From assembly GCF_001417735.1 (NCBI RefSeq), contig NZ_BBUZ01000023.1, positions 148,077 to 212,076 of the forward strand: a stretch of 64,000 bases of DNA, in the 5' to 3' direction. A program made the translations under genes and the position numbers. This document shows, piece by piece, positions 1 to 64,000 of this stretch. The notes beneath the pieces were generated by a model. That model was given only the letters and a program-made list of their open reading frames with translations, made no database searches and had not been told where the DNA came from. Numbering within the stretch: the first letter of the stretch is position 1; the number at the start of each line of letters is the position of its first letter. Source of the DNA: Streptomyces sp. NBRC 110028. Lineage in GTDB: Bacteria > Actinomycetota > Actinomycetes > Streptomycetales > Streptomycetaceae.

Positions 1-2
1 GC

Positions 3-86
3 GCCGGGGCGGTCATACAGCGGCTTCAGGTGACGCCCGCCGACCAGGTGAGAGGCGCCGCTGAGGGGGAACCCCTAGCCCAATGA
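3..86 (+). CDS. C-terminal end of an upstream gene (partial)
   Basis: An open frame enters from the left edge and ends at a TGA that overlaps the ATG of the next gene (ATGA). Only about 27 residues are visible, ending RGAAEGEPLAQ, with the segment IQRLQVTPADQV before that. The tail is too short to assign a family. The four-base overlap is typical of translational coupling and is the main reason to think the frame is real. If so, this gene and the FUSC-like gene form an operon. Confidence 0.4.
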   Translation, partial: AGAVIQRLQVTPADQVRGAAEGEPLAQ

Positions 87-1363
87 GCGGCAAGACGAGC
101 GGCAAGACGAGCGGCAAGACGAGCGGCAAGACGAGCACAGACGGTGGACAGGACGAGGAGCGGACGGAGCAGGGGCGGCGGATGGCGGGGTGGTCCGGGC
201 GGCTGCGGGAATGGGGGCGGCGGGTGGCGGGCGCGCACGGGCCGGAGCGGGAAACGCTGCTGCTGATCGCCAAGAGCACGCTCGCGGCCACCCTCGCCTG
301 GTTCGCGGCGAAGGATCTGCTGCACGCCCAGTCCCCCGCGTTCGCCCCCTTCTCCGCCGTGCTCATCATGAACGTGACGGTGTACCAGTCGATCGCGCAG
401 TCCCTGCGCTATGTCGCCGCGGTGGTGACGGGGGTGGCGGTCCAGGCGGCGCTGGGGTTTCTGACCGGTACGGATCCGGTGACGTTCGTCCTGGTCGCCG
501 CGATCGCGCTGACGATCGGGCAGTGGAAGGCGCTGGGGGCACAGCGGTCCCAGGTGGCGACGGCGGCGTTCTTCGCGTTCTCCACGTACGTCTCCGCGAC
601 GGGCAACACGGAGCGGGCCACCCAGCTGGGGCAGATCATTCTGCTGGTGCTCATCGGCTGCTCGCTCGGGCTGCTGGTGAACGTCGTGCTCGTACCGCCG
701 CTGCGGTACCGCAGCGCGGAGTACGGCATCCGGGCGCTGGCCGGGGCGCTGGAGACGCTGCTGACCGACATGGGTCCGGCGATGCGGGACGGGGAGTTCG
801 CCGAGGAGCACGCGCGGCACTGGCGTGCCCAGTCCGACCACGCCCAGGCGCTGGTCACGCAGGCGAGGTCGGGTCTGCAGAGCGCGGAGGAGAGCGTTCC
901 GTTCAATCCGCGGCGACTGCTGCCCCAGCACCGGGGGCGCACGTCGTTCGCGAACTACCGCGCCGTCCTGGACGCGCTGGAGCGGGCCGCGTATCAGCTG
1001 GCGTCGCTCACCAGGAGCCTGGAGCGGTGGCGCGAGGAGGAGCGGGACGACTCCTACCGGCGGTTCCTCCGGTGCCACGGCACGTTCCTCGGATCGGTGG
1101 AGGAGATCGTACGGGTGCTGGCCCAGCTGGACGAGGAGCATCTGTCGGACCAGGCCACGCGGCTGTGCGAGCTGGCCGACGAGATGCAGCGGCAGCTGCG
1201 GGCCGTCACCGAGCAGGCGGAGAGCGACGGCCTGCCGCTGGGCGATCCCGCACGGCCGTACGGGGTGCTGGTGGTCGAGGCGAACCGGTTGACGGAGGAG
1301 TTCCAGTACACCTGCGACGTGCTGCACACTCATGTCCAGGGTGGACCAAGGCCGGAGGCATAG
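83..1363 (+). CDS. FUSC / aromatic-acid-exporter-like membrane protein
   Basis: A 426-residue integral membrane protein that resembles the FUSC / aromatic acid exporter family, thought to export small organic acids. After a hydrophilic N-terminus of about 60 residues there is a block of hydrophobic helices (about residues 60-215: STLAATLAWFAAKDLL, VLIMNVTVYQSI, ALTIGQWKALGAQ, IILLVLIGCSLGLLV). A long soluble C-terminal half follows (about 215-426), rich in charged helices, as in the cytosolic part of these proteins. The start at 83 is supported by the overlap with the preceding stop. An ATG at 182 is an alternative that would remove the repeated SGKT residues. The substrate is unknown. Confidence 0.75.
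   Translation: MSGKTSGKTSGKTSGKTSTDGGQDEERTEQGRRMAGWSGRLREWGRRVAGAHGPERETLLLIAKSTLAATLAWFAAKDLLHAQSPAFAPFSAVLIMNVTVYQSIAQSLRYVAAVVTGVAVQAALGFLTGTDPVTFVLVAAIALTIGQWKALGAQRSQVATAAFFAFSTYVSATGNTERATQLGQIILLVLIGCSLGLLVNVVLVPPLRYRSAEYGIRALAGALETLLTDMGPAMRDGEFAEEHARHWRAQSDHAQALVTQARSGLQSAEESVPFNPRRLLPQHRGRTSFANYRAVLDALERAAYQLASLTRSLERWREEERDDSYRRFLRCHGTFLGSVEEIVRVLAQLDEEHLSDQATRLCELADEMQRQLRAVTEQAESDGLPLGDPARPYGVLVVEANRLTEEFQYTCDVLHTHVQGGPRPEA
86..133 (+). repeat. Four 12-bp tandem repeats (AGCGGCAAGACG) in the FUSC-like gene
   Basis: The 12-base unit AGCGGCAAGACG occurs four times in a row directly after the start codon and encodes (SGKT)x4. The unit length is a multiple of three, so slippage would change the length of the N-terminus without breaking the frame. 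Confidence 0.9.
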
Positions 1364-1516
1364 CACGGCGGCGCCGAAAAAACACGAATTTCCCTACCAA
1401 ATCAGCCGCTTGTGCAAATACCGTGCGTGACGCCCACAGCGTTGCGTAGGGTTCTGGACCGGGCATGACAAGGGAGACGCCCGTCCCTTTTTCAACCTCC
1501 CCTTGAGGCAGGAACC

Positions 1517-2176
1517 ATGCTGCACGGCATCGACGTGAGTTCGCACCAGTCCAGCTTCGACACGGACGGACTGGCCTTCGTCTTCATCAAGGCGACCGAG
1601 GGCCGGTCGTACATCAACCCGAAGCAGTCCTCGCAGGCGTCCCGGGCACGGAAGGCAGGGTGCGTCGTCGGCTTCTACCACTTCCTGTGGCCCGGGAACA
1701 TCACCGCGCAGGCCCGGTATTTCGTCGAGAAGTGCGCCTCCGAGAAGCACGACCTGCTCGCCGTGGACTGGGAGACCACCGGGTCGGGGACGCGCGCCAG
1801 CAACGCGGAGAAGGACCGGTTCATCCGGGAGGTCAAGAAGCTGCGGCCCACGCACCGCGTGATGCTGTACTGCAACCGGAACTTCTGGCTCAACCACGAC
1901 ACCACGTCGTACGCCGGGGACGGGCTGTGGATCGCCGACTACGTCTCGGCGGGCAAGCCGCGCATCAAGGCCAAGTGGCGGATCCACCAGTACGCCGACC
2001 GGCCGGTGGACAAGAACGTGGCGGACTTCTCCAGCAAGGCCTCACTGAAGACCTGGGCCACGGTCACCCGGGTGGCGAACGCCATCGAGGACCTCGTGGA
2101 CGGGGACGACGGGGAAGAGCCCCAGGAGAGCGAGGCGACGGCGCAGCCCGGGGCGGAAGGGCAGAGCCAGGCGTAA
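1517..2176 (+). CDS. GH25 lysozyme-like muramidase
   Basis: A 219-residue glycoside hydrolase family 25 protein (N,O-diacetylmuramidase type, cleaving the peptidoglycan glycan strand). The fold starts at once with HGIDVSSHQ (D6), followed by FVFIKATEG, GFYHFLWPG and AVDWETTG (D84, E86), which together carry the acidic catalytic pocket of GH25. WRIHQYAD near residue 160 is the usual late strand. No signal peptide is visible, so the route out of the cell is unclear. The last 35 residues are acidic and low complexity. The ATG has a GAGGCAGGA stretch upstream. It is probably a single-gene unit with its promoter in the 150 bases before it. Confidence 0.85.
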   Translation: MLHGIDVSSHQSSFDTDGLAFVFIKATEGRSYINPKQSSQASRARKAGCVVGFYHFLWPGNITAQARYFVEKCASEKHDLLAVDWETTGSGTRASNAEKDRFIREVKKLRPTHRVMLYCNRNFWLNHDTTSYAGDGLWIADYVSAGKPRIKAKWRIHQYADRPVDKNVADFSSKASLKTWATVTRVANAIEDLVDGDDGEEPQESEATAQPGAEGQSQA

Positions 2177-2247
2177 GGGGCGCGTGAGGGCGGGCGCGAA
2201 GGGGTGGCCGCCGGGCGTTGTCGGTGGGGGCGCCTACCCTGCCGGGT

Positions 2248-2556
2248 ATGAGCTACGCAGACCTACGCGAACTCCGCAGCGCGCTCACCACGGCGTCCGA
2301 CATCGTCTTCTCCCTCGACGACGCGCCCTCGGGCCAGGAAGCCGAGCTGCTCACCGACGCCCTGCGCCGGGCGCTCGCCGCGGCCGGCGCGCTGACCCCC
2401 GCGCAGGGGACGACCGGCTGCGCCCGGCATCCGCATGGCGCCGTCGACCCGCTGTACGGGGACCCGGAGGATCCGCTGCCGCCCGGCTACGGCCGCTGCC
2501 TGCTGTGCAACGACCGCAGGCGGCGGGCAAGCGCACAGCGGCGCGGCTGGCGCTGA
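2248..2556 (+). CDS. Small conserved actinobacterial protein, function unknown
   Basis: A 102-residue protein beginning MSYADLRELRSALTTASDIV. I do not recognise a functional family. The sequence has a helical, acidic N-terminal half (about 1-55) and a C-terminal half with three cysteines and a histidine (TTGCARHPHG, then GRCLLCNDRRRR) that could bind a metal. It ends in a basic tail. The ATG at 2248 is preferred over an in-frame start 30 bases upstream because the protein's regular codon pattern starts there. It lies just after the GH25 gene, with its own short leader. Confidence 0.6.
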   Translation: MSYADLRELRSALTTASDIVFSLDDAPSGQEAELLTDALRRALAAAGALTPAQGTTGCARHPHGAVDPLYGDPEDPLPPGYGRCLLCNDRRRRASAQRRGWR

Positions 2557-2660
2557 CGCGCCGGCGGCGCCGCCGTGCGGCCCGGGCCGGACCCGATGGA
2601 TGGACCATGGGTGGACCAGCGGGTAAACCGATGAGGAGACCAATGGCCGGATCCGAGGGG

Positions 2661-2876
2661 TCAGCCCTTGTTCTGAGCGGCCCAGAACTCGTCGAAGTCG
2701 AGCAGCCCGTCACCGTTGCCGTCATGGGCGTTGATCACGGCCTGGGCGACGGTCTCCGTGACATACGGGTCCCCCAGCTGCGCCATCACACTCTTGTACT
2801 CGGCCGCCGTGATCAGCCCGTCCCCATTGAGGTCGTACCGCTCGAACGCCTTGCGCGCCGCCTCGATGTCCGCCAC
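2661..2876 (-). CDS. Two-EF-hand calcium-binding protein
   Basis: A 71-residue protein with two canonical EF-hand loops, DLNGDGLITAAE and DGNGDGLLDFDE, each supplying the regular Asp/Asn/Glu ligands for calcium. Small EF-hand proteins of this size are common in Streptomyces and are thought to act as cytosolic calcium buffers or sensors. The GTG at 2876 is chosen because AAAGGGG lies seven bases upstream and because the protein then begins directly with the first helix (ADIEAARKAFERY). It is transcribed towards the amidase promoter side, and there is no evident operon partner. Confidence 0.85.
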   Translation of the reverse strand: MADIEAARKAFERYDLNGDGLITAAEYKSVMAQLGDPYVTETVAQAVINAHDGNGDGLLDFDEFWAAQNKG

Positions 2877-2956
2877 CTGTTCCGCCCCTTTCGTGCGTGA
2901 GTCTGACCCGCACAGATTAGCGGCCCCCGGCCGGCGGCCCAGCCGGCGTCCACGGG

Positions 2957-3574
2957 TCAGCTCTGGTTGACCAGCTCCATGTAGCGGTCCCAGTCCCACA
3001 GCGGACCGGGGTCGGTGTGGTCGGCGCCGGGGACTTCGCTGTGGCCGATGATGTGGTCGCGGTTCCTCGGGATGCCGAAGCGGTCACAGACGGCGGCGGT
3101 GAGGGCGGCGGACGAGGCGTACATCTCATCGGTGAACCAGGCCGGGTCGTCCACCCACCCCTCGTGCTCGATGCCGATGCTGCGGTTGTTGTAGTCCTTG
3201 TTTCCCGCGTGCCAGGCGACGTCCTTCTCGCGGACGAACTGCCCGATATAGCCGTCGGCCGAGGCGACCAGGTAGTGGGCGGAGACCTGCTTGGCCGGGT
3301 CCTGGAAGATCTTCACCGCGTCCGGGAAGGTCTCCTGCGTCACATGGATGACGACAAAGTCGATCGGATAGGTCGTGGGGCGGCTGGAGACGCGGTAGTT
3401 GGAGGTGGAGGCGGGGATCCAGTGGGTGGGGGGATAGGCGGCGGCGCGGCGGGGGCGTCTGTCACCGGCGTGGGCGGTGGCGGCGGTCGCGGCGAGTCCG
3501 AGGGCGGCGGCGCCGAGACCGGCGCCGGTGCGGAGGAGGGTGCGTCGGGTGGGGGCAGGGCCGTGCGCTTCCAT
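2957..3574 (-). CDS. Tat-exported N-acetylmuramoyl-L-alanine amidase (Amidase_2)
   Basis: A 205-residue zinc amidase that cleaves the lactyl-amide bond between MurNAc and L-Ala in peptidoglycan. The N-terminus TRRTLLRTGAGLGAAALG is a twin-arginine signal, probably cleaved after AHA near residue 36. The catalytic domain (about 65-200) has VVIHVTQE (H77, zinc), WHAGNKDYNNRSIGIEHEG (E136/E138 region) and IIGHSEVP followed by HTDPG (H178 and D188, the other expected ligands). The start ATG is preceded by TGGGGGG. It is a single-domain enzyme with no cell-wall-binding module. The neighbouring GH25 and L,D-transpeptidase also point to wall turnover here. Confidence 0.9.
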   Translation of the reverse strand: MEAHGPAPTRRTLLRTGAGLGAAALGLAATAATAHAGDRRPRRAAAYPPTHWIPASTSNYRVSSRPTTYPIDFVVIHVTQETFPDAVKIFQDPAKQVSAHYLVASADGYIGQFVREKDVAWHAGNKDYNNRSIGIEHEGWVDDPAWFTDEMYASSAALTAAVCDRFGIPRNRDHIIGHSEVPGADHTDPGPLWDWDRYMELVNQS

Positions 3575-4005
3575 GGGGGGCTCCCGAATGCAGTGCCGAT
3601 ATCAGGGATCTGACGGGATGTGACGCGCGTAGCGCGGGTTCCATGGTGAGGCGTCGGCAGGGCCATGCCAAGAACCGACAGGCAAAGAAAGTAAGGCGCG
3701 TTTCGGTCTGAACCACTGGTAATTCCGCGCTGCCGCCACCAAGAGATGAACAGCAAGGGAAACTCACACCTTTACCCGCCATTAACAAGGCAAGTGTCAC
3801 AGCTCACCTTGGATTGAGTTGGAGGTGTTCTGCCGGTTCTGCAATAGTCAGGGCAGCGACCCCCATTGACCCGGGCCAGGTCGTTCCCCCGAATGCCGCG
3901 GAGCCACACCCCTTCCGCTCCGCGGCGGGGCGGACAGAGGTCCCCAAACCGCCGCACACGGCGGTGGGGCCCTCTGCCCTTTGTCTTCCGGTGCACCGGA
4001 TCACT
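3575..4005. other. Intergenic leader of the amidase gene
   Basis: No open frame here has convincing codon bias or a family match. The stretch is less GC-rich than its surroundings near 3690-3830 and should hold the amidase promoter and a long 5' leader. I looked for a ydaO/c-di-AMP riboswitch, because such leaders precede wall hydrolases in Streptomyces, and could not recognise one. Confidence 0.5.
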
Positions 4006-4656
4006 TCACGCGCCGTCGGCCACCCGCATCTCGAACCAGGTCGTCTTGCCGCACGGCAGCAGGTCCACGCCCCAGCGCTGGGAGAGCTGATCCACCAGCA
4101 TGAGGCCGCGCCCGCTGGTGTCGAGCGCCCCCACCGGCAGCAGACACGGCAGCCCGCGCGACGGATCGCGCACCTCGACCCGGATCCAGCCGCGACGGCG
4201 CAGCATCCGCAGCCCGAAGGTGCGGGCGCCGGTGTGCCGTACGGCATTGCCCACCAGTTCCGAGACGAGCAGCACCGCGTAGTCGGCGAGCTGGCAGGCG
4301 AGCCCCCAGTCGCGCAGCACCACGAATTCGGTCAACCGCCGGGCGGTGGCCGCGGATTCGGGCCGGGAGGGCAGCCGCACCTCTTGGTCCGCAGGATTCC
4401 CGAACAGTTCGAGCGCCCTGAAAGCCGGATCCTCCTCGGCGGACGGAAACCGCCGAACCGCAGCCGTACCCGTGCGCTGCTGCGGCTGCTCCATTCCCTC
4501 CAAGCCCGCCATGCCCCCCATGATGGCCGCCCGAAAGGCCGTCCGGGGCGGAACCAGGAGATTCCGAACACCGGAGCCCCAGGCTCCACAAACCGATCCC
4601 AGCTGTGCCATTGGCAGCGCAGTGAGCCAAAACACCCACCTGACCAGCGATGTCAC
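4006..4656 (-). CDS. ATP-binding anti-sigma-type protein (HATPase_c_2)
   Basis: Up to 216 residues. The C-terminal 130 form a GHKL ATPase domain of the RsbW/SpoIIAB kind. The motifs are LLVSELVGNAVRHTG (N box, Mg-ATP), VEVRDPSRGLP (G1) and TSGRGLMLVDQLSQRWGV (G2). Streptomyces carries dozens of these, used as anti-sigma kinases or stand-alone regulators. The start is uncertain: 4656 gives a hydrophobic N-terminus, while ATGs at 4611 and near 4520 (MGGMAGLEGMEQPQQ) would give more typical cytosolic proteins. The genes either side (amidase, enoyl-CoA hydratase) do not identify a partner sigma factor. Confidence 0.75.
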   Translation of the reverse strand: MTSLVRWVFWLTALPMAQLGSVCGAWGSGVRNLLVPPRTAFRAAIMGGMAGLEGMEQPQQRTGTAAVRRFPSAEEDPAFRALELFGNPADQEVRLPSRPESAATARRLTEFVVLRDWGLACQLADYAVLLVSELVGNAVRHTGARTFGLRMLRRRGWIRVEVRDPSRGLPCLLPVGALDTSGRGLMLVDQLSQRWGVDLLPCGKTTWFEMRVADGA

Positions 4657-4766
4657 CGCGCGTATAGGTGATCACCCAGCGTACCGGAACCGGCCATCGG
4701 GCGGCCGCGCGGCAGGCGAGGAAATTCGCCCGCACGGGGCATACCTGCGCGGCCGGGAAATCCCCG

Positions 4767-5534
4767 TCAGGAGAACCGGGCCTTGCCCGGGCCGTCCTCG
4801 ACGAAGCTCCGCATCCCGATCTCCCGGTCCTCGGTGGCGAACAGCCCGGCGAACCAGTTCCGTTCGATGGCGAGCCCGGTGTCGAGGCCCGTCTCGAGAC
4901 CCGCGTCCACCGCCTCCTTGGCGGCGCGCAGCGCCATCGCCGGACCCTTGGCCAGCTTCGCCGCCCAGGCGTGGGCCTGCTCGTACACCTCCTCGGCCGG
5001 TACGACCCGGTCGACCAGCCCGATGGCGGCGGCCTCGTCGGCCTTGACCTGTCGGCCCGTGAAGATGAGGTCCTTGGCCCGGGACGGGCCCACCAGTCGG
5101 GCCAGGCGCTGGGTGCCGCCCGCGCCCGGGATCAGTCCGAGCAGGATCTCGGGCTGGCCGAGCTTGGCGTTCTCGGCGGCGATCCGGAAGTCGGCGCACA
5201 GCGCCAGCTCGCAGCCGCCGCCGAGGGCGTAGCCGGTGACGGCGGCGACCACGGGCTTGGGGATGCGGGCGACGGCGGTGAACGCGTCCTGGAGGTCGCG
5301 GGAGCGGGCCACCATCGCGGCGTGGTCCATGTCCCGCATCTCCTTGATGTCCGCGCCCGCCGCGAACACCTTCTCGCCGCCCCAGACGACCACGGCCCGT
5401 ACGTCGTCCCGGCGGGTCACCTCACCGGCGAGTTCCCGCAGCCGGTCCTGGGTGGCGACATCGAGCGCGTTCATCGGGGGGCGGTCGAGGCGGAAGGTGG
5501 CCACGCCGTCGGCGACCTGGAGATGCACAGTCAT
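4767..5534 (-). CDS. Enoyl-CoA hydratase/isomerase
   Basis: A 255-residue crotonase-fold enzyme of full family length, which hydrates trans-2-enoyl-CoA in fatty-acid beta-oxidation or a related acyl-CoA pathway. The oxyanion-hole segments are FAAGADIKEM and GYALGGGCELALCADFRIA. The two catalytic glutamates are present, E109 in GGCELA and E129 in GQPEILLGLIPGAGG. The C-terminal helices (ERNWFAGLFATEDREIGM) match the trimerisation region. Exact acyl-CoA specificity cannot be read from sequence. It is a single gene on this strand, ending before the anti-sigma-like gene. Confidence 0.92.
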   Translation of the reverse strand: MTVHLQVADGVATFRLDRPPMNALDVATQDRLRELAGEVTRRDDVRAVVVWGGEKVFAAGADIKEMRDMDHAAMVARSRDLQDAFTAVARIPKPVVAAVTGYALGGGCELALCADFRIAAENAKLGQPEILLGLIPGAGGTQRLARLVGPSRAKDLIFTGRQVKADEAAAIGLVDRVVPAEEVYEQAHAWAAKLAKGPAMALRAAKEAVDAGLETGLDTGLAIERNWFAGLFATEDREIGMRSFVEDGPGKARFS

Positions 5535-5606
5535 AGACCGCAGATTAGTGGGCCGCGGACGGGGAGCGCCCCGGTGCGCTTGGTCACAACCGGGGCGCTG
5601 CCGGGC

Positions 5607-6833
5607 TCACGCCTTCCACTTCTCCCAGGACATGTTCCAGTCGCTGAGCCCGTTGCCCGGCTGGATCGTCTCGTCGTCCGAATGCTTCACGATGACCACG
5701 TCCCCGATGAGCGACTGGCCGAAGAACCAGGCCGCCGGGGTGGACGGGTCGCCTCCGCCGCGCTGCTCGAAGAGGCCGACGCAGCCGTGGCTGACATTGG
5801 CCGAGCCGAAGGTGGGACGGCCCGCCCAGTAGTTGCCGTGGAGGAAGGTGCCGGAGTCCGACAGCCGCATCGCGTGCGGCACGTCCTTGATGTCGTACTC
5901 CCCCTTGAAGCCGACCGTCGCGCCGTCCATCCGGGTCACGACGAGCTTCTCGCTGATGACCATGATGCCGTTGTACGTCTCGTGGCCGGGCGCGCCCGCG
6001 GTGATCGGGAGCGTCTTGAGGGTCTTGCCGTCCCGCTTGATCTTCATCGTGTGGGTCTTGGCGTCCACCACGGATATCTGGCTGCGGCCGATGGTGAACT
6101 TCACCGTCTTGCGCTGCTCCCCGTACACCCCCGGACGGCCCTCGACGCCGTCGAGGTCCAGCTTCAGGGTCACCTTGGTGCCGGGCTTCCAGTACGCCGA
6201 AGGCCGGAAGTCCAGCCGGTCGTTGCCGAACCAGTGGCTCGCGATCGGCACCGACGGGGAGGCGCTGACCTTGACGCTCTTCTCCACCGCGGCCGGGTGG
6301 GTGATGCCCCGGTTGAAGCGGAGCGAGACCGGCATGCCGACGCCGACCGTGGAGCCGTCCTCGGGGCTGAAGACGCCGACGAACGTCTCCTTCGGCTTGA
6401 GCGTGGTGAAGGTGGTGTGCTTGCGCGTGGCGCGGCCGTCCGCGTCCTTCGCGAGGGCGTCCACCGTGTATGTCGTGGCGGCGCGCAGACGACCGTCCGG
6501 CCGCCAGCTGGTGCCGCCCCCGGTGGTCTTCCCGGCGACCGCGCGGCCCTTCTCGTCCTCGACCTTCACGGACGTCAGCGTGCCCTTGGCCGCGGTGACC
6601 TTGAGCGCGCCTCCGGTGTCGACGCCCTTCGCGCCGTCCCCCGGCTCGACCTTGACCTCGGCCGTGGACGGCCGCGGCTTGGCGGCCTCGGTGTCCTTGG
6701 CCTCGCCGTCGCCGGAACCGCCGCCTCCGCCGCACGCGGTCACCAGCGCCAGCAGCGCGCCGAGCAGCAACGCGAGAAGCCCCCTGCGACCCCGCACGGT
6801 CGCCGCCCCCGATATCGGCCGCATCTTCACCAC
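5607..6833 (-). CDS. L,D-transpeptidase lipoprotein (YkuD, Ig-like repeats)
   Basis: A 408-residue lipoprotein that forms 3-3 cross-links in peptidoglycan. The signal peptide ends in the lipobox VTAC (C34), followed by a Gly/Ser linker. Two Ig-like domains (about 60-240) precede the YkuD catalytic domain, whose nucleophile lies in NVSHGCVGL (Cys near 351), with FLHGNYW upstream. This architecture matches the actinobacterial LdtMt2-type enzymes. I take the GTG at 6833 as the start because AGGGGAG lies six bases upstream; an ATG nine bases later is also possible. The nearby amidase and GH25 genes fit a wall-remodelling neighbourhood. Confidence 0.9.
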   Translation of the reverse strand: MVKMRPISGAATVRGRRGLLALLLGALLALVTACGGGGGSGDGEAKDTEAAKPRPSTAEVKVEPGDGAKGVDTGGALKVTAAKGTLTSVKVEDEKGRAVAGKTTGGGTSWRPDGRLRAATTYTVDALAKDADGRATRKHTTFTTLKPKETFVGVFSPEDGSTVGVGMPVSLRFNRGITHPAAVEKSVKVSASPSVPIASHWFGNDRLDFRPSAYWKPGTKVTLKLDLDGVEGRPGVYGEQRKTVKFTIGRSQISVVDAKTHTMKIKRDGKTLKTLPITAGAPGHETYNGIMVISEKLVVTRMDGATVGFKGEYDIKDVPHAMRLSDSGTFLHGNYWAGRPTFGSANVSHGCVGLFEQRGGGDPSTPAAWFFGQSLIGDVVIVKHSDDETIQPGNGLSDWNMSWEKWKA

Positions 6834-7338
6834 AGCAATCTCCCCTCTGCGGAGCCGCAGTCCCCCGCGGCGGCTCCGACACGCCTGACACGCGCGAGGC
6901 GCGCCTGCCGATAGGTAATCACATCGCACCGACAGCGGGATCGTTTGCGAGGGTTACGGTTCTGTCCCAGGTGGGAGCCGTCCCGTGGCCGGCCGCGTGA
7001 CCGGTGACGGGCACACCCGGCGCGGATACGTGAGGGCCGGCGGGATTGCGGGCACAACAGGGTAGGGGGTGTCTTGTGGATCAGGCCGGATCAGCGAGTG
7101 TCGTCCGGTGCGGTGGCTCGCAACCCGCGTGAGGAGAGCGCAGCGGCGCTGCGCGCGACGAGCGCGGGGCGGCGAGGTGCCGTGCCGGGCGCCGGGAGCC
7201 CGGCATGATCCGCAAGACACCCCCTGAACCGGGCACAGCCGGACGCGGTCGGGACGCCGCGGGGCGGTGCCGCCCGGTCCGTCGGGCTCCGGACGGGAGG
7301 TGCGGAGCCCGGTCCCGTGCGAGCCGCCGGAGGCGCAT
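6834..7338. other. Intergenic region before glgX
   Basis: This is the divergent promoter region between the L,D-transpeptidase gene and glgX. It contains the MITE-like element at 7064-7225 and the GGAGG ribosome-binding site of glgX. No other gene is supported. Confidence 0.6.
7064..7225. mobile_element. MITE-like element with terminal inverted repeats
   Basis: A 162-base element with no coding capacity. The left end reads AGGGGGTGTCTTGTGGATCA, and the reverse complement of the right end reads AGGGGGTGTCTTGCGGATCA, so 19 of 20 terminal bases match and similarity continues into GCCGG. I see no clear target duplication. A degenerate relative of one end lies at 22592. It probably once moved with a transposase supplied in trans, though none here carries these ends. 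Confidence 0.75.
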
Positions 7339-9693
7339 GTGTCGAAAGCAGCCGAGCAGCACACCCTGGAGCCCACCGACGGCTTACCCGACCCGCCCGC
7401 CGCCGGGCCCGCGCTCCGCCGCCCCGCCGCGCCCGCGCCGCTGCCCGCCCCGCGCGGCGGCACCCCGCCGGCCGGGCCCGCCGTCTGGCCGGGCAGCCCG
7501 CAACCGCTCGGCGCGCGCGTGCACCGGGGTCCCGGGGGCGTGCCCGGCACCAACTTCGCGCTGTGGGCGGGTGGCGCGGAGGCCGTCGAGCTGTGCCTGT
7601 TCGACGACGACGGCGCGGAGACCCGCCATCCGCTGACCGAGCGGACCCATGAGGTCTGGCACGGCTTCGTGCCCGGCGTGCTGCCCGGCCGCCGGTACGG
7701 CTACCGCGTGCACGGCCGCTGGGACCCCTGGACCGGCGCCCGCTGGAACCCGGCCAAGCTGCTGCTGGACCCGTACGCGCGCGCGGTGGACGGCGACTTC
7801 GGGCCGCCCGGCGGCCCGCTGCCCGCCGAGGTCTACGGCCATGTGCGGGACTGGCCGCAGCAGCACGTCGCCGACACCGTACGGGACGAGCGGGACTCGG
7901 CCCCGTACGTCCCCAAGGGCGTGGTCGTGGACGACGACGCCTGGGGCGGGCCGCCGGACGAGTGGACCGACGACCGCCGTCCCAAGACCCCCTGGGCGGA
8001 GTCGGTGATCTACGAACTCCATGTGCGCGGCTTCACCATGCGCCACCCCGGCGTCCCGCCCGCGCTGCGCGGCACGTACGCCGGGCTCGCCCACCCCGCC
8101 GCGGTCGAGCACCTGACCCGGCTCGGGGTGACGGCGGTGGAACTGCTGCCGGTGCACCAGTTCGCGCACGAGGACCATCTGCTGCGGCGGCACCTGCGCA
8201 ACTACTGGGGCTACAACTCCATCGGCTACTTCGCGCCGCACGCCGGGTACGCGGCCACCGGCACCCGGGGCCAGCAGGTGGGCGAGTTCCGGCGGATGGT
8301 GCGCGCCCTGCACGCCGCCGGGATCGAGGTGATCCTCGACGTCGTCTACAACCACACCGCCGAGGCGGGCGAGCTGGGCCCGACCCTGTCGCTGCGCGGC
8401 ATCGACAACCGCGGCTACTACCGGCTCCAGCAGGACCCGCGCCGCTACGCCGACTTCACCGGCTGCGGCAACACCCTCCAGACCTTCCGGCCGCACGTAC
8501 TCCGGCTGATCACCGACTCGCTGCGCTACTGGGTCACCGAGATGGGCGTGGACGGCTTCCGCTTCGACCTGGCGAGCGCGCTGGCCCGCTCCACGCACGG
8601 CGGCGGCACGGGGGTGGACATGCTCTCCCCCTTCCTCGCCGTGATCGCCCAGGACCCGGTGCTGCGCCGCGTCAAGCTGATCGCCGAGCCCTGGGACGTG
8701 GGCTCCGGCGGCTACCAGGTGGGCGCGTTCCCGCCACTGTGGGCCGAGTGGAACGACCGCTACCGCGACGCCGTACGGGACTTCTGGCGCGGCGCCCTGC
8801 CCGATGCGCGCGACCTCGGCTACCGGCTCTCCGGCTCCAGCGACCTGTACGGGCACGGCGGCCGCGGGCCGTGCGCCTCGGTCAACTTCATCACCGCCCA
8901 CGACGGCTTCACCCTGCGCGATCTGGTGAGCTACGAGCGCAAGCACAACGAGGACAACGGCGAGGGCAACCGCGACGGCACCCACGACAACCGCTCCTGG
9001 AACAGCGGCGCCGAGGGCGAGACCGACGACCCGGACATCCGCGCCCTGCGCCGCCGCAGGCTGCGCGGACTGCTCGCCACCCTGCTGCTGTCCACCGGCG
9101 TCCCGATGCTCGTCGCGGGCGACGAGATGGGCCGTACCCAGGGCGGCAACAACAACGCGTACTGCCAGGACAACGCCACCGGCTGGGTCGACTGGTCGCT
9201 GCTGGACGACCCCGGCTGGCAGGCGCTCACCGACCTCACCGCCCGGCTGATCCGGCTGCGCCGCGCCCACCCGGTGCTGCGGCGGCCCGACTTCTTCTCC
9301 GGCCGCGCCCGGCCCCCGGACGGGGTGCGCGACCTCGCCTGGTTCACGCCGCGCGGCGAGGAGATGACCGAATCCGACTGGTACGCGCCCACCACCGCCC
9401 TCGGCGTCCACCTCTCCGGCCGTGACCTGCCGCAGCGGGATCCGCGCGGCGCGCCGGTCACCGACGACACCTTCCTCGCGCTGCTCCACGCGGGCCCCGC
9501 GCCGCTGACCTTCCACCTGCCCGGGCCGCCGTGGGCCGCGGGCTACGAACTCCTCCTGGACACCTCGCGCGAGGAGCAGGCCGCCGCACCGGGCGCACGG
9601 TATCCGGCGGGTGCGTCGATCGAGCTTCCGGAGCGCTCGGTTCTGCTGCTGCGCGCTCTTGCCTCCACGGACCTACGCCAAAAAACCGAGTGA
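7339..9693 (+). CDS. glgX: Glycogen debranching enzyme GlgX
   Basis: A 784-residue GH13 isoamylase-type debranching enzyme that hydrolyses alpha-1,6 branch points of glycogen. After a Pro/Ala-rich N-terminal extension of about 55 residues comes a CBM48-like domain (GGVPGTNFALWAGGAEAVELCLFDDDG) and then the barrel. The four conserved GH13 regions are visible: VILDVVYNHT, GVDGFRFDLA (nucleophile Asp), KLIAEPWDVG (acid Glu) and NFITAHDGFTL (third Asp). The GTG at 7339 is chosen because GGAGG sits eight bases upstream. The ABC exporter genes begin 34 bases downstream. GlgX works with GlgP and the GlgE pathway genes encoded further right. Confidence 0.93.
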   Translation: MSKAAEQHTLEPTDGLPDPPAAGPALRRPAAPAPLPAPRGGTPPAGPAVWPGSPQPLGARVHRGPGGVPGTNFALWAGGAEAVELCLFDDDGAETRHPLTERTHEVWHGFVPGVLPGRRYGYRVHGRWDPWTGARWNPAKLLLDPYARAVDGDFGPPGGPLPAEVYGHVRDWPQQHVADTVRDERDSAPYVPKGVVVDDDAWGGPPDEWTDDRRPKTPWAESVIYELHVRGFTMRHPGVPPALRGTYAGLAHPAAVEHLTRLGVTAVELLPVHQFAHEDHLLRRHLRNYWGYNSIGYFAPHAGYAATGTRGQQVGEFRRMVRALHAAGIEVILDVVYNHTAEAGELGPTLSLRGIDNRGYYRLQQDPRRYADFTGCGNTLQTFRPHVLRLITDSLRYWVTEMGVDGFRFDLASALARSTHGGGTGVDMLSPFLAVIAQDPVLRRVKLIAEPWDVGSGGYQVGAFPPLWAEWNDRYRDAVRDFWRGALPDARDLGYRLSGSSDLYGHGGRGPCASVNFITAHDGFTLRDLVSYERKHNEDNGEGNRDGTHDNRSWNSGAEGETDDPDIRALRRRRLRGLLATLLLSTGVPMLVAGDEMGRTQGGNNNAYCQDNATGWVDWSLLDDPGWQALTDLTARLIRLRRAHPVLRRPDFFSGRARPPDGVRDLAWFTPRGEEMTESDWYAPTTALGVHLSGRDLPQRDPRGAPVTDDTFLALLHAGPAPLTFHLPGPPWAAGYELLLDTSREEQAAAPGARYPAGASIELPERSVLLLRALASTDLRQKTE

Positions 9694-9727
9694 GCGCTGT
9701 CAGGGGCGGACCGTAGTCTCGCCGCTG

Positions 9728-11578
9728 ATGGCTGTGACGACGGCACCACCCCGGGACCAGGAGAGCGGAGCCGCCCGGCGGCACCGCTCCACCACGCGTT
9801 CCCTGCTGCGGCTGTGGCCCTATGTGCGCCCGGTGCGGGCCCGGCTGTTCGCCGCGGCCGCGGCCGCGGTCGTCGCCTCCTGCCTGGGCCTGGTCATCCC
9901 GCTCGTCCTCAAGTGGATGGTGGACGGCCCGGTCGCCGGCCGCGAACCGGGCGGGGTGTGGCTGGGCGGTGCGCTGCTGCTCGCCCTCGGGGTGGCCGAG
10001 GCCGGGCTGTTCGGGCTGCGGCGCTGGCTGGTGGCGCGGCCGCTGGCGTCCGTCGAGGCCTCGATGCGGGCCTCCCTCTACCGCCACCTCCAGCGGCTGC
10101 CGGTCACCTTCCACGACCGCTGGGCCTCGGGCCAGCTGCTGTCGCGCGCCACGACCGATCTGATGCTGCTGCGCAGGTTCCTGGCCTTCCCGCTGACCTT
10201 CCTGGTGGTCAACGGGGTCACCATCCTGGTCGGCTTCGCGATCCTGCTGGCGCAAGCGTGGACGCTGGGGCTGGTGCTGCTGGTCCCGGCCGTGCCGCTG
10301 ATGATCCTCTGTTCGCTGTTCGAGACCCGCTATTCGGCCATCGCCCGCAGCGCGCAGGACCAGACCGGCGATCTGACGACGGTCGTCGAGGAGGGCGTGC
10401 TCGGCATCCGTATCGTCAAGGGCTTCGGCCGCCACCGCAGCCAGGCGCGGGCCTTCCGCGCCCTGGCGGAGCGGGTGCGCGCCACCGAGCTGCGCAAGGC
10501 GGGGCTGCTGGCCACCATCTGGGCGCTGATCATGACCCTGCCGGAGCTGGCGATCGGCGCGGCCCTGGTCCTCGGCACCATCCAGGTCGCCGACGGCGAC
10601 CTCTCGGCGGGCACGCTCGTCGCCTTCCTCTCCACGGCCCTGGCGCTGCGGTGGCCGGTGGAGTCGCTGGGCTTCCTGCTGGCGATGAGCCAGGACTCGG
10701 CGACGGCCACCGACCGCTTCTTCGAGGTCATGGACGCCACCCCGGCGGACACCGTCGATCGCCCGGCGGAGGACACGGCGTCCGTGCTGCCCCGGCAGCG
10801 GGGCGAGGGCGGGCTGCGGTTCGAGGCGGTCGAGTTCCGGTACGGCGACGCTCCCCGGGGCACCCCGCCCGTGCTGCGCGGGGTCGACCTGCACATCCGG
10901 CCCGGCGAGACCATGGCGCTCGTCGGCGCGACCGGCTCCGGGAAGACCACGCTGACCGCGCTCGTCCCCCGGCTGCACGAGGTGACGCGCGGGCGGATCA
11001 CCCTCGACGGGCGGGACATCACCGCGCTCCCCCGCGAGGAGTTGCGCGCCCTGGTCGCCGTCGCCTTCGAGGAGCCCACGCTGTTCTCGGCGACGGCCGG
11101 TGAGAACGTGCTGATGGGCGCGGACGGCGCCGACCGGGCCGCGCTGGCGCGGGCCCTGAGGGTGGCCCAGGCCGAGTTCGTGCACGCCCTGCCGCGCGGC
11201 ACCGACACCGAGGTGGGCGAGCAGGGGCTGAGCCTGTCCGGCGGGCAGCGGCAGCGGCTCGCGCTGGCCCGCGCCGTCGTCGGCGCACCGCGCTTCCTGG
11301 TGCTGGACGACCCGCTGTCCGCCCTGGACGTGCACACCGAGGCGCGGGTGGAGGCCGCGCTGCGGCAGGTCCTCGCGACGACGACCGCGCTGGTCGTCGC
11401 GCACCGGCCGTCGACGGTGCTGCTGGCCGACCGGGTGGCGCTGCTGGAGGAGGGCCGTATCGCCGCCGTCGGCACCCACCACCAACTGCTGCGGGACAGC
11501 GCCGCCTACCGGGCGCTGATGGCGGGACAGGACGGCGAGGACGACCACGAGGGCGGAAACGGAGAGGACGGCCCATGA
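9728..11578 (+). CDS. ABC exporter half-transporter with a degenerate ATP site
   Basis: A 616-residue half-transporter with six membrane helices (about 30-320) and an ATP-binding domain (about 360-600). The Walker A (GATGSGKT) and signature (LSGGQRQR) motifs are intact. The Q-loop position reads AFEEPTLF instead of the usual Gln, and the Walker B reads FLVLDDPLSALD, with Asp where the catalytic Glu is expected. That is the pattern of the non-hydrolysing subunit in heterodimeric exporters. The next gene starts inside its stop codon (ATGA) and has consensus motifs, so the two should form one asymmetric exporter of drugs, lipids or peptides. The substrate is unknown. Confidence 0.9.
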   Translation: MAVTTAPPRDQESGAARRHRSTTRSLLRLWPYVRPVRARLFAAAAAAVVASCLGLVIPLVLKWMVDGPVAGREPGGVWLGGALLLALGVAEAGLFGLRRWLVARPLASVEASMRASLYRHLQRLPVTFHDRWASGQLLSRATTDLMLLRRFLAFPLTFLVVNGVTILVGFAILLAQAWTLGLVLLVPAVPLMILCSLFETRYSAIARSAQDQTGDLTTVVEEGVLGIRIVKGFGRHRSQARAFRALAERVRATELRKAGLLATIWALIMTLPELAIGAALVLGTIQVADGDLSAGTLVAFLSTALALRWPVESLGFLLAMSQDSATATDRFFEVMDATPADTVDRPAEDTASVLPRQRGEGGLRFEAVEFRYGDAPRGTPPVLRGVDLHIRPGETMALVGATGSGKTTLTALVPRLHEVTRGRITLDGRDITALPREELRALVAVAFEEPTLFSATAGENVLMGADGADRAALARALRVAQAEFVHALPRGTDTEVGEQGLSLSGGQRQRLALARAVVGAPRFLVLDDPLSALDVHTEARVEAALRQVLATTTALVVAHRPSTVLLADRVALLEEGRIAAVGTHHQLLRDSAAYRALMAGQDGEDDHEGGNGEDGP

Positions 11579-13440
11579 CGACGTCCGAGGACGCCAGGGA
11601 GACCGGGGACGCCGACAAGAGCACGGTCCCGCAGGAGCGCCCGGCGCCGGAGGACCCCTTCGACCACGATGTGCTGCCCGCGCCCAAGGGCGCCTCCCTG
11701 TCGCTGCTGCGCTCGCTGCTCGCCCCGCGCCGCGCCCGCGTCCGGCTCGCGGCCGTCCTCCTGCTGCTGCAGCAGGCCGCGGTGCAGGCGGGCCCGCTGC
11801 TCGTCGCGTTCGCCATCGACCGCGCGGTGCCCGCCTTCCGGGACGGCGACCACGGGCCGCTCATCGCCGTCGGCGCCGGATACCTGGGCTGCGCGCTCGC
11901 CTCCGGCGGCCTCCAGTTCGCGTTCATCCGCGTCTCCGCCCGCATCAGCCAGGACGTGCTGCTGGACCTGCGGAGCCGGATCTACCGCCACGTCCAGGTC
12001 CTCAGCGTGGACTTCCACGACCGGTACACCTCCGGGCGGCTCATCTCCCGCACCACGACGGACGTCGAATCGCTGCGGGAGCTGCTGAACGAGGGCCTTG
12101 AGGAGCTGCTCGGCATCGCGCTGTCCGTCGTCTACATCGCCCTCACCCTGCTGTACCTGGACTGGGGGCTCGGCGGCGCGGCGGTGCTCTCGTTCTGGCC
12201 GCTGTATCTGCTCATCCGCTCCTTCCGACGCCGGTCGGCGCGCGTCTACCGCGCGCGGTCGACGGCCACCGCCGCGGTCATCGTCGCCTTCACCGAGACC
12301 ATGAACGGCATCCGCCCGGTGCAGGCCTTCCGCCGCGAGCGCGCCAACGACGCCCGCTTCGACGAGCTGAACGGCCGCCACCAGCGGATCAACGGGACCG
12401 CGGTCCTGGAGATGGCCCGCTATGTGGTCGGCTCCCGGCTGATCGCCAACACGGCGGTCGCGGCCATCGTGCTGTGGGGCGCCTACCGGGTCGCCTCGGG
12501 CGGTCTGGAGCTGGGCGTGCTGGCCGCGGCCGCGCTGTATCTGCGCAGGCTGTACGACCCGATCGACCGCCTGGGCATGTTCCTCAACTCCTATCAGTCC
12601 GCCGCCGCCTCCCTGGAGAAGATCGCGGGCCTGCTGGCCCAGCGCCCCTCCGTCCCCGAACCGGCCGACCCCCGGCCCCTGCCGCCGCGCCCCGCCCGGG
12701 CGCCCGGCCGCGAGGTCGTCTTCGACGGGGTGCGCTTCGCGTACCGCACCGGGGGCGAGGTGCTGCCCCGCTTCGACCTCACCCTGCCCGCGGGACAGAC
12801 GGTCGCCGTGGTGGGCGCGACCGGCGCGGGCAAGTCGACCCTCGCCAAGCTGCTCGCCCGCTTCTACGACCCCACCGACGGCCGGGTGCTGCTCGACGGC
12901 GTCGACCTGCGCGACCTGGCCACGCCCGAACTGCGCCGCGGGGTGGTCATGGTGACCCAGGAGGCGTTCCTGTTCTCGGGCACGGTCGCCGAGAACATCA
13001 CCATCGGCCGCCCCGACGCCACCCGCGCCGAGGTCGAGCAGGCCGCCAAGGCCATCGGCGCGCACGACTTCATCACCGCCCTGCCCGACGGCTACGACAC
13101 CGACGTGCGCAAGCGCGGCGGCCGGATCTCCGCGGGCCAGCGCCAGCTGGTCGCCTTCGCCCGCGCCCTCCTCGCCGACCCCGCCGTCCTCATCCTCGAC
13201 GAGGCCACGTCCTCCCTCGACATCCCGGGCGAACGCGCCGTCCAGCGCGCCATGGACACGGTGCTGCGCGGCCGCACCGCCGTCGTCATCGCCCACCGCC
13301 TCTCCACGGTGGAGATCGCCGACCGGGTGCTCGTGATGGCCGACGGCCGCGTCGTCGAGGACGGCGCCCCCGGCGCCCTCATAGCGGGCGAGGGCCGCTT
13401 CGCGACGCTGCACCAGGCGTGGCGGGACAGTCTCGTGTGA
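11575..13440 (+). CDS. ABC exporter half-transporter (consensus ATP site)
   Basis: The 621-residue partner of the preceding exporter subunit, overlapping it by four bases. The membrane domain covers about residues 45-350, and the ATP-binding domain follows. Walker A is GATGAGKS, the Q-loop is [10 protein letters not shown], and Walker B with the catalytic Glu is [12 protein letters not shown]. The signature reads RISAGQRQ, slightly changed from LSGGQ. This subunit therefore supplies the catalytic residues that its partner lacks. The heterodimer arrangement resembles TM287/288 and BmrCD. No adjacent regulator is seen, so expression may be shared with glgX upstream. Confidence 0.9.
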
Positions 13441-13747
13441 CGCGCTCGCGGCGGACGTGGCTCGGACCGAACTCCTTTATCCGATATGCGGATACAGCAC
13501 ACGTGTCAACGGACACTTTCCGGTCAACCTGTTGTCGCGCTCCTGACAGGTTGAGTCCAATGATGGCACCCTTCCCTCGACCGAGGTGCGGCACTTCCAC
13601 AGCTCGCGGCCTCGGGCCACCCCCCATCCCCCGTCCCCCGTCCCCCGTCCCCCGTCCCCCCACGGTCCCCCCACGCCGTACCACCTGCTCCGCCATGTCC
13701 TGCCCGGACGGCCGTGCCATCGCGCGGCCAGCGCAGAAGGAGTCAGC
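13441..13747. other. Promoter region of the first M4 protease gene
   Basis: This region holds no supported gene. It contains the C-rich heptamer repeat at 13621-13673 and, just before the GTG at 13748, an AAGGAG ribosome-binding site. The segment 13470-13560 (TTTATCCGATATGCGGATACAG and following, with an imperfect TCCGATATGCGGA symmetry) is AT-richer than its surroundings and is the likely promoter. Confidence 0.5.
13621..13673. repeat. CCCCCGT heptamer repeat (G-quadruplex-capable on the minus strand)
   Basis: The 7-base unit CCCCCGT is repeated about four times and flanked by further C5 and C6 tracts. The complementary strand therefore has at least four G5 runs separated by AC or AT, a textbook quadruplex-forming pattern. 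It lies 75-127 bases upstream of the M4 protease start. Confidence 0.8.
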
Positions 13748-16066
13748 GTGAGCCTCTTCCCCCAACGGCACCTCAGACCTCACAGACCCCATCGACACCG
13801 CGCCACGGCCGGCGCCCTAATGGCCGCCGCCGCGATGATCGTCGTCGGTGTCCAGACCGGTCCCGCGACCGCACGCGCGGGGGACGCCGCCACCGCCGCG
13901 GGCGGCACGATGGCCGCCAAGGCCCGCCCCGGCGCGCTGCCCGCGCAGCTGTCCCCCGCGGCCCGCACCACGCTGATCCGCGCCGCCGACACCGCCTCCG
14001 CGAAGGCCGCCACCGCGAGGACGCTGGACCTCGGGTCCCGGGAGAAGCTGGTCGTCAGGGACGTCATCAAGGACGCCGACGGCACCACTCACACCCGCTA
14101 CGAACGCACCTACGCCGGGCTTCCCGTCCTCGGCGGCGATCTGGTCGTGGACCGCGCCGAGGGCGGCGCGGTGGAGACGGTCGCGAAGGCCACCAAGGCC
14201 CGCCTGACGATCCCGACGACCACCGCGGCCGTCGAGCCCGCCACCGCCGAGAAGGCCGCCGTGAAGGCGGCGGACGCGCAGGGCTCGCGGAAGACCGCGG
14301 CGCGGCGGGCGCCGCGCAAGGTGATCTGGGCGGCGGACGGCAGGCCGACGCTCGCGTACGAGACCGTCGTCGGCGGCCTCCAGGAGGACGGCACGCCCAA
14401 CGAGCTGCACGTCATCAGCGACGCGGCCACCGGAAGCAAGCTGTTCCAGTACCAGGGCGTCAAGAACGGCACCGGCAAGAGCCAGTACAGCGGGCAGGTC
14501 GCCCTCGGCACCTCGGGCAGCGCGGGCTCGTACAACCTGACCGACGCCGGGCGCGGCAGCCACAAGACGTACAACCTGAACCGCGGCACCTCGGGCACCG
14601 GCACCCTGTTCACCGACGCCGACGACGTCTGGGGCAGCGGCACCACCGCCGACGCCGCCACCGCCGGGGTCGACGCCCACTACGGCGCCGCCGAGACGTG
14701 GGACTACTACAAGAACGTGCACGGCCGCACCGGCATCCGGGGCGACGGCGTGGGCGCGTACTCCCGGGTCCACTACAGCAGCGGCTATGTCAACGCCTTC
14801 TGGCAGGACGCCTGCTTCTGCATGACGTACGGCGACGGCTCCGGCAACGCCAAGCCGCTGACCTCGATCGACGTGGCGGCGCACGAGATGAGCCACGGTG
14901 TCACCGCGGCCACCGCCAGACTGGTCTACAGCGGCGAGTCCGGCGGCCTCAACGAGGGCACCTCCGACATCTTCGCCGCTGCGGTCGAGTTCGCCGCGGA
15001 CAACGCGTCCGACGTGGGCGACTACCTCGTCGGCGAGAAGATCGACATCAACGGCGACGGCACCCCGCTGCGCTACATGGACAAGCCCAGCAAGGACGGC
15101 GCCTCCAAGGACAACTGGTACGCGGGCGTCGGCAACGTGGACGTGCACTACTCGTCCGGTATCGCCAACCACTTCTTCTACCTGCTCTCCGAGGGCAGCG
15201 GCGCCAAGGAGATCAACGGCGTCAGCTACAACAGCCCGACCTCCGACGGGCTGCCGGTCACCGGCATCGGCCGGGACGCCGCCGAGCAGGTGTGGTTCAA
15301 GGCGCTCAGCCAGCGCATGACGTCCATCACCGACTACGCCGCCGCGCGCGAGGCGACGCTGTGGGCGGCGGGCGAGCTGTACGGCCAGGGCGGCCCCCAG
15401 TACAACGCGGTGGCGAACGCCTGGGCCGGGGTGAACGTCGGCACCCGCATCGCCGAGGGCGTCACCGTCACCCCGCCCGGCGACCAGACCAGCATCGTCG
15501 GCCAGGCCACCAGCGCGCAGATCAAGGCCACCAGTTCCAACCCGGGCGCGCTGAGCTACGCGGCCACCGGGCTGCCGGCGGGCCTCGCGCTCGACTCCGC
15601 CACCGGTCTGATCTCCGGCACCCCGACCGCCGAGGGCGCAAGCGCGGTGACCGTGACGGTGACCGACTCGGCGGGCAGGACCGGCACCGCGTCGTTCACC
15701 TGGACCGTCACCACCACCAGCGGCAACGTCTTCGAGAACACCACGGACGTCGCCATTCCGGACGGGGGCGACGCCGTCACCTCCCCGGTCACCGTGACCC
15801 GGGCCGGGAACGCCCCGTCCGCCCTCCAGGTGGCCGTGGACATCACCCACAGCTACCGCGGTGACCTGGTGATCGACCTGATCGCCCCGGACGGTACGGC
15901 CTACCGGCTCAAGGACTCCAGCATCTCCGACTCGGCGGACGACGTGAAGGCCACGTACACCGTGGACGCCTCCTCCGAGACCGCGGTCGGCACCTGGGAC
16001 CTGAAGGTCCAGGACATCTACCCGCAGGACTCCGGCACCATCAACGGCTGGAAGCTGACCTTCTGA
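13748..16066 (+). CDS. Secreted M4 metalloprotease with Ig-like and P domains
   Basis: A 772-residue thermolysin-family (M4) zinc protease precursor. The order is: signal peptide (to about residue 40), an FTP/PepSY propeptide (about 95-230, with KLVVRDVIKDADG and YAGLPVLGGDLVV), and the M4 catalytic domain with HEMSH (H379), SGGLNEGTSD and DVHYSSGIANHFFYLL. A putative Ig domain (about 580-660) and a proprotein-convertase P domain (about 665-772, DITHSYRGDLVIDLIAPDG) follow. The P domain is absent from the two downstream paralogues. The GTG is preceded by AAGGAG. The enzyme should be exported and self-activated to degrade extracellular protein. Confidence 0.93.
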   Translation: MSLFPQRHLRPHRPHRHRATAGALMAAAAMIVVGVQTGPATARAGDAATAAGGTMAAKARPGALPAQLSPAARTTLIRAADTASAKAATARTLDLGSREKLVVRDVIKDADGTTHTRYERTYAGLPVLGGDLVVDRAEGGAVETVAKATKARLTIPTTTAAVEPATAEKAAVKAADAQGSRKTAARRAPRKVIWAADGRPTLAYETVVGGLQEDGTPNELHVISDAATGSKLFQYQGVKNGTGKSQYSGQVALGTSGSAGSYNLTDAGRGSHKTYNLNRGTSGTGTLFTDADDVWGSGTTADAATAGVDAHYGAAETWDYYKNVHGRTGIRGDGVGAYSRVHYSSGYVNAFWQDACFCMTYGDGSGNAKPLTSIDVAAHEMSHGVTAATARLVYSGESGGLNEGTSDIFAAAVEFAADNASDVGDYLVGEKIDINGDGTPLRYMDKPSKDGASKDNWYAGVGNVDVHYSSGIANHFFYLLSEGSGAKEINGVSYNSPTSDGLPVTGIGRDAAEQVWFKALSQRMTSITDYAAAREATLWAAGELYGQGGPQYNAVANAWAGVNVGTRIAEGVTVTPPGDQTSIVGQATSAQIKATSSNPGALSYAATGLPAGLALDSATGLISGTPTAEGASAVTVTVTDSAGRTGTASFTWTVTTTSGNVFENTTDVAIPDGGDAVTSPVTVTRAGNAPSALQVAVDITHSYRGDLVIDLIAPDGTAYRLKDSSISDSADDVKATYTVDASSETAVGTWDLKVQDIYPQDSGTINGWKLTF

Positions 16067-16126
16067 CACACCGTCCGCAACCCCATCCGCACCCTCGCCC
16101 TTCGCGGCGGTGAACCACCAGAACCA

Positions 16127-16165
16127 GGCGCCGCCAGGAGTGACCCGACTCCTCCTGGCGGCGTC
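16127..16165. terminator. Hairpin after the first M4 protease gene
   Basis: CGCCGCCAGGAG at 16129-16140 pairs perfectly with CTCCTGGCGGCG at 16152-16163 across an 11-base loop. It is a strong stem without a long T tract, as is usual for Streptomyces. It lies 60 bases after the stop codon. Confidence 0.8.
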
Positions 16166-16349
16166 TCCATGCGCGTTTCCCTGCGCGTTTCCCTGCACAA
16201 ATTCCGCCAGACCCGCCGGGAAACCCGTGACATGTCCGCGGCTTGTATGACAGTCTGCCCACGCATTACGCACCAGTACCTCTTGTTCAGTGCCGAGCCG
16301 CGCTTCCCGCTGACCGGCACTGACCCCCCACAGCAACGAGGGAGTTAGC

Positions 16350-18008
16350 GTGAGCAAGAACTTCAGCATGCCCATATCCGGGGGCGGAAAGGGCCGTTCG
16401 GCGATCGCCGCCGGTGCCGCGGTCGCCACCGCCGCGCTGCTGGCCACCGGACTGACCACCGGATCGGCCGGTGCCGCACCGGCCGACGCGGGGGCCAGGG
16501 CGGGCGCCCAGCCCGTCAAGCTCACCGCGTCCGCCCGCGCCGAACTGCTGCGCGACGCGAACGCCACCAAGGCCGACACGGCGAAGGCCCTCGGCCTCGG
16601 CGCGAAGGAAAAGCTGGTCGTCAAGGACGTCATCAAGGACGCCGACGGCACCACCCACACCCGCTACGACCGCACCTACGACGGACTCCCCGTCCTCGGC
16701 GGCGACCTGGTGGTCCACCAGGCCGGAAGCGGCAAGGTGACCGGCGTCAGCAAGGCCACCGAGGCCGCCGTCAAGGTCGCCACCACCCGGGCCGAGGCGG
16801 CGCCCGGCGCCGCCGCGCGGACCGCCGTGAAGGCCGCCGAGGCGCAGCGCAGCACACAGGCGAAGGCGCGGACCCCGCACAAGGTGATCTGGGCCGCCAC
16901 CGGCAAGCCGGTCCTGGCGTACGAAACCGTCGTCGGCGGCGTCCAGAAGGACGGCACCCCGAACGAGCTGCACGTCATCACCGACGCGGCCACCGGCAAG
17001 AAGCTCTACGAGCGCCAGGGCGTCGAAACCGGCAGCGGCCAGAGCGAGTACAGCGGCAAGGTCGAGCTGGGCACCTCCAAGGAAGGCAGCGGCTACACCC
17101 TGACCGACGCCGGCCGCGGCGGCCACAAGACCCTCGACCTGGAGAACAAGGAGGACGGCGAGGGCAAGGCGTTCACCGACGAGGACGACGCTTGGGGCAA
17201 CGGCAAGGGCGACGACCCGCAGACCGCCGCCGTGGACGCCCACTACGGCGCCGCCACCACCTGGGACTACTACAAGAAGGTGCACGGCCGCGACGGCATC
17301 GGCGGCGACGGCAAGGCCGCCACGTCCCGCGTCCACTACGGCGAGAGCTACGTCAACGCGTTCTGGGAAGACTCCTGCTTCTGCATGACGTACGGCGACG
17401 GCGAGGGCAACAAGGCCCCGCTGACCGCCCTGGACGTCGCGGCGCACGAGATGACCCACGGCGTCACCTCCAAGACCGCGGGCCTGGAGTACAGCGGCGA
17501 GTCCGGCGGCCTCAACGAGGCCACCTCCGACATCTTCGGCTCCGCCGTCGAGTTCAACGCCAAGAACACCGAAGACCCCGGTGACTACCTCATCGGCGAG
17601 AAGATCGACATCAACGGCGACGGCACCCCGCTGCGCTACATGGACAAGCCCAGCAAGGACGGCGAGTCCGCGGACGCCTGGTCCGAGAAGGTCGGCGACC
17701 TCGACGTCCACTACTCCTCCGGTGTCGCCAACCACTTCTTCTACCTGCTGTCCGAGGGCAGCGGCGCCAAGGAGATCGGTGGCGTCAAGTACGACAGCCC
17801 GACCTCGGACGGCAAGAAGGTCGAGGGCATCGGGCGGGACAAGGCCGAGAAGATCTGGTTCAAGGCCCTGACCACGTACATGACCTCCACCACGGACTAT
17901 CACGCGGCGCGTGAGGCAACCCAGAAGGCCGCGAACGACCTCTATGGGAAGGACAGCCCCGAGTCCAAGGGCGTCGACGCCGCCTGGGCCGGGGTCAACG
18001 TGAAGTAG
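16350..18008 (+). CDS. Secreted M4 metalloprotease (second of three)
   Basis: A 552-residue M4 protease precursor without the C-terminal extra domains. It has a signal peptide (to about 45), an FTP propeptide (about 85-230, KLVVKDVIKDADG and YDGLPVLGGDLVV) and a catalytic domain with HEMTH (H366), SGGLNEATSD and DVHYSSGVANHFFYLL. The GTG start follows GAGGGAG. Protein similarity to both neighbours is high along the whole propeptide and catalytic domain, which marks a tandem duplication. It ends just before a classic intrinsic terminator and so is transcribed as a single gene. Confidence 0.93.
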   Translation: MSKNFSMPISGGGKGRSAIAAGAAVATAALLATGLTTGSAGAAPADAGARAGAQPVKLTASARAELLRDANATKADTAKALGLGAKEKLVVKDVIKDADGTTHTRYDRTYDGLPVLGGDLVVHQAGSGKVTGVSKATEAAVKVATTRAEAAPGAAARTAVKAAEAQRSTQAKARTPHKVIWAATGKPVLAYETVVGGVQKDGTPNELHVITDAATGKKLYERQGVETGSGQSEYSGKVELGTSKEGSGYTLTDAGRGGHKTLDLENKEDGEGKAFTDEDDAWGNGKGDDPQTAAVDAHYGAATTWDYYKKVHGRDGIGGDGKAATSRVHYGESYVNAFWEDSCFCMTYGDGEGNKAPLTALDVAAHEMTHGVTSKTAGLEYSGESGGLNEATSDIFGSAVEFNAKNTEDPGDYLIGEKIDINGDGTPLRYMDKPSKDGESADAWSEKVGDLDVHYSSGVANHFFYLLSEGSGAKEIGGVKYDSPTSDGKKVEGIGRDKAEKIWFKALTTYMTSTTDYHAAREATQKAANDLYGKDSPESKGVDAAWAGVNVK

Positions 18009-18047
18009 ACGCAACGGCGTTACCGATGCGTAACGCACGACATGCGG

Positions 18048-18078
18048 CCGGTGCCCGGGGATTGTCCCCGGGCACCGG
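18048..18078 (+). terminator. Intrinsic terminator after the second M4 protease gene
   Basis: A perfect 14-base stem, CCGGTGCCCGGGGA paired with TCCCCGGGCACCGG, has a TTG loop and is followed by TATGTTTTCTTC. It is 40 bases after the stop codon. Confidence 0.93.
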
Positions 18079-18160
18079 TATGTTTTCTTCACAGCAAAGA
18101 CACATCTTTGCCCGGTTGACCGACACGTCGGCCAACCTCCCATGACAACAGGAGATACGC

Positions 18161-19753
18161 GTGGATTCACGCTCGACGTCTGCTATATCCGGTATATCCC
18201 GCCACAGACGCTCGCGTACCGCCCTCGCCGCCGGAGCGGCCACCCTGGCCGCCTCCCTGCTCGCCGCCGGTGCCACCGCGGCCCCCGCGGGCGCGGCCAC
18301 TCCCCCGTCCGGCACCGCCGCGTCCCTCGGGCTCGGCGGCAAGGAGAAGCTGATCGTCCGTGACGTCGTCAAGGACGCCGACGGCTCCCTCCACACCCGC
18401 TACGAGCGCACCTACGACGGACTGCCGGTCCTCGGCGGCGACCTGATCGTCCACCAGGCGCCCAGCGGCGCCGAGGAGGGCGTCACCAAGGCCACCGACG
18501 CGCGCATCAAGGTCGCCGACACCCGCGCCTCCTTCGCCGCCTCCGGTGCCCAGCGCACCGCCCTGGCCGCCGCGAAGGCCGCCGATGTCACCGGCGCCAC
18601 CACCGAGCGCGCCCCGCGCAAGGTGATCTGGGCCGCCACCGGCAAGCCCGTCCTCGCGTACGAGACCGTCATCGGCGGCCTCCAGAAGGACGGCACGCCG
18701 AGCCGGCTGCACGTCATCACCGACGCCGACAGCGGCAAGAAGCTGTACGAGTACCAGGCCATCGAGACCGGCACCGGCACCGGCCAGCACAACGGCAAGG
18801 TCGCCGTCGGCGCGGTCAAGAGCGGCAGCCAGTGGCTGATGAAGGACACCGCGCGCGGCGGTCACCTGACGTACAACTCCAAGCACTCGTGGGACGAAAA
18901 CAAGAAGGGGTCGGCGTTCTACGACCCCGACAACGTCTGGGGCAACGGCAAGCCCACCATCGCGCAGACCGCCGCCGTGGACGTCCAGTACGGCGCCGCC
19001 ATGACCTGGGACTACTACAAGAAGGTCCTCGGCCGCAACGGCATCAAGGGCAACGGCAAGGCCGCGTACTCCCGCGTCCACTACGGTGACGCGTACCAGA
19101 ACGCCTTCTGGGACGACGCCTGCTTCTGCATGACCTACGGCGACGGCGAGGGCAACAAGAAGCCGCTCACCTCGCTGGACGTCGCGGGCCACGAGATGAG
19201 CCACGGCCTCACCTCGGCCACCGCCAACCTGGAGTACTCCGGCGAGTCCGGCGGCCTCAACGAGGCCACCTCCGACATCTTCGGCACCGCCGTCGAGTTC
19301 TACTCCAAGAACGCCAAGGACCCCGGCGACTACCTCATCGGCGAGAAGATCGACATCAACGGCGACGGCACCCCGCTGCGCTACATGGACAAGCCCAGCA
19401 AGGACGGGCTGTCCTACGACTACTGGAAGAGCGGCGTCGGCGAGGACGACCCGCACTTCACCTCCGGCATCGCCAACCACTTCTTCTACCTGCTGGCCGA
19501 GGGCAGTGGCCGCAAGGTCATCGGCGGTGTCACCTACAACAGCCCGACCAAGGACGGCCGGGTCGTCAAGGGCATCGGCCGCGCCAAGGCCGAGAAGATC
19601 TGGTACAAGGCCCTGACCACGTACATGACCTCGACCACCAACTACGCCAAGGCCCGCACCGCGACGCTCAACGCCGCGAAGAAGCTGTACGGCGCCAACA
19701 GCACCGAGTACAAGGCGGTCAACAACGCCTGGGGCGGCGTCAACGTCAAGTGA
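18161..19753 (+). CDS. Secreted M4 metalloprotease (third of three)
   Basis: A 530-residue M4 protease precursor: signal peptide (to about 45, ending near AGAAT), FTP propeptide (about 55-205, KLIVRDVVKDADG and YDGLPVLGGDLIV) and catalytic domain with HEMSH (H344), SGGLNEATSD and DPHFTSGIANHFFYLL. Here the segment equivalent to DVHYSSG reads DPHFTSG, and the catalytic His is kept. The GTG start has AGGAG nine bases upstream. Compared with the other two it has a shorter propeptide N-terminus. It faces glgP across a bidirectional hairpin. Confidence 0.93.
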   Translation: MDSRSTSAISGISRHRRSRTALAAGAATLAASLLAAGATAAPAGAATPPSGTAASLGLGGKEKLIVRDVVKDADGSLHTRYERTYDGLPVLGGDLIVHQAPSGAEEGVTKATDARIKVADTRASFAASGAQRTALAAAKAADVTGATTERAPRKVIWAATGKPVLAYETVIGGLQKDGTPSRLHVITDADSGKKLYEYQAIETGTGTGQHNGKVAVGAVKSGSQWLMKDTARGGHLTYNSKHSWDENKKGSAFYDPDNVWGNGKPTIAQTAAVDVQYGAAMTWDYYKKVLGRNGIKGNGKAAYSRVHYGDAYQNAFWDDACFCMTYGDGEGNKKPLTSLDVAGHEMSHGLTSATANLEYSGESGGLNEATSDIFGTAVEFYSKNAKDPGDYLIGEKIDINGDGTPLRYMDKPSKDGLSYDYWKSGVGEDDPHFTSGIANHFFYLLAEGSGRKVIGGVTYNSPTKDGRVVKGIGRAKAEKIWYKALTTYMTSTTNYAKARTATLNAAKKLYGANSTEYKAVNNAWGGVNVK

Positions 19754-19770
19754 CGACCCCGAGCTGACCA

Positions 19771-19802
19771 CGGCCGGGCGGGCCCCGTGGCCCGCCCGGC
19801 CG
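19771..19802. terminator. Bidirectional hairpin between the third M4 gene and glgP
   Basis: A 14-base perfect stem (CGGCCGGGCGGGCC with its complement) closes a CCGT loop. It lies between the convergent stops at 19753 and 19871. Confidence 0.85.
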
Positions 19803-19870
19803 GAAGCCGCCGGAAGCCGTCTGCACGCGTCGTCATCCGTTCGACCGCCAGACCACCATGGCCGACCGGC

Positions 19871-22543
19871 TCAGCGCATCAGTACCCCCGCGGCCCCGGA
19901 AGTGGATTCCGACGGGAGGGCGGTGAGGCCGAGTTCGGCGGGGGTGGCCAGGAGGGGGTGGGTGGGGAGGACGCGGACGGTGTAGCCGAAGGGGCCCGTG
20001 CGGTCCAGCGCGAGGGGGCCTTCGTAGAGGTGGCGGCCCTCGTCGTCGGGGCCGGAGGTGGGCTTGAGGGGGATGGCGGTGGTGTCGGTCAGGCGGTCGG
20101 CCTCGTCCACCCGGCCCGCCACGGCCTGGACCTCGACATCGGCGGGGTCGAGGCCGCCGAGGCGGACCTGGACGCGGAGGGAGAGCGCGGAGCCCAGCTC
20201 GGCGGCGCCGCCGGGGGCGGGCGGGGTGAGCCGGGTTTCCACGTGGTCGACGGCCACTTGGGGCCAGGCCGCGCGGACCCGGGCCTTCCATGCGGACAGG
20301 TCGCGGGCCGTGGCGGGGTCGAGGGCGCGGTGGGCACGGGCGGCCGGTGCGTAGAGCCGCTCGACGTACTCGCGCACCATGCGCCCCGCGTGCACCTTGG
20401 GGGCGAGGGTGGTGAGGGTCTGGCGCACCATGTCGATCCAGTGGCCGGGGAGGCCGTCGGGGCCGCGGTCGTAGAACTGCGGTGCGACCCGGTTCTCCAG
20501 CAGTTCGTAGAGGGCGGCCGCCTCCAGGTCGTCGCGGCGGTCGTCGTCGACGGCGGAGCCGTCGGCGGTGGGGATGGCCCAGCCGAAGTCGGGTTCGTAC
20601 CACTCGTCCCACCAGCCGTCGAGGACGGAGAGGTTGAGGCAGCCGTTGAGGGCGGCCTTCATACCGCTGGTGCCGCACGCCTCCAGCGGGCGCAGCGGGT
20701 TGTTGAGCCAGACGTCGCAGCCGGGGTAGAGCTTCTGGGCCATGCCCATGCCGTAGTCGGGCAGGAAGACCAGGCGGTGCCGCACCCGGGGGTCGTCGGC
20801 GAAGCGGACGAGTTCCTGGACGAGGCGCTTGCCGCCGTCGTCGGCCGGGTGGGCCTTGCCCGCGACGACGATCTGAACGGGCCGCTCGGGGTGCAGCAGC
20901 AGCTCGGTGAGCCGGTCGCGGTCGCGCAGCATCAGGGTGAGCCGCTTGTACGAGGGGACGCGGCGGGCGAAGCCGATGGTGAGGATGTCGGGGTCGAGGA
21001 CGGAGTCGATCCAGCCCAGTTCGGCGGTGCCCGCGCCGCGCTGCCGCCACGAGGCGTACAGCCGCTGCCGCACCTCGGTGACGAGCTGCTTGCGCAGGCT
21101 GCGGCGCAGTTCCCACAGTTCGGCGCCGGGGAGGTGGCCGAACTGGCGGGCGCCGAGCCGGGTGACCTCGGGGGCGCGCCAGGTGGGCGCGTGGACGCCG
21201 TTGGTGACGGAGGTGATGGGCACTTCCTCGGCGTCGAAGCCGGGCCACAGACCGGCGAACATCTCGCGGCTGACCTCGCCGTGGAGGGTGGAGACCCCGT
21301 TGGCGCGCTGGGCCAGCCGCAACCCCATGACGGCCATGTTGAACAGGCCGGGCTCGCCGCCGGGGTAGGTCTCCCGGCCGAGGGCGAGGACGCGCTCGAC
21401 GCCGATGCCGGGCAGTTCGCCGTCGTCCCCGAAGTGGCGGGCGACGAGGTCGCGGTCGAACCGGTCGATCCCGGCGGGGACCGGGGTGTGGGTGGTGAAG
21501 ACGGTGCCGGCCCGGACGGTCTCGTGGGCGGACTCGAAGTCCGCGCCCGTCGTGTCAACGAGTTCGCGGATGCGCTCCAGGCCGAGGAATCCGGCGTGGC
21601 CCTCGTTGGTGTGGAAGACCTCGGGCTCGGCGTGCCCGGTGATACGGCAGTACGCGCGCACCGCGCGCACCCCGCCGATGCCGAGCAGCATCTCCTGCAG
21701 CAGCCGGTGTTCGCTGCCGCCGCCGTAGAGCCGGTCGGTGACGTCGCGCTCGCCGGGGCCGTTGCCCTCCACGTCCGAGTCGAGCAGCAGCAGCGGCACC
21801 CGGCCGACCTGGGCCTGCCAGATCTGGGCGTGCAGCGGGCGGCCGCCGGGGAGGGCGAGCGTGATCCGCGCCGGGCGGCCGGCGCCGGCGCCGGGCTCGT
21901 GCAGCAGGGTGAGCGGCAGCTCGTTGGGGTCGAGGACGGGGTACTGCTCCTGCTGCCAGCCCTCGCGGGAGAGGGACTGGCGGAAGTAGCCGTGGCGGTA
22001 GAGCAGTCCGACGCCGATGAGGGGGACGCCGAGGTCGCTGGCGGCCTTGAGGTGGTCACCTGCGAGGATGCCGAGCCCGCCGGAGTACTGGGGCAGGGCG
22101 GCGGTGATGCCGAACTCCGGCGAGAAGTAGGCGATGGCGGCGGGCAGTCGGGGGGACACATCGGCTCCCCCCGGCTCCCGGCCCCCGGCCGCGGCCGCAC
22201 CGTCCGCCGGGGGCGGGGCGTCCGACCGGTCCGGGACGGCCGCTGTGCGGCCCTGATACCAGCGGGGGGCGTTCATATAGTCGTCCAGATCCTCGGCGGC
22301 CGCCCCGAGCCGCCGCAGGAAGCCGCGGTCCGCGGCGAGTTCCGCCAGCCGGGCGACGGGTACGGCGCTCAGCAGCCGCACCGGGTCGCCGCCGGCCGCC
22401 CGCCAGCCCTCGGGGTCCATGGCCTCGAACAGCTCGCGGGTCTCGGGATGCCACGACCAGCGCAGATTGCGCGCCAGCCGGTGGAGCGGTCGTAGGGGTT
22501 CCGGGAGCACAGGACGCACGCTGAAGCGACGGATGGCCTTCAC
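19871..22543 (-). CDS. glgP: Alpha-glucan phosphorylase GlgP
   Basis: An 890-residue phosphorylase that releases glucose-1-phosphate from alpha-1,4-glucan ends. The N-terminal 100 residues are the DUF3417 domain found in the bacterial alpha-glucan phosphorylase subfamily (LHRLARNLRWSWHPETRELF). A low-complexity insert at about 100-130 is followed by AYFSPEFGITAALPQYSGGLGILAGDHLKAASDLG, split in the chain by a short loop. The PLP lysine lies in EACGTSGMKAALNG. FHTNEGHAGF and TTHTPVPAG are further family motifs. The ATG has no strong ribosome-binding site. It is transcribed alone and away from the pectin lyase genes, and works with GlgX and the GlgE pathway. Confidence 0.92.
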   Translation of the reverse strand: MKAIRRFSVRPVLPEPLRPLHRLARNLRWSWHPETRELFEAMDPEGWRAAGGDPVRLLSAVPVARLAELAADRGFLRRLGAAAEDLDDYMNAPRWYQGRTAAVPDRSDAPPPADGAAAAGGREPGGADVSPRLPAAIAYFSPEFGITAALPQYSGGLGILAGDHLKAASDLGVPLIGVGLLYRHGYFRQSLSREGWQQEQYPVLDPNELPLTLLHEPGAGAGRPARITLALPGGRPLHAQIWQAQVGRVPLLLLDSDVEGNGPGERDVTDRLYGGGSEHRLLQEMLLGIGGVRAVRAYCRITGHAEPEVFHTNEGHAGFLGLERIRELVDTTGADFESAHETVRAGTVFTTHTPVPAGIDRFDRDLVARHFGDDGELPGIGVERVLALGRETYPGGEPGLFNMAVMGLRLAQRANGVSTLHGEVSREMFAGLWPGFDAEEVPITSVTNGVHAPTWRAPEVTRLGARQFGHLPGAELWELRRSLRKQLVTEVRQRLYASWRQRGAGTAELGWIDSVLDPDILTIGFARRVPSYKRLTLMLRDRDRLTELLLHPERPVQIVVAGKAHPADDGGKRLVQELVRFADDPRVRHRLVFLPDYGMGMAQKLYPGCDVWLNNPLRPLEACGTSGMKAALNGCLNLSVLDGWWDEWYEPDFGWAIPTADGSAVDDDRRDDLEAAALYELLENRVAPQFYDRGPDGLPGHWIDMVRQTLTTLAPKVHAGRMVREYVERLYAPAARAHRALDPATARDLSAWKARVRAAWPQVAVDHVETRLTPPAPGGAAELGSALSLRVQVRLGGLDPADVEVQAVAGRVDEADRLTDTTAIPLKPTSGPDDEGRHLYEGPLALDRTGPFGYTVRVLPTHPLLATPAELGLTALPSESTSGAAGVLMR

Positions 22544-22591
22544 ACCTTCGACGGTAGCGGCCGACGCGCCCCCGTTTCGGCTGTTTCGCCA

Positions 22592-22680
22592 TAGGGAGTG
22601 TCTTGCCGGTCATGCCGGGCTCCCGACGCCGCCGTGACATCAGCCGCTGCCGCGGCGGGCGGCACCTCGCGGCCCCGCGA
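22592..22680. mobile_element. Degenerate end of the same MITE family as 7064-7225
   Basis: The sequence starts AGGGAGTGTCTTGCCGGTCA and continues ATGCCGGGCTCCCG, closely matching the reverse complement of the right end of the element at 7064-7225. A block CGGCACCTCGCGGCCCCGCG then matches its interior. A second terminal repeat is not found, so this is a decayed or solo end in the glgP / pectin lyase promoter region. Confidence 0.5.
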
Positions 22681-22761
22681 AGTTCGGTGGGGAGGCGGCA
22701 ACCTTTCCGGCCAGGGCGACGACTAGGGGGCGTTCACATCCCCCCATGCCTTGGAGGCCCC

Positions 22762-24708
22762 GTGCGTTTACGGGACAGATCGCAGCCCCCGGCCGGCCCC
22801 CCGCCCGCATCCGCCGCCGGCGTGCCGCTCGGCCGACCGCGGACGCTGGCCGCGGCGCTCGTGGTGGGCGCGCTGACCGTCACCGGTCTGGCGGGCGTCT
22901 CGGGAGCCGCCGAGACGGGGAAGGAGACCGGTGAGGAGGCCGGGGCGAAGGCCGTGGCCGCCCAGCTGGAGAAGCTGGACCGGGGGCTGGTCAGCGTCCG
23001 CTCGGGCAGCGACAACCTGGTCAGCTGGCGCTGGCTCGCGACCGACCCGTCCAATGTCGCCTTCAACGTCTACCGCGGGTCCACGAAGGTCAACGCGTCC
23101 CCGATCACGGGTTCGACCAACTACCTGGACAAGGGCGCGGCGGCCACCGAGACCTACACGGTGCGCGCCGTGGTGAACGGCGCGGAGCAGGCCGCCTCCC
23201 CCGCCGCCCTCGCGTTCCGCTCGGGCTATCTCGATGTCCCGATCTCGCCCCCGGCCGCCGGGTCCGACTATACGTACGAGGCCAACGACGCCTCCGTGGG
23301 CGACCTGGACGGCGACGGCGACCTCGATCTCGTCCTCAAGTGGCAGCCGACGAACGCGAAGGACAACTCGCAGTCCGGCGTCACGGGCAACACGATCGTG
23401 GACGGCTACACCCTCCAGGGCACGCGGCTGTGGCGCATCGACCTGGGCCGTAACATCCGCTCCGGCGCGCACTACACCCAGTTCCAGGTGTACGACTACG
23501 ACGGCGACGGCCGGGCCGAGGTCGCGATGAAGACCGCGGACGGCACGGTCGACGGCACGGGCAAGACGATCGGCAGCGCGTCCGCCGACTACCGCAACTC
23601 CAGCGGCTACGTGCTGAGCGGACCCGAGTTCCTGACGATGTTCAACGGGAGCACCGGCGCCGCCATGTCCACCGTGGACTACGTCCCGGCGCGCGGCACG
23701 GTCTCCTCGTGGGGCGACTCGTACGGCAACCGGGTGGACCGCTTCCTGGCCGGGACGGCGTATCTGAACGGCTCCACGCCCTCCCTGATCGCGGCGCGCG
23801 GCTACTACACCCGCACCGTCATCGCCGCCTGGGACTTCAAGGGCGGCCAGCTGACCCGCAAGTGGACGTTCGACACGAACAGTTCCACCAACACCGGCAA
23901 GGGCTACGACGGTCAGGGCAACCACGCGCTGGCGGTCGGCGATGTGGACGGCGACGGCAAGGACGAGATCGTCTACGGCTCGATGGCCGTGGACGACAAC
24001 GGCTCCGGGCTGTGGACGACGAAGAACGGCCACGGCGACGCGGCCCACCTCGGCGACCTCGACCCGTCCCGGCCGGGCCTGGAGTACTTCAAGGTGGACG
24101 AGGACTCCTCCAAGCCGTCCTCGTACCTGGCCGACGCCAGGACCGGCCAGGTGCTCTGGACGACCCCGGCCGGCGGCGACAACGGGCGCGGGGTGGCCGG
24201 GGACATCTGGGCGGGCAACGACGGCGCCGAGATGTGGTCCGCGAAGGACGACCAGATCCGCTCGGCCTCCGGCGCCACCAAGGGCCGCAAGCCGTCGTCC
24301 ATGAACTTCCTGTCCTGGTGGGACGGCGACCCGGTGCGCGAGCTGCTGGACGGTACGCACATCGACAAGTACGGCACGTCGGGCGAGACCCGGCAGCTCA
24401 CCGGCTCCGGGGTGCACTCCAACAACGGCACCAAGGCCAATCCGTCGCTGTCCGGCGACGTCCTCGGCGACTGGCGTGAGGAGGTGATCTGGCCGACCAG
24501 CGACAACAAGGCGCTGCGGATCTACTCCACGCCGTACGAGACGGACCGGCGGATCACCACTCTGCTGCACGACCGGCAGTACCGGGAGGCGCTGGCCTGG
24601 CAGAACACCGCCTACAACCAGCCCCCGCACCCCAGCTTCTTCATCGGCGACAAGATGGCCACCCCTCCGCGGCCGTCCATCACCACCCCCTTAAACCCCA
24701 TCCCCTGA
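22762..24708 (+). CDS. Secreted rhamnogalacturonan lyase (PL11)
   Basis: A 648-residue polysaccharide lyase family 11 enzyme, which cuts the rhamnogalacturonan I backbone of pectin by beta-elimination. It has a signal peptide (hydrophobic stretch LAAALVVGALTVTGLAGVSG), a small beta domain (about 65-155, LVSVRSGSDNLVSWRWLATD) and an eight-bladed propeller. Repeated Asp-rich calcium loops are visible: GDLDGDGDLDLVLKW, YDYDGDGRAEVAMK and GDVDGDGKDEIVYG. The GTG at 22762 follows TTGGAGG. The PL3 lyase gene follows 43 bases after the stop, so the pair probably form a pectin-degrading operon. Confidence 0.93.
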   Translation: MRLRDRSQPPAGPPPASAAGVPLGRPRTLAAALVVGALTVTGLAGVSGAAETGKETGEEAGAKAVAAQLEKLDRGLVSVRSGSDNLVSWRWLATDPSNVAFNVYRGSTKVNASPITGSTNYLDKGAAATETYTVRAVVNGAEQAASPAALAFRSGYLDVPISPPAAGSDYTYEANDASVGDLDGDGDLDLVLKWQPTNAKDNSQSGVTGNTIVDGYTLQGTRLWRIDLGRNIRSGAHYTQFQVYDYDGDGRAEVAMKTADGTVDGTGKTIGSASADYRNSSGYVLSGPEFLTMFNGSTGAAMSTVDYVPARGTVSSWGDSYGNRVDRFLAGTAYLNGSTPSLIAARGYYTRTVIAAWDFKGGQLTRKWTFDTNSSTNTGKGYDGQGNHALAVGDVDGDGKDEIVYGSMAVDDNGSGLWTTKNGHGDAAHLGDLDPSRPGLEYFKVDEDSSKPSSYLADARTGQVLWTTPAGGDNGRGVAGDIWAGNDGAEMWSAKDDQIRSASGATKGRKPSSMNFLSWWDGDPVRELLDGTHIDKYGTSGETRQLTGSGVHSNNGTKANPSLSGDVLGDWREEVIWPTSDNKALRIYSTPYETDRRITTLLHDRQYREALAWQNTAYNQPPHPSFFIGDKMATPPRPSITTPLNPIP

Positions 24709-24751
24709 CGCAAGACCCCGGAAAAACCCCTTCCGCACAAGGAGTTGTGAC

Positions 24752-25543
24752 ATGGAGTTACGCATGAGCCGGCGGGCGATCGGCGGCGCGCTCGGCGCCA
24801 TCGCCCTCACCGCGGGCGCGATCACGACGGGGCTGTCCCTGTCGGCCGCGTCGGCCGCCACCTGGCCCTCGCCCAGCGGCACCCCGCAGGCGGTCACCAA
24901 GACGATCTCCGTCAGCGGAACCACCGACGGTGGCATGAAGCGCTACTACGGTTCCGGCGACCTCGGCACCGGCGGTCAGAACGAGGACCAGGACCCGCTG
25001 TTCGAGCTGGCCGACGGCGCGACCCTCAAGAACGTCATCATCGGCTCCCCGGCCGCCGACGGCGTCCACTGCAAGGGCAGCTGTACGCTGCAGAACGTCT
25101 GGTGGGAGGACGTCGGCGAGGACGCCGCCACCTTCCGCGGCACCGGCAAGACGTACAACGTCGTCGGGGGCGGCGCCCGCAAGGCCTCGGACAAGGTCTT
25201 CCAGTTCAACGGCGGCGGCACGCTCAACATCTCCAACTTCGCCGTGCAGGACTTCGGCAAGCTGGTCCGCTCGTGCGGCAACTGCTCCTCGCAGTACAAG
25301 CGCACGATCAATGTGAGCAACACCGAGGTCACCGCCCCCGGTAAGGCCATCGGCGGGATCAACACCAACTACGGCGACTCGCTGACCCTGCGCAAGATCA
25401 CGATCGTCGGGGACAGCAGCAAGAAGATCGTCCCGTGCCAGAAGTACATCGGCAACAACACGGGCAAGGAGCCGACCGAGAACGGCAAGGACGCGGACGG
25501 CACGTACTGCAAGTACAGCGCCTCCGACATCACCTACAAGTAG
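24752..25543 (+). CDS. Secreted pectate lyase (PL3)
   Basis: A 263-residue pectate lyase family 3 enzyme with a signal peptide ending near SAASAAT. It is a short right-handed beta-helix: LKNVIIGSPAADGVHCKGSCTLQNVWWEDVGEDAATFRG holds the conserved turn with the calcium-binding Asp/Glu, split here by segments, and FQFNGGGTLNISNFAVQDFGKLVRSCGNC follows. Conserved cysteines are present in pairs. The ATG has AAGGAG upstream, and an internal ATG four codons later is also possible. It should cleave unmethylated polygalacturonate alongside the PL11 enzyme. Confidence 0.93.
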   Translation: MELRMSRRAIGGALGAIALTAGAITTGLSLSAASAATWPSPSGTPQAVTKTISVSGTTDGGMKRYYGSGDLGTGGQNEDQDPLFELADGATLKNVIIGSPAADGVHCKGSCTLQNVWWEDVGEDAATFRGTGKTYNVVGGGARKASDKVFQFNGGGTLNISNFAVQDFGKLVRSCGNCSSQYKRTINVSNTEVTAPGKAIGGINTNYGDSLTLRKITIVGDSSKKIVPCQKYIGNNTGKEPTENGKDADGTYCKYSASDITYK

Positions 25544-27131
25544 GCGCGTCCGCGGGCGTCGAACGGTTCACCGCGCGCCGCGCCCGTCCCCTCCCCAGGG
25601 GCGGGCGCGGCGCGCCGGTTCCGCCCCCTGATGCGCACTTGCCGGGGCCCCCTCCCCACGAGACCCTGACGCCTGCGCATCGGGGAGGGCCGGGGAGGGA
25701 CCGTCCATGGCGGGAAGGTTTCGGTGCACCGGCTGGAGAGCCGGTCTTCGCGTGCAGGTTTCTGAACCCTCTGCGGACGCGGGCGGGTGTCAGTCTGCTC
25801 GGCTCCGTCGGCTTCTCCCAGGGCCTGCGGGGGTCGGTGGCCAGCGGGCGGGCGAGCCGGAGCTGGGCATGGGCGGCGATCACCAGCCAGGTCCACCGGT
25901 CGGCCGCTTCCGAGCTGCGGAGCCGGGGCTTGGTCCAGCCGAGGGTCTGCTTGAACAGGAGAAATGTGTGCTCGATGTCGAAGCGGCGGAGGAAGGACTG
26001 CCAGCAGCGGTCGACGTCCGCCTCGGGGGCGCCGGTGCGCGACCACCACAACCACACGGGCTTGTTGACCCCACCGCTGGGCAGCTTCTGAACGACCAGG
26101 CGGATGACGGTGCCCTCGATGACGGGAAGCGGCCCGTCGTGGTCGAGCCATGCGGCCCGGCGGGTCAGCCGCGGGTACAGCCGGTCCCACGCCTGCGCGG
26201 TCGCCTTCCCGTAGAGCCGGGTGTCGGTGACCGTCACGGCCTGCTCGGTGCCCCCGGTTACGGGGTCACCGAAGACGAACTCGCCGCCATGTTTGGGCGG
26301 CCGGCCGCCCCTGGGGTTGGCCAGGGGGAACTCTTCGCGGGAGGGGGTCGGACGCCGCATCACCCGGTCCGAACGGAGCCGGCCGAGGATCTCGACGGGC
26401 AGGTCACCCAGCAGGTGGGCGATGCGAGGAGCGTCGTAACCGGCGTCCCGCACGACCAGGACCTCCGGGTCACCCGGTTTCCACTGGCCGGCGGCGACCA
26501 GGCGCTCGATGACCTCGCGGATCTGCATCATGGTCACCGCGGCGATGTCGGCGCCGGGCTCCAGGCGGACCGCGTCCAGCACCGCCGTCCACGAGGTGCG
26601 GCCGGTCTCCAGCGCGGCCACCACCGAGTACGGCCGGCCGGGCACCATCTGATGCTTGCCCTCACCCCGGCCGAAGGTATGACAAAAGGCCCGGTCAGCA
26701 CACGTGGTGGCGTCAGGCCGTAGCCAAGGCGAGACATCCACCGCCAGCACGAGCCGACCGTCCGCCGCCCGCGGCAGCGGCACTCCGGCCAGGGCACGAC
26801 GCAACCGGGCGACGTCGATCCGGCCCTGGTCGAGCCCGCCATACAGAGCCCCGTGCCCGCGGCGGTGTTCGGGCGCGAGCGCGAGATCGGCCAGCGTCCG
26901 AACCGGCCCGTCCGTGCACAGCAGCGCGTCACACAACTCGAACAACGCGTCGCCTCGAACAGTCAGATACGCGTACAGCTCCGACCGGGAGTGTGACACT
27001 TCCGCGAACGCATCCCGCAGGACGCCCTGATGCACCAAACTCACGACCACGGCCTTCGTGTTGATCCACTCTGTGACGGGGCACAGGATCAGACGGAGGC
27101 CACCTACACATCCGCCGAACTGCGAAAACAC
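25530..27131 (-). CDS. Transposase (DDE type, actinobacterial NF041680-like), 3' end altered
   Basis: Conserved segments include SLVHQGVLRDAFAEVSH, APEHRRGHGALYGGLDQG, LVLAVDVSPWLRPDA (first catalytic Asp region), VVRDAGYDAPRIAHLLGDLP and CWQSFLRRFDIEHTFLLFKQ (catalytic Glu region). These match a large family of Streptomyces transposases. The likely start is the GTG at 27050 rather than the frame's first codon. After PKPSRHGRSLPGPP (about 25710) the sequence no longer resembles the family's C-terminus. The frame runs antisense through the pectate lyase terminator to 25530. The last 60 residues are therefore probably read-through into foreign sequence, and the element may be immobile. Confidence 0.7.
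   Translation of the reverse strand: MFSQFGGCVGGLRLILCPVTEWINTKAVVVSLVHQGVLRDAFAEVSHSRSELYAYLTVRGDALFELCDALLCTDGPVRTLADLALAPEHRRGHGALYGGLDQGRIDVARLRRALAGVPLPRAADGRLVLAVDVSPWLRPDATTCADRAFCHTFGRGEGKHQMVPGRPYSVVAALETGRTSWTAVLDAVRLEPGADIAAVTMMQIREVIERLVAAGQWKPGDPEVLVVRDAGYDAPRIAHLLGDLPVEILGRLRSDRVMRRPTPSREEFPLANPRGGRPPKHGGEFVFGDPVTGGTEQAVTVTDTRLYGKATAQAWDRLYPRLTRRAAWLDHDGPLPVIEGTVIRLVVQKLPSGGVNKPVWLWWSRTGAPEADVDRCWQSFLRRFDIEHTFLLFKQTLGWTKPRLRSSEAADRWTWLVIAAHAQLRLARPLATDPRRPWEKPTEPSRLTPARVRRGFRNLHAKTGSPAGAPKPSRHGRSLPGPPRCAGVRVSWGGGPGKCASGGGTGAPRPPLGRGRARRAVNRSTPADAPTCR
25573..25615. terminator. Terminator hairpin after the pectate lyase gene
   Basis: GCGCGCCGCGCCCGTCCCC pairs with GGGGCGGGCGCGGCGCGC apart from one bulged base, around a short TCCCCA loop. 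It lies 30 bases after the stop of the PL3 gene. Confidence 0.85.
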
Positions 27132-27229
27132 TGATCAAGTTCGAGTCGGGTTCGATGCCGGTCGTTAAATGACAAGCTCAGCGCTTGTCCCGTAACCAGC
27201 GCCGCGAGGATGGCGAGCGTCGTGGTCTG
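25620..27229 (-). mobile_element. IS-like element, ends not resolved
   Basis: The region is occupied by one transposase gene plus short non-coding flanks. At the 27.2-kb side there is a perfect inverted pair, GACAAGC at 27171-27177 and GCTTGTC at 27183-27189, of the kind seen at IS ends. No matching terminal repeat was found near 25620-25710, where the transposase sequence loses its conserved character. That end may be truncated. Confidence 0.6.
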
Positions 27230-27982
27230 CTACAGGCTGTTCCAGAAATCTGACAGCATGCTGGCTGTCCGCGCCGGGTCCTGAAGCATCCACCAGTGAC
27301 CGAGTCCGTTGAGGTCGACGGCGCGAGCGCCGGCGCGCTGGGCAGCGCGGTGGCGGAGGGCGACGCTGCCGGCCGTGTGATCCTCGGTGGCGACGGGAAC
27401 CAAACCCGGCCTGGCAGCGGCCGCGGGCAGACCCAGGCCGCGCTCGATCAGCACTGCCTGGGGCACGGACCGGTACAGCGCGAGAATGGCCTTGCCCATC
27501 TGCGGGCCCTGACCGAGTGCCACCTCGCCGGCCGCCGGCTCGGGAATGCCCCAGTCGACCATGCGTGCTGCCCGCTCCTCGACGTCTCCCGAGAAGATCT
27601 CCTCGACGTGGCGCTCCCCGTCGCCCGGCGTCTGCCAGAGCTTGGCGATCTCATGCCAGGTGAAGTCCGGCTCGTAACCGCCGATGGTGTCGCTGACCCA
27701 GCTGCGGAGCAGGTCGGGACGGGCCATCGCCACCTCCAGGGCGTACCCTCCGCCGAAGTCGTGGCCGACGATGTCGACGGGCGCCTCGAATCGTGACAGC
27801 TCGTCGATGAGCCAGTCCCGGTAGTCGACGAACGTGGCGCCGAAGTTCGCGGGAAGCGGCGCACCGAACCCCGGAGGCGAGAGCAGGACCATCTCCTGCT
27901 GCTGAGACTTGGACAACTCGTTGATCAGCGGCGTCCACACCGCGGAGGTCACGGGAACGCCGTTGACGAAGACAATGGTCAT
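27230..27982 (-). CDS. Alpha/beta hydrolase with Asp nucleophile
   Basis: A 250-residue alpha/beta-hydrolase. The nucleophile elbow reads IVGHDFGGG, with Asp in place of the usual Ser. This is typical of epoxide hydrolases and haloalkane dehalogenases. VATEDHTAG is the candidate acid position and GLGHWWMLQDP supplies the catalytic His. The oxyanion-loop region is FVNGVPVTSAVWTPL. The ATG at 27982 is chosen over an open frame that runs much further upstream, because the family fold begins there. It is divergent from the LysR gene, and its upstream region shares a conserved element with the dehydrogenase gene. The natural substrate is unknown. Confidence 0.88.
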   Translation of the reverse strand: MTIVFVNGVPVTSAVWTPLINELSKSQQQEMVLLSPPGFGAPLPANFGATFVDYRDWLIDELSRFEAPVDIVGHDFGGGYALEVAMARPDLLRSWVSDTIGGYEPDFTWHEIAKLWQTPGDGERHVEEIFSGDVEERAARMVDWGIPEPAAGEVALGQGPQMGKAILALYRSVPQAVLIERGLGLPAAAARPGLVPVATEDHTAGSVALRHRAAQRAGARAVDLNGLGHWWMLQDPARTASMLSDFWNSL

Positions 27983-28039
27983 AGGTGAATGACAACAACG
28001 GTCGGAGCGGGCCGTCCAAGACCCGTTTCGCATCTCGTC

Positions 28040-28054
28040 ATGCGGTGATTGCAT
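28040..28054. promoter_or_regulatory. LysR-type operator ATGC-N7-GCAT
   Basis: The inverted repeat ATGC-GGTGATT-GCAT includes a T-N11-A core, the standard LysR box. It sits between the hydrolase and LysR genes, 72 bases before the hydrolase start codon. The same palindrome is found at 29007-29021. Confidence 0.7.
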
Positions 28055-28072
28055 AACGCGTAGGCTGTGGGC

Positions 28073-28969
28073 ATGGGTATGCTCCCCGATCTGGATCTGC
28101 GACTTGTCCGGTACTTCACGGTCGTCGCCGAGCAGTTGAACTTCGCCCGTGCGGCCGAGGAGCTGAGGGTCGCCCAGCCCTCCCTGAGCCGTCAGATCCA
28201 GCGGCTGGAGAACACCCTCGGCGTACGCCTGCTGGAGCGCACCACCCAGGGCAGCCGGCTCACCGCCGCCGGCGCGGCGTTCCTGCCACAGGCGCAACAG
28301 CTGGTGCACGGCGCCCAGCAGGCGGTGCTCACCGCACGCGCCGCCGCGCCGGCGCGCACTGTCACCATCGGGTACGCCGACGATCTGATCGTCACGCCCG
28401 CCGTACGCGATCTGCGCCACCGGCATCCCGACGCCCACGTCCGCACCCGCCACCTCGGCTCGCAGGACGCCGGTGCCCTGCCCGACCGGCAGGTCGACGC
28501 CCTGGTCATCCGCACACCACTGCCGATCCCGGCCGACGGCCTCGACCTGGCGGTCCTCTACGCCGAGCCTCGGGTCCTGCTCGTGCCCGCGTCCCACCGC
28601 CTCGCCGGTAAGGAGTCGGTCACCACTGCTGACATCTCCGCGGAACCACTCGTCGGCTGCGTCGGCGCGGGTGCCGACTGGACCGCCTTCTGGCGGCTCG
28701 AACCCCGGCCGGACAACGACCCCGCCCCGCTCGGCCCCACCCTTGCCGACACCTACGACGACAAGCTTGAGGCCATCGCCGAGGGGAATGCCATCGCCGT
28801 CGTCCCGGCCGGCGACCTGCGTCACACCCTCCGCCCCGGCCTCGTCTCCGTTCCGGTCGACGAGGTCGAGCCCTGTCAGGTCGTCGTCGCCACCCGCGCT
28901 GCGGACACCAGCATCCTCGTTGCGGAGTTTGTCGAGTCCGCGAAGAAGCTCCTCGTCCGCCACACCTGA
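28073..28969 (+). CDS. LysR-family transcriptional regulator
   Basis: A 298-residue LysR regulator. The winged helix-turn-helix (about 5-65) contains YFTVVAEQLNFARAAEELRVAQPSLSRQIQRLEN and LLERTTQGSRLTAAG, in two adjoining segments. The effector-binding domain begins with VTIGYADDLIVTPAVRDLR (about 100). ATG codons at 28073 and 28079 and a GTG at 28067 are all possible starts, with no decisive ribosome-binding site. Divergent orientation from the hydrolase and the shared palindrome suggest it controls the hydrolase, the downstream dehydrogenase and itself. The inducer is unknown but may be a substrate of those enzymes. Confidence 0.92.
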   Translation: MGMLPDLDLRLVRYFTVVAEQLNFARAAEELRVAQPSLSRQIQRLENTLGVRLLERTTQGSRLTAAGAAFLPQAQQLVHGAQQAVLTARAAAPARTVTIGYADDLIVTPAVRDLRHRHPDAHVRTRHLGSQDAGALPDRQVDALVIRTPLPIPADGLDLAVLYAEPRVLLVPASHRLAGKESVTTADISAEPLVGCVGAGADWTAFWRLEPRPDNDPAPLGPTLADTYDDKLEAIAEGNAIAVVPAGDLRHTLRPGLVSVPVDEVEPCQVVVATRAADTSILVAEFVESAKKLLVRHT

Positions 28970-29006
28970 CCACTGGCCCCAGTCGGCCTCATAGCCCACG
29001 TCCGTC

Positions 29007-29049
29007 ATGCAGCTCCTGCATGACGGGTTGCGAAACAAGTCTTGGACGC
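29007..29049 (+). promoter_or_regulatory. Duplicate LysR-type operator and promoter of the dehydrogenase gene
   Basis: ATGC-AGCTCCT-GCAT repeats the palindrome seen upstream of the hydrolase. It is followed by TGACGGGTTGCGAAACAAGT and CTTGGACG, which match the hydrolase upstream region at 33 of 42 positions. The distance from palindrome to start codon is 72 bases in both genes. Confidence 0.75.
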
Positions 29050-29078
29050 GGCCGCCGACAGTGCCGTTGGCTGGTCAC

Positions 29079-29903
29079 ATGACCGTCGACTACCGCGCAC
29101 AGACCGTTCTGCTCACCGGGGCCAGCTCCGGGATCGGAGCCGCCTTCGCCAAAGCCCTGGCCGCCCGCGGTTCCAACCTCGTCGTCGTCGCCCGGCGCGC
29201 CGAGCGGCTGGAATCGATGGCGGACGAGCTGCGCCGCACCACCGATGCCCATATCGAGGCGATCCCGGCCGATCTCTCTCGCCCGACCGCCGCACACGAA
29301 CTTCACCAGGCGGTCGCCGATCGGGGCATCCAGGTCACGAGCCTGATCAACAGTGCCGGGTTCGGCTCGTTCGCAATGTTCCCCGGCGCGGATCCTGGAC
29401 AGCACACCGCCGAGATCGCCGTTCACGCGATGGCGCCGGTGCAGCTGACCGCAGCGTTCCTGCCTCAGATGGTGAACGCCGGCAACGGCTTCGTCATCAA
29501 CCTCGCCAGCGTCACCGCCTACCTTCCGTCTCCCCGGATGGCCGTCTACAGCGCCACCAAGGCATTCGTGCTCAGCTTCACCGAATCACTGTGGACGGAG
29601 CTGCGAGGTACGGGCCTTACCGTGTTCGCCGTCGCGCCCGGCGCCACCGCCACCGACTTCACCACCGAGATGGGGCCGGACGCCGGGGTGCTGACCGCTG
29701 GGAAGCTGCGCACGCCCGAGGATGTCGTCACCACCACGCTGCGCCACCTCGAGCGCCGCAGCCCCGGCCCGACCGTCATCGACGGGCACTTCAACCGGCT
29801 CAGCGTATTTATGAGCCGTTTCATGAGCCGACGCCGGAACGCCCTGATGATGGCGCGCGTCTTCGACCCCGACCGTCGGTCTCCTTCGCAGCCCACCAGG
29901 TGA
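29079..29903 (+). CDS. Short-chain dehydrogenase/reductase
   Basis: A 274-residue classical SDR. The Rossmann motif is TGASSGIGAAFAKALAARG (about 13-31). An Arg at the end of the second strand (VVVARRAERL) suggests NADP(H) preference. INSAG, the catalytic Ser in NLASVTAYLP and the YSATK Tyr/Lys pair are all present. The C-terminus after about 240 is basic. The ATG at 29079 is chosen because the domain begins there, although an in-frame ATG at 29007 falls inside the operator palindrome. It shares its promoter element with the hydrolase gene and is likely co-regulated by the LysR protein. Confidence 0.92.
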   Translation: MTVDYRAQTVLLTGASSGIGAAFAKALAARGSNLVVVARRAERLESMADELRRTTDAHIEAIPADLSRPTAAHELHQAVADRGIQVTSLINSAGFGSFAMFPGADPGQHTAEIAVHAMAPVQLTAAFLPQMVNAGNGFVINLASVTAYLPSPRMAVYSATKAFVLSFTESLWTELRGTGLTVFAVAPGATATDFTTEMGPDAGVLTAGKLRTPEDVVTTTLRHLERRSPGPTVIDGHFNRLSVFMSRFMSRRRNALMMARVFDPDRRSPSQPTR

Positions 29904-30656
29904 CTCATCCCGTGCTGGCGGCCCACTGGATACATTTCCTACCGCCCGGCGACTGCCGGCTGCCAGGACAAGACCGGTCTCGCGGTCATCGCAACGCTGC
30001 TGTTGTTACCGTGAGCCAGCCGGTGATGCGATGCCCTCGGCCACGTCGGGCGAGCAGCTCGTTGGGATGCGCCCTGCGCACCTACGCGCAGCTGAAGAAT
30101 TTCCAGCAATGGTTCGCCGACCTGCATACCACCCAATGCCGCAGCCCTCGGCGTGCCGTACAGCGTCTGGCCCCTCTCCGTGTACCTCTTGACCACCGAC
30201 GGGTCCTCGATGTCGAGCTGCGCGGCCAGGTGCTCGATCACTGGCCACGGCACCGCGAGCGGGTCCTCCAGGAACAGGCCGACGTACCGAACCGTGCACA
30301 TCTGGAGCGCGAACCCGAGCCGGTGATGTCCCGCCCACCCCGCGGCGAGCCCGGCCCGGGTGAGCGCGGCGCTGCTGGCCGAGTCGGCCAAGGGCGCGGT
30401 ACGGAACGCCGGACGCGGTTCGCCGAACCGCCTGCTGCGTGTCGGAGACTGACCGTCCATCCGACTATCACAGATTGCGGTCATATCATCGGCCCCGCAC
30501 GGATACGCGCGGGGCCGAACCATGCACCCCGCGTTACGAACGGGTAGTTAACGGGAACCCGGATTGTCTCCCGGTATCCGGTGGGAAGGCTTCCCGAACG
30601 CGCCCCCCATGGCCGACCTCATCCGCCCACCAGAGTGAACGCGGACAGGAGCTGTC
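29904..30656. other. Non-coding stretch with a Tn3 remnant before glgE
   Basis: The only recognisable content is the Tn3-type transposase fragment near 30118-30523 and the glgE leader with its ACAGGAG ribosome-binding site just before 30657. Other open frames here have no family signal. Confidence 0.55.
30118..30523 (-). pseudogene. N-terminal remnant of a Tn3-family transposase (DUF4158)
   Basis: Reading on the minus strand, HHRLGFALQMCTVRYVGLFL, then DPLAVPWPVIEHLAAQLDI and EDPSVVKRYTERGQTLYG match the conserved start of Tn3-type transposases (DUF4158). Beyond this the similarity stops. The rest of a protein of about 1000 residues is missing, as are the resolvase and terminal repeats. It marks an old transposon insertion at the edge of the accessory island. 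Confidence 0.75.
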
Positions 30657-32755
30657 ATGCCCGCAACCCATCGTCCGGCGGTAAAGCCTATACAAAGGAC
30701 AGAAGCCGCCGCCGACCATCAAGCGCCCTCCGCTCATCAGCCCGCAACGCCGTCAGGTGATCCTATGATCGGTCGTATTCCCCTTCTGGATATCCGTCCG
30801 CTGATCGACTGCGGCCGCCGTCCCGCCAAGGCGGTCGTGGGTGAGACCTTCGAGGTCAGCGCCACCGTGTTCCGGGAGGGCCACGACGCGGTCAGCGCCA
30901 ACGTCGTCCTCCGCGACCCGGCCGGACGGTCGGGGCCCTGGACACCCTTGCGCGAACTCGCCCCCGGCACCGACCGCTGGGGCGCCGAGGTCACCCCCAC
31001 CTCGCCCGGCCGCTGGTCGTACACGGTCGAGGCGTGGAGCGACCCCGTCGCCACCTGGCGCCATCACGCCCGGATCAAGATCCCGGCCGGGATCGACACC
31101 GATCTGGTGCTGGAGGAGGGCGCCCGGCTGCACGAGAGAGCCGCGGCCGGAGTGCCCAAGAACGACGGCCGGGAGGCGGTGCTGGGCGCCGTCGACGCGC
31201 TGCGCGACGAGCGCCGCCCGGTCGCCGACCGGCTCGCCGCCGCCCTCGCCCCCGATGTCGCCGCCGCCCTCGACCGCCATCCGCTGCGCGAACTGGTCAC
31301 CGCATCGCGTCCGATGCCGCTCCAGGTCGAGCGGGAGCGCGCGCTGTTCGGCTCCTGGTACGAGCTGTTCCCGCGCTCCGAGGGCGCCAAGGTGGAGGAG
31401 GGCCGGCGGCCGGTCAGCGGGACGCTGCGCACCGCCGCCGAGCGGCTGCCCGCCGTCGCCGCCGCCGGGTTCGACGTCGTCTATCTGCCGCCCGTCCACC
31501 CCATCGGCACCGCCTACCGCAAGGGCCCCAACAACACCCTCTCCGCCGGCCCCTTCGACGTCGGCTCCCCCTGGGCGATCGGCTCACGGGACGGCGGCCA
31601 CGACGCGATCCACCCCGACCTCGGCACCCTGGAGGACTTCGACCACTTCGTGGCCCGGGCGCGCGAGCTGCGCATGGAGGTGGCGCTCGACTTCGCGCTC
31701 CAGTGCTCCCCCGACCACCCTTGGGTCACCGAGCACCCCGAGTGGTTCCACCGGCGCGCGGACGGGACGATCGCGTACGCCGAGAACCCGCCCAAGAAGT
31801 ACCAGGACATCTACCCCATCGCCTTCGACGCCGACTTCCCCGGCCTCGTCCGCGAGACCGAGCGGGTGCTGCGGTTCTGGATGTCCCACGGCGTACGGAT
31901 CTTCCGCGTCGACAATCCGCACACCAAGCCCGTGGTCTTCTGGGAGAAGGTGATCGGGGACATCAACCGCACCGACCCCGACGTCATCTTCCTCGCCGAG
32001 GCGTTCACCCGGCCCGCGATGATGAACACGCTCGGCATGATCGGCTTCCAGCAGTCGTACACGTACTTCACCTGGCGCAACGGCAAGCAGGAGCTGACCG
32101 ACTACCTCACCGAGCTGTCCGGGGACGCGGCCGCCTGGATGCGGCCCAACTTCTTCGTCAACACCCCCGACATCCTCCACGCCTACCTCCAGGACGGCGG
32201 CCGCCCGGCCTTCGCGGTACGGGCCGTCCTCGCCGCCACCCTCTCCCCCACCTGGGGTGTCTACGCGGGCTACGAGCTGTGCGAGAACACCCCGCTGCGC
32301 GCCGGCAGCGAGGAGTACCTGGACTCGGAGAAGTACCAGCTGCGCCCGCGCGACTGGGCGGCCGCGGAGCGTTCGGACCAAACGCTCACCCCGCTCCTCA
32401 CCCGGCTCAACCGGCTGCGCCGGCGGCACCCCGCCCTGCGCCGGCTGCGCAACCTGCGATTCCATCACGCCGACAACGACTCCGTCATCGTCTACTCCAA
32501 GCGCACGGGCGACTCGTGCGTGCTCACCGTCGTCAACCTGGACCCCCACCACACCCAGGAGGCGACGGTCTCGTTGAACATGCCGGAACTCGGCCTCGAC
32601 TGGCACGAGTCCGTCCCGGTGCGCGACGAGCTCACCGGCGAGACCTATCACTGGGGCAGGGACAACTACGTGCGCCTGGAGCCGGGCCGTGACATGGCTC
32701 CCGCGCACGTGCTCTCCCTGCGACCGTCCTCACCGATCGGAGGGTCACCCACAAC

Positions 32756-32759
<4 letters not shown>
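30657..32759 (+). CDS. glgE: Maltosyltransferase GlgE
   Basis: A 700-residue GH13_3 alpha-1,4-glucan:maltose-1-phosphate maltosyltransferase. It extends glucan chains by two glucose units from maltose-1-phosphate. It has an N-terminal beta domain (about 35-130, [20 protein letters not shown]) and then the barrel. The nucleophile is D419 in [10 protein letters not shown] and the acid is E448 in FLAEAFTRP, the same spacing of 29 as in characterised Glg[10 protein letters not shown] and TPDILHAYL are other family motifs. The ATG follows an ACAGGAG site. Its TGA overlaps the treS ATG. The leading 30 residues are low complexity. Confidence 0.95.
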
Positions 32760-34495
<1,736 letters not shown>

Positions 34496-34514
34496 CCGGC
34501 ACCGGCGCGCTGTC

Positions 34515-34551
34515 CCCCGCCCCGCCCCCACCCGGTAGGGGCGGGGCGGGG
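34515..34551. terminator. Perfect 14-bp hairpin between treS and mak
   Basis: CCCCGCCCCGCCCC at 34515-34528 pairs with GGGGCGGGGCGGGG at 34538-34551 across a 9-base loop and is followed by AAAA. It sits 20 bases after treS and over 200 before mak, so it may end or attenuate the glgE-treS transcript. Confidence 0.8.
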
Positions 34552-34764
34552 AAAAGGCTTCCGCTCCGTCCGGCCGGGGCGTTTTCGTCAGGGCTTCATG
34601 GGCACTCTGACTACGTACCGCCACCGGCGGAGCCGATCGCGTACTCCGTACTCGCCGTACGGACGATCCTCGCCCGACACGTCCCGCACCGTCGCACAGT
34701 CAACGCCGCAATCCGGGACACTTTGCCCTGATCTGTCGTGTGCCCGGGGAAAGGACGCGACGCC

Positions 34765-36267
34765 ATGCCGGAAGCTTCGTTCTCCCGGGGGGCACACCAC
34801 CCGCCGACCGCCGCACCGTCAGCCGACCCTGCGTCACCCGCCGCCACGGGCCCGGCCGGGCTGCTCGGGTCGCTCGCGCCGCTGCTCGCCGAGTGGCTGC
34901 CCCGGCAGCGCTGGTTCGCGGGCAAGGGCCGGCCCGTCACCGGCTTCGCCCTCGTCTCGGCGACCGAGATACTGCCCTGCCCGCCGGGCGGGGCGGCCCC
35001 CGGCTTACTCCATCTGCTCATCCGCGCCCAGCAGCCGGAACCGCCCGGCCACCGGCACGGCTTCGGCTGCGGCCACCGCCGTGGCGCGGCCGCCAGCGAC
35101 TGCTACCAGATGCTGCTCGGCGTCCACTCGGCCCTGCCGCCCTCGCTCGCCCCCGCGCTCATCGGTCACCCCAGCGGCGGGCCGCTGGACGGCCGCACCG
35201 TGTACGAGGCGCTGGCCGACCCCCGGCTCGCCTCGCTGCTGCTGGAGCGGCTGCGGGTCCCCGGCCGTCTGGGCCCGCTGCGCTTCGTACGGGAGCCCTC
35301 CAGCGCGATCCCGTCCGTCCTGCCGCCCCGGCTGATGACGGCCGAGCAGTCCAACTCCTCGGTGGTGTACGGCGATACGTTCATCCTCAAGCTCTTCCGG
35401 CGGGTCAGCCCCGGCACCAACCCCGATCTCGAACTCCCGCTCGCCCTCGCCCGCACCGGCTGCACCCGGGTGCCCGCCCCCGCGGCCTGGTTCGAGGCGG
35501 CCCCGCCGCCGGAGGGGCCCGGCCCGCGCCCGGAGCCGTTCACGCTCGGCGTCCTGCAGCCCTATCTCGCCGGGTCCACCGACGGCTGGCAGCTGGCCCT
35601 CGACGCCCTGTCCGTGCGGGCCGACTTCGCCGACGCCGCGCACGCCCTCGGCGAGGCGACGGCCGAGGTGCACCTCGCGATGGCCCGTACGCTCCCCGCC
35701 TCCGTACTGCGCCGCCCGCAGATCGAACACCTCGCGGCCGCCATGAGCGAACGCCTCGACTCGGCCGCCGCCGCGGTGCCCGCACTCCAGCCGTACCGGG
35801 GCGCGCTGCACGCCGCGTACGAGGACGTCGCCGCCCTCGGCCGCGCCGGGCGCACCTGGGCGGCCCAGCGCATCCACGGTGATCTGCACCTGGGGCAGGC
35901 CCTGCTGACGGCGGAACGGCAGTGGTCGCTGATCGACTTCGAGGGCGAGCCGTCCCGTCCGCTGGCCGAGCGCCGCCGCCCGCAGCCACCGGTCCGCGAC
36001 ATCGCCGGAATGCTCCGCTCCTTCGACTACGCGGCGGCCGTGGGCGGCCCTCACACCCCGCGGGACTGGGCCGGGCGCATGCGTGCCGCCTACTGCGCGG
36101 GGTACGCGGAGGCCTCCGGCGCGGATCCGCGCGACGAGCCGGAGCTGCTGCGCGCCCATGAGACCGACAAGGCGGTGTACGAGGTCCTCTACGAGGCCCG
36201 CCACCGCCCCGACTGGCTGCCGGTCCCGATGGCCGCGATCCGCCGGCTGGCCGCCGCCGTCCACTGA
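34765..36267 (+). CDS. mak: Maltokinase (Mak/Pep2)
   Basis: A 500-residue ATP-dependent maltokinase that makes maltose-1-phosphate, the GlgE donor. The N-terminal cap domain contains [18 protein letters not shown]. The kinase-like C-terminal half has [12 protein letters not shown] (catalytic Asp) and [17 protein letters not shown] (metal-binding Asp), as in aminoglycoside-kinase-fold maltokinases. The ATG at 34765 has GGGGAAAGGA upstream. The first 40 residues are Pro/Ala rich and probably disordered. glgB follows after 71 bases containing short ACCTCCGACACC-like repeats. The pair completes the GlgE pathway. Confidence 0.93.
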
Positions 36268-36338
36268 GACCGGACGCCTCCGACGCACCTCCGACACCCC
36301 GACAACACCACCTCCGACACCCCCGGGAGGACCACCCC

Positions 36339-38852
36339 GTGACCGCACGACCGCCGTCCAGCCAGCACCCGTCCGACGAGGGCCCGGGCCGGGGCCCGGC
36401 GGTCCCGCCCACCTTCCGCTCCGGCCGCGCGGCTCGCCCGGCCGCCGCCCCGGACGTCGAGGCCGGGCTGCGGGAGGGCGCCTCCCCGCGCCGGGACCCG
36501 GCCTCGCCGGAGTCCGCGGGCATCAAGCCCACCTCGCGGCCGTCGTACGGGGCGCCGCCCGAGCCGCGGGCGCCCCGGGCGGCAGCGGCGGCGGACGCCC
36601 CGGAGGACACGCCCGCCGTGCGACGACCGGCCGGCCCCGCGCCCTGCGACGACCACGGGGTGCGGCCCGCGCCCGCGCTCGGGGACGAGGACCGGCAGCG
36701 GCTGCTCACCGGTTCGCATCACGACCCGCACGCGCTGCTCGGCGCGCACCCGGTGCGCGGCGGGGTGCTGTTCCGGGCGCTGCGCCCGTACGCGCGGGCC
36801 GTCACCGTCACCGCCGCCGGGCTGCGGGCGCGGCTGCGCGCGGAGGGGGATGGGCTGTTCTCGGGGGTGCTGCCGCTGACGTCCGTCCCCGACTACCAGC
36901 TGCTCGTGACGTACGACGACGCCGAGGTGCGGGCCGGCGACCCGTACCGCTTCCTGCCCGCCCTCGGTGATCTCGATCTGCACCTCATCGGCGAGGGCCG
37001 CCACGAGGAGCTGTGGCGGGCGCTCGGCGCGCGGCCGATGACGCACCACGGGGTGACCGGGACGCGGTTCACCGTGTGGGCGCCGAACGCGCGCGGCGTC
37101 CGGGTCACCGGGGACTTCTGCCACTGGGACGGCACCGGTTTCCCGATGCGCTCGCTCGGCTCCAGCGGCGTATGGGAGCTGTTCGTGCCGGGGGTCGGCG
37201 AGGGCGCGCTGTACAAGTTCGAGATCACCCGGCCCGACGGCAGCCGCACGCTGCGCGCGGACCCGATGGCGCGGCGCACCGAGTGCCCGCCCGCGACGGC
37301 CTCGGTCGTGCACGCCTCGCACCACCGCTGGGGCGACGGCGACTGGATGGCGCGGCGGGACGGCGGGCGGGTGCACGAGCTGCCGTTCTCGGTGTACGAG
37401 CTGCACCTCGCCTCGTGGCGGCCCGGGCTGACGTACCGGCAGCTGGCCGAGCAGCTGCCCGCGTACGTGAAGGACCTCGGGTTCACCCACGTCGAGCTGA
37501 TGCCGGTGGCCGAGCACCCCTTCGGCGGCTCCTGGGGCTACCAGGTGACGGGCTTCTACGCGCCCACGGCCCGCCTGGGCACGCCGGACGACTTCAAGTA
37601 CCTGGTCGACGCGCTGCACCGGGCGGGGATCGGGGTGCTGGTGGACTGGGTGCCCGCGCACTTCCCCCGGGACGCGTGGGCGCTGGCGGAGTTCGACGGC
37701 CGGCCGCTGTACGAGCCGTCCGACCCGCTGCGGGCCGCGCACCCGGACTGGGGCACCCTCGAATTCGACTACGGGCGCACGGAGGTCCGTAACTTCCTGG
37801 TGGCGAACGCGGTCTACTGGTGCGAGGAGTTCCACATCGACGGCCTGCGCGTCGACGCCGTCGCGTCCATGCTCTACCTGGACTACTCCCGTGAGCCCGG
37901 CCAGTGGACGCCCAACGCGCACGGCGGCCGGGAGAACCTGGACGCGGTGGCGTTCCTCCAGGAGATGAACGCGACGGTCTACCGCCGCTGCCCGGGCGTC
38001 GTGACCATCGCCGAGGAGTCCACCGCCTGGGACGGCGTCACCCGGGCCACCCACCATGTGGGGGCGAGCGGCTTCGGCGGGCTCGGCTTCGGGCTGAAGT
38101 GGAACATGGGGTGGATGCACGATTCGCTGGGCTATCTGGCGCATGACCCGGTGCACCGGAAGTACCACCACCATGAGATGACCTTCTCGATGGTGTACGC
38201 GTACAGCGAGAACTACGTCCTGCCCATCTCGCACGACGAGGTGGTGCACGGCAAGCGGGCGCTGGTGAGCAAGATGCCGGGCGACTGGTGGCAGCAGCGC
38301 GCGACCCACCGGGCGTACCTCGGCTTCATGTGGGCGCATCCGGGCAAGCAACTGCTTTTCATGGGGCAGGAGTTCGCGCAGGGCGCGGAGTGGTCGGAGC
38401 GGCACGGCCCCGACTGGTGGCTGCTGGACCCCTCGTACTCCGCCGAACCCGACCACCGGGGGGTGCGCGATCTGGTCCGCGACCTCAACCAGGTGTACGT
38501 GGCGACGCCCCCGCTGTGGCAGCGGGACACGGTGCCGGAGGGGTTCGCGTGGGTGGAGGGGGACGGACACGAGGACAACGTGTTCGCCTTCCTCCGCTTC
38601 GACGCGGACGGCTCCCCGCTGCTGGCCGTCAGCAACTTCTCGCCGCTGGTGCGGCAGGCGTACCGGGTGGGTGTACCGGACACGGTCCCGCTGTGGCGGG
38701 AGGTGCTGAACACCGACGACGAGCGGTACGGCGGAAGCGGCGTCCTCAATCCGGAACCGCTGAAGGCCGAGCCCACGGCCGCCCACGGCCGCCCGGCCAG
38801 TCTGCTGCCGAGCCTGCCGCCGCTGGCCACGATCTGGCTGCGCCCGGCCTGA
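36339..38852 (+). CDS. glgB: 1,4-alpha-glucan branching enzyme GlgB
   Basis: An 837-residue GH13_9 branching enzyme that transfers alpha-1,4 segments to make alpha-1,6 branches in the glucan built by GlgE. After a disordered extension of about 110 residues come two CBM48-type domains ([32 protein letters not shown]) and the barrel. The catalytic set is D506 ([14 protein letters not shown]), E559 ([12 protein letters not shown]) and D633 ([12 protein letters not shown]). The GTG start follows GGGAGGA. The enzyme is longer than most GlgB proteins only because of the N-terminal extension, which is common in Streptomyces. Confidence 0.95.
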
Positions 38853-38881
38853 GACCCGCGCACCGGGGTTCGTTCAAAAGG

Positions 38882-38910
38882 TTGACGAGTGACGTGGACA
38901 CGCCTAAAGA
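38882..38910 (+). promoter_or_regulatory. Sigma-70-type promoter of the GH16 gene
   Basis: TTGACG at 38882-38887 and TAAAGA at 38905-38910 are spaced 17 bases apart, close to the consensus. The operator palindrome starts at the next base, so it would cover the transcription start. Confidence 0.65.
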
Positions 38911-38932
38911 GGTGTGAGAGCGCTCTCACACC
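38911..38932. promoter_or_regulatory. 22-bp perfect palindrome, LacI-family-type operator
   Basis: GGTGTGAGAGC is followed directly by its complement GCTCTCACACC. The centre GAGAGCGCTCTC resembles CebR-type boxes (GGGAGCGCTCCC) bound by LacI-family sugar repressors. It lies immediately after the -10 box and 21 bases before the GH16 start codon, which is ideal for repression. Confidence 0.75.
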
Positions 38933-38953
38933 CCCTTCAGGAGGTACCCGCCC

Positions 38954-40372
38954 ATGCGCCGTCCCCGCAGACTCAGATCGGCGTTAGCCGCACTCGCCGC
39001 CACCGCCCTCGCCCTCGTCGGCGCCTCGTCCGTACGGGCCGACGTGCCGCCCACGCCCGACTGGACCCTCCAGTGGAGCGACGACTTCAAGGGCGCGGCG
39101 AACACCCTCCCCTCCGCCGCCAACTGGCAGATCGACACCGGCCACAGCTACCCCGGCGGCCCCGGCAACTGGGGCACCGGCGAGATCCAGAGCTACACCA
39201 ACTCCACCAGCAACGTCAGCCTCGACGGCTCCGGCAACCTCCGCATCACCCCGCTCCGCGACGGCGCGGGCAACTGGACCTCGGCCCGCATCGAGACCAA
39301 GCGCGCCGACTTCAAGGCCCCGGCCGGCGGGGTGCTGCGCATGGAGGGCCGGATCCAGATGCCGAACGTCACCGGCGACGCCGCCCTCGGCTACTGGCCC
39401 GCCTTCTGGGCGCTCGGCAGCCCCTACCGGGGCAACTACCAGAACTGGCCGGGCATCGGCGAGTTCGACATCATGGAGAACGTCAACGGAATCAACTCCG
39501 TGTGGGGCGTGCTGCATTGCGGCGTGAACCCGGGCGGCGCCTGCAACGAGAGCACCGGCCTCGGCGCCAACCGGGCCTGCCCGGGATCGAGCTGCCAGTC
39601 CGCCTTCCACACCTACCGCTTCGAATGGGACCGCTCGGCCACCCCGAACCAGCTGCGCTGGTACGTCGACGGCCAGCAGTTCCACAGCGTCAGCCAGAAC
39701 CAGGTCGACGCCGCCACCTGGTCGAACATGACCGACCACGCGGGCTACTTCCTGCTCCTCAACGTGGCGATGGGCGGCGCCTTCCCGAACGGCGTCCACG
39801 GCGCGGCCACCCCCGTCGCGGCCACCGACCCCGGCCACCCCATGCTCGTCGACTACGTGGCGGTCTGGACCCGGGGCGGAGGCGGGGGGACCGACCCCGG
39901 CGGCTCCGCCACCCTCTACCCGGGCCAGGGCGGCGCGCTCGGCGCGGCCTCCTCGTCCGCGAGCGCCACGACCCTGACCTCGGCGGGCGGCAGCAACCAC
40001 GACGGGACGCCGTACCAGCCGCAGACCTTCACCTCCTCCGGCATCACCCGGACCTACAACGGCGGCTCGACGGCGTTCGACCTGTTCGTGGACGCGGGCA
40101 CGACGGTGGCCAACGGGCAGCAGGCGCGGATCTCCTACGACCTCACCGGCGACGGCACCTGGGACCGCACCGAGACCTACCAGTACTTCGCCACCGATCC
40201 GGCCCCGGGCTATGAGCACTACACCCAGGCCCGCGGCCTGAAATCCGCCACCGGCGCACTGGGCGACCTGAGAGGCGGCAAGGTCCGCGTCGAGGTGTGG
40301 AACGCCATCGGCAACGGCACCAGCACCCTCGGCACCGGCAACCAGTCCACCGTCCGCATCCCCTTCAACTAG
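38954..40372 (+). CDS. Secreted GH16 beta-glucanase with C-terminal domain
   Basis: A 472-residue exported endo-beta-1,3-glucanase (laminarinase-type GH16). After the signal peptide (to about 30, ending VRAD) the catalytic domain covers about 35-310. The signature GEFDIMENV provides E170, D172 and E175. WPAFWALGS and FEWDRSATPNQLRWYVDG are further GH16 landmarks. A GGGGGTDPGG linker leads to a beta-rich C-terminal domain (about 320-472), which may bind polysaccharide; I do not recognise its family with certainty. The ATG follows AGGAGG. Its TAG stop lies in the CTAG target of the adjacent MITE. Confidence 0.92.
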   Translation: MRRPRRLRSALAALAATALALVGASSVRADVPPTPDWTLQWSDDFKGAANTLPSAANWQIDTGHSYPGGPGNWGTGEIQSYTNSTSNVSLDGSGNLRITPLRDGAGNWTSARIETKRADFKAPAGGVLRMEGRIQMPNVTGDAALGYWPAFWALGSPYRGNYQNWPGIGEFDIMENVNGINSVWGVLHCGVNPGGACNESTGLGANRACPGSSCQSAFHTYRFEWDRSATPNQLRWYVDGQQFHSVSQNQVDAATWSNMTDHAGYFLLLNVAMGGAFPNGVHGAATPVAATDPGHPMLVDYVAVWTRGGGGGTDPGGSATLYPGQGGALGAASSSASATTLTSAGGSNHDGTPYQPQTFTSSGITRTYNGGSTAFDLFVDAGTTVANGQQARISYDLTGDGTWDRTETYQYFATDPAPGYEHYTQARGLKSATGALGDLRGGKVRVEVWNAIGNGTSTLGTGNQSTVRIPFN

Positions 40373-40531
40373 TGCCGCGTCAGTCGGGGTTTGCCCGGCA
40401 GCGAGGCGTCCTGGTGCGGCCAGATGCAAGGCGCCGGATCGGCCTCGTAGTGGGCCTACTCGGTCGATTCGGCAACGCCGCAGATGGCCGTGCCAGGGCG
40501 GCGAGCGGGGTGAACCTTGGCTGACGCGGCA
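40373..40531. mobile_element. MITE flanked by CTAG target duplication
   Basis: A 159-base element between two CTAG sequences (40369-40372 and 40532-40535). The ends are TGCCGCGTCAG and its exact complement, and imperfect similarity continues inward (left TCGGGGTTTGCCC, right complement CCAAGGTTCACCC). There is no gene of its own. A 4-base CTAG duplication fits IS5-family (YTAR) insertion. It sits where the GH16 and SARP genes converge. Confidence 0.8.
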
Positions 40532-43367
40532 CTAGCTCCGCCGGGGCCGGAGTCGGGCCCGGGCTCGCCCAGCCGGGCGAGTCCGTCCCGCACCCGGTCC
40601 GCGTCCGGGTGGCCGAGGGCGTCGAAGCGGCTCAGCGCCGCGCGCCAGCTGGCGCGCGCCCCGGCCACGTCCCCGGCGGTCCGCTGGGCGTCGCCCAGCC
40701 GGTGCAGCGACTCGGCCTCCCGCACCCGCTCGTCCAGGCCGCGCCGCAGCCCGACCGCGCGCCGGTAGCAGGTGATGGCCTGCTGGTGGTCGCCGAGGTG
40801 GTGGTGGGCGTACCCGAGGCTGTCCCAGGCGGCCGACTCCCCGCGCCCGTCGCCCGCCTCCCGCAGGAGGGCGAGCGCCTCGGCGCAGTGCACGAGGGTC
40901 TGCTGGAAGTCGCCCAGCACGGCGTACGCCCAGCCCAGGTTGTTCAGGGCGTACGCCTCACCCTTGCGGTGCCCGGCCATCTGGTACAGCTCCAGCGACC
41001 GCCGGGCGTGGTACAGCAGCTCCTCGTCGCGGCCCTGGCGCTCGGCCGTCATGTTGAGCGCGACGTGGACGCGGGCCTGGCCGATGGGGTTGGCGGTCTC
41101 GCCGTGCAGGTCGAGCGAGCGCAGCAGATGGCCGCGGGCCCGTTCGTACCGCCCCATCCGGAAATCGGCGAGGCCCAGCCCGTGGCAGGCGTAGGCCTGC
41201 CCGGCCGGATCGGCGACGCGGCGGGCGGCGTCCAGGGCGACGCGGTGGACGGTGTGCTGGTCGTGCCAGTGGCCGAGCTGGTCCAGGAACTCCATCAGCG
41301 TCCAGGCCAGTTGCCAGGCGTGGGTCTCGAACCCGGCGTCCGCGGCCCGCTGGAGGGCCGCGATCAGCACCGCGTGTTCGTGGGTGAACCAGGTGAGGGC
41401 CTGGGCGTGTGCGGTGAACGTCTCGACGGCGGCACCGGAGCGCGCCGGGGCGAGGGCGATCGGCTCCCGGTGCGGGGTGAAGGCGCGTCCGGCGGCGAAG
41501 GCGGAGTGCAGATAGTGGTCCAGCACCCGGTGCAGCGCGGCCCGGCGGTCGTCGGCCGAGTCGCACTCCTGGGTCAGCTCCGTGGCGTACGCGCGCAGCA
41601 GGTCGTGGAACGCGTACCGGCCCGGGCTGCGCTCGGCGATCAGATGGGCCCGGGTGAGCCTGCCCAGCAGCCTGCGGGCCTGGGGGAGGTCCACCCCGGC
41701 GAGGGAGGCCGCGGCGGGGGCGGCGATGTACGGGCCGGGGTGCACGCCGAGCAGCCGGAAGAGCCGGGCGGCGTCGTCGCCGAGGGTGTGGTACGACCAC
41801 GAGAACACGGCCCGGACGTCGGTGGTGGCGTCCCCGCCCTCGAACGCGTCGAGGCTGCCGCGGGCGTCGTGCAGCTCATCGGCGAGCGCCGCGATCTGGA
41901 AGCGGGGGTGGGTGGCGGCGCGGGCGGCCACGATGGCGAGCGCCAGCGGCAGCCCCGCGCACACCGTGACCACGTCCTCCACGGCCTGCGGTTCGGCGGC
42001 GGCGCGCTCGGCGCCGATGCGGCCGATGAGCAGGTCGCGCGCCTCGGCGCGGCCGAGCAGATCCAGCGGCAGCGGCCGGGCCTGTTCCGCGACGACCAGG
42101 CCGGTGAGTTCGTTACGGCTGGTCAGCACCACCAGGCAGCCGGGCGAGCCGGGCAGCAGCGGGCGCACCTGCTCGGCGTCGCGGGCGTTGTCGAGCAGGA
42201 TCAGCACCCGCCGGTCGGCCAGCAGGCTGCGGTAGAGGGCGGTCTGCGCCTCCACGGTGGCGGGGATGCGGTGCGCGGGCACCTGGAAGGCGTCGAGGAA
42301 ACCGCGGACCGCCTCGGCCACGGTCATCGCCGAGCCGGTGGGGCCGAAGCCGCGCAGGTTGACGTAGAGCTGCCCGTCGGGGAAGCGGTCGCGGACCCGG
42401 TGCGCCCAGTGCACCGCGAGGGTGGTCTTGCCGAGGCCGCCGCTGCCCGCGATCACCCCGATGACGGCGGCGGTGGGCGCCCGGCCGGTGTTTCGCAGCA
42501 GGGCGTCCAGACCGGCGAGTTCGCGCTCGCGGCCGGTGAAGTGGGCGACGTCGGGCGGCAGTTGCTGGGGCACGGCGGCCGCACCGGCGAGGGGGGTGGC
42601 GGCGGTGTCGCGTCGAGCGCCTGGCGGTGCAGCCGCTGCAGCTCCTCCCCCGGCTCGATGCCCAGCTCCTGTGCGTACCGCTGCCGGGTGGCGCGGAACA
42701 GCGCGAGGGCGTCCGCCCGCCGTCCGGACCCGCGCAGTGCCTCCATCAGCAGGGCCACCGAGCGCTCCCGCAGCGGGTGCTCGGCGACCAGCGCGGACAG
42801 CCGCACGACGGCCTCGTGGTGGCGACCGGCCCGTACGTCGATCGCGGCGCACTCCTCCATCGCGGCCCGCCGCTCCTCCTCGAGACCGGCCCCGACGGTG
42901 TCGGACAGCCAGCCGCCCGCCACATCGGCGAGCGCGGGCCCGCGCCACAACCGCAGCGCGGCACGCAGCAGTTCGGCGGCCCGGTCGTCGCGCGCGGCAC
43001 GGGCCTGGCGCACCAGGTCCCGGAAGCGGTGCAGGTCGACGGCCGTGCGCGGGGCGGCGAGGCAGTAGCCCTTGGCGGAGGTGGTCAGTTCGGTTTCCGG
43101 CAGGGCGGCGAGGATGCGGCGCAGCTTGGATATCTGGACCTGTACGGCGTTGCGCGCCGAGCCCGGCGGCTCCTCGCCCCATATGGCCATGACCAGCCGG
43201 TCGACGGAGACCACCCGGCCCGGGTCCATCAGCAGCATCGCCAGCACGGAACGCTGCTGTGCGGCGGTGGGGCCCAGGAGCTGATCGTCCCGCCATATGC
43301 CCACGGGCCCCAAGAGGCGTAATCCGGTCCCGTCCACGCGCTGCCCCCGTCGGTACCAGAGATTCAT
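40456..43367 (-). pseudogene. SARP regulator with NB-ARC and TPR domains, interrupted by one frameshift
   Basis: An AfsR-like regulator of about 970 residues spread over two frames. The first part (43367 to about 42600) has the SARP winged helix (GLRLLGPVGIWRDDQLLG, AAQQRSVLAMLLMDPGRVV) and the BTAD domain to ELQRLHRQALDA. The second part (about 42610 to 40456) has NB-ARC (GVIAGSGGLGKTTLAVHWAH, RRVLILLDNARDAEQ) and TPR repeats (YALNNLGWAYAVLGDFQQTL, AAWDSLGYAHHHLGDHQQAI). One extra base in a run of six G (42591-42596, plus strand) would join the two exactly. A sequencing error, a real mutation or programmed slippage are all possible. The last 24 residues are encoded by the MITE. The start may instead be the GTG at 43337. 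Confidence 0.85.
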
Positions 43368-43401
43368 GAGTGACAGTCCCGCAGCCTACCGACAGGGCCA
43401 G

Positions 43402-43430
43402 GTCAGCGAGGCATCAGCGGTATATCAGCG
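43402..43430. promoter_or_regulatory. Three 11-bp-spaced heptamers, candidate SARP binding site
   Basis: GTCAGCG (43402), ATCAGCG (43413) and ATCAGCG (43424) repeat with exact 11-base spacing, the classic arrangement of SARP/OmpR-type binding sites. On the SARP side a -10-like TAGGCT (complement of 43383-43388) lies 13 bases beyond, which suggests autoregulation. The small gene on the other strand begins 21 bases away. Confidence 0.65.
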
Positions 43431-43451
43431 CTCCGTAGGAGGCTGGGCGTC

Positions 43452-43646
43452 ATGACCACGGCCGGAGGCCCTCGCCGCAGGCCCCGGATAGGGGACCTTG
43501 TCTACGACATCGAGCGCGAGGCCGTCGGCCGCGTGGCGTACATCGACACCGGTGGCAACATCGCGTGGGTCACGCCGCGGCACGGGGGCCCCGAATGGAC
43601 CGCGCTCCCCGAACAGCTGCGCCCGGCGGCCGACGGAGAGGGCTGA
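43452..43646 (+). CDS. Small conserved actinobacterial protein, function unknown
   Basis: A 64-residue protein: an Arg/Pro-rich start (MTTAGGPRRRPRIGDLVYDI) and then a predicted small beta barrel (GRVAYIDTGGNIAWVTPRHG, PEWTALPEQLRPA). Similar short proteins with GDLVYD and EWTA motifs are frequent in Streptomyces, often beside regulators, but their function is unknown. The ATG has GTAGGAGG upstream, slightly distant. It is divergent from the SARP gene and shares the region with the heptamer repeats, so SARP control is plausible. Confidence 0.7.
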   Translation: MTTAGGPRRRPRIGDLVYDIEREAVGRVAYIDTGGNIAWVTPRHGGPEWTALPEQLRPAADGEG

Positions 43647-43767
43647 CACGCCCTTCCCTGTGCGGGTGTCCCGTGTCCTGCCACGGGGGGAGGACGCGGG
43701 ACACCACTTGTTCGGCTCGGCCGCGTGACACGACTGCTCCCAGCACCCCATGTGCCGGAACACGACC

Positions 43768-43801
43768 GCGGCCCTGCCCCGATTCAGGAGGGCAGGGCCG
43801 C
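43768..43801. terminator. Bidirectional terminator between the small gene and dctA
   Basis: A 12-base perfect stem (GCGGCCCTGCCC with its complement) with a 10-base loop lies between convergent stops at 43646 and 43816. Confidence 0.85.
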
Positions 43802-43815
43802 AGGGGCGTGGGGTG

Positions 43816-45261
43816 TCAGGCAGGCACGTGCTCCTTGGCCGTGTCACCGTCACGCTGCACGGGGAGCGCCGTGGCGTCGGCGCTGTCGGAGTCCTCGGCG
43901 GCCGGGCCGTGGACGCCGCCGCCTGCCGCGAAGGCCGCGGCGTCGAACGGCAGCTCTCCGGCGAGGACCTGCCTCATCCGGTCCTTGTCGATCTCCTTGG
44001 TCCAGGTGCCGACCAGGACGGTGGCGACCGCGTTGCCCGCGAAGTTGGTGAGGGCGCGGGCCTCGCTCATGAAGCGGTCGACGCCGACGACCAGGCCGAC
44101 ACCGCCGACCAGGTCGGGCCGGTGCGACTGCAGACCGCCCGCGAGGGTCGCCATACCGGCGCCGGTGACACCGGCAGCGCCCTTGGAGGCGACGATCATG
44201 AAGACCAGCAGGGATATCTGCTCACCGATCGCGAGCGGCTTGCCCATGGCGTCGGCGATGAACAGCGACGTCATGGTCAGGTAGATCGCGGTGCCGTCCA
44301 GGTTGAAGGAGTAGCCGGTCGGCACGGTGATGCCGACGACGGGACGGCTGACGCCCGCGTGCTCCATCTTGGCGATCAGCAGCGGCAGCGCCGACTCCGA
44401 GGAGGACGTCGACAGGATCAGCAGGAACTCCCGCGCCAGGTACTTCAGCAGCAGGAACAGGTTCACGCCGGCCACCAGGCGCAGGATCGTGCCGAGGACG
44501 ACGACCACGAAGAGGATGCAGGTGGTGTAGAAGCCGATCATGATGACGGCGAGCGCCTTGAGCGCGTCCAGACCCGTCTGGCCGACCACCGCGGCGATCG
44601 CGCCGAAGGCGCCCACCGGGGCCAGCCACATGACCATCGACAGCAGCTTGAAGACGAGCTGCTGTATGTGGCCTATGCCGCGCAGCACCGGCTCACCGGA
44701 CTTGCCCATGGCCTGCAGGCCGAAGCCCACGAGAAGGGCGACGAACAGGGTCTGCAGCACCTGCTCCGAGGTGAACGCGGAGACGAGCGTGGTGGGGATG
44801 ATGCTCAGCAGGAACCCGGACAGGCCCTCGCTGGCGCCGCTGTCGACCTGGTCCTGACCGGCCTTCGCCACTTCCTGGCTGAAGTGCAGCCCGCTGCCGG
44901 GCTCCAGGATGTTGCCGACGATCAGACCGATGCCGAGCGCGACGGTCGACATCACCATGAAGTAGCCGAGGGCGAGACCGCCGACCTTGCCGACCTTGGC
45001 GGCCTTCCGTACCGATCCGACGCCGAGCACGATCGTGCAGAAGATGATCGGCGAGATCAGCATCTTGATCAGGTTCACGAAGCCGTCGCCGATGGGCTTC
45101 AGCTCGACGGCCGTGTCGGGGGCGACGAAGCCCACGAGGATCCCCAGCGCCACCGCGCCGATCACGGCGAGGTAGAGGTAGTGGATCTTTTCCTTCTTCT
45201 TCGCCTTCGGCCGCTCCGGCTCGTCGCGTCCCGATGCGGGCGGTGTGATCTCCGCAGCCAC
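43816..45261 (-). CDS. dctA: C4-dicarboxylate:cation symporter DctA
   Basis: A 481-residue dicarboxylate/amino acid:cation symporter of the DAACS/EAAT fold, expected to import succinate, fumarate or malate with protons or sodium. Family landmarks are IHYLYLAVIGAVALGILVG, LIKMLISPIIFCTIVLG, the hairpin-1 serine stretch STSSSESALP, the NLDGTAIYLTM motif and ALTNFAGNAVATVLV. The GTG at 45261 follows AGGAGG. The C-terminal 45 residues are hydrophilic. It is divergent from a CitA/DcuS-type kinase and its response regulator, the usual control system for this transporter. Confidence 0.93.
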   Translation of the reverse strand: MAAEITPPASGRDEPERPKAKKKEKIHYLYLAVIGAVALGILVGFVAPDTAVELKPIGDGFVNLIKMLISPIIFCTIVLGVGSVRKAAKVGKVGGLALGYFMVMSTVALGIGLIVGNILEPGSGLHFSQEVAKAGQDQVDSGASEGLSGFLLSIIPTTLVSAFTSEQVLQTLFVALLVGFGLQAMGKSGEPVLRGIGHIQQLVFKLLSMVMWLAPVGAFGAIAAVVGQTGLDALKALAVIMIGFYTTCILFVVVVLGTILRLVAGVNLFLLLKYLAREFLLILSTSSSESALPLLIAKMEHAGVSRPVVGITVPTGYSFNLDGTAIYLTMTSLFIADAMGKPLAIGEQISLLVFMIVASKGAAGVTGAGMATLAGGLQSHRPDLVGGVGLVVGVDRFMSEARALTNFAGNAVATVLVGTWTKEIDKDRMRQVLAGELPFDAAAFAAGGGVHGPAAEDSDSADATALPVQRDGDTAKEHVPA

Positions 45262-45309
45262 GGTGCTGCCTCCTTCTCTTCGGCCGTCCAACTGTCCCGG
45301 CGCTGTACC

Positions 45310-45326
45310 GTGTGCGGCTCGCACAC
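45310..45326. promoter_or_regulatory. Palindrome GTGTGCG-GCT-CGCACAC in the dctA/kinase intergenic region
   Basis: A perfect 7-base inverted repeat lies 50 bases upstream of dctA. A looser CACAC-N8-GTGTG pair lies near 45395-45412 in front of the kinase gene. Either may be the response-regulator operator, though this is inferred from position only. Confidence 0.45.
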
Positions 45327-45419
45327 CACCTTGAACGGTTCCGGCGACTATGCATCACCCCTGTGACGGGGGTCACCCTTCCGTTCATTTCGTTCACACA
45401 AAGATTCGTGTGCAGACTG

Positions 45420-47045
45420 ATGGACATGCGCATCCCCCACCCGCGGAGCCTGGCCGGCCAGCTCTTCGCGATGCAGGTCGTGCTCGTTGCCGCCCTGGTG
45501 GCGGGATGCGCCGTCTTCGCGTACATCACCGACCGCGACCAGGCCACGGCCGCCGCGCGCAGTCAGGCCACCGCCGCCGCCACCGCGGTCGCCGACTCCC
45601 CCTCGGTGGCCGACGCCGTACGGACCGACGACCCCAGCGCCCGGCTCCAGCCGTACGCGGAGAAGGTGCGCCGGGACACCGGCGTCACCTTCGTGACCAT
45701 CATGAACCCGCGTGGCATCCGTTGGACACACCCCGATCCGGACAGGATCGGGGAGCGCTACCTCGGCCACATCGAGCCCGCGCTGCGCGGCCGGATCTTC
45801 CCCGAGACCTACACCGGCACCCTCGGCTCATCGGTGCGGGTGATCGCCCCGGTGCGCGACCAGAGGGCCGGGGGCCGGATCACCGCGCTGGTCAGCGCCG
45901 GGATCACGGTGGAGACCATCAGCGCCCAGGTGCGGCGCCAGCTGCTGGCTCTGCTCGGCGTCGCGGCCGGCGCGCTCGCCATCGGGGGCCTGTGCGCGTA
46001 CGTCATCAACGCCCGGCTGCGCCGCCACACCCACGGCATGAACGCCACCGAGCTGAGCCGGATGCACGACTACCACGAGGCGGCGCTGCACGCGGTGCGC
46101 GAGGGGCTGCTGATGCTGGACGGGCAGCGGCGGATCGCGCTCATCAACGACGGCGGCCGGGAGCTGCTCGGGCTGCCCGACGACGTGGTCGGCGCCTACG
46201 TGTCCGAGCTGGGCCTGCCCGCCCCGCTCACCGGCGCCCTGCTGGCCACCGAGCCGCGCGTGGACGAGCTGCACCTCACCGCGGAGCGGGTCGTGGTGGT
46301 CAACACCTCCCCGGTGAGCAGCGGCGAACAGCGCGGCACGGTCGTCACGCTGCGCGACCACACCGAGCTGCAGGCGCTCTCCGGTGAGCTGGACTCCGTA
46401 CGCGGCTTCGCCGAGGCGCTGCGCTCCCAGGCCCACGAGGCCGCCAACCGGCTGCACGCCGTCGTCTCGCTGATCGAGCTGGGGAGGGAGGACGAGGCGG
46501 TGGAGTTCGCCACGGCCGAACTGGAGCTGGCCCAGGCGCTCACCGACCAGGTGGTGGCGGCCGTCGCCGAACCCGTGCTGGCGGCGCTGCTGCTGGGCAA
46601 GGCGGCCCAGGCCAGCGAGCGCGGTGTCGAACTCGTCCTCACCCCCGACAGCCGTATCGACGACGGGCTGCTGCCGCCCGGCCTGGCCGCCCGCGACCTG
46701 GTGACCATCGTCGGCAACCTCGTCGACAACGCGATCGACGCCGCCACCGAGGGCGTCGGCAGCGGCGCCGCCCGCAGCGCCCGCGTCACGGTCACCGTCC
46801 GCGCGGACGACGGCGAGCTGACCCTGCGCATCGCGGACACCGGCGCCGGTCTGGACCCGGCGGCGACCGAGGACGCCTTCCGCCGCGGCTGGTCCACCAA
46901 GTCGGCGGGCCGCGGTCTGGGGCTGGCCCTGGTCCAGCAGGCCGTACGCCGCAACGCGGGCACCGTGGACGTGGCCGGGGCGCCCGGCTCCGGCGCCGAG
47001 TTCACCGTCCGGCTGCCGCTCGCCACCGCTGCCCCCGCGCCGTGA
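45420..47045 (+). CDS. Sensor histidine kinase, CitA/DcuS (DpiB) type
   Basis: A 541-residue sensor kinase. A first membrane helix (about 13-32, MQVVLVAALVAGCAVFAYIT) is followed by an extracellular PAS-like/sCache domain (about 33-165), which in this family binds citrate or C4-dicarboxylates. A second helix (LLALLGVAAGALAIGGLCAYVI) leads to a cytosolic PAS domain and the kinase core. The phospho-acceptor is in RSQAHEAANRLHAV. The ATP-binding motifs are VGNLVDNAIDAA, IADTGAG and GRGLGLALV. The ATG at 45420 places the helix near the N-terminus; ATG at 45426 is equivalent. The response regulator gene follows. Confidence 0.92.
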   Translation: MDMRIPHPRSLAGQLFAMQVVLVAALVAGCAVFAYITDRDQATAAARSQATAAATAVADSPSVADAVRTDDPSARLQPYAEKVRRDTGVTFVTIMNPRGIRWTHPDPDRIGERYLGHIEPALRGRIFPETYTGTLGSSVRVIAPVRDQRAGGRITALVSAGITVETISAQVRRQLLALLGVAAGALAIGGLCAYVINARLRRHTHGMNATELSRMHDYHEAALHAVREGLLMLDGQRRIALINDGGRELLGLPDDVVGAYVSELGLPAPLTGALLATEPRVDELHLTAERVVVVNTSPVSSGEQRGTVVTLRDHTELQALSGELDSVRGFAEALRSQAHEAANRLHAVVSLIELGREDEAVEFATAELELAQALTDQVVAAVAEPVLAALLLGKAAQASERGVELVLTPDSRIDDGLLPPGLAARDLVTIVGNLVDNAIDAATEGVGSGAARSARVTVTVRADDGELTLRIADTGAGLDPAATEDAFRRGWSTKSAGRGLGLALVQQAVRRNAGTVDVAGAPGSGAEFTVRLPLATAAPAP

Positions 47046-47190
47046 ACCCGCGCGGGAGGTGCACCGACGGCCGCCCCCGGCGGATTCACCGGGCCCCGGC
47101 CCTGGCCACTCTTCATTACGCTCCGTAAATTGGAGCCCCGAGCTTTCCGCCTCCCCCTGACGTGTCCGTCCCCGAGAGGAATCCCGATCC

Positions 47191-47904
47191 ATGAGCCCGC
47201 CGCAGGCGAACTCGGCGACCCCGACCCCGGAGCCGATCCGGGTGCTGGTCGTCGAGGACGATCCCGTCGCGGCGGACGCGCACCGGATGTACGTCGAGCG
47301 CGTCCCCGGATTCGCCGTGGTCGGCACCGCGCGCACGGGCGGTGACGCCCAGCGGCTGCTGGAGCGGACACCCGCCGACCTCATCCTGCTCGACCTCTAC
47401 CTGCCCGACGGGCACGGTCTGCAGCTGGTGCGGGCGCTGCGGGCGGCCGGACACGCGGCGGACGTCATCGCCGTCACCTCGGCCCGGGACCTCGCCGTGG
47501 TCCGGGACGGGGTCTCGCTCGGGGTCGTCCAGTACGTGCTGAAACCGTTCACCTTCTCCACGCTCCGCGACCGGCTCCAGCGGTACGCCGAGTTCCGGTC
47601 GACCGCGGGCGAGGCCAGCGGGCAGGCCGAGGTGGACCGGGCGCTGGCCGCCCTGCGCGCACCGCAGCCCGCCTCGATGCCCAAGGGGCTCACCCAGGCC
47701 ACCCTGCAGGCGGTCACCGAGGCGCTGCGCGGCGCCGAGGACGGGGTCTCGGCGGCGGCGACGGCGGAGGCCGTGGGGATCTCACGGATCACCGCGCGCC
47801 GCTATCTGGAGCACCTGGTGGACGCGGGCCGCGCCGCCCGTACGCCGCATTACGGGCAGGTAGGGCGCCCGGAGCTGGTCTATCGCTGGCTCAGCGAGCA
47901 CTGA
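47191..47904 (+). CDS. Response regulator, CitB/DpiA/DcuR type
   Basis: A 237-residue regulator. The receiver domain (about 17-135) has the acidic pair in LVVEDD, the phosphorylated Asp in LILLDLYLPDGHG and the Lys in YVLKPFTF. The C-terminal part (about 165-237) is the helix-turn-helix of the CitT/DcuR group (EAVGISRITARRYLEHLVDAG). It has its own leader of 145 bases after the kinase gene but is on the same strand, so co-transcription is likely. It should be phosphorylated by the kinase when dicarboxylate is present and then activate dctA. Confidence 0.92.
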   Translation: MSPPQANSATPTPEPIRVLVVEDDPVAADAHRMYVERVPGFAVVGTARTGGDAQRLLERTPADLILLDLYLPDGHGLQLVRALRAAGHAADVIAVTSARDLAVVRDGVSLGVVQYVLKPFTFSTLRDRLQRYAEFRSTAGEASGQAEVDRALAALRAPQPASMPKGLTQATLQAVTEALRGAEDGVSAAATAEAVGISRITARRYLEHLVDAGRAARTPHYGQVGRPELVYRWLSEH

Positions 47905-47924
47905 CGGACCCTTCGGGCGACCAT

Positions 47925-47939
47925 TAGGAAAGTTTCCTA
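47925..47939. promoter_or_regulatory. TAGGAAA-G-TTTCCTA inverted repeat before the chitinase gene
   Basis: Perfect 7-base arms around a single G lie 69 bases upstream of the GH18 start codon. As I recall, similar TTAGGAAA/TTTCCTAA repeats precede secreted hydrolase genes in Streptomyces and resemble sites of ROK-family regulators. No regulator gene is adjacent. Confidence 0.55.
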
Positions 47940-48007
47940 TCCCACCTCTTGTCGTGGCCATGGCGCCTCGCTACGTTCAGCCGCACATCCCCCAGGAGGA
48001 CGCCACC

Positions 48008-49021
48008 ATGCAGATGTTCCCGCGCCACCACAGACGCGCTCTGGCCGCCGCGGCCACCGGACTGACCGCCGTGATCGCCGCGGGCGCGGCCGCCACCGCC
48101 CAGGCCACGCCCCCGTCGCCGCACACGGCGGCCGCCGCCACCGGCCAGACCGGCCCGTACCTCTACCTCGGCTGGGGCAGTCCGCCCAAGGCCACGGACG
48201 TGATGTCGGCGACCGGCACCCGGCAGTTCACGATGGCGTTCATGCTCTCCGACGGCGGCTGCGCCCCCAAGTGGGACGGCTCCCGCGCCCTCACCGGGGG
48301 CACCGACCAGTCGACCATCAACGCCATCCGCGCTGCCGGTGGCGAGGTCACGGTCTCCTTCGGCGGCTGGAGCGGCAACAAGCTCGGTGAGAAGTGTTCG
48401 TCCGCCTCCGCGCTCGCCACCGCGTATCAGAAGGTCATCGACGCGTACCGGCTCAAGGCGATCGACATCGACATAGAGTCGACCGAGTTCGAGAACGCGA
48501 CGGTCCGGCAGCGGGTGATCGACGCGCTGAAGACCGTCAAGCAGAAGAACAGCGGCATCAAGGTCTACGTCACCTTCGGCACCACCACGACCGGGCCCGA
48601 CGCCAACGGCACGGACCTGGTCAAGCGCGGCGCCAGGGCCGGGGTCGACGTGGACGGCTGGACGGTCATGCCGTTCGACTTCGGGCAGGGCTCCGTCGAC
48701 ATGGCGGCGGCCACCAAGTCGGCGGTCGACGGCCTGAAGAACACCGTCGCGAGCGCGTACGGTCTCTCCTCGGACGCCGCCTACCGCAAGGTCGGCTTCT
48801 CCTCGATGAACGGCAAGACGGACGTCGCGGGCGAGATGGTGACCCTGGCCGGCTTCAACTCGATGCTCTCGTACGCGAAGAGCCACCACCTGGCCCGGGT
48901 CAGCTTCTGGTCCCTCAACCGCGACCGCACGTGCGGCTCCGGCACGGACGCGGACGCGTGCAGCGGCATCAACCAGGGCACGTACGACTTCACCAGGGCC
49001 CTCGCGGGCTACGCGGGCTGA
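48008..49021 (+). CDS. Secreted GH18 chitinase
   Basis: A 337-residue exported glycoside hydrolase family 18 enzyme without accessory binding modules. The signal peptide ends near AQAT (about 33). The barrel begins YLYLGWGSPP. TVSFGGWSG is the conserved strand 3, and KAIDIDIESTEFEN carries a DxxDxDxE-like motif with the catalytic Glu. The chitin substrate should bind by substrate-assisted catalysis, as in other GH18 enzymes. The ATG at 48008 follows CAGGAGG; another ATG two codons later is possible. It is a single gene with the palindrome at 47925 as likely operator. Confidence 0.88.
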   Translation: MQMFPRHHRRALAAAATGLTAVIAAGAAATAQATPPSPHTAAAATGQTGPYLYLGWGSPPKATDVMSATGTRQFTMAFMLSDGGCAPKWDGSRALTGGTDQSTINAIRAAGGEVTVSFGGWSGNKLGEKCSSASALATAYQKVIDAYRLKAIDIDIESTEFENATVRQRVIDALKTVKQKNSGIKVYVTFGTTTTGPDANGTDLVKRGARAGVDVDGWTVMPFDFGQGSVDMAAATKSAVDGLKNTVASAYGLSSDAAYRKVGFSSMNGKTDVAGEMVTLAGFNSMLSYAKSHHLARVSFWSLNRDRTCGSGTDADACSGINQGTYDFTRALAGYAG

Positions 49022-49154
49022 ACCCTCCTTCGTACGAACCGCGTTCGAGCGCCCGGCGGGCCAACCACGACCCCGTGTACGGGGATTGACCTTGCGTTGA
49101 CGGCGACCTTACGGTCGGCCCGCAGCCCACAGAGGCCAGCAAGGAGGTCGTGCC

Positions 49155-50522
49155 GTGCGCCCCGCACCCGCCACACTGATCCTCACCGCCGCCGCCCTCG
49201 TCGCCACCGCCGGGCTCACCGCCTGCGGTGGCGGCTCGGGCAGCGACCCGGACACCGTCAAGGTCGCGTACAACCGCAGCACCGACAACAAGATCCGCTT
49301 CAAGGACCACCACCTCGCCGAGGTGAAGAAGCAGTTCGAGAAGGCGAACCCCGGCAAGAAGGTCAAGCTGATCCCCATCCAGGCGCAGGACAACGACTAC
49401 GCCACCAAGGTCCAGCAGATGATGCGCTCCCCGAAGACCGCCCCCGACCTGGTCTACGAGGACACCTTCCGGATCAACGCCGACATCAAGGCGGGCTATC
49501 TGCGCCCGCTGGACGACTATCTGGCCAAGTGGAAGGACTGGGACCAGTTCGTCGACACGGCGAAGACGGCGGCCAGGGCCGAGGACGGCAAGACGTACGG
49601 CGTCCCCGACGGCACCGACACCCGCGGGCTGTGGTTCAACAAGGAGATCTTCGCGAAGGCCGGGCTGCCCGCCGACTGGGCGCCGAAGAACTGGGACGAC
49701 ATCCTGGGGGCCGCGCGCGCCATCAAGAAGAAGGTCCCCGGCGTCACCCCGCTCAACGTGTACACCGGCAAGGCCCCGGGCGAGACCTCCGTCATGCAGG
49801 GCTTCGAGATGCTGCTGTACGGCACCGGCAAGGCGGGCGGCGAACCGCTCTACAACCCCGAGACGAAGAAGTGGGTCACCGGCGGCCAGGGCTTCCGGGA
49901 CTCCCTGGCGTTCCTGAAGACCGTGTACGACGAGAAGCTCGGCCCCGACATCTCCGACGCCCTCGACCCCAACGTCGGCACCACCGTCTACAGCGAATGG
50001 CTCCCCGAGGGCAAACTCGCCATCGCCCTCGACGGCTCCTGGCTCGGCCAGAACTGGCTGAAGACCGGCGGCAAGCCCTGGCCCGAGTGGTCGAAGACCC
50101 TCGGCCAGGCCCCCATGCCCACGCAACACGGCCAGGCGCCCGGCAAGGTCAGCATGTCCGGCGGCTGGACCTGGGCGATCAGCGCCAAGTCCAAGAACCC
50201 CGATCTGGCCTGGAAGTTCATCGAGCGGTTCCAGACCAAGGAGAACGCGGTCCGGTGGGACATCGTCAACGCCCAGATCGCCGTCCGCGAGGACGTCGCG
50301 AAGGACCCCGCATACCTCTCCTCCATGCCCGGCATCCGCTTCTTCACCGGCCTGGTGAAGAACACCCACTACCGCCCGGCGCTCCCCGTCTACCCGCAGG
50401 TCTCCTCGGCCATCGGCGAGGCCATGGAGGCGGCGACCACGGGTGACGCCTCGCCGAGCGGCGCGGCGAAGCGTTACGACGAGCAGCTGAAGTCCGTCAC
50501 CGACGGCGCCGTGGGCCGATGA
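49155..50522 (+). CDS. Sugar ABC transporter solute-binding lipoprotein
   Basis: A 455-residue family-1 extracellular binding protein. The lipobox is LTAC (C24), then a Gly/Ser spacer. The mature domain has YNRSTDNKIRFKDHHLAEVK, LVYEDTFRINADIKAG, GLWFNKEIFAKAGLP and GGWTWAISAKSKNPDLAW, typical of oligosaccharide-binding proteins. The GTG at 49155 follows AGGAGG. The permease gene overlaps its stop (ATGA). The sugar bound is unknown; the neighbouring chitinase gene makes a chitooligosaccharide possible but this is only suggestive. Confidence 0.92.
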   Translation: MRPAPATLILTAAALVATAGLTACGGGSGSDPDTVKVAYNRSTDNKIRFKDHHLAEVKKQFEKANPGKKVKLIPIQAQDNDYATKVQQMMRSPKTAPDLVYEDTFRINADIKAGYLRPLDDYLAKWKDWDQFVDTAKTAARAEDGKTYGVPDGTDTRGLWFNKEIFAKAGLPADWAPKNWDDILGAARAIKKKVPGVTPLNVYTGKAPGETSVMQGFEMLLYGTGKAGGEPLYNPETKKWVTGGQGFRDSLAFLKTVYDEKLGPDISDALDPNVGTTVYSEWLPEGKLAIALDGSWLGQNWLKTGGKPWPEWSKTLGQAPMPTQHGQAPGKVSMSGGWTWAISAKSKNPDLAWKFIERFQTKENAVRWDIVNAQIAVREDVAKDPAYLSSMPGIRFFTGLVKNTHYRPALPVYPQVSSAIGEAMEAATTGDASPSGAAKRYDEQLKSVTDGAVGR

Positions 50523-51421
50523 CCAGCGCGGCCGAAGCCTCTGCGGCGGTCTCCCCCGTACGCCGCCGGGGCCGCCCGCTGCGCTGGCTCCCCCTCGCCC
50601 CCGCCACCGTCCTGCTGCTGCTCTTCCTCGGCGGGCCGATCGCCTACTGCTGCTACATCGCCTTCACCGACATGCAGCTCACCGGCACGTCCTCCACGGA
50701 CTTCACCGGCCTCGCCAACTTCCGCCGCGCCTTCGGGGACGACGACTTCCGCAACGCGGTCGTCCTCACCCTCGTCTTCACGGTCGTCTCGTCCCTCCTC
50801 GGCCAGAACACCCTGGGCCTGGCCCTGGCCACCCTGATGCGGCGCGCCTCCAAGCCGGTGCGCACCCTGACCGGGTCGGTCGTGGTCGCGGCCTGGGTCC
50901 TCCCCGAGATCGTCGCGGGCTTCCTGCTGTACGCGTTCTTCCGCCGCGAGGGCACGCTCAACGCCGTCCTGGACGGGCTGGGGCTGCCGTCCCAGAACTG
51001 GCTGTACACCCTGCCCATCCTCGCCGTGTCGTTCGCCAACGTCTGGCGCGGTACGGCGTTCTCGATGCTCGTCTACTCCGCCGCCCTGTCGGAGATCCCC
51101 CAGGAGATCACCGAGGCGGCGGAGGTCGACGGCGCGGGCGGCCTCCGCCGCTTCTGGCATGTGACCCTGCCGATGATCCGCCGCTCCATCGGCACCAATC
51201 TGATGCTGAACACCCTGCAGACGCTGTCGGTGTTCGGCCTCATCTGGGCCATGACCCGCGGCGGTCCCGGCAACCGCAGCCAGACGCTTCCGGTGTTCAT
51301 GTACGACCAGGCGTTCAACAAGTCCCTGATCGGCTACGGCACGGCGGTGGCACTGTTGCTGCTGCTGGTGGGGGCGGCGTTCTCGGTGGTGTATCTGCGG
51401 TTGATGCGCGAGGAGGTCTGA
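50519..51421 (+). CDS. Sugar ABC transporter permease, MalF type
   Basis: A 300-residue permease with six predicted helices (first ATVLLLLFLGGPIAYCCYIAF). The EAA coupling loop is EITEAAEVDGAGGLRRFWHVTLP. It starts within the binding-protein stop codon. Such importers normally need a second, MalG-type permease encoded next in the operon, but none follows here. The sequence downstream belongs to genes on the other strand. Either the permease works as a homodimer, the partner is elsewhere, or the operon has been truncated. Confidence 0.92.
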   Translation: MTSAAEASAAVSPVRRRGRPLRWLPLAPATVLLLLFLGGPIAYCCYIAFTDMQLTGTSSTDFTGLANFRRAFGDDDFRNAVVLTLVFTVVSSLLGQNTLGLALATLMRRASKPVRTLTGSVVVAAWVLPEIVAGFLLYAFFRREGTLNAVLDGLGLPSQNWLYTLPILAVSFANVWRGTAFSMLVYSAALSEIPQEITEAAEVDGAGGLRRFWHVTLPMIRRSIGTNLMLNTLQTLSVFGLIWAMTRGGPGNRSQTLPVFMYDQAFNKSLIGYGTAVALLLLLVGAAFSVVYLRLMREEV

Positions 51422-51554
51422 GGTCCGCCGTCGTGATGGCGGTGCCTGTCGTGCGTACGCCGAGGCCGGAGCCGGGGGCCGCGAGCGCGGCCCCCGTCAG
51501 CGCCGCCGAGACCAGCAGGGTGCACAGCGCGGCCGTGGAGGTCTTCGACGGCAT
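51315..51554 (-). pseudogene. Truncated secreted protein gene
   Basis: The frame starts five bases after the stop of the CU044_5270 gene and begins with a clear signal peptide (MPSKTSTAALCTLLVSAALT, then GAALAAPG). Only about 45 residues look coding, and the rest runs antisense through the end of the permease gene. The position suggests a third gene of the sigma-factor operon whose 3' part was lost at a junction near 51421. It could also be a chance frame. Confidence 0.4.
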
Positions 51555-51559
51555 GCGTC

Positions 51560-52627
51560 TCAGCCCTCCCGCGAGGGCATCCGCTTGTTGCCGTCGACGA
51601 CCGCGCGCTGGGTGATGGCGCTGGTGAAGGTCACGGTGCCGACCTTGAACACCCCGCTCGTGTCGGGCTTGACCTGGACATTACGCTCCCCCAGGAACTC
51701 CAGGCTCTTCTTGTCGAAGATCCACTCGGTGCGCTGGCCGTCCTGTTCGTTCAGCCGCGCCACCGCGACCCCGTGCCGGCCGGTGGCGTCGACCGCGTCG
51801 TCCACCGTGACGACCCCGGGGATCTTCGCCGCGGCCTGGTAGATGGCCGCGGTGAGCTTCGCGGGCGGGTAGCTCTCGGTCAGCAGATCGCCGAGGGCGA
51901 CGAAGGCCGCCTGATCGCGGGGGACCTCCTTGTCCCGGATCTTGTCGGCGTCCTGGCTGATCTTCTTCAGCAGTGCGTCGGCGTCGGTGGGCAGCTTGAC
52001 GAGGTTGTCGTACGCCGAACTGACCGGGTGCTCACCGGCCAGGGTGATGCCCTGATCGCCGGTCTCGCCCGCCTCGATCAGCCAGCCGTCCTTCCCGTCG
52101 AGGGACTGCCACACCTGACGGTCGTGCAGCTCCTGGCTGACCACCGTGGTCTTGTCGTCCACCGTCTTGGGGTAGGTGCTGGCCACCTTCGAGGCGATGT
52201 AGAGGAACTGGCCGTCGCGCACCGTGGGCCCGGAGGCATCGGCGGCGGCCAGCGAGATGCGGCCCAGCAGCCGGGCGGCGCCCTTCGCGTCGGCGGTGCC
52301 GACCGGCGTGGTCAGCGCGGGTCCGGTGGCCAGGGGCGTCGTACCGTCCCCGCCGTCGTCCCCGTACAGGGCTACGCCGCCCACGATCGCCCCGGCGAGG
52401 GCGCAGGCCGCGACGGGCAGCAGGATCCTCCGGCGCAGGAACGGACCGCGCTGCCGCGCGGGGGCGGCGGGTGCGGTGGTGTCGCGGATGTCGTCATGGA
52501 TCTGGGCCATCAGGCGCTCCTTGTGCGACGCATGGCGGCCCGCCGGCAGATCCCGCTCCTCGGTGTCCCGAAGCTCTCGGGTCTCCGGCCACTCAGCCGG
52601 GTGCGGCTGGGAGGGGCTGGCGTTCAT
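51560..52627 (-). CDS. CU044_5270-family membrane protein (probable anti-sigma partner)
   Basis: A 355-residue protein. A hydrophilic cytosolic N-terminus (about 75 residues), a single membrane helix (ILLPVAACALAGAIVGGVALY) and a large extracellular domain follow in order. The CU044_5270 family is always found beside ECF sigma factors in actinobacteria and is thought to hold or modulate them. No zinc-binding HxxxCxxC motif is visible, so it is not a classical ZAS anti-sigma. Its ATG lies within the sigma-factor stop (ATGA), so the pair are translationally coupled. Confidence 0.85.
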   Translation of the reverse strand: MNASPSQPHPAEWPETRELRDTEERDLPAGRHASHKERLMAQIHDDIRDTTAPAAPARQRGPFLRRRILLPVAACALAGAIVGGVALYGDDGGDGTTPLATGPALTTPVGTADAKGAARLLGRISLAAADASGPTVRDGQFLYIASKVASTYPKTVDDKTTVVSQELHDRQVWQSLDGKDGWLIEAGETGDQGITLAGEHPVSSAYDNLVKLPTDADALLKKISQDADKIRDKEVPRDQAAFVALGDLLTESYPPAKLTAAIYQAAAKIPGVVTVDDAVDATGRHGVAVARLNEQDGQRTEWIFDKKSLEFLGERNVQVKPDTSGVFKVGTVTFTSAITQRAVVDGNKRMPSREG

Positions 52628-53268
52628 CGGTTTCCTTCCTCTGCGGACCGGATCGCGTAGCCGCGATCACCTGTTATCTGCCGGGTGGGGGAGGCGAGTT
52701 CCCGTTTTTTCCCGATGAGTTCGGCATCAGCGAGTTTGCGCAGCTTGGTGCGGGCCCGGGACAGCCTGGAGCGGACGGTTCCGATGGGGATGGCGAGGGT
52801 GCGGGCGACATCGGCGTACTCCATGCCCTCCCACAGGCACAGCACCAGCACCTCGCGCTCGGCCCGCTTCAGCGAGCCGAGCGCGGTCAGCGTGGCGTTG
52901 ATCCGCCGCCGGTCGTCCACCCGGCCCGCCGTCTCCTCGGCGTGATCGGGAATCCGCTGGGCCTCGGGCCCCGCCTCGGCGGCAGCGGCGGCCGCGGCCC
53001 GGTAGCGCCGGTTGCCGCGACAGTGCGAGCGGGCCACGTTGGTGGCGATCCCCAGCAGCCAGGGCCGCAGCGAACCCCCGTCGGCCTCGACCGACGCATG
53101 GCGCCGCCACGCCTCCAGAAACGTCGCCGACATGACGTCCTCGGCCACGGACCAGTCGGCGGTCAGCCGGAAGGCGTGGTTGTACACCGCGCGCGCGTGA
53201 GTGTCGAACAACTCCGCGAAGGCGTCGGGATCCCCGGCCCGCACCCGGGTTCGCATATCTGTGGTCAC
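52624..53268 (-). CDS. ECF RNA polymerase sigma factor
   Basis: A 214-residue sigma-70 family protein of the SigE-like ECF type. Region 2 is DAFAELFDTHARAVYNHAFR and SVAEDVMSATFLEAWRR. Region 4 is SLKRAEREVLVLCLWEGMEY and then TLAIPIGTVRSRLSRARTKLR, the recognition helix. The C-terminal 30 residues extend beyond the core. The GTG at 53268 or the ATG four codons later could start it. It probably responds to an external signal through the downstream CU044_5270 protein. Its target promoters are unknown. Confidence 0.92.
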   Translation of the reverse strand: MTTDMRTRVRAGDPDAFAELFDTHARAVYNHAFRLTADWSVAEDVMSATFLEAWRRHASVEADGGSLRPWLLGIATNVARSHCRGNRRYRAAAAAAAEAGPEAQRIPDHAEETAGRVDDRRRINATLTALGSLKRAEREVLVLCLWEGMEYADVARTLAIPIGTVRSRLSRARTKLRKLADAELIGKKRELASPTRQITGDRGYAIRSAEEGNR

Positions 53269-53475
53269 GCCTTCAACTGCCCTCCGGGGACGAGTGAGTT
53301 CCAGTGACGAGCGTCACAGGTGCCACGCCGGGTGCGGAATCAGCGGGTCCGGCCGAGGGTCGGCTCGGAGCGATGCGGGGCCGTCACCGCGTACTTCCCT
53401 ACCGGCCGTCGCCCGGCGCCACAGGAGGGCGCCGCCGGAGACCTCGATGCGCTGGGCGGCGACCCAGCGAACTGA

Positions 53476-53494
53476 AACTGCTATGGTTGCAGTT
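53476..53494. promoter_or_regulatory. AACTGC-N7-GCAGTT operator before the Rrf2 gene
   Basis: A perfect 6-base inverted repeat lies six bases upstream of the Rrf2 start codon. A related repeat sits between this gene and the amidohydrolase (54005-54029). It is a likely autoregulatory site. Confidence 0.65.
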
Positions 53495-53499
53495 AATCG

Positions 53500-53964
53500 A
53501 TGGACAGCGAGGAGCAGGAGATGGCGGGGCTCAGCGGTAGGAGCGCGGTCGCGATTCACGCGCTCACCATGCTGGCCAACCGGCGTGGGGGCTCGCTGAC
53601 TTCCGCCGAGATCGCGGAAAGCCTTGAGAGCAATCCGGTCCTCGTACGGCGCGTTCTCGGCCGCCTGCGGGACGCCGATCTGGTGTGGTCCACCGAGGGT
53701 CGAGCGGGGGGCTGGTCCCTCGCCCGCGCCCCGCGGGACATCACGCTCTACGACGCGTACGCGGCCGTCGAGGACGGACAGGTCTTCTCGCGGCACGCCC
53801 ATCCGCCCAGTGGCGCGTGCGAGATCGGACGCAGCATCGGCGACCTGCTCGACGTCGAGTTCCGGAACGCGGAACGAGCCCTGGAGGAGCGACTCGGCAG
53901 GACGACGATCGCCGGCCTGCTGGGGCGGGTGCTGGCCTCCGGCAGCGAACCGAGGGATCACTGA
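53500..53964 (+). CDS. Rrf2-family transcriptional regulator
   Basis: A 154-residue Rrf2 regulator. The winged helix covers about 8-75 (SGRSAVAIHALTMLANRRGG, ESLESNPVLVRRVLGRLRDA, STEGRAGGWSLAR). Only one cysteine is present (SGACEIGRS), so the three-Cys iron-sulphur cluster of IscR/NsrR is absent. This matches the YwnA subgroup that senses other signals. The ATG at 53500 or 53521 may start it. Operator-like repeats before and after the gene suggest control of itself and of the downstream amidohydrolase. Confidence 0.9.
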   Translation: MDSEEQEMAGLSGRSAVAIHALTMLANRRGGSLTSAEIAESLESNPVLVRRVLGRLRDADLVWSTEGRAGGWSLARAPRDITLYDAYAAVEDGQVFSRHAHPPSGACEIGRSIGDLLDVEFRNAERALEERLGRTTIAGLLGRVLASGSEPRDH

Positions 53965-54004
53965 TCAAGCACACAGACGCACCCCGCACCATGACGCATG
54001 ACTT

Positions 54005-54029
54005 AACTGTAACCGCAGTAGTCACAGTT
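54005..54029. promoter_or_regulatory. AACTGT-N13-ACAGTT repeat before the amidohydrolase gene
   Basis: Perfect 6-base arms occur, and the left half AACTGTAACCGCAG resembles the complement of the operator at 53476-53494 (AACTGCAACCATAG). It lies 113 bases upstream of the amidohydrolase start and may be a second Rrf2 site. Confidence 0.55.
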
Positions 54030-54141
54030 TTCCGGTTGGCGCTCCGGGCTCCTCCCAGCTCCCGATGTCAGCGGCTCCACCGTCCATCCGCGTGCACCAC
54101 GGCCCGGAACACCCACTCAGAACACACCAGGAGTAAGAGCA

Positions 54142-55383
54142 GTGCCCCAGGAATCCGAAGCACCAGCGAGCACCGAAGCCCGCGACCCCGCCACCTACGA
54201 CCTCGTGATCAGTCGCGCACACCTCTTCGACGGCCGCCAGGCGCTCGCCGGTCTGTACGACATCGCCATCAACGGCGCGGAGATCGCTTCCGTCTCGGCG
54301 GACCCACTCAGAGGCACACAGGAGGTGGACACGGCCGGAGGATGGGTCATGCCGGGCCTGATCGACACCCATATCCACTTCTACGACGTGCACGCGGTCG
54401 TTGATCCGGATTCGATGCGGGGCTTCGAGGAGAACGAGCTTCCAGGAAGGCTCGGGCTGTTCCTCGACCACGGGATCACCACCATCAAGTCGGTGGGCGA
54501 TCCGACGGGCGGAATCCTGGACACGCGGGCCAAAATCGCCGCAGGCACGCTGCGGGGCCCACGACTGCTGGCGACCGGTTGCGGTATCACCGGACGCGAC
54601 GGGCATCCCGCCGCCACTGTCTTCAGCGGCAACCCCTGGGCGCGCGAGCGCTTCACAGCAGAGGTCGGCAGCGTGCGGCAGATCCGCGACCTGGTGCACC
54701 ATCTCGCCGACCGCGAGGTGGACGCGATCAAACTCTTGTCGGAAGGCGCGTGCGCACACTCCGGCGGGCCGAAGTACCTCTGGCAGAATCCCGCCTTTCC
54801 GGATGGTGTCGAGCTGGAACGGCTCCCCCTCGATCTCCTTCGGGCGGGCATCGAGACCGGGCACGAGCGGGGCCTTCGGGTAACCGTCCACACCACCCAG
54901 CAAGCCGCGGCACGCGAGGCGATCGAGGCCGGGGCGGACGGCCTGGAGCACGGCGTCACCGTCGAGCCCCTCACCGACCACTCGCTCATCGACCTGATGC
55001 TCGAACATGACATCACCTACACGCCCACACTGTGGATCGACGATGCCCACCCGGACGCCCGCGGCAATCTCAAGAAGGTCGCCGAGGCCGGCGTGCACAT
55101 CGCGCTGGGCAGCGACACCTTCAGCGGTCGGGGCCTGTTCGGAGCCAACACTCTGGAAGAGGCCGAACTCATGGTGGCGGCCGGACTGACGCCCACCCAG
55201 GTGCTCGCCGCAGGCACCAGCGGCGCGGCGCGGCAGTGTGTCCGCCCCGACCTCGGCACGGTGGCCCCCGGCAAGCGCGCCGACCTGCTCGTGCTGAACG
55301 CCGATCCCACCGCGGACGTCGGCAACCTTCGCGACCTCAGCACAGTGATCCTGAACGGCGGGCTCGTCGTCGACAAGCGCTAG
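54142..55383 (+). CDS. Amidohydrolase (imidazolonepropionase-like)
   Basis: A 413-residue metal-dependent amidohydrolase of the urease superfamily. The first metal motif is GLIDTHIHFYDVH. DAIKLLSEGA may provide the bridging Lys, VHTTQQAA and LEHGVTVEP the further His ligands, and IALGSDTFSG the final Asp. The C-terminal beta domain (LGTVAPGKRADLLVLNADPT) completes the fold. Substrates in this subgroup include prolidase-type dipeptides and cyclic amides, and cannot be chosen here. The GTG at 54142 is a weak start choice, and the leader from 53965 is long. It follows the Rrf2 gene, its probable regulator. Confidence 0.88.
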   Translation: MPQESEAPASTEARDPATYDLVISRAHLFDGRQALAGLYDIAINGAEIASVSADPLRGTQEVDTAGGWVMPGLIDTHIHFYDVHAVVDPDSMRGFEENELPGRLGLFLDHGITTIKSVGDPTGGILDTRAKIAAGTLRGPRLLATGCGITGRDGHPAATVFSGNPWARERFTAEVGSVRQIRDLVHHLADREVDAIKLLSEGACAHSGGPKYLWQNPAFPDGVELERLPLDLLRAGIETGHERGLRVTVHTTQQAAAREAIEAGADGLEHGVTVEPLTDHSLIDLMLEHDITYTPTLWIDDAHPDARGNLKKVAEAGVHIALGSDTFSGRGLFGANTLEEAELMVAAGLTPTQVLAAGTSGAARQCVRPDLGTVAPGKRADLLVLNADPTADVGNLRDLSTVILNGGLVVDKR

Positions 55384-55418
55384 GCGCGCGTGGCGGGACG
55401 GGCGGCTACGGGGGATGC

Positions 55419-55529
55419 ATGTATAGGTGCTTCAGCGGCGCCGGCTTCACCGAAGATCTCCAGGACCTGGCGAGCCGGGACGAGACCCTTCAGCTCATCG
55501 ACCTGGCACGGCTTTACCACGGGACGTGA
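55419..55529 (+). pseudogene. C-terminal remnant of an AAA ATPase-like protein
   Basis: The last 36 residues of this frame, YRCFSGAGFTEDLQDLASRD followed by ETLQLIDLARLYHG, resemble the very end of archaeal-type AAA ATPases (DUF234 group), which close with FSKSGFTEEL..LAK..VVLVDLEDLY. Upstream the frame enters the amidohydrolase gene out of phase, so the rest of the ATPase gene has been deleted. Confidence 0.5.
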
Positions 55530-55567
55530 CGGCCCTGGGCTCCCTGCGGGCAGACGTCCGATTGAGC

Positions 55568-55621
55568 TGATTCCGGGACGGGGACACGCCATGGCGTCGG
55601 CGTGTCCCCGTCCCGGAATCA
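55568..55621. terminator. Perfect 23-bp hairpin between convergent genes
   Basis: The arms at 55568-55590 and 55599-55621 (starting TGATTCCGGGACGGGGACAC) are exact complements around the loop ATGGCGTC. It is an unusually long perfect stem, placed 25 bases after the methyltransferase stop and downstream of the amidohydrolase, and should terminate from both sides. Confidence 0.85.
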
Positions 55622-55645
55622 CCTCAAGCCCCTGTTGGTCGCTGC

Positions 55646-56782
55646 TCAGCCGAAGAGCGGCCAGGACGGTCCACTCTCCCGAGTGCCGAGCCATGCGGTG
55701 TGCCCGCCGGGGGTGACCGTGAGACCGAAGTCGTGCACATGCGGACGTCCCGCGTCCTCCCACCAAGCCGATTCCGCCGACGCTTCGTCGAACAGGTCTC
55801 GTGGCCCCCACTGGTGCACCGCGTCGTCGTCGATGAGCGCCCACGAGTCCTCGCTGCACAGCCAATGGCCTGTGCCCGCTTGCTCCCAGTAGTGCACCCC
55901 CGGCAGACGCAGCCCCACCGCGAACCGGGCGTCATCGTCGCCCAGGAGGGCGGGGCGACTACCGAGACCTCGATGTCGGGCTTCCTCCCATGCCTCGTCC
56001 GTGAACATCTCCGCGAGGCGCGCCCGGTGTCGTTGTCCACGCAACGTCATGAACGTCACCGGCGTGCGGAACCGGCCCGAAGCCCGCCCGCCCCGAACGG
56101 TGAGCCGCACCATGCCGTGAGGGCACATCGCGGTCTCCCACGGAGCAACGATCAAGCCGCCCTCTGCCGTCTGCTCCACCCATTCCTGCGGGAGCCGCAG
56201 CAGGGAGGCCGTGGCCAGGACGCGATCGTAGGGCGCGCGGGAAGGCACCCCGCCCTCCCCGTCCGCGCAGACGATGCGCACGTGGCAGTCGGCGGCGGCG
56301 AGGGAAGCGCGGGCCTGAGCGCTGATGCGCGGGTCGATCTCCACGCTGGTGACATGTGCTTCCCCGACCAGGTGGGCCATGAGGGCGGCATTGAACCCCG
56401 TACCCGTCCCGATCTCCAGGACCCGCTGCCCGGGTCGGAGATCGGCGGCGGCCAGCATGAGGGCGACCACGCTCGGCCGGGAAGCCGAAGAGGTGGGTGT
56501 GGCCCAGTGGTCGTCCAACGGCTCGGGTGCGCCGTCGTCGATCTGGGTGACCACGGAGACGTCGCTGTAGGCCGCGGCCCACCAGCGGTCCGGGTCGCTG
56601 ACCCGGTCCACCAGTACGTACCCGGTACTGGCGGTGCTGTCGTCCAGCCACACGCGATCGGGCAGGAACAGGTGGCGCGGCACCGCCTCGAACGCGTCCC
56701 GCAACCGGCCGTCGTCCAGGTAGCCGTCCGTGGCGAGCGTCGAGGCCAGCCGTGCCTGACCTTCGGCTTCAGTGGCGGTCAC
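55646..56782 (-). CDS. RiPP-associated isoaspartyl-methyltransferase homologue (candidate imiditide-forming enzyme)
   Basis: A 378-residue SAM-dependent methyltransferase of the protein-L-isoaspartate type. The N-terminal part has FEAVPRHLFLPDRVWL. Motif I is VLEIGTGTGFNAALMAHLVG, and RVLATASLLRLPQEWVEQTA covers motif III. The C-terminal extension ends SAWWEDAGRPHVHDFGLTVT and then WLGT, the kind of motif (WW..GRP...FG) seen in PIMT homologues of lasso peptide, graspetide and imiditide clusters. The tgmC product here has the same feature. Its GTG start overlaps the stop of a 44-codon ORF for a cationic peptide, so methylation of an Asp in that peptide, giving an aspartimide, is the inferred role. 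Ordinary protein repair is less likely given the extension. Confidence 0.85.
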   Translation of the reverse strand: MTATEAEGQARLASTLATDGYLDDGRLRDAFEAVPRHLFLPDRVWLDDSTASTGYVLVDRVSDPDRWWAAAYSDVSVVTQIDDGAPEPLDDHWATPTSSASRPSVVALMLAAADLRPGQRVLEIGTGTGFNAALMAHLVGEAHVTSVEIDPRISAQARASLAAADCHVRIVCADGEGGVPSRAPYDRVLATASLLRLPQEWVEQTAEGGLIVAPWETAMCPHGMVRLTVRGGRASGRFRTPVTFMTLRGQRHRARLAEMFTDEAWEEARHRGLGSRPALLGDDDARFAVGLRLPGVHYWEQAGTGHWLCSEDSWALIDDDAVHQWGPRDLFDEASAESAWWEDAGRPHVHDFGLTVTPGGHTAWLGTRESGPSWPLFG

Positions 56783-56913
56783 CTCTTGTCGCCGTTACCG
56801 CCGCCGTGTTTCGGTCCGGGCGCCGGCCCGCTCCCGTCCGGGGAGGGCTTCGGCCCGATGACCGGCCCTCCCGGCTTCGCATGCCCACCCCTGCCGTGCT
56901 GCTGAGCCCGCAC
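56779..56913 (-). CDS. Candidate imiditide-type precursor peptide (44 residues)
   Basis: A short ORF with a GTG start behind GGAGAGGGGAAGGCA and a TGA that overlaps the methyltransferase GTG by four bases (GTGA). The peptide starts MRAQQHGRGGHAKPGG, continues PVIGPKPSPDGSGPAPG and ends in KHGGGNGDKR. It has seven Lys/Arg, three His and only two Asp (D26, D42), so it is clearly cationic. D26 is followed by Gly in PDGSG, the sequence most prone to aspartimide formation. Third codon positions are mostly G or C. Imiditide precursors, as I know them, are positively charged linear peptides modified by an adjacent PIMT homologue. No cysteine is present, so a lanthipeptide is excluded. The start could lie further upstream. 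Confidence 0.6.
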   Translation of the reverse strand: MRAQQHGRGGHAKPGGPVIGPKPSPDGSGPAPGPKHGGGNGDKR

Positions 56914-57027
56914 TGCCTTCCCCTCTCCGAGACGGGTTCGATGAGAACGCAGATCAGTCTGGGGGACCCCAACTGCGCGTGTAAGGGCGAGAGGCCAGAA
57001 CGCGCGCGCCCTGGGCAGGAGGTTCGC

Positions 57028-57231
57028 TCACGCCCGAGGGGCGGACACGATCCCTCCGCCGACGAGGGAGGCCCGGAACTCCGCCCAGGCGGCGGGGGTG
57101 AGGCGGACCATCGGCCCGTCGGGGCGCTTCGAGTCGCGTATCGCCACCGCACCGGGCACGTTGGTGGCCACCTCGACGCACTCGTGCTCGGGGTCGCTGT
57201 AGCTCGACTTGCGGAAATCGAAAGCTGTCAC
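57028..57231 (-). CDS. DUF397 protein (first copy)
   Basis: A 67-residue DUF397 protein: FDFRKSSYSDPEHECVEVAT, then VAIRDSKRPDGPMVRLTPAAWAEF, in two adjoining segments. DUF397 proteins are encoded next to XRE/DUF5753 regulators across actinobacteria and are thought to bind and antagonise them, sometimes together with an ATP-binding protein. The GTG at 57231 overlaps the stop of the second copy, so both are translated from one message with the XRE gene. It is nearly identical to its neighbour over more than 100 bases, which marks a recent duplication. Confidence 0.9.
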   Translation of the reverse strand: MTAFDFRKSSYSDPEHECVEVATNVPGAVAIRDSKRPDGPMVRLTPAAWAEFRASLVGGGIVSAPRA

Positions 57232-57369
57232 CGCTTGGCCTCCCCCGCAACCACGGCCTGGAAGTCCGCCCAAGCAGCAGGCATGAACCGGAGTATCGGC
57301 CCGTCGGGGCGCTTCGAGTCGCGTATCGCCACCGCACCGGGCACGTTGGTGGCCACCTCGACGCACTCG
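57110..57369. repeat. 75-bp identical direct repeat in the two DUF397 genes
   Basis: Bases 57110-57184 and 57295-57369 are identical, offset by 185 bases, and near-identity continues for another 38 bases. This is a tandem gene duplication that recombination could collapse. Confidence 0.9.
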
Positions 57370-57416
57370 CGCTCGGGGTCACTGTAACTCGACTTGCGGA
57401 ATGTGAAATCAGGCAT
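57228..57416 (-). CDS. DUF397 protein (second copy)
   Basis: A 62-residue DUF397 protein, MPDFTFRKSSYSDPERECVE at the start and AWADFQAVVAGEAKR at the end. The ATG at 57416 or a GTG six bases earlier, which overlaps the XRE stop (GTGA), may be used. The middle is identical in amino acids to the other copy, but the C-terminal helix differs (ILRFMPAAWADFQ against MVRLTPAAWAEFR). It is probably the direct partner of the XRE protein, because it is the copy coupled to it. Confidence 0.88.
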   Translation of the reverse strand: MPDFTFRKSSYSDPERECVEVATNVPGAVAIRDSKRPDGPILRFMPAAWADFQAVVAGEAKR

Positions 57417-57418
57417 GG

Positions 57419-58297
57419 TCACAGCTCTCTGCTGAGGCGGGAAATGAGTTCCAGGGAGTCGCGCTCATTATGGGCTCGCGTGGCGATTCTCTCGAACAAC
57501 TCGTCGTACTGTGCAGCCGCTTCCCCACCTTCCACCCAGAGCCGGTTGAAAGGAACCTCCATGTAGACCACGTCCATGGCGCCCGGCTCGGAGAACGAGA
57601 TGATGTTGAAGGTGCAGTTCATCCCGTGACGGGCTCCCGTGCTGAACGGGAGCACCCTCAAACTGACACTGGGTTTTCCAGCGACGTCGGCCAGATGGTC
57701 CAGCTGCTCCCGCATCACGTCCGCGCCACCGATCAGGTTCCGCAACGCGGCCTCGTACACCACCGCCCGCAGTGAGAGCTGCGGCGACTCATCGAGCCGC
57801 CGCTGGCGTGCGAGCCGCGCCGCCACGAACCGCTCGTGATCGCCACCTTCCGCCGATGGAGCGTCATCCCTGAGAGCCCGGATGTAGTCGGGAGTCTGCA
57901 GGAGTCCCGGGACAAAGGTGAGCTGCCATGCCTTGATGGCGGTCGCCGCACTCTCCAGAGCTACGTACTCCTGCATGTCCCCGAGGTTCGGGAACTCGTT
58001 CCACCAACCCTTCGCCTTGCGGCGCTCGCGGTCGACGCGGGCCAGCTCCAGCAGCCCGCCCACGATCGCCGGATCGCTCACGCCGTATAACTCGCACAGC
58101 GCACGGATGTCCGGGTCCCGCACCGGAACCCAGCCGCCCTCCATCTTCGCGACCTTGGTCGTGGAGCCGGTGAGGGCCTTGGCGGCGTGGGTCTGCGTCA
58201 GGCTCGCCGCCGTGCGGAGCTTGATCAGCTCCCCGCCAAGCCTGCGTCCCAGAACGGTCGAGGTGCTGTTGCCCTGCATGGGCTGACTCGTCGTCAC
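57419..58297 (-). CDS. XRE-family regulator with DUF5753 domain
   Basis: A 292-residue regulator. The N-terminal helix-turn-helix (about 10-70) reads LGGELIKLRTAASLTQTHAA and ALTGSTTKVAKMEGGW. The rest is the DUF5753 domain (WQLTFVPGLLQTPDYIRALR, VYMEVPFNRLWVEG), a likely ligand- or partner-binding module. The GTG at 58297 gives a start MTTSQPMQGNSTST typical of the family; a GTG at 58327 is also in frame. It is coupled to the DUF397 genes and divergent from an ATP-binding protein. Such trios often regulate development or secondary metabolism, and here they lie between two RiPP units. Confidence 0.92.
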   Translation of the reverse strand: MTTSQPMQGNSTSTVLGRRLGGELIKLRTAASLTQTHAAKALTGSTTKVAKMEGGWVPVRDPDIRALCELYGVSDPAIVGGLLELARVDRERRKAKGWWNEFPNLGDMQEYVALESAATAIKAWQLTFVPGLLQTPDYIRALRDDAPSAEGGDHERFVAARLARQRRLDESPQLSLRAVVYEAALRNLIGGADVMREQLDHLADVAGKPSVSLRVLPFSTGARHGMNCTFNIISFSEPGAMDVVYMEVPFNRLWVEGGEAAAQYDELFERIATRAHNERDSLELISRLSREL

Positions 58298-58347
58298 GCG
58301 CACAGTCTGGCTGCCTCCCACCGCCACCGCAAACTAGATCGGGGGAA

Positions 58348-58362
58348 TTCCTCCAAGAGGAA
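58348..58362. promoter_or_regulatory. TTCCTC-CAA-GAGGAA palindrome between the XRE and ATPase genes
   Basis: A perfect 6-base inverted repeat lies 50 bases upstream of the XRE start, in the region shared with the divergent ATP-binding protein gene. It is a plausible autoregulatory site. Confidence 0.5.
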
Positions 58363-58464
58363 CTTGTGCAGTTCTCGACACCAGGGCTACGGTCCGTGAT
58401 GAACCGCTTGCACAGGGACGTCAGTTGGCGGACGTGCTCCGCCCTGCCCACCCGGAGGTACGCG

Positions 58465-58899
58465 ATGGAACTCGCGCCCCAAGACCCCGTCATCAACGAA
58501 AACCGCGTCGACTACGTCCCGACACCGATAAGCGTGACCCGTGCCCGCCAGCACGCCGCCCGACTGGTGGCCGAGTGGGGCCACGCCGCCCTCGCCGACG
58601 ACGTCGCGCTCATCGTTTCCGAGCTGGCGAGCAACGCCGTACGGCACGGCCGCGTTCCGGGGCGGCTGTTCCGCGTCCACCTCACCCTGATGAAAACCGC
58701 GCTGCGCATCGCCGTCTCCGACCCCAAGGGCGAACGACTCCCCCACCCCCGGCAGCCGTCACCCGAGGACCGGCACGGCCGTGGCCTGCTCATCGTCCGC
58801 GCGCTCGCCGCCCGCTGGGGCGTACGCGAGCGCACTGTCGGCAAGGAAATCTGGGCCGAACTCGACCTGACCAGCTCGCTCTCCACCGGCCAGTCCTGA
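58465..58899 (+). CDS. ATP-binding regulator (HATPase_c_2)
   Basis: A 144-residue GHKL ATPase of the anti-sigma/AbaA-D type. Motifs: IVSELASNAVRHGRVPG (N box), AVSDPKGERLP (G1) and DRHGRGLLIVRALAARWGV (G2). The ATG at 58465 is chosen because GGAGG lies seven bases upstream; the frame is open for 33 codons before it without a good ribosome-binding site. Together with the XRE and DUF397 genes it forms a common Streptomyces regulatory module. It is followed by the graspetide operon on the same strand. Confidence 0.88.
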   Translation: MELAPQDPVINENRVDYVPTPISVTRARQHAARLVAEWGHAALADDVALIVSELASNAVRHGRVPGRLFRVHLTLMKTALRIAVSDPKGERLPHPRQPSPEDRHGRGLLIVRALAARWGVRERTVGKEIWAELDLTSSLSTGQS

Positions 58900-58931
58900 A
58901 ACAAGCCGTAAACGAGGCGAGCGGGGCCAAA

Positions 58932-58976
58932 CTGGTTCTCGTTCCTTCGACCGTCTGAGAGGAAGGACACCACGCA
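58932..58976 (+). promoter_or_regulatory. tgmA upstream element, similar to that before the methyltransferase/peptide pair
   Basis: CTGGTTCTCGTTCCTTCGAC and then CGTCTGAGAGGAAGG precede tgmA. The complement of 56914-56957 reads CTGATCTGCGTTCTCATCGA and then ACCCGTCTCGGAGAGGGGAAGG. The order of matching blocks (CTG, CGTTC, TCGA, CCGTCT, GAGAGG, AAGG) is the same with small gaps. It includes the ribosome-binding site and perhaps an operator. Confidence 0.45.
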
Positions 58977-59273
58977 GTGACCACTTTCGCGCATCCACAA
59001 GAGGCGTTTCCGCTCCTACCGCTCGGCGGACGGCTTCTCCAGAGTGACGAGGCGCCCTCGGGCTCCACCACGCGCCCGTGGATTCTTCGTTTCGCCTGTG
59101 TGCCCGACCGCACGCAGACGATCGAGAAACCGGTGGCTGTCTACGACGACGCAGCGCAGATGTCAGTCGGCCTCTACGACGGCCCGCTGCCGTACATGGC
59201 CACTCACAGTCCCACCGTTCCCGACGGCAACATGACCAATCCCCCTCCCCTCGATGAGGGCCCGAAGGATTGA
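58977..59273 (+). CDS. tgmA: Graspetide precursor peptide TgmA
   Basis: A 98-residue ATP-grasp-modified RiPP precursor. The leader contains TTRPWILRFACVP (residues 31-43), like the PxxLR motif used for recognition by the maturase. The C-terminal core, about residues 70-98, has hydroxyl donors T76, S78, T80 and T87 (YMATHSPTVPDGNMT) and acceptors D83, D93, E94 and D98 (PLDEGPKD). D83-G84 is the best site for an aspartimide. The GTG start follows GAGAGGAAGG at a somewhat long spacing. The maturase gene begins five bases after the stop. The ring pattern cannot be deduced from sequence. Confidence 0.85.
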   Translation: MTTFAHPQEAFPLLPLGGRLLQSDEAPSGSTTRPWILRFACVPDRTQTIEKPVAVYDDAAQMSVGLYDGPLPYMATHSPTVPDGNMTNPPPLDEGPKD

Positions 59274-59277
59274 AGTC

Positions 59278-60243
59278 ATGCCCACCATCCTCGTGATCGC
59301 CGCCCGCGACGACTGGCCGACGGACCGCGTCGTGAACGTACTCACCGGCCGAGGGGCGCGGGTATTCCGGATGGACACCGCGGACTTTCCGCAGCAGGCC
59401 ACCCTCACGGGGCGTATCGACGCCCGGCGCGGGTGGGCAGGCGGACTCGCCACACCTCATCGGGCCGTCGACCTTTCGGACATCGAAGCCGTCTACTTCC
59501 GCGCACCTCACCAGTTCCGTCTCCCGCATGGAATGTCCCAGCCCGAACGACGGTTCGCCGCGGCGCAGGCACGAGCGGGGTTCGGTGGGGTGATCACATC
59601 GCTCACGGCCCGGTGGGTCAACCACCCAGCGGCGATGACTCGCGCCGAGTACAAGCCGGTCCAACTCTCCACAGCCCGTGAGTGCGGACTGACCATCCCT
59701 CCGACCCTGGTGACGAACGACCCGGACGCCGTCAAGGCGTTCGCCGAGGACACACCAGGTCCCATCATCTGCAAACCCGTGGCCTCGCCGGTCTTCATCG
59801 AAGGCAATGAACTCAAGACCGTGTACACCCGTTGCCTCTCCCCACACGATCTGGTCGATCTGGACGGCATCGACGCCACCGCCCATCTCTTCCAAGCCTG
59901 GATCGACAAGGCCTACGAGGTGCGGCTCACCATCGCAGGCGACCGTCTACTCGCCGCGGAAGTCCATGCCGGCAGCGCCCGAGGGCATGAGGACTGGCGC
60001 AGCGACTACGGCTCTCTCACCTATCACCGGACCGACACGCCCGCCGACGTCGCCGATGGGGTGCGCTGTCTGATGGGCCGTCTGGGCCTTCGCTTCGCCG
60101 CCCTCGATTTCGTTGTCTCACCATCGGGAGCGTGGACGTTCCTGGAGGCGAATCCATGCGGCCAATGGGACTGGATCCAAGGCGCCACGGGTCTGCCCAT
60201 CGCCGAGGCCATCGCCGATGAGCTACAAGGAGTCCCCGCGTGA
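59278..60243 (+). CDS. tgmB: ATP-grasp peptide maturase TgmB
   Basis: A 321-residue ATP-grasp ligase that should join Ser/Thr side chains of TgmA to Asp/Glu side chains as esters. The N-terminal domain reads PTILVIAARDDWPTDRVVNV. The MvdD/TgmB-like landmarks are VYFRAPHQFRLP (precursor-contacting region), PIICKPVASPVF (ATP Lys), FQAWIDKAYEVRLTIAGDRL and FLEANPCGQWDW (Mg-binding Glu/Asn). The ATG at 59278 follows AAGGA. The methyltransferase gene overlaps its stop (GTGA). The set of three genes matches the SAV_5884-type graspetide clusters common in Streptomyces. Confidence 0.92.
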   Translation: MPTILVIAARDDWPTDRVVNVLTGRGARVFRMDTADFPQQATLTGRIDARRGWAGGLATPHRAVDLSDIEAVYFRAPHQFRLPHGMSQPERRFAAAQARAGFGGVITSLTARWVNHPAAMTRAEYKPVQLSTARECGLTIPPTLVTNDPDAVKAFAEDTPGPIICKPVASPVFIEGNELKTVYTRCLSPHDLVDLDGIDATAHLFQAWIDKAYEVRLTIAGDRLLAAEVHAGSARGHEDWRSDYGSLTYHRTDTPADVADGVRCLMGRLGLRFAALDFVVSPSGAWTFLEANPCGQWDWIQGATGLPIAEAIADELQGVPA

Positions 60244-61430
60244 GTGTCCCCAGCTTCGACGGCGCGTCAGCGCGACTGCATGCGCTGGTCGAAAAATTAC
60301 AGCAGTCGGGAGCGATCTATTCGGCGGCCTGGGCCGAGGCGTTCGCGGGTGTGCCGCGCCACGTCTTCGTGCCCCAGTGGTACGGGCAGGAGACCGACGA
60401 CAGGGGCATCACCGTATGGCGCCGGAACGACGCGGCCGACCGGGACGTCTGGCAAGCAGCCGTCTACAGCGACCAGACCCTCGTCACGGCACTCGATCCC
60501 GACACCGCCGAGCGCGTCGGCGAGCGCGCGTGGACCGGTATTCCGACGTCCTCCAGCACGTTGCCCAGCCTCATGGCGCAGATGCTGGAGGACCTGAGCG
60601 TGGCCGACGGCCACCGCGTACTCGAAGTCGGCACGGGCACCGGCTACAACGCGGCCCTCCTGTGCGCGCGGCTGGGCGATCGCCTCGTGCAGTCCGTCGA
60701 CGTCTCCCCCGCTCTCGTCGAAGCCGCCCGCGGTCGGCTCGCCTCCGTGGGTTACCGGCCGCACCTCGCCGCTGGAGACGGGCAAGGAGGTCTCCTGGGG
60801 CGTGCCCCGTTCGACCGGATCATGGCTACCTGCTCGGTCCCCCGCGTACCTGCCGCATGGATCGAGCAGATCCGGCCCGGCGGCGTCATCCTGACCGACG
60901 TGTCCATGGGGATCGAAGGCGGTCTGGTCCGCCTGACCGTTGACAAAGAGCGACGCGCCACCGGCCACTTCACCACCACGACCGGACGCTTCATGCCCGC
61001 CCGCAGCGACGCCCATGCCTACCGGCGCCCCGAGCGAGCGCCGTACGCGCCCCGGGCCGGGTCCCGGCCCACGACCCTCACCGCTGTCGACATCCGCGAG
61101 CACTACCCGTTCCGGCTACTGCTCGCGTTCCACATCCCGGGCGCCGAGCTGGTCTATCACGTGGACGACGAAACCGGCGCCATGTCGCTCCAGCTCCAGC
61201 AGCACGACGGCGCGTGGGCACGCGCCCCCATCACCGGAGAACGCGCCGCAGGGCCCAGCGCCATCGTCACGTACGGCGGGAGCACCGACCTGTGGCGACA
61301 GGCAGAGCGCGCCTGGCGGTGGTGGAACGACCACGGCCGACCGGCGCAGGACCGCTTCGGCTACGCCCGCGAGGCCGATGGGCGCCACTATGCGTGGCAC
61401 CTTCCGGACGGGCTCCGCTGGCCTTTGTAG
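60240..61430 (+). CDS. tgmC: Graspetide O-methyltransferase TgmC (PIMT homologue)
   Basis: A 396-residue isoaspartyl-methyltransferase homologue of the ATP-grasp peptide system. Motif I is VLEVGTGTGYNAALLCARLG. FAGVPRHVFVPQWYG is the conserved N-terminal segment, and RIMATCSVPRVPAAWIEQIR follows the SAM site. The C-terminal extension ends RAWRWWNDHGRPAQDRFGYA and WHLPDG. In studied graspetides (fuscimiditide type) this enzyme methylates a core Asp of the cyclised peptide, which then closes to an aspartimide; D83 of TgmA is the likely target. The GTG start is coupled to tgmB. A hairpin at 61664 ends the operon. Confidence 0.92.
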   Translation: MSVPSFDGASARLHALVEKLQQSGAIYSAAWAEAFAGVPRHVFVPQWYGQETDDRGITVWRRNDAADRDVWQAAVYSDQTLVTALDPDTAERVGERAWTGIPTSSSTLPSLMAQMLEDLSVADGHRVLEVGTGTGYNAALLCARLGDRLVQSVDVSPALVEAARGRLASVGYRPHLAAGDGQGGLLGRAPFDRIMATCSVPRVPAAWIEQIRPGGVILTDVSMGIEGGLVRLTVDKERRATGHFTTTTGRFMPARSDAHAYRRPERAPYAPRAGSRPTTLTAVDIREHYPFRLLLAFHIPGAELVYHVDDETGAMSLQLQQHDGAWARAPITGERAAGPSAIVTYGGSTDLWRQAERAWRWWNDHGRPAQDRFGYAREADGRHYAWHLPDGLRWPL

Positions 61431-61865
61431 ACCTCGTGATCGCGGCTCCTTACCGGCCGGGCCCTGCGCCCCGTCGCGGAGGCGAAGCCCAGGAGCGGCG
61501 AGGGGGCATCGGGCCTCACCACGGTTCCGTGTCTGCGGGCGGGGCGTGCGCGAAGGGGAATGCCGGGCATCACGCGCCCCCGCAACGCTCCTGGTGCCAC
61601 GGATGGTTCGAGACGGCATGTCTGGTGTGGTGGCGCGCGGGGGATACGTCGGGTGAACTGATTCGGCGGGCCGCCCACCCTCCTCGGAGTCGGCGGCCCG
61701 CCGCATGCCAGTGGTGCATGCCCCCGTGGCCGCCCATGAGTCCCCTCCGGGGAGGTTCCGGCCTCGGCCGACGCTGCTCAGCCGTTGACGCCGTCAGCGG
61801 GGTGGTCGACGGGGCAACCCGGCTGCGTCTCGGGGGTGTCACACGTGGCTGCTTGAATCCCTCGC
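61431..61865. other. Intergenic region after the graspetide operon
   Basis: It contains the terminator hairpin at 61664-61703 and the leader of the DUF1963 gene. I see no additional gene: open frames here show no usable start with family-like sequence. Confidence 0.55.
61664..61703. terminator. Hairpin after tgmC
   Basis: CGGCGGGCCGCC at 61664-61675 pairs exactly with GGCGGCCCGCCG at 61692-61703 across a 16-base loop. It is the first strong stem downstream of the graspetide operon. Confidence 0.75.
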
Positions 61866-62708
61866 ATGGAACCGAACGCCACGCTCACCGCCCTGCGCGA
61901 CTTCTGCGCCGAACGCCTCGGCGCAGACCTCGCGGACCGCTTCGTCCGCCTCGCCCGGCCGGGCTTCGCCCTCACCGAAGGCCGGCCGGGCGAGGCCGCC
62001 GGGCACAGTCGGTTCGGCGGGCGGGCGATGCTCGAACCGGGCACGGAATGGCCGGCCTGCGACGGCCTCCCGCTGAGCCTGCTCGCCGTCCTCGACACCG
62101 ACGCCCTGGCCCCCTGGCTCGGCGACGTCCTCCCGGCCGGGACGGGCCTGCTCAACTTCTTCGCCCTCGACAGCGAATCCGAGATGGCCGACCCGGCCGC
62201 AATGGAACTGTCGCTCAAGTACGGCTGCCTCGCCCCGGAACTGGGGGCGGTGATCGCGGCCCACTCGACGCACGCCGTCGAGACGGCCCCGCCCGTCCGG
62301 TCGAGCGTCTTCGATCCGGTCCCGTGGGCGGCGGCGCCCGGCTTCGCCTTCCCCGACTCCTTTGATCCCGCCTGGGACGACCTCGACCTGGGCCCCGAGG
62401 CGTCCGACATGGCCAGGGCCATGCCCGCCCTGCACCTGGAGGGTCTGTTGACCGAGTGGTCGCAGCGGCCGGGCGCGCTCGACTCGTCGGAGGACATCGC
62501 CTTCGGCCGGCCTCAATTCCCCACCGGAAGCTCACCGATGCTGCCGAACCACGAAGATCCGAACCTCTACCACCACCTGCTCCAGCTGTCCGGGCAGGAC
62601 CAGTGGTACATCGGCGGCGACGGCGGCTGGATGCACTGGTCGATCCCCACCGAGGCGCTGCGGGCGGGCGACTTCACCCGGGCGATCCCGACCCCCGACA
62701 TCTGGTGA
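61866..62708 (+). CDS. DUF1963 (YwqG-like) protein
   Basis: A 280-residue protein resembling the DUF1963/YwqG family, whose function is unknown. Visible landmarks are SRFGGRAMLEPGTEWPACDG (conserved GG...WP), LSLLAVLDTDALAPWLGDVL and GTGLLNFFALDSE in the first half, and LYHHLLQLSGQD followed by GGDGGWMHWSIP near the end. These proteins often occur in polymorphic toxin neighbourhoods as possible immunity proteins, but no toxin gene is seen here. The ATG lacks a strong ribosome-binding site. Confidence 0.8.
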   Translation: MEPNATLTALRDFCAERLGADLADRFVRLARPGFALTEGRPGEAAGHSRFGGRAMLEPGTEWPACDGLPLSLLAVLDTDALAPWLGDVLPAGTGLLNFFALDSESEMADPAAMELSLKYGCLAPELGAVIAAHSTHAVETAPPVRSSVFDPVPWAAAPGFAFPDSFDPAWDDLDLGPEASDMARAMPALHLEGLLTEWSQRPGALDSSEDIAFGRPQFPTGSSPMLPNHEDPNLYHHLLQLSGQDQWYIGGDGGWMHWSIPTEALRAGDFTRAIPTPDIW

Positions 62709-62831
62709 CGGGAGAGGCAGAGCTCGGGCTGCGGGCCGCCACGCGACCATTTCTTGCAGGAGCGATTGCCTACGCTTCGAGATGCTCTCTATCTTGATCT
62801 CACCTACGTGGCTGAGGGGGGGCTACATACG

Positions 62832-64000
62832 GTGAACGGGCGGGCCCATGAAAACCAAAGACTCATCCATCGACGTGCGCCCACGATCATCAGTAGAACC
62901 TGCTACCTGTGCGCGGCTGTTCTTGCTCTTGCCACGCTGCTTGTCGTTCCCTTCCTCTCCGTGACCGCACCTGAGCCGACACCTGGTGATCACAGCGCGC
63001 AGCCTTCGTTCCCCGAAGTCTTCCTGCTGGACCACGCACTCGCGATCCTGTCTCTGATTCTGCTCTCGCTGGGCGCGCGCATCTCCCCGCCCATCGCCTC
63101 CCCGCGGCTCGCCAACGCGCTTGCCATCCGTCCCGTTCGCAAGAGGACGGATGCCCCGCCCAGCAGCATGCCGTTGCGGATGGTGGGGAGCGCCCTGATC
63201 TGGGTCAGCGCCTGCCTCTTGATCATGGGATTCCAGATGTCCATGGTCACTGTGCACACCGACTTCATATGGCTGGTCAACCTCGGCCTGGCGTTCTGCG
63301 CTTTCCCGGTCTTCTTCGCGGGATGGGCGGTGCTCGACGCAGCGAGACGCCCGACGAAGGCTGCTTCACGAGCGGCCTCCATGGTCGGCTGGACGTTGCA
63401 TGCGGCCTGCTGGCTCTTCAGGGTGACCGGCGCCGCAGTGGCCGCCCTCTATGGTGTCTCGACTGCGATCACCTGGGTTCGGCCAGGCGCCGACCGCCCC
63501 TCATTCTTCATCGCTCTTGCCTTCTACATGTCGATCGCGGTCGCCGGCGCGATGCTCTTCCGTCTCGGGACGATCGCCAGGCATGCCGCCCGGCGTCACT
63601 TCGGACTGGCCACACCAATGACCTCGAAGGCCCTGCGCGGGGCCCACCAGTTCCGGGCGAGGTTTCTCCAGGTCACAAGCCTTGTGATGGGCGTGATCGG
63701 CACCACCGTGGCATGGGGAGGCCTACGTCTCACACTGGGTGACCTTGTGAGGCTTGCGTCATCTGCGCGTGACCGCCCCTCTCCTCACACACTTCTTCTC
63801 GACATCGCGATCGCGTGCCTCGGCGGCGCGGTCATCTGGACGGCACTGGCCGCTCGGCGAGCTGCCCGGCGATCACTCGGGCTGGACGCGCCTGCGGCCG
63901 GCCTGGCACCTCTTCCCCGAAGGCGTCGGGTCCATGGCTGGGCACTGCGGACAGCAGGCTGGGGGATGCGTCTCGGGGGCGCCGTGGTCCTCGTTCTCGC
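62832..64000 (+). CDS. Multi-pass membrane protein, runs off the right edge (partial)
   Basis: An open frame of at least 389 codons that is still open at the window end. The GTG at 62832 follows GAGGGGGG. Hydrophobic segments occur at about residues 24-44 (CYLCAAVLALATLLVVPFLS), 65-82 (FLLDHALAILSLILLSLGAR), 117-160, 185-210, 225-245, 280-300 and 325-345, separated by basic loops such as RHAARRHFG and PLPRRRR. I do not recognise the family. GC bias at third positions is weaker than in neighbouring genes, which may indicate transfer. No enzymatic motif is visible. Confidence 0.75.
   Translation, partial: MNGRAHENQRLIHRRAPTIISRTCYLCAAVLALATLLVVPFLSVTAPEPTPGDHSAQPSFPEVFLLDHALAILSLILLSLGARISPPIASPRLANALAIRPVRKRTDAPPSSMPLRMVGSALIWVSACLLIMGFQMSMVTVHTDFIWLVNLGLAFCAFPVFFAGWAVLDAARRPTKAASRAASMVGWTLHAACWLFRVTGAAVAALYGVSTAITWVRPGADRPSFFIALAFYMSIAVAGAMLFRLGTIARHAARRHFGLATPMTSKALRGAHQFRARFLQVTSLVMGVIGTTVAWGGLRLTLGDLVRLASSARDRPSPHTLLLDIAIACLGGAVIWTALAARRAARRSLGLDAPAAGLAPLPRRRRVHGWALRTAGWGMRLGGAVVLVL

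What the first reader, a model, noticed from the sequence alone, without database searches (positions are those of the whole stretch)
55646..56913. Two-gene candidate imiditide locus: cationic 44-residue peptide coupled to a PIMT homologue
Seen: a short ORF (56779-56913, minus) ends in a TGA overlapping the GTG of a methyltransferase. It has a purine-rich ribosome-binding site, high GC at third positions, net positive charge, no Cys, and one internal Asp in PDGSG. Known: imiditides are RiPPs made from a linear cationic precursor by a stand-alone PIMT homologue that converts one Asp to aspartimide. Inference: D26 is the modified residue and this pair is a new imiditide-type system.
Basis: partly seen in the sequence, partly recalled or inferred. 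Interest (0 to 1): 0.85.

Follow-up and report, generated by a model that had tools for sequence, protein, structure and literature searches.

The report
Imiditide (type I pamtide) gene pair
A Streptomyces-type genome carries a tiny gene for a 44-residue peptide next to an enzyme that probably converts one of its aspartates into a strained ring (aspartimide); [quoted passage not shown]

Summary
Window 56779-56913 (-) is a 44-codon ORF whose TGA overlaps the GTG of a PIMT-like methyltransferase (55646-56782). In this GC-rich DNA an open frame of that size is common by chance, so conservation had to decide, and it does. Of 99 distinct homologous methyltransferases found, 79 have a short Gly/Pro/Asp-rich ORF ending at the methyltransferase start. 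A profile built from those peptides without the window's own ranks the window peptide first of 993 six-frame segments, above 2000 shuffles of its own sequence. D26 falls on the one invariant Asp column. The enzyme has the extra C-terminal domain and the WXXXGXP motif (WEDAGRP) of RiPP-associated PIMTs, and clusters in a tree with methyltransferases that have such precursors. It is therefore a new member of a class with about 1,400 listed members, not a new system. Two close relatives have lost the precursor by clean deletion but keep the enzyme. A separate graspetide cluster lies 2 kb away, behind an XRE/DUF397/ATPase module. The chemistry itself is inferred.

The parts
56779..56913 (-). imiditide / type I pamtide precursor, 44 aa; predicted modified residue D26 in PSPDGSG
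   Evidence: position and G/P/D-rich make-up shared with 78 other upstream ORFs; first of 993 window segments with a profile that excludes it; D26 on the invariant Asp column
55646..56782 (-). RiPP-type protein L-aspartyl O-methyltransferase (PAMT, PIMT homologue), 378 aa, with C-terminal extension and WEDAGRP (341-347)
   Evidence: PCMT 112 bits; TIGR04188 313 bits (cut-off 380); WXXXGXP; model pLDDT 94, PIMT fold (1jg1 Z 28.8), 1DL5 (T. maritima) aligned over 309 residues, 8-371
56779..56782 (-). GTGA overlap of precursor stop and methyltransferase start (translational coupling, inferred)
   Evidence: a 4-bp NTGA overlap is available at 43 of 79 homologous pairs
57028..57231 (-). DUF397 protein (second of two), 67 aa, 114 bp upstream of the precursor
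   Evidence: PF04149 67.8 bits; GTGA overlap with the previous gene
57228..57422 (-). DUF397 protein (first of two)
   Evidence: PF04149 70.3 bits
57419..58327 (-). XRE-type regulator with DUF5753, likely regulator of the locus (inferred)
   Evidence: PF19054 179.8 bits, HTH_31; XRE-DUF5753 within 6 kb of 14 of 40 related PAMT loci against about 4 per Mb in the genome
58366..58899 (+). HATPase_c_2 (anti-sigma-like, AbaA-like) protein, divergent from the XRE gene
   Evidence: PF13581 52 bits

Best explanation
The two genes form a compact RiPP pathway of the imiditide/type I pamtide class. Shown here: a conserved short precursor family encoded directly before RiPP-type PIMT homologues, of which this is a member. 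Inferred from characterised members (NmaA/NmaM, SpaA/SpaM): the precursor and the methyltransferase are translated together; the acidic C-terminal domain of the enzyme holds the cationic linear peptide, mainly by its basic C-terminal part; the enzyme methylates the side-chain carboxyl of D26 with SAM; the backbone NH of G27 attacks the ester, loses methanol and gives an aspartimide (-18 Da), which then hydrolyses mostly to isoaspartate. The XRE/DUF397 genes upstream probably control expression. The role of the product is unknown for the whole class; a secreted signalling or membrane-active peptide is a guess.
For: Conserved small ORF before 79 of 99 homologues; window peptide first of 993 segments with an independent profile; D26 on the invariant Asp column of 26 aligned precursors; close-relative precursors vary mainly at third codon positions (8/8/30 variable sites at positions 1/2/3), so the peptide family is under protein-level selection; window PAMT lies in a clade (99/93) with DSDGQ-type imiditide PAMTs and the genome's own L115 pair, apart from the graspetide PAMTs; WXXXGXP present; full-length match to 1DL5 including the C-terminal domain; peptide and C-terminal-domain charges are negatively correlated after independent contrasts (r -0.29, p 0.011, 76 contrasts), in line with the electrostatic recognition reported in PMC13001092. 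Class definition and chemistry: PMC10787088, PMC13001092.
Against: No close homologue of this very precursor was found; the nearest methyltransferases are 50-54% identical and carry a DSDGQ rather than a PDGSG core. Some relatives keep the enzyme without a precursor. No mass or activity data. The C-terminus here (KHGGGNGDKR) is longer than in most relatives and lacks the common THRK end.
Confidence: 0.88

Rival explanations
1. The methyltransferase is a tailoring enzyme of the neighbouring graspetide cluster (58977-61430, +) and the 44-codon ORF is incidental.
For: A GRASP_targ peptide and a SAV_5884-type ATP-grasp lie 2 kb away, and the best NCBIfam match of the methyltransferase is TIGR04188, the ATP-grasp system methyltransferase.
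Against: The graspetide cluster has its own PAMT at 60240-61430 (368 bits to TIGR04188), which groups with graspetide PAMTs, while this one groups with imiditide PAMTs. The imiditide PAMTs scanned score below the TIGR04188 cut-off (260-313 bits). The ORF carries the conserved motif.
Confidence: 0.05
2. The enzyme is an ordinary protein-repair PIMT and the ORF is chance.
For: It has the PCMT domain and PIMT fold, and ORFs of this length are frequent by chance here.
Against: C-terminal extension of about 125 residues with WXXXGXP; the peptide family is conserved upstream in 79 of 99 homologues; the same genome holds ten strong TIGR04188 matches.
Confidence: 0.03
3. The short ORF is a translated leader that only couples translation to the methyltransferase; the true substrate is another protein.
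For: GTGA overlap; two relatives keep an intact methyltransferase after clean deletion of the precursor, with no other copy of it found in the genome.
Against: Amino-acid conservation with excess third-position change and the invariant Asp would not be needed for coupling alone; SpaA and NmaA are modified by their partners (PMC10787088, PMC13001092).
Confidence: 0.04

Closest known systems
Type I pamtide SpaA/SpaM, Streptomyces sparsogenes (PMC10787088)
   Same: Two-gene locus; type I precursors are ~45 aa, Gly/Pro-rich, with a conserved Asp near Pro/Gly; PIMT homologue with the extra C-terminal domain; charged C-terminus.
   Different: Sequence; chemistry shown there, only predicted here.
Imiditide NmaA/NmaM, Nonomuraea maritima (PMC13001092)
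   Same: Stand-alone PIMT homologue acting on a linear charged precursor; acidic stretch in the enzyme's C-terminal region (here GDDDA and IDDDA).
   Different: NmaA has His after the modified Asp; here it is Gly, the usual aspartimide-prone neighbour.
Uncharacterised precursors of the DSDGQ group (L092, L034, L095-L100)
   Same: Nearest methyltransferases (about 50-54% identity for most); shared H-x-KP start, PSP before the Asp, Gly-rich basic end.
   Different: Core PRDSDGQ..GGGTHRK rather than PDGSG..PKHGGGNGDKR.
Graspimiditides (fuscimiditide, amycolimiditide; PMC13001092)
   Same: Related methyltransferase family and WXXXGXP; such a cluster lies next door.
   Different: Need an ATP-grasp-cyclised substrate; no ATP-grasp belongs to the pair in question.

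Membership tests
Imiditide / type I pamtide | Two-gene cluster of precursor and PIMT homologue without a primary enzyme of another RiPP class in the same unit | tested here: met
   Minus-strand unit holds only XRE, two DUF397, precursor and PAMT; the ATP-grasp next door is on the other strand with its own PAMT
Imiditide / type I pamtide | Precursor of ~45 aa rich in Gly, Pro, Asp/Lys with at least one conserved Asp near Pro/Gly | tested here: met
   44 aa, 53% Gly+Pro in the last 40 residues; D26 on the invariant Asp column
Imiditide / type I pamtide | PIMT homologue with C-terminal extension of over 100 residues and WXXXGXP motif | tested here: met
   378 aa; WEDAGRP 341-347; C-terminal domain modelled with high confidence, 1DL5 aligned to residue 371
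Imiditide / type I pamtide | Charged precursor ends matched to the enzyme's charge | tested here: met
   Peptide +5, C-terminal domain -11; modest negative correlation over the family after contrasts
Imiditide / type I pamtide | Aspartimide on the linear precursor as the class-defining modification | not testable with these tools
   Needs expression and mass spectrometry
Type II pamtide / cysimiditide | Two CXXCXGXG motifs around the Asp | tested here: not met
   No Cys in the peptide
Graspimiditide | PAMT encoded with an ATP-grasp and GRASP_targ precursor in one unit | tested here: not met
   Those genes are on the + strand and have their own PAMT at 60240-61430; tree places the two PAMTs apart

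The most novel reading that the evidence does not exclude
The imiditide pair and the neighbouring graspetide cluster, divergent around one XRE/DUF397/HATPase (whiJ-bldB-abaA-like) module, are co-regulated and make two aspartimide peptides that act together, perhaps as signals in Streptomyces development.
Probability: 0.12. Interest if true: 0.6.

Novelty: new member of a known kind. Interest (0 to 1): 0.33.

Why it matters
It adds a well-supported member, the most cationic precursor of the 78 pairs scored, to a young RiPP class whose purpose is unknown. The survey gives modest family-wide support for charge matching between precursor and enzyme. It also shows natural precursor deletions beside intact enzymes, and an excess of XRE-DUF5753 regulators near the pairs; all three can be tested in the laboratory.

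Tried and rejected
phmmer with the window peptide alone was uninformative: with composition correction only the peptide itself stood out, and without it many G/P-rich chance segments scored; the profile test with shuffles replaced it. The second-best profile hit in the window, ending near 3340 (-), is an out-of-frame segment inside another gene (2957-3574, -) and was rejected. ORF length and third-position GC alone were rejected as proof. The genome-contig scan found a single relative, in Streptomyces avicenniae. Promoter and terminator scans gave nothing useful: promoter-like 1 found, 0.2 expected; terminator-like 2 found, 1.5 expected. The 2023 JACS imiditide paper is not held and supplementary lists could not be read, so whether this exact precursor is already listed is unknown. 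A look in the BldB paper for methyltransferases or RiPPs found no mention.

Full report
What is there. On the minus strand lie, in order, an XRE/DUF5753 regulator (57419-58327), two DUF397 genes (57228-57422, 57028-57231), a 114-bp gap, a 44-codon ORF (56779-56913) and a PIMT-like methyltransferase (55646-56782). The DUF397 genes overlap each other by GTGA, and so do the ORF and the methyltransferase. On the plus strand, divergent, lie a HATPase (58366-58899), a GRASP_targ peptide (58977-59273), a SAV_5884-type ATP-grasp (59254-60243) and a second PIMT homologue (60240-61430).

Is the ORF more than chance? Not on length: shuffled local sequence has such an ORF in 30% of stop-delimited segments. 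Conservation decides. Searches of relatives, the genus and the class plus fetched regions gave 99 distinct homologous methyltransferases. Under one rule (G+P+D at least 34% in the last 40 residues, Arg at most 15%, stop near the enzyme start), 79 have a small upstream ORF. That rule selects by composition, so I tested the window peptide independently. A profile from the other genomes' peptides, window excluded, put it first of 993 six-frame segments of the window, at 30.0 bits (all precursors) and 33.9 bits (subset), against a next best of 23.2 and 25.9 and a maximum of 25.3 and 25.4 among 2000 shuffles of its own residues. The next best hit is an out-of-frame Pro-rich stretch of another gene.

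Coding nature of the family. In the closest group (L092, L034, L095-L099) the precursor varies at 8, 8 and 30 sites at codon positions 1, 2 and 3, with mostly synonymous differences. The window precursor itself has no close DNA relative, so this test could not be run on it directly.

The modified residue. In an alignment of 26 precursors from several enzyme clades the single invariant Asp column holds D26; D42 has no counterpart in nearly all. The 26 were picked for a Pro/Ser-Asp core, so the column is partly there by choice; within the window enzyme's own clade the alignment around D26 is less certain because relatives have DSDG. D26 is followed by Gly, which favours aspartimide formation (general knowledge).

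The enzyme. It matches PCMT (112 bits) and, below the curated cut-off, TIGR04188 (313 of 380 bits). Other imiditide PAMTs score 260-290 and a true graspetide PAMT of the same genome 492. WEDAGRP at 341-347 is the WXXXGXP motif of RiPP-associated PIMTs (PMC13001092). The AlphaFold2 model (pLDDT 94) has the PIMT fold; Thermotoga 1DL5, the one solved relative said to share the C-terminal domain (PMC10787088), aligns over 309 residues to position 371, with rmsd 6.8 that I take to reflect a domain shift. In the tree the window enzyme sits in a supported clade (99/93) with DSDGQ-type imiditide PAMTs and the genome's own L115 pair, on a long branch; the neighbouring graspetide PAMT falls elsewhere.

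Charge. The window peptide is the most positive of 78 pairs (+5) and the C-terminal domain is -11. Over the family, peptide and C-terminal-domain charge are negatively correlated, also after independent contrasts (r -0.29, p 0.011). This fits electrostatic recognition, but is modest. Only 36% of precursors are net positive and 52% are net negative, so positive charge does not define the class.

Two close relatives (L093, L094) have an intact methyltransferase but no precursor. Their DNA aligns with that of precursor-bearing sisters up to clean deletions with different left ends; in L094 the deletion runs between GGAACGCAC-like repeats and leaves MGTHDQ-stop. No other copy was found in those genomes. 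This shows secondary loss rather than a spurious ORF, and raises the question why the enzyme persists.

Regulatory setting. XRE-DUF5753 genes lie within 6 kb of 14 of 40 related PAMT loci, against 30-45 per genome of 8-12 Mb, that is about 5% expected; binomial p 1e-8, or 2e-6 with near-identical loci collapsed. Co-occurrence of DUF397/DUF5753 with graspimiditides has been reported (PMC13097080); XRE-DUF397 pairs have been linked to antibiotic production and development (PMC6262351, PMC10364602, PMC10294661). Control of this locus by its XRE gene is inference.

Verdict. It is a new member of a known class; the modification, the final product and its role remain untested. The genus (Streptomyces) is inferred from the genome size, the kin found and the named relative.

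Noticed in passing
window 58977-61430 (+): A graspetide (graspimiditide-type) cluster: GRASP_targ precursor (24.5 bits, just under cut-off 25), SAV_5884-family ATP-grasp (385 bits), and its own PAMT; core ends in TVPDGNMTNPPPLDEGPKD.
   Followed up: partly
L093 ~5980 and L094 ~6010 (upstream of the PAMT): Precursor gene cleanly deleted while the PAMT is intact; in L094 between short direct repeats that encode GTH at both ends of the precursor. No other copy found in either genome.
   Followed up: partly
L114 (own genome): PAMT 15150-16190 (-) and PAMT 3998-5125 (-) with ATP-grasp 5137-6099: A second place in the same genome where an imiditide-type pair and a graspetide PAMT lie about 10 kb apart, as in the window.
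   Followed up: no
L112, L113, L114, L115 (own genome): At least four further imiditide-type precursor/PAMT pairs in this genome, e.g. PSPDGSSPEGDGKHRK and NSDGQVPPPQPGNGTHRK.
   Followed up: partly
L101 ~5855: Relative with a shortened candidate precursor MGKHPPPSPPPDPKRKKG beside a PAMT whose sister L040 has a full-length one.
   Followed up: no
window 53500-53964 (+) and 54142-55383 (+): Rrf2-type regulator and an amidohydrolase downstream of the pair on the other strand; no link to the pair seen.
   Followed up: no
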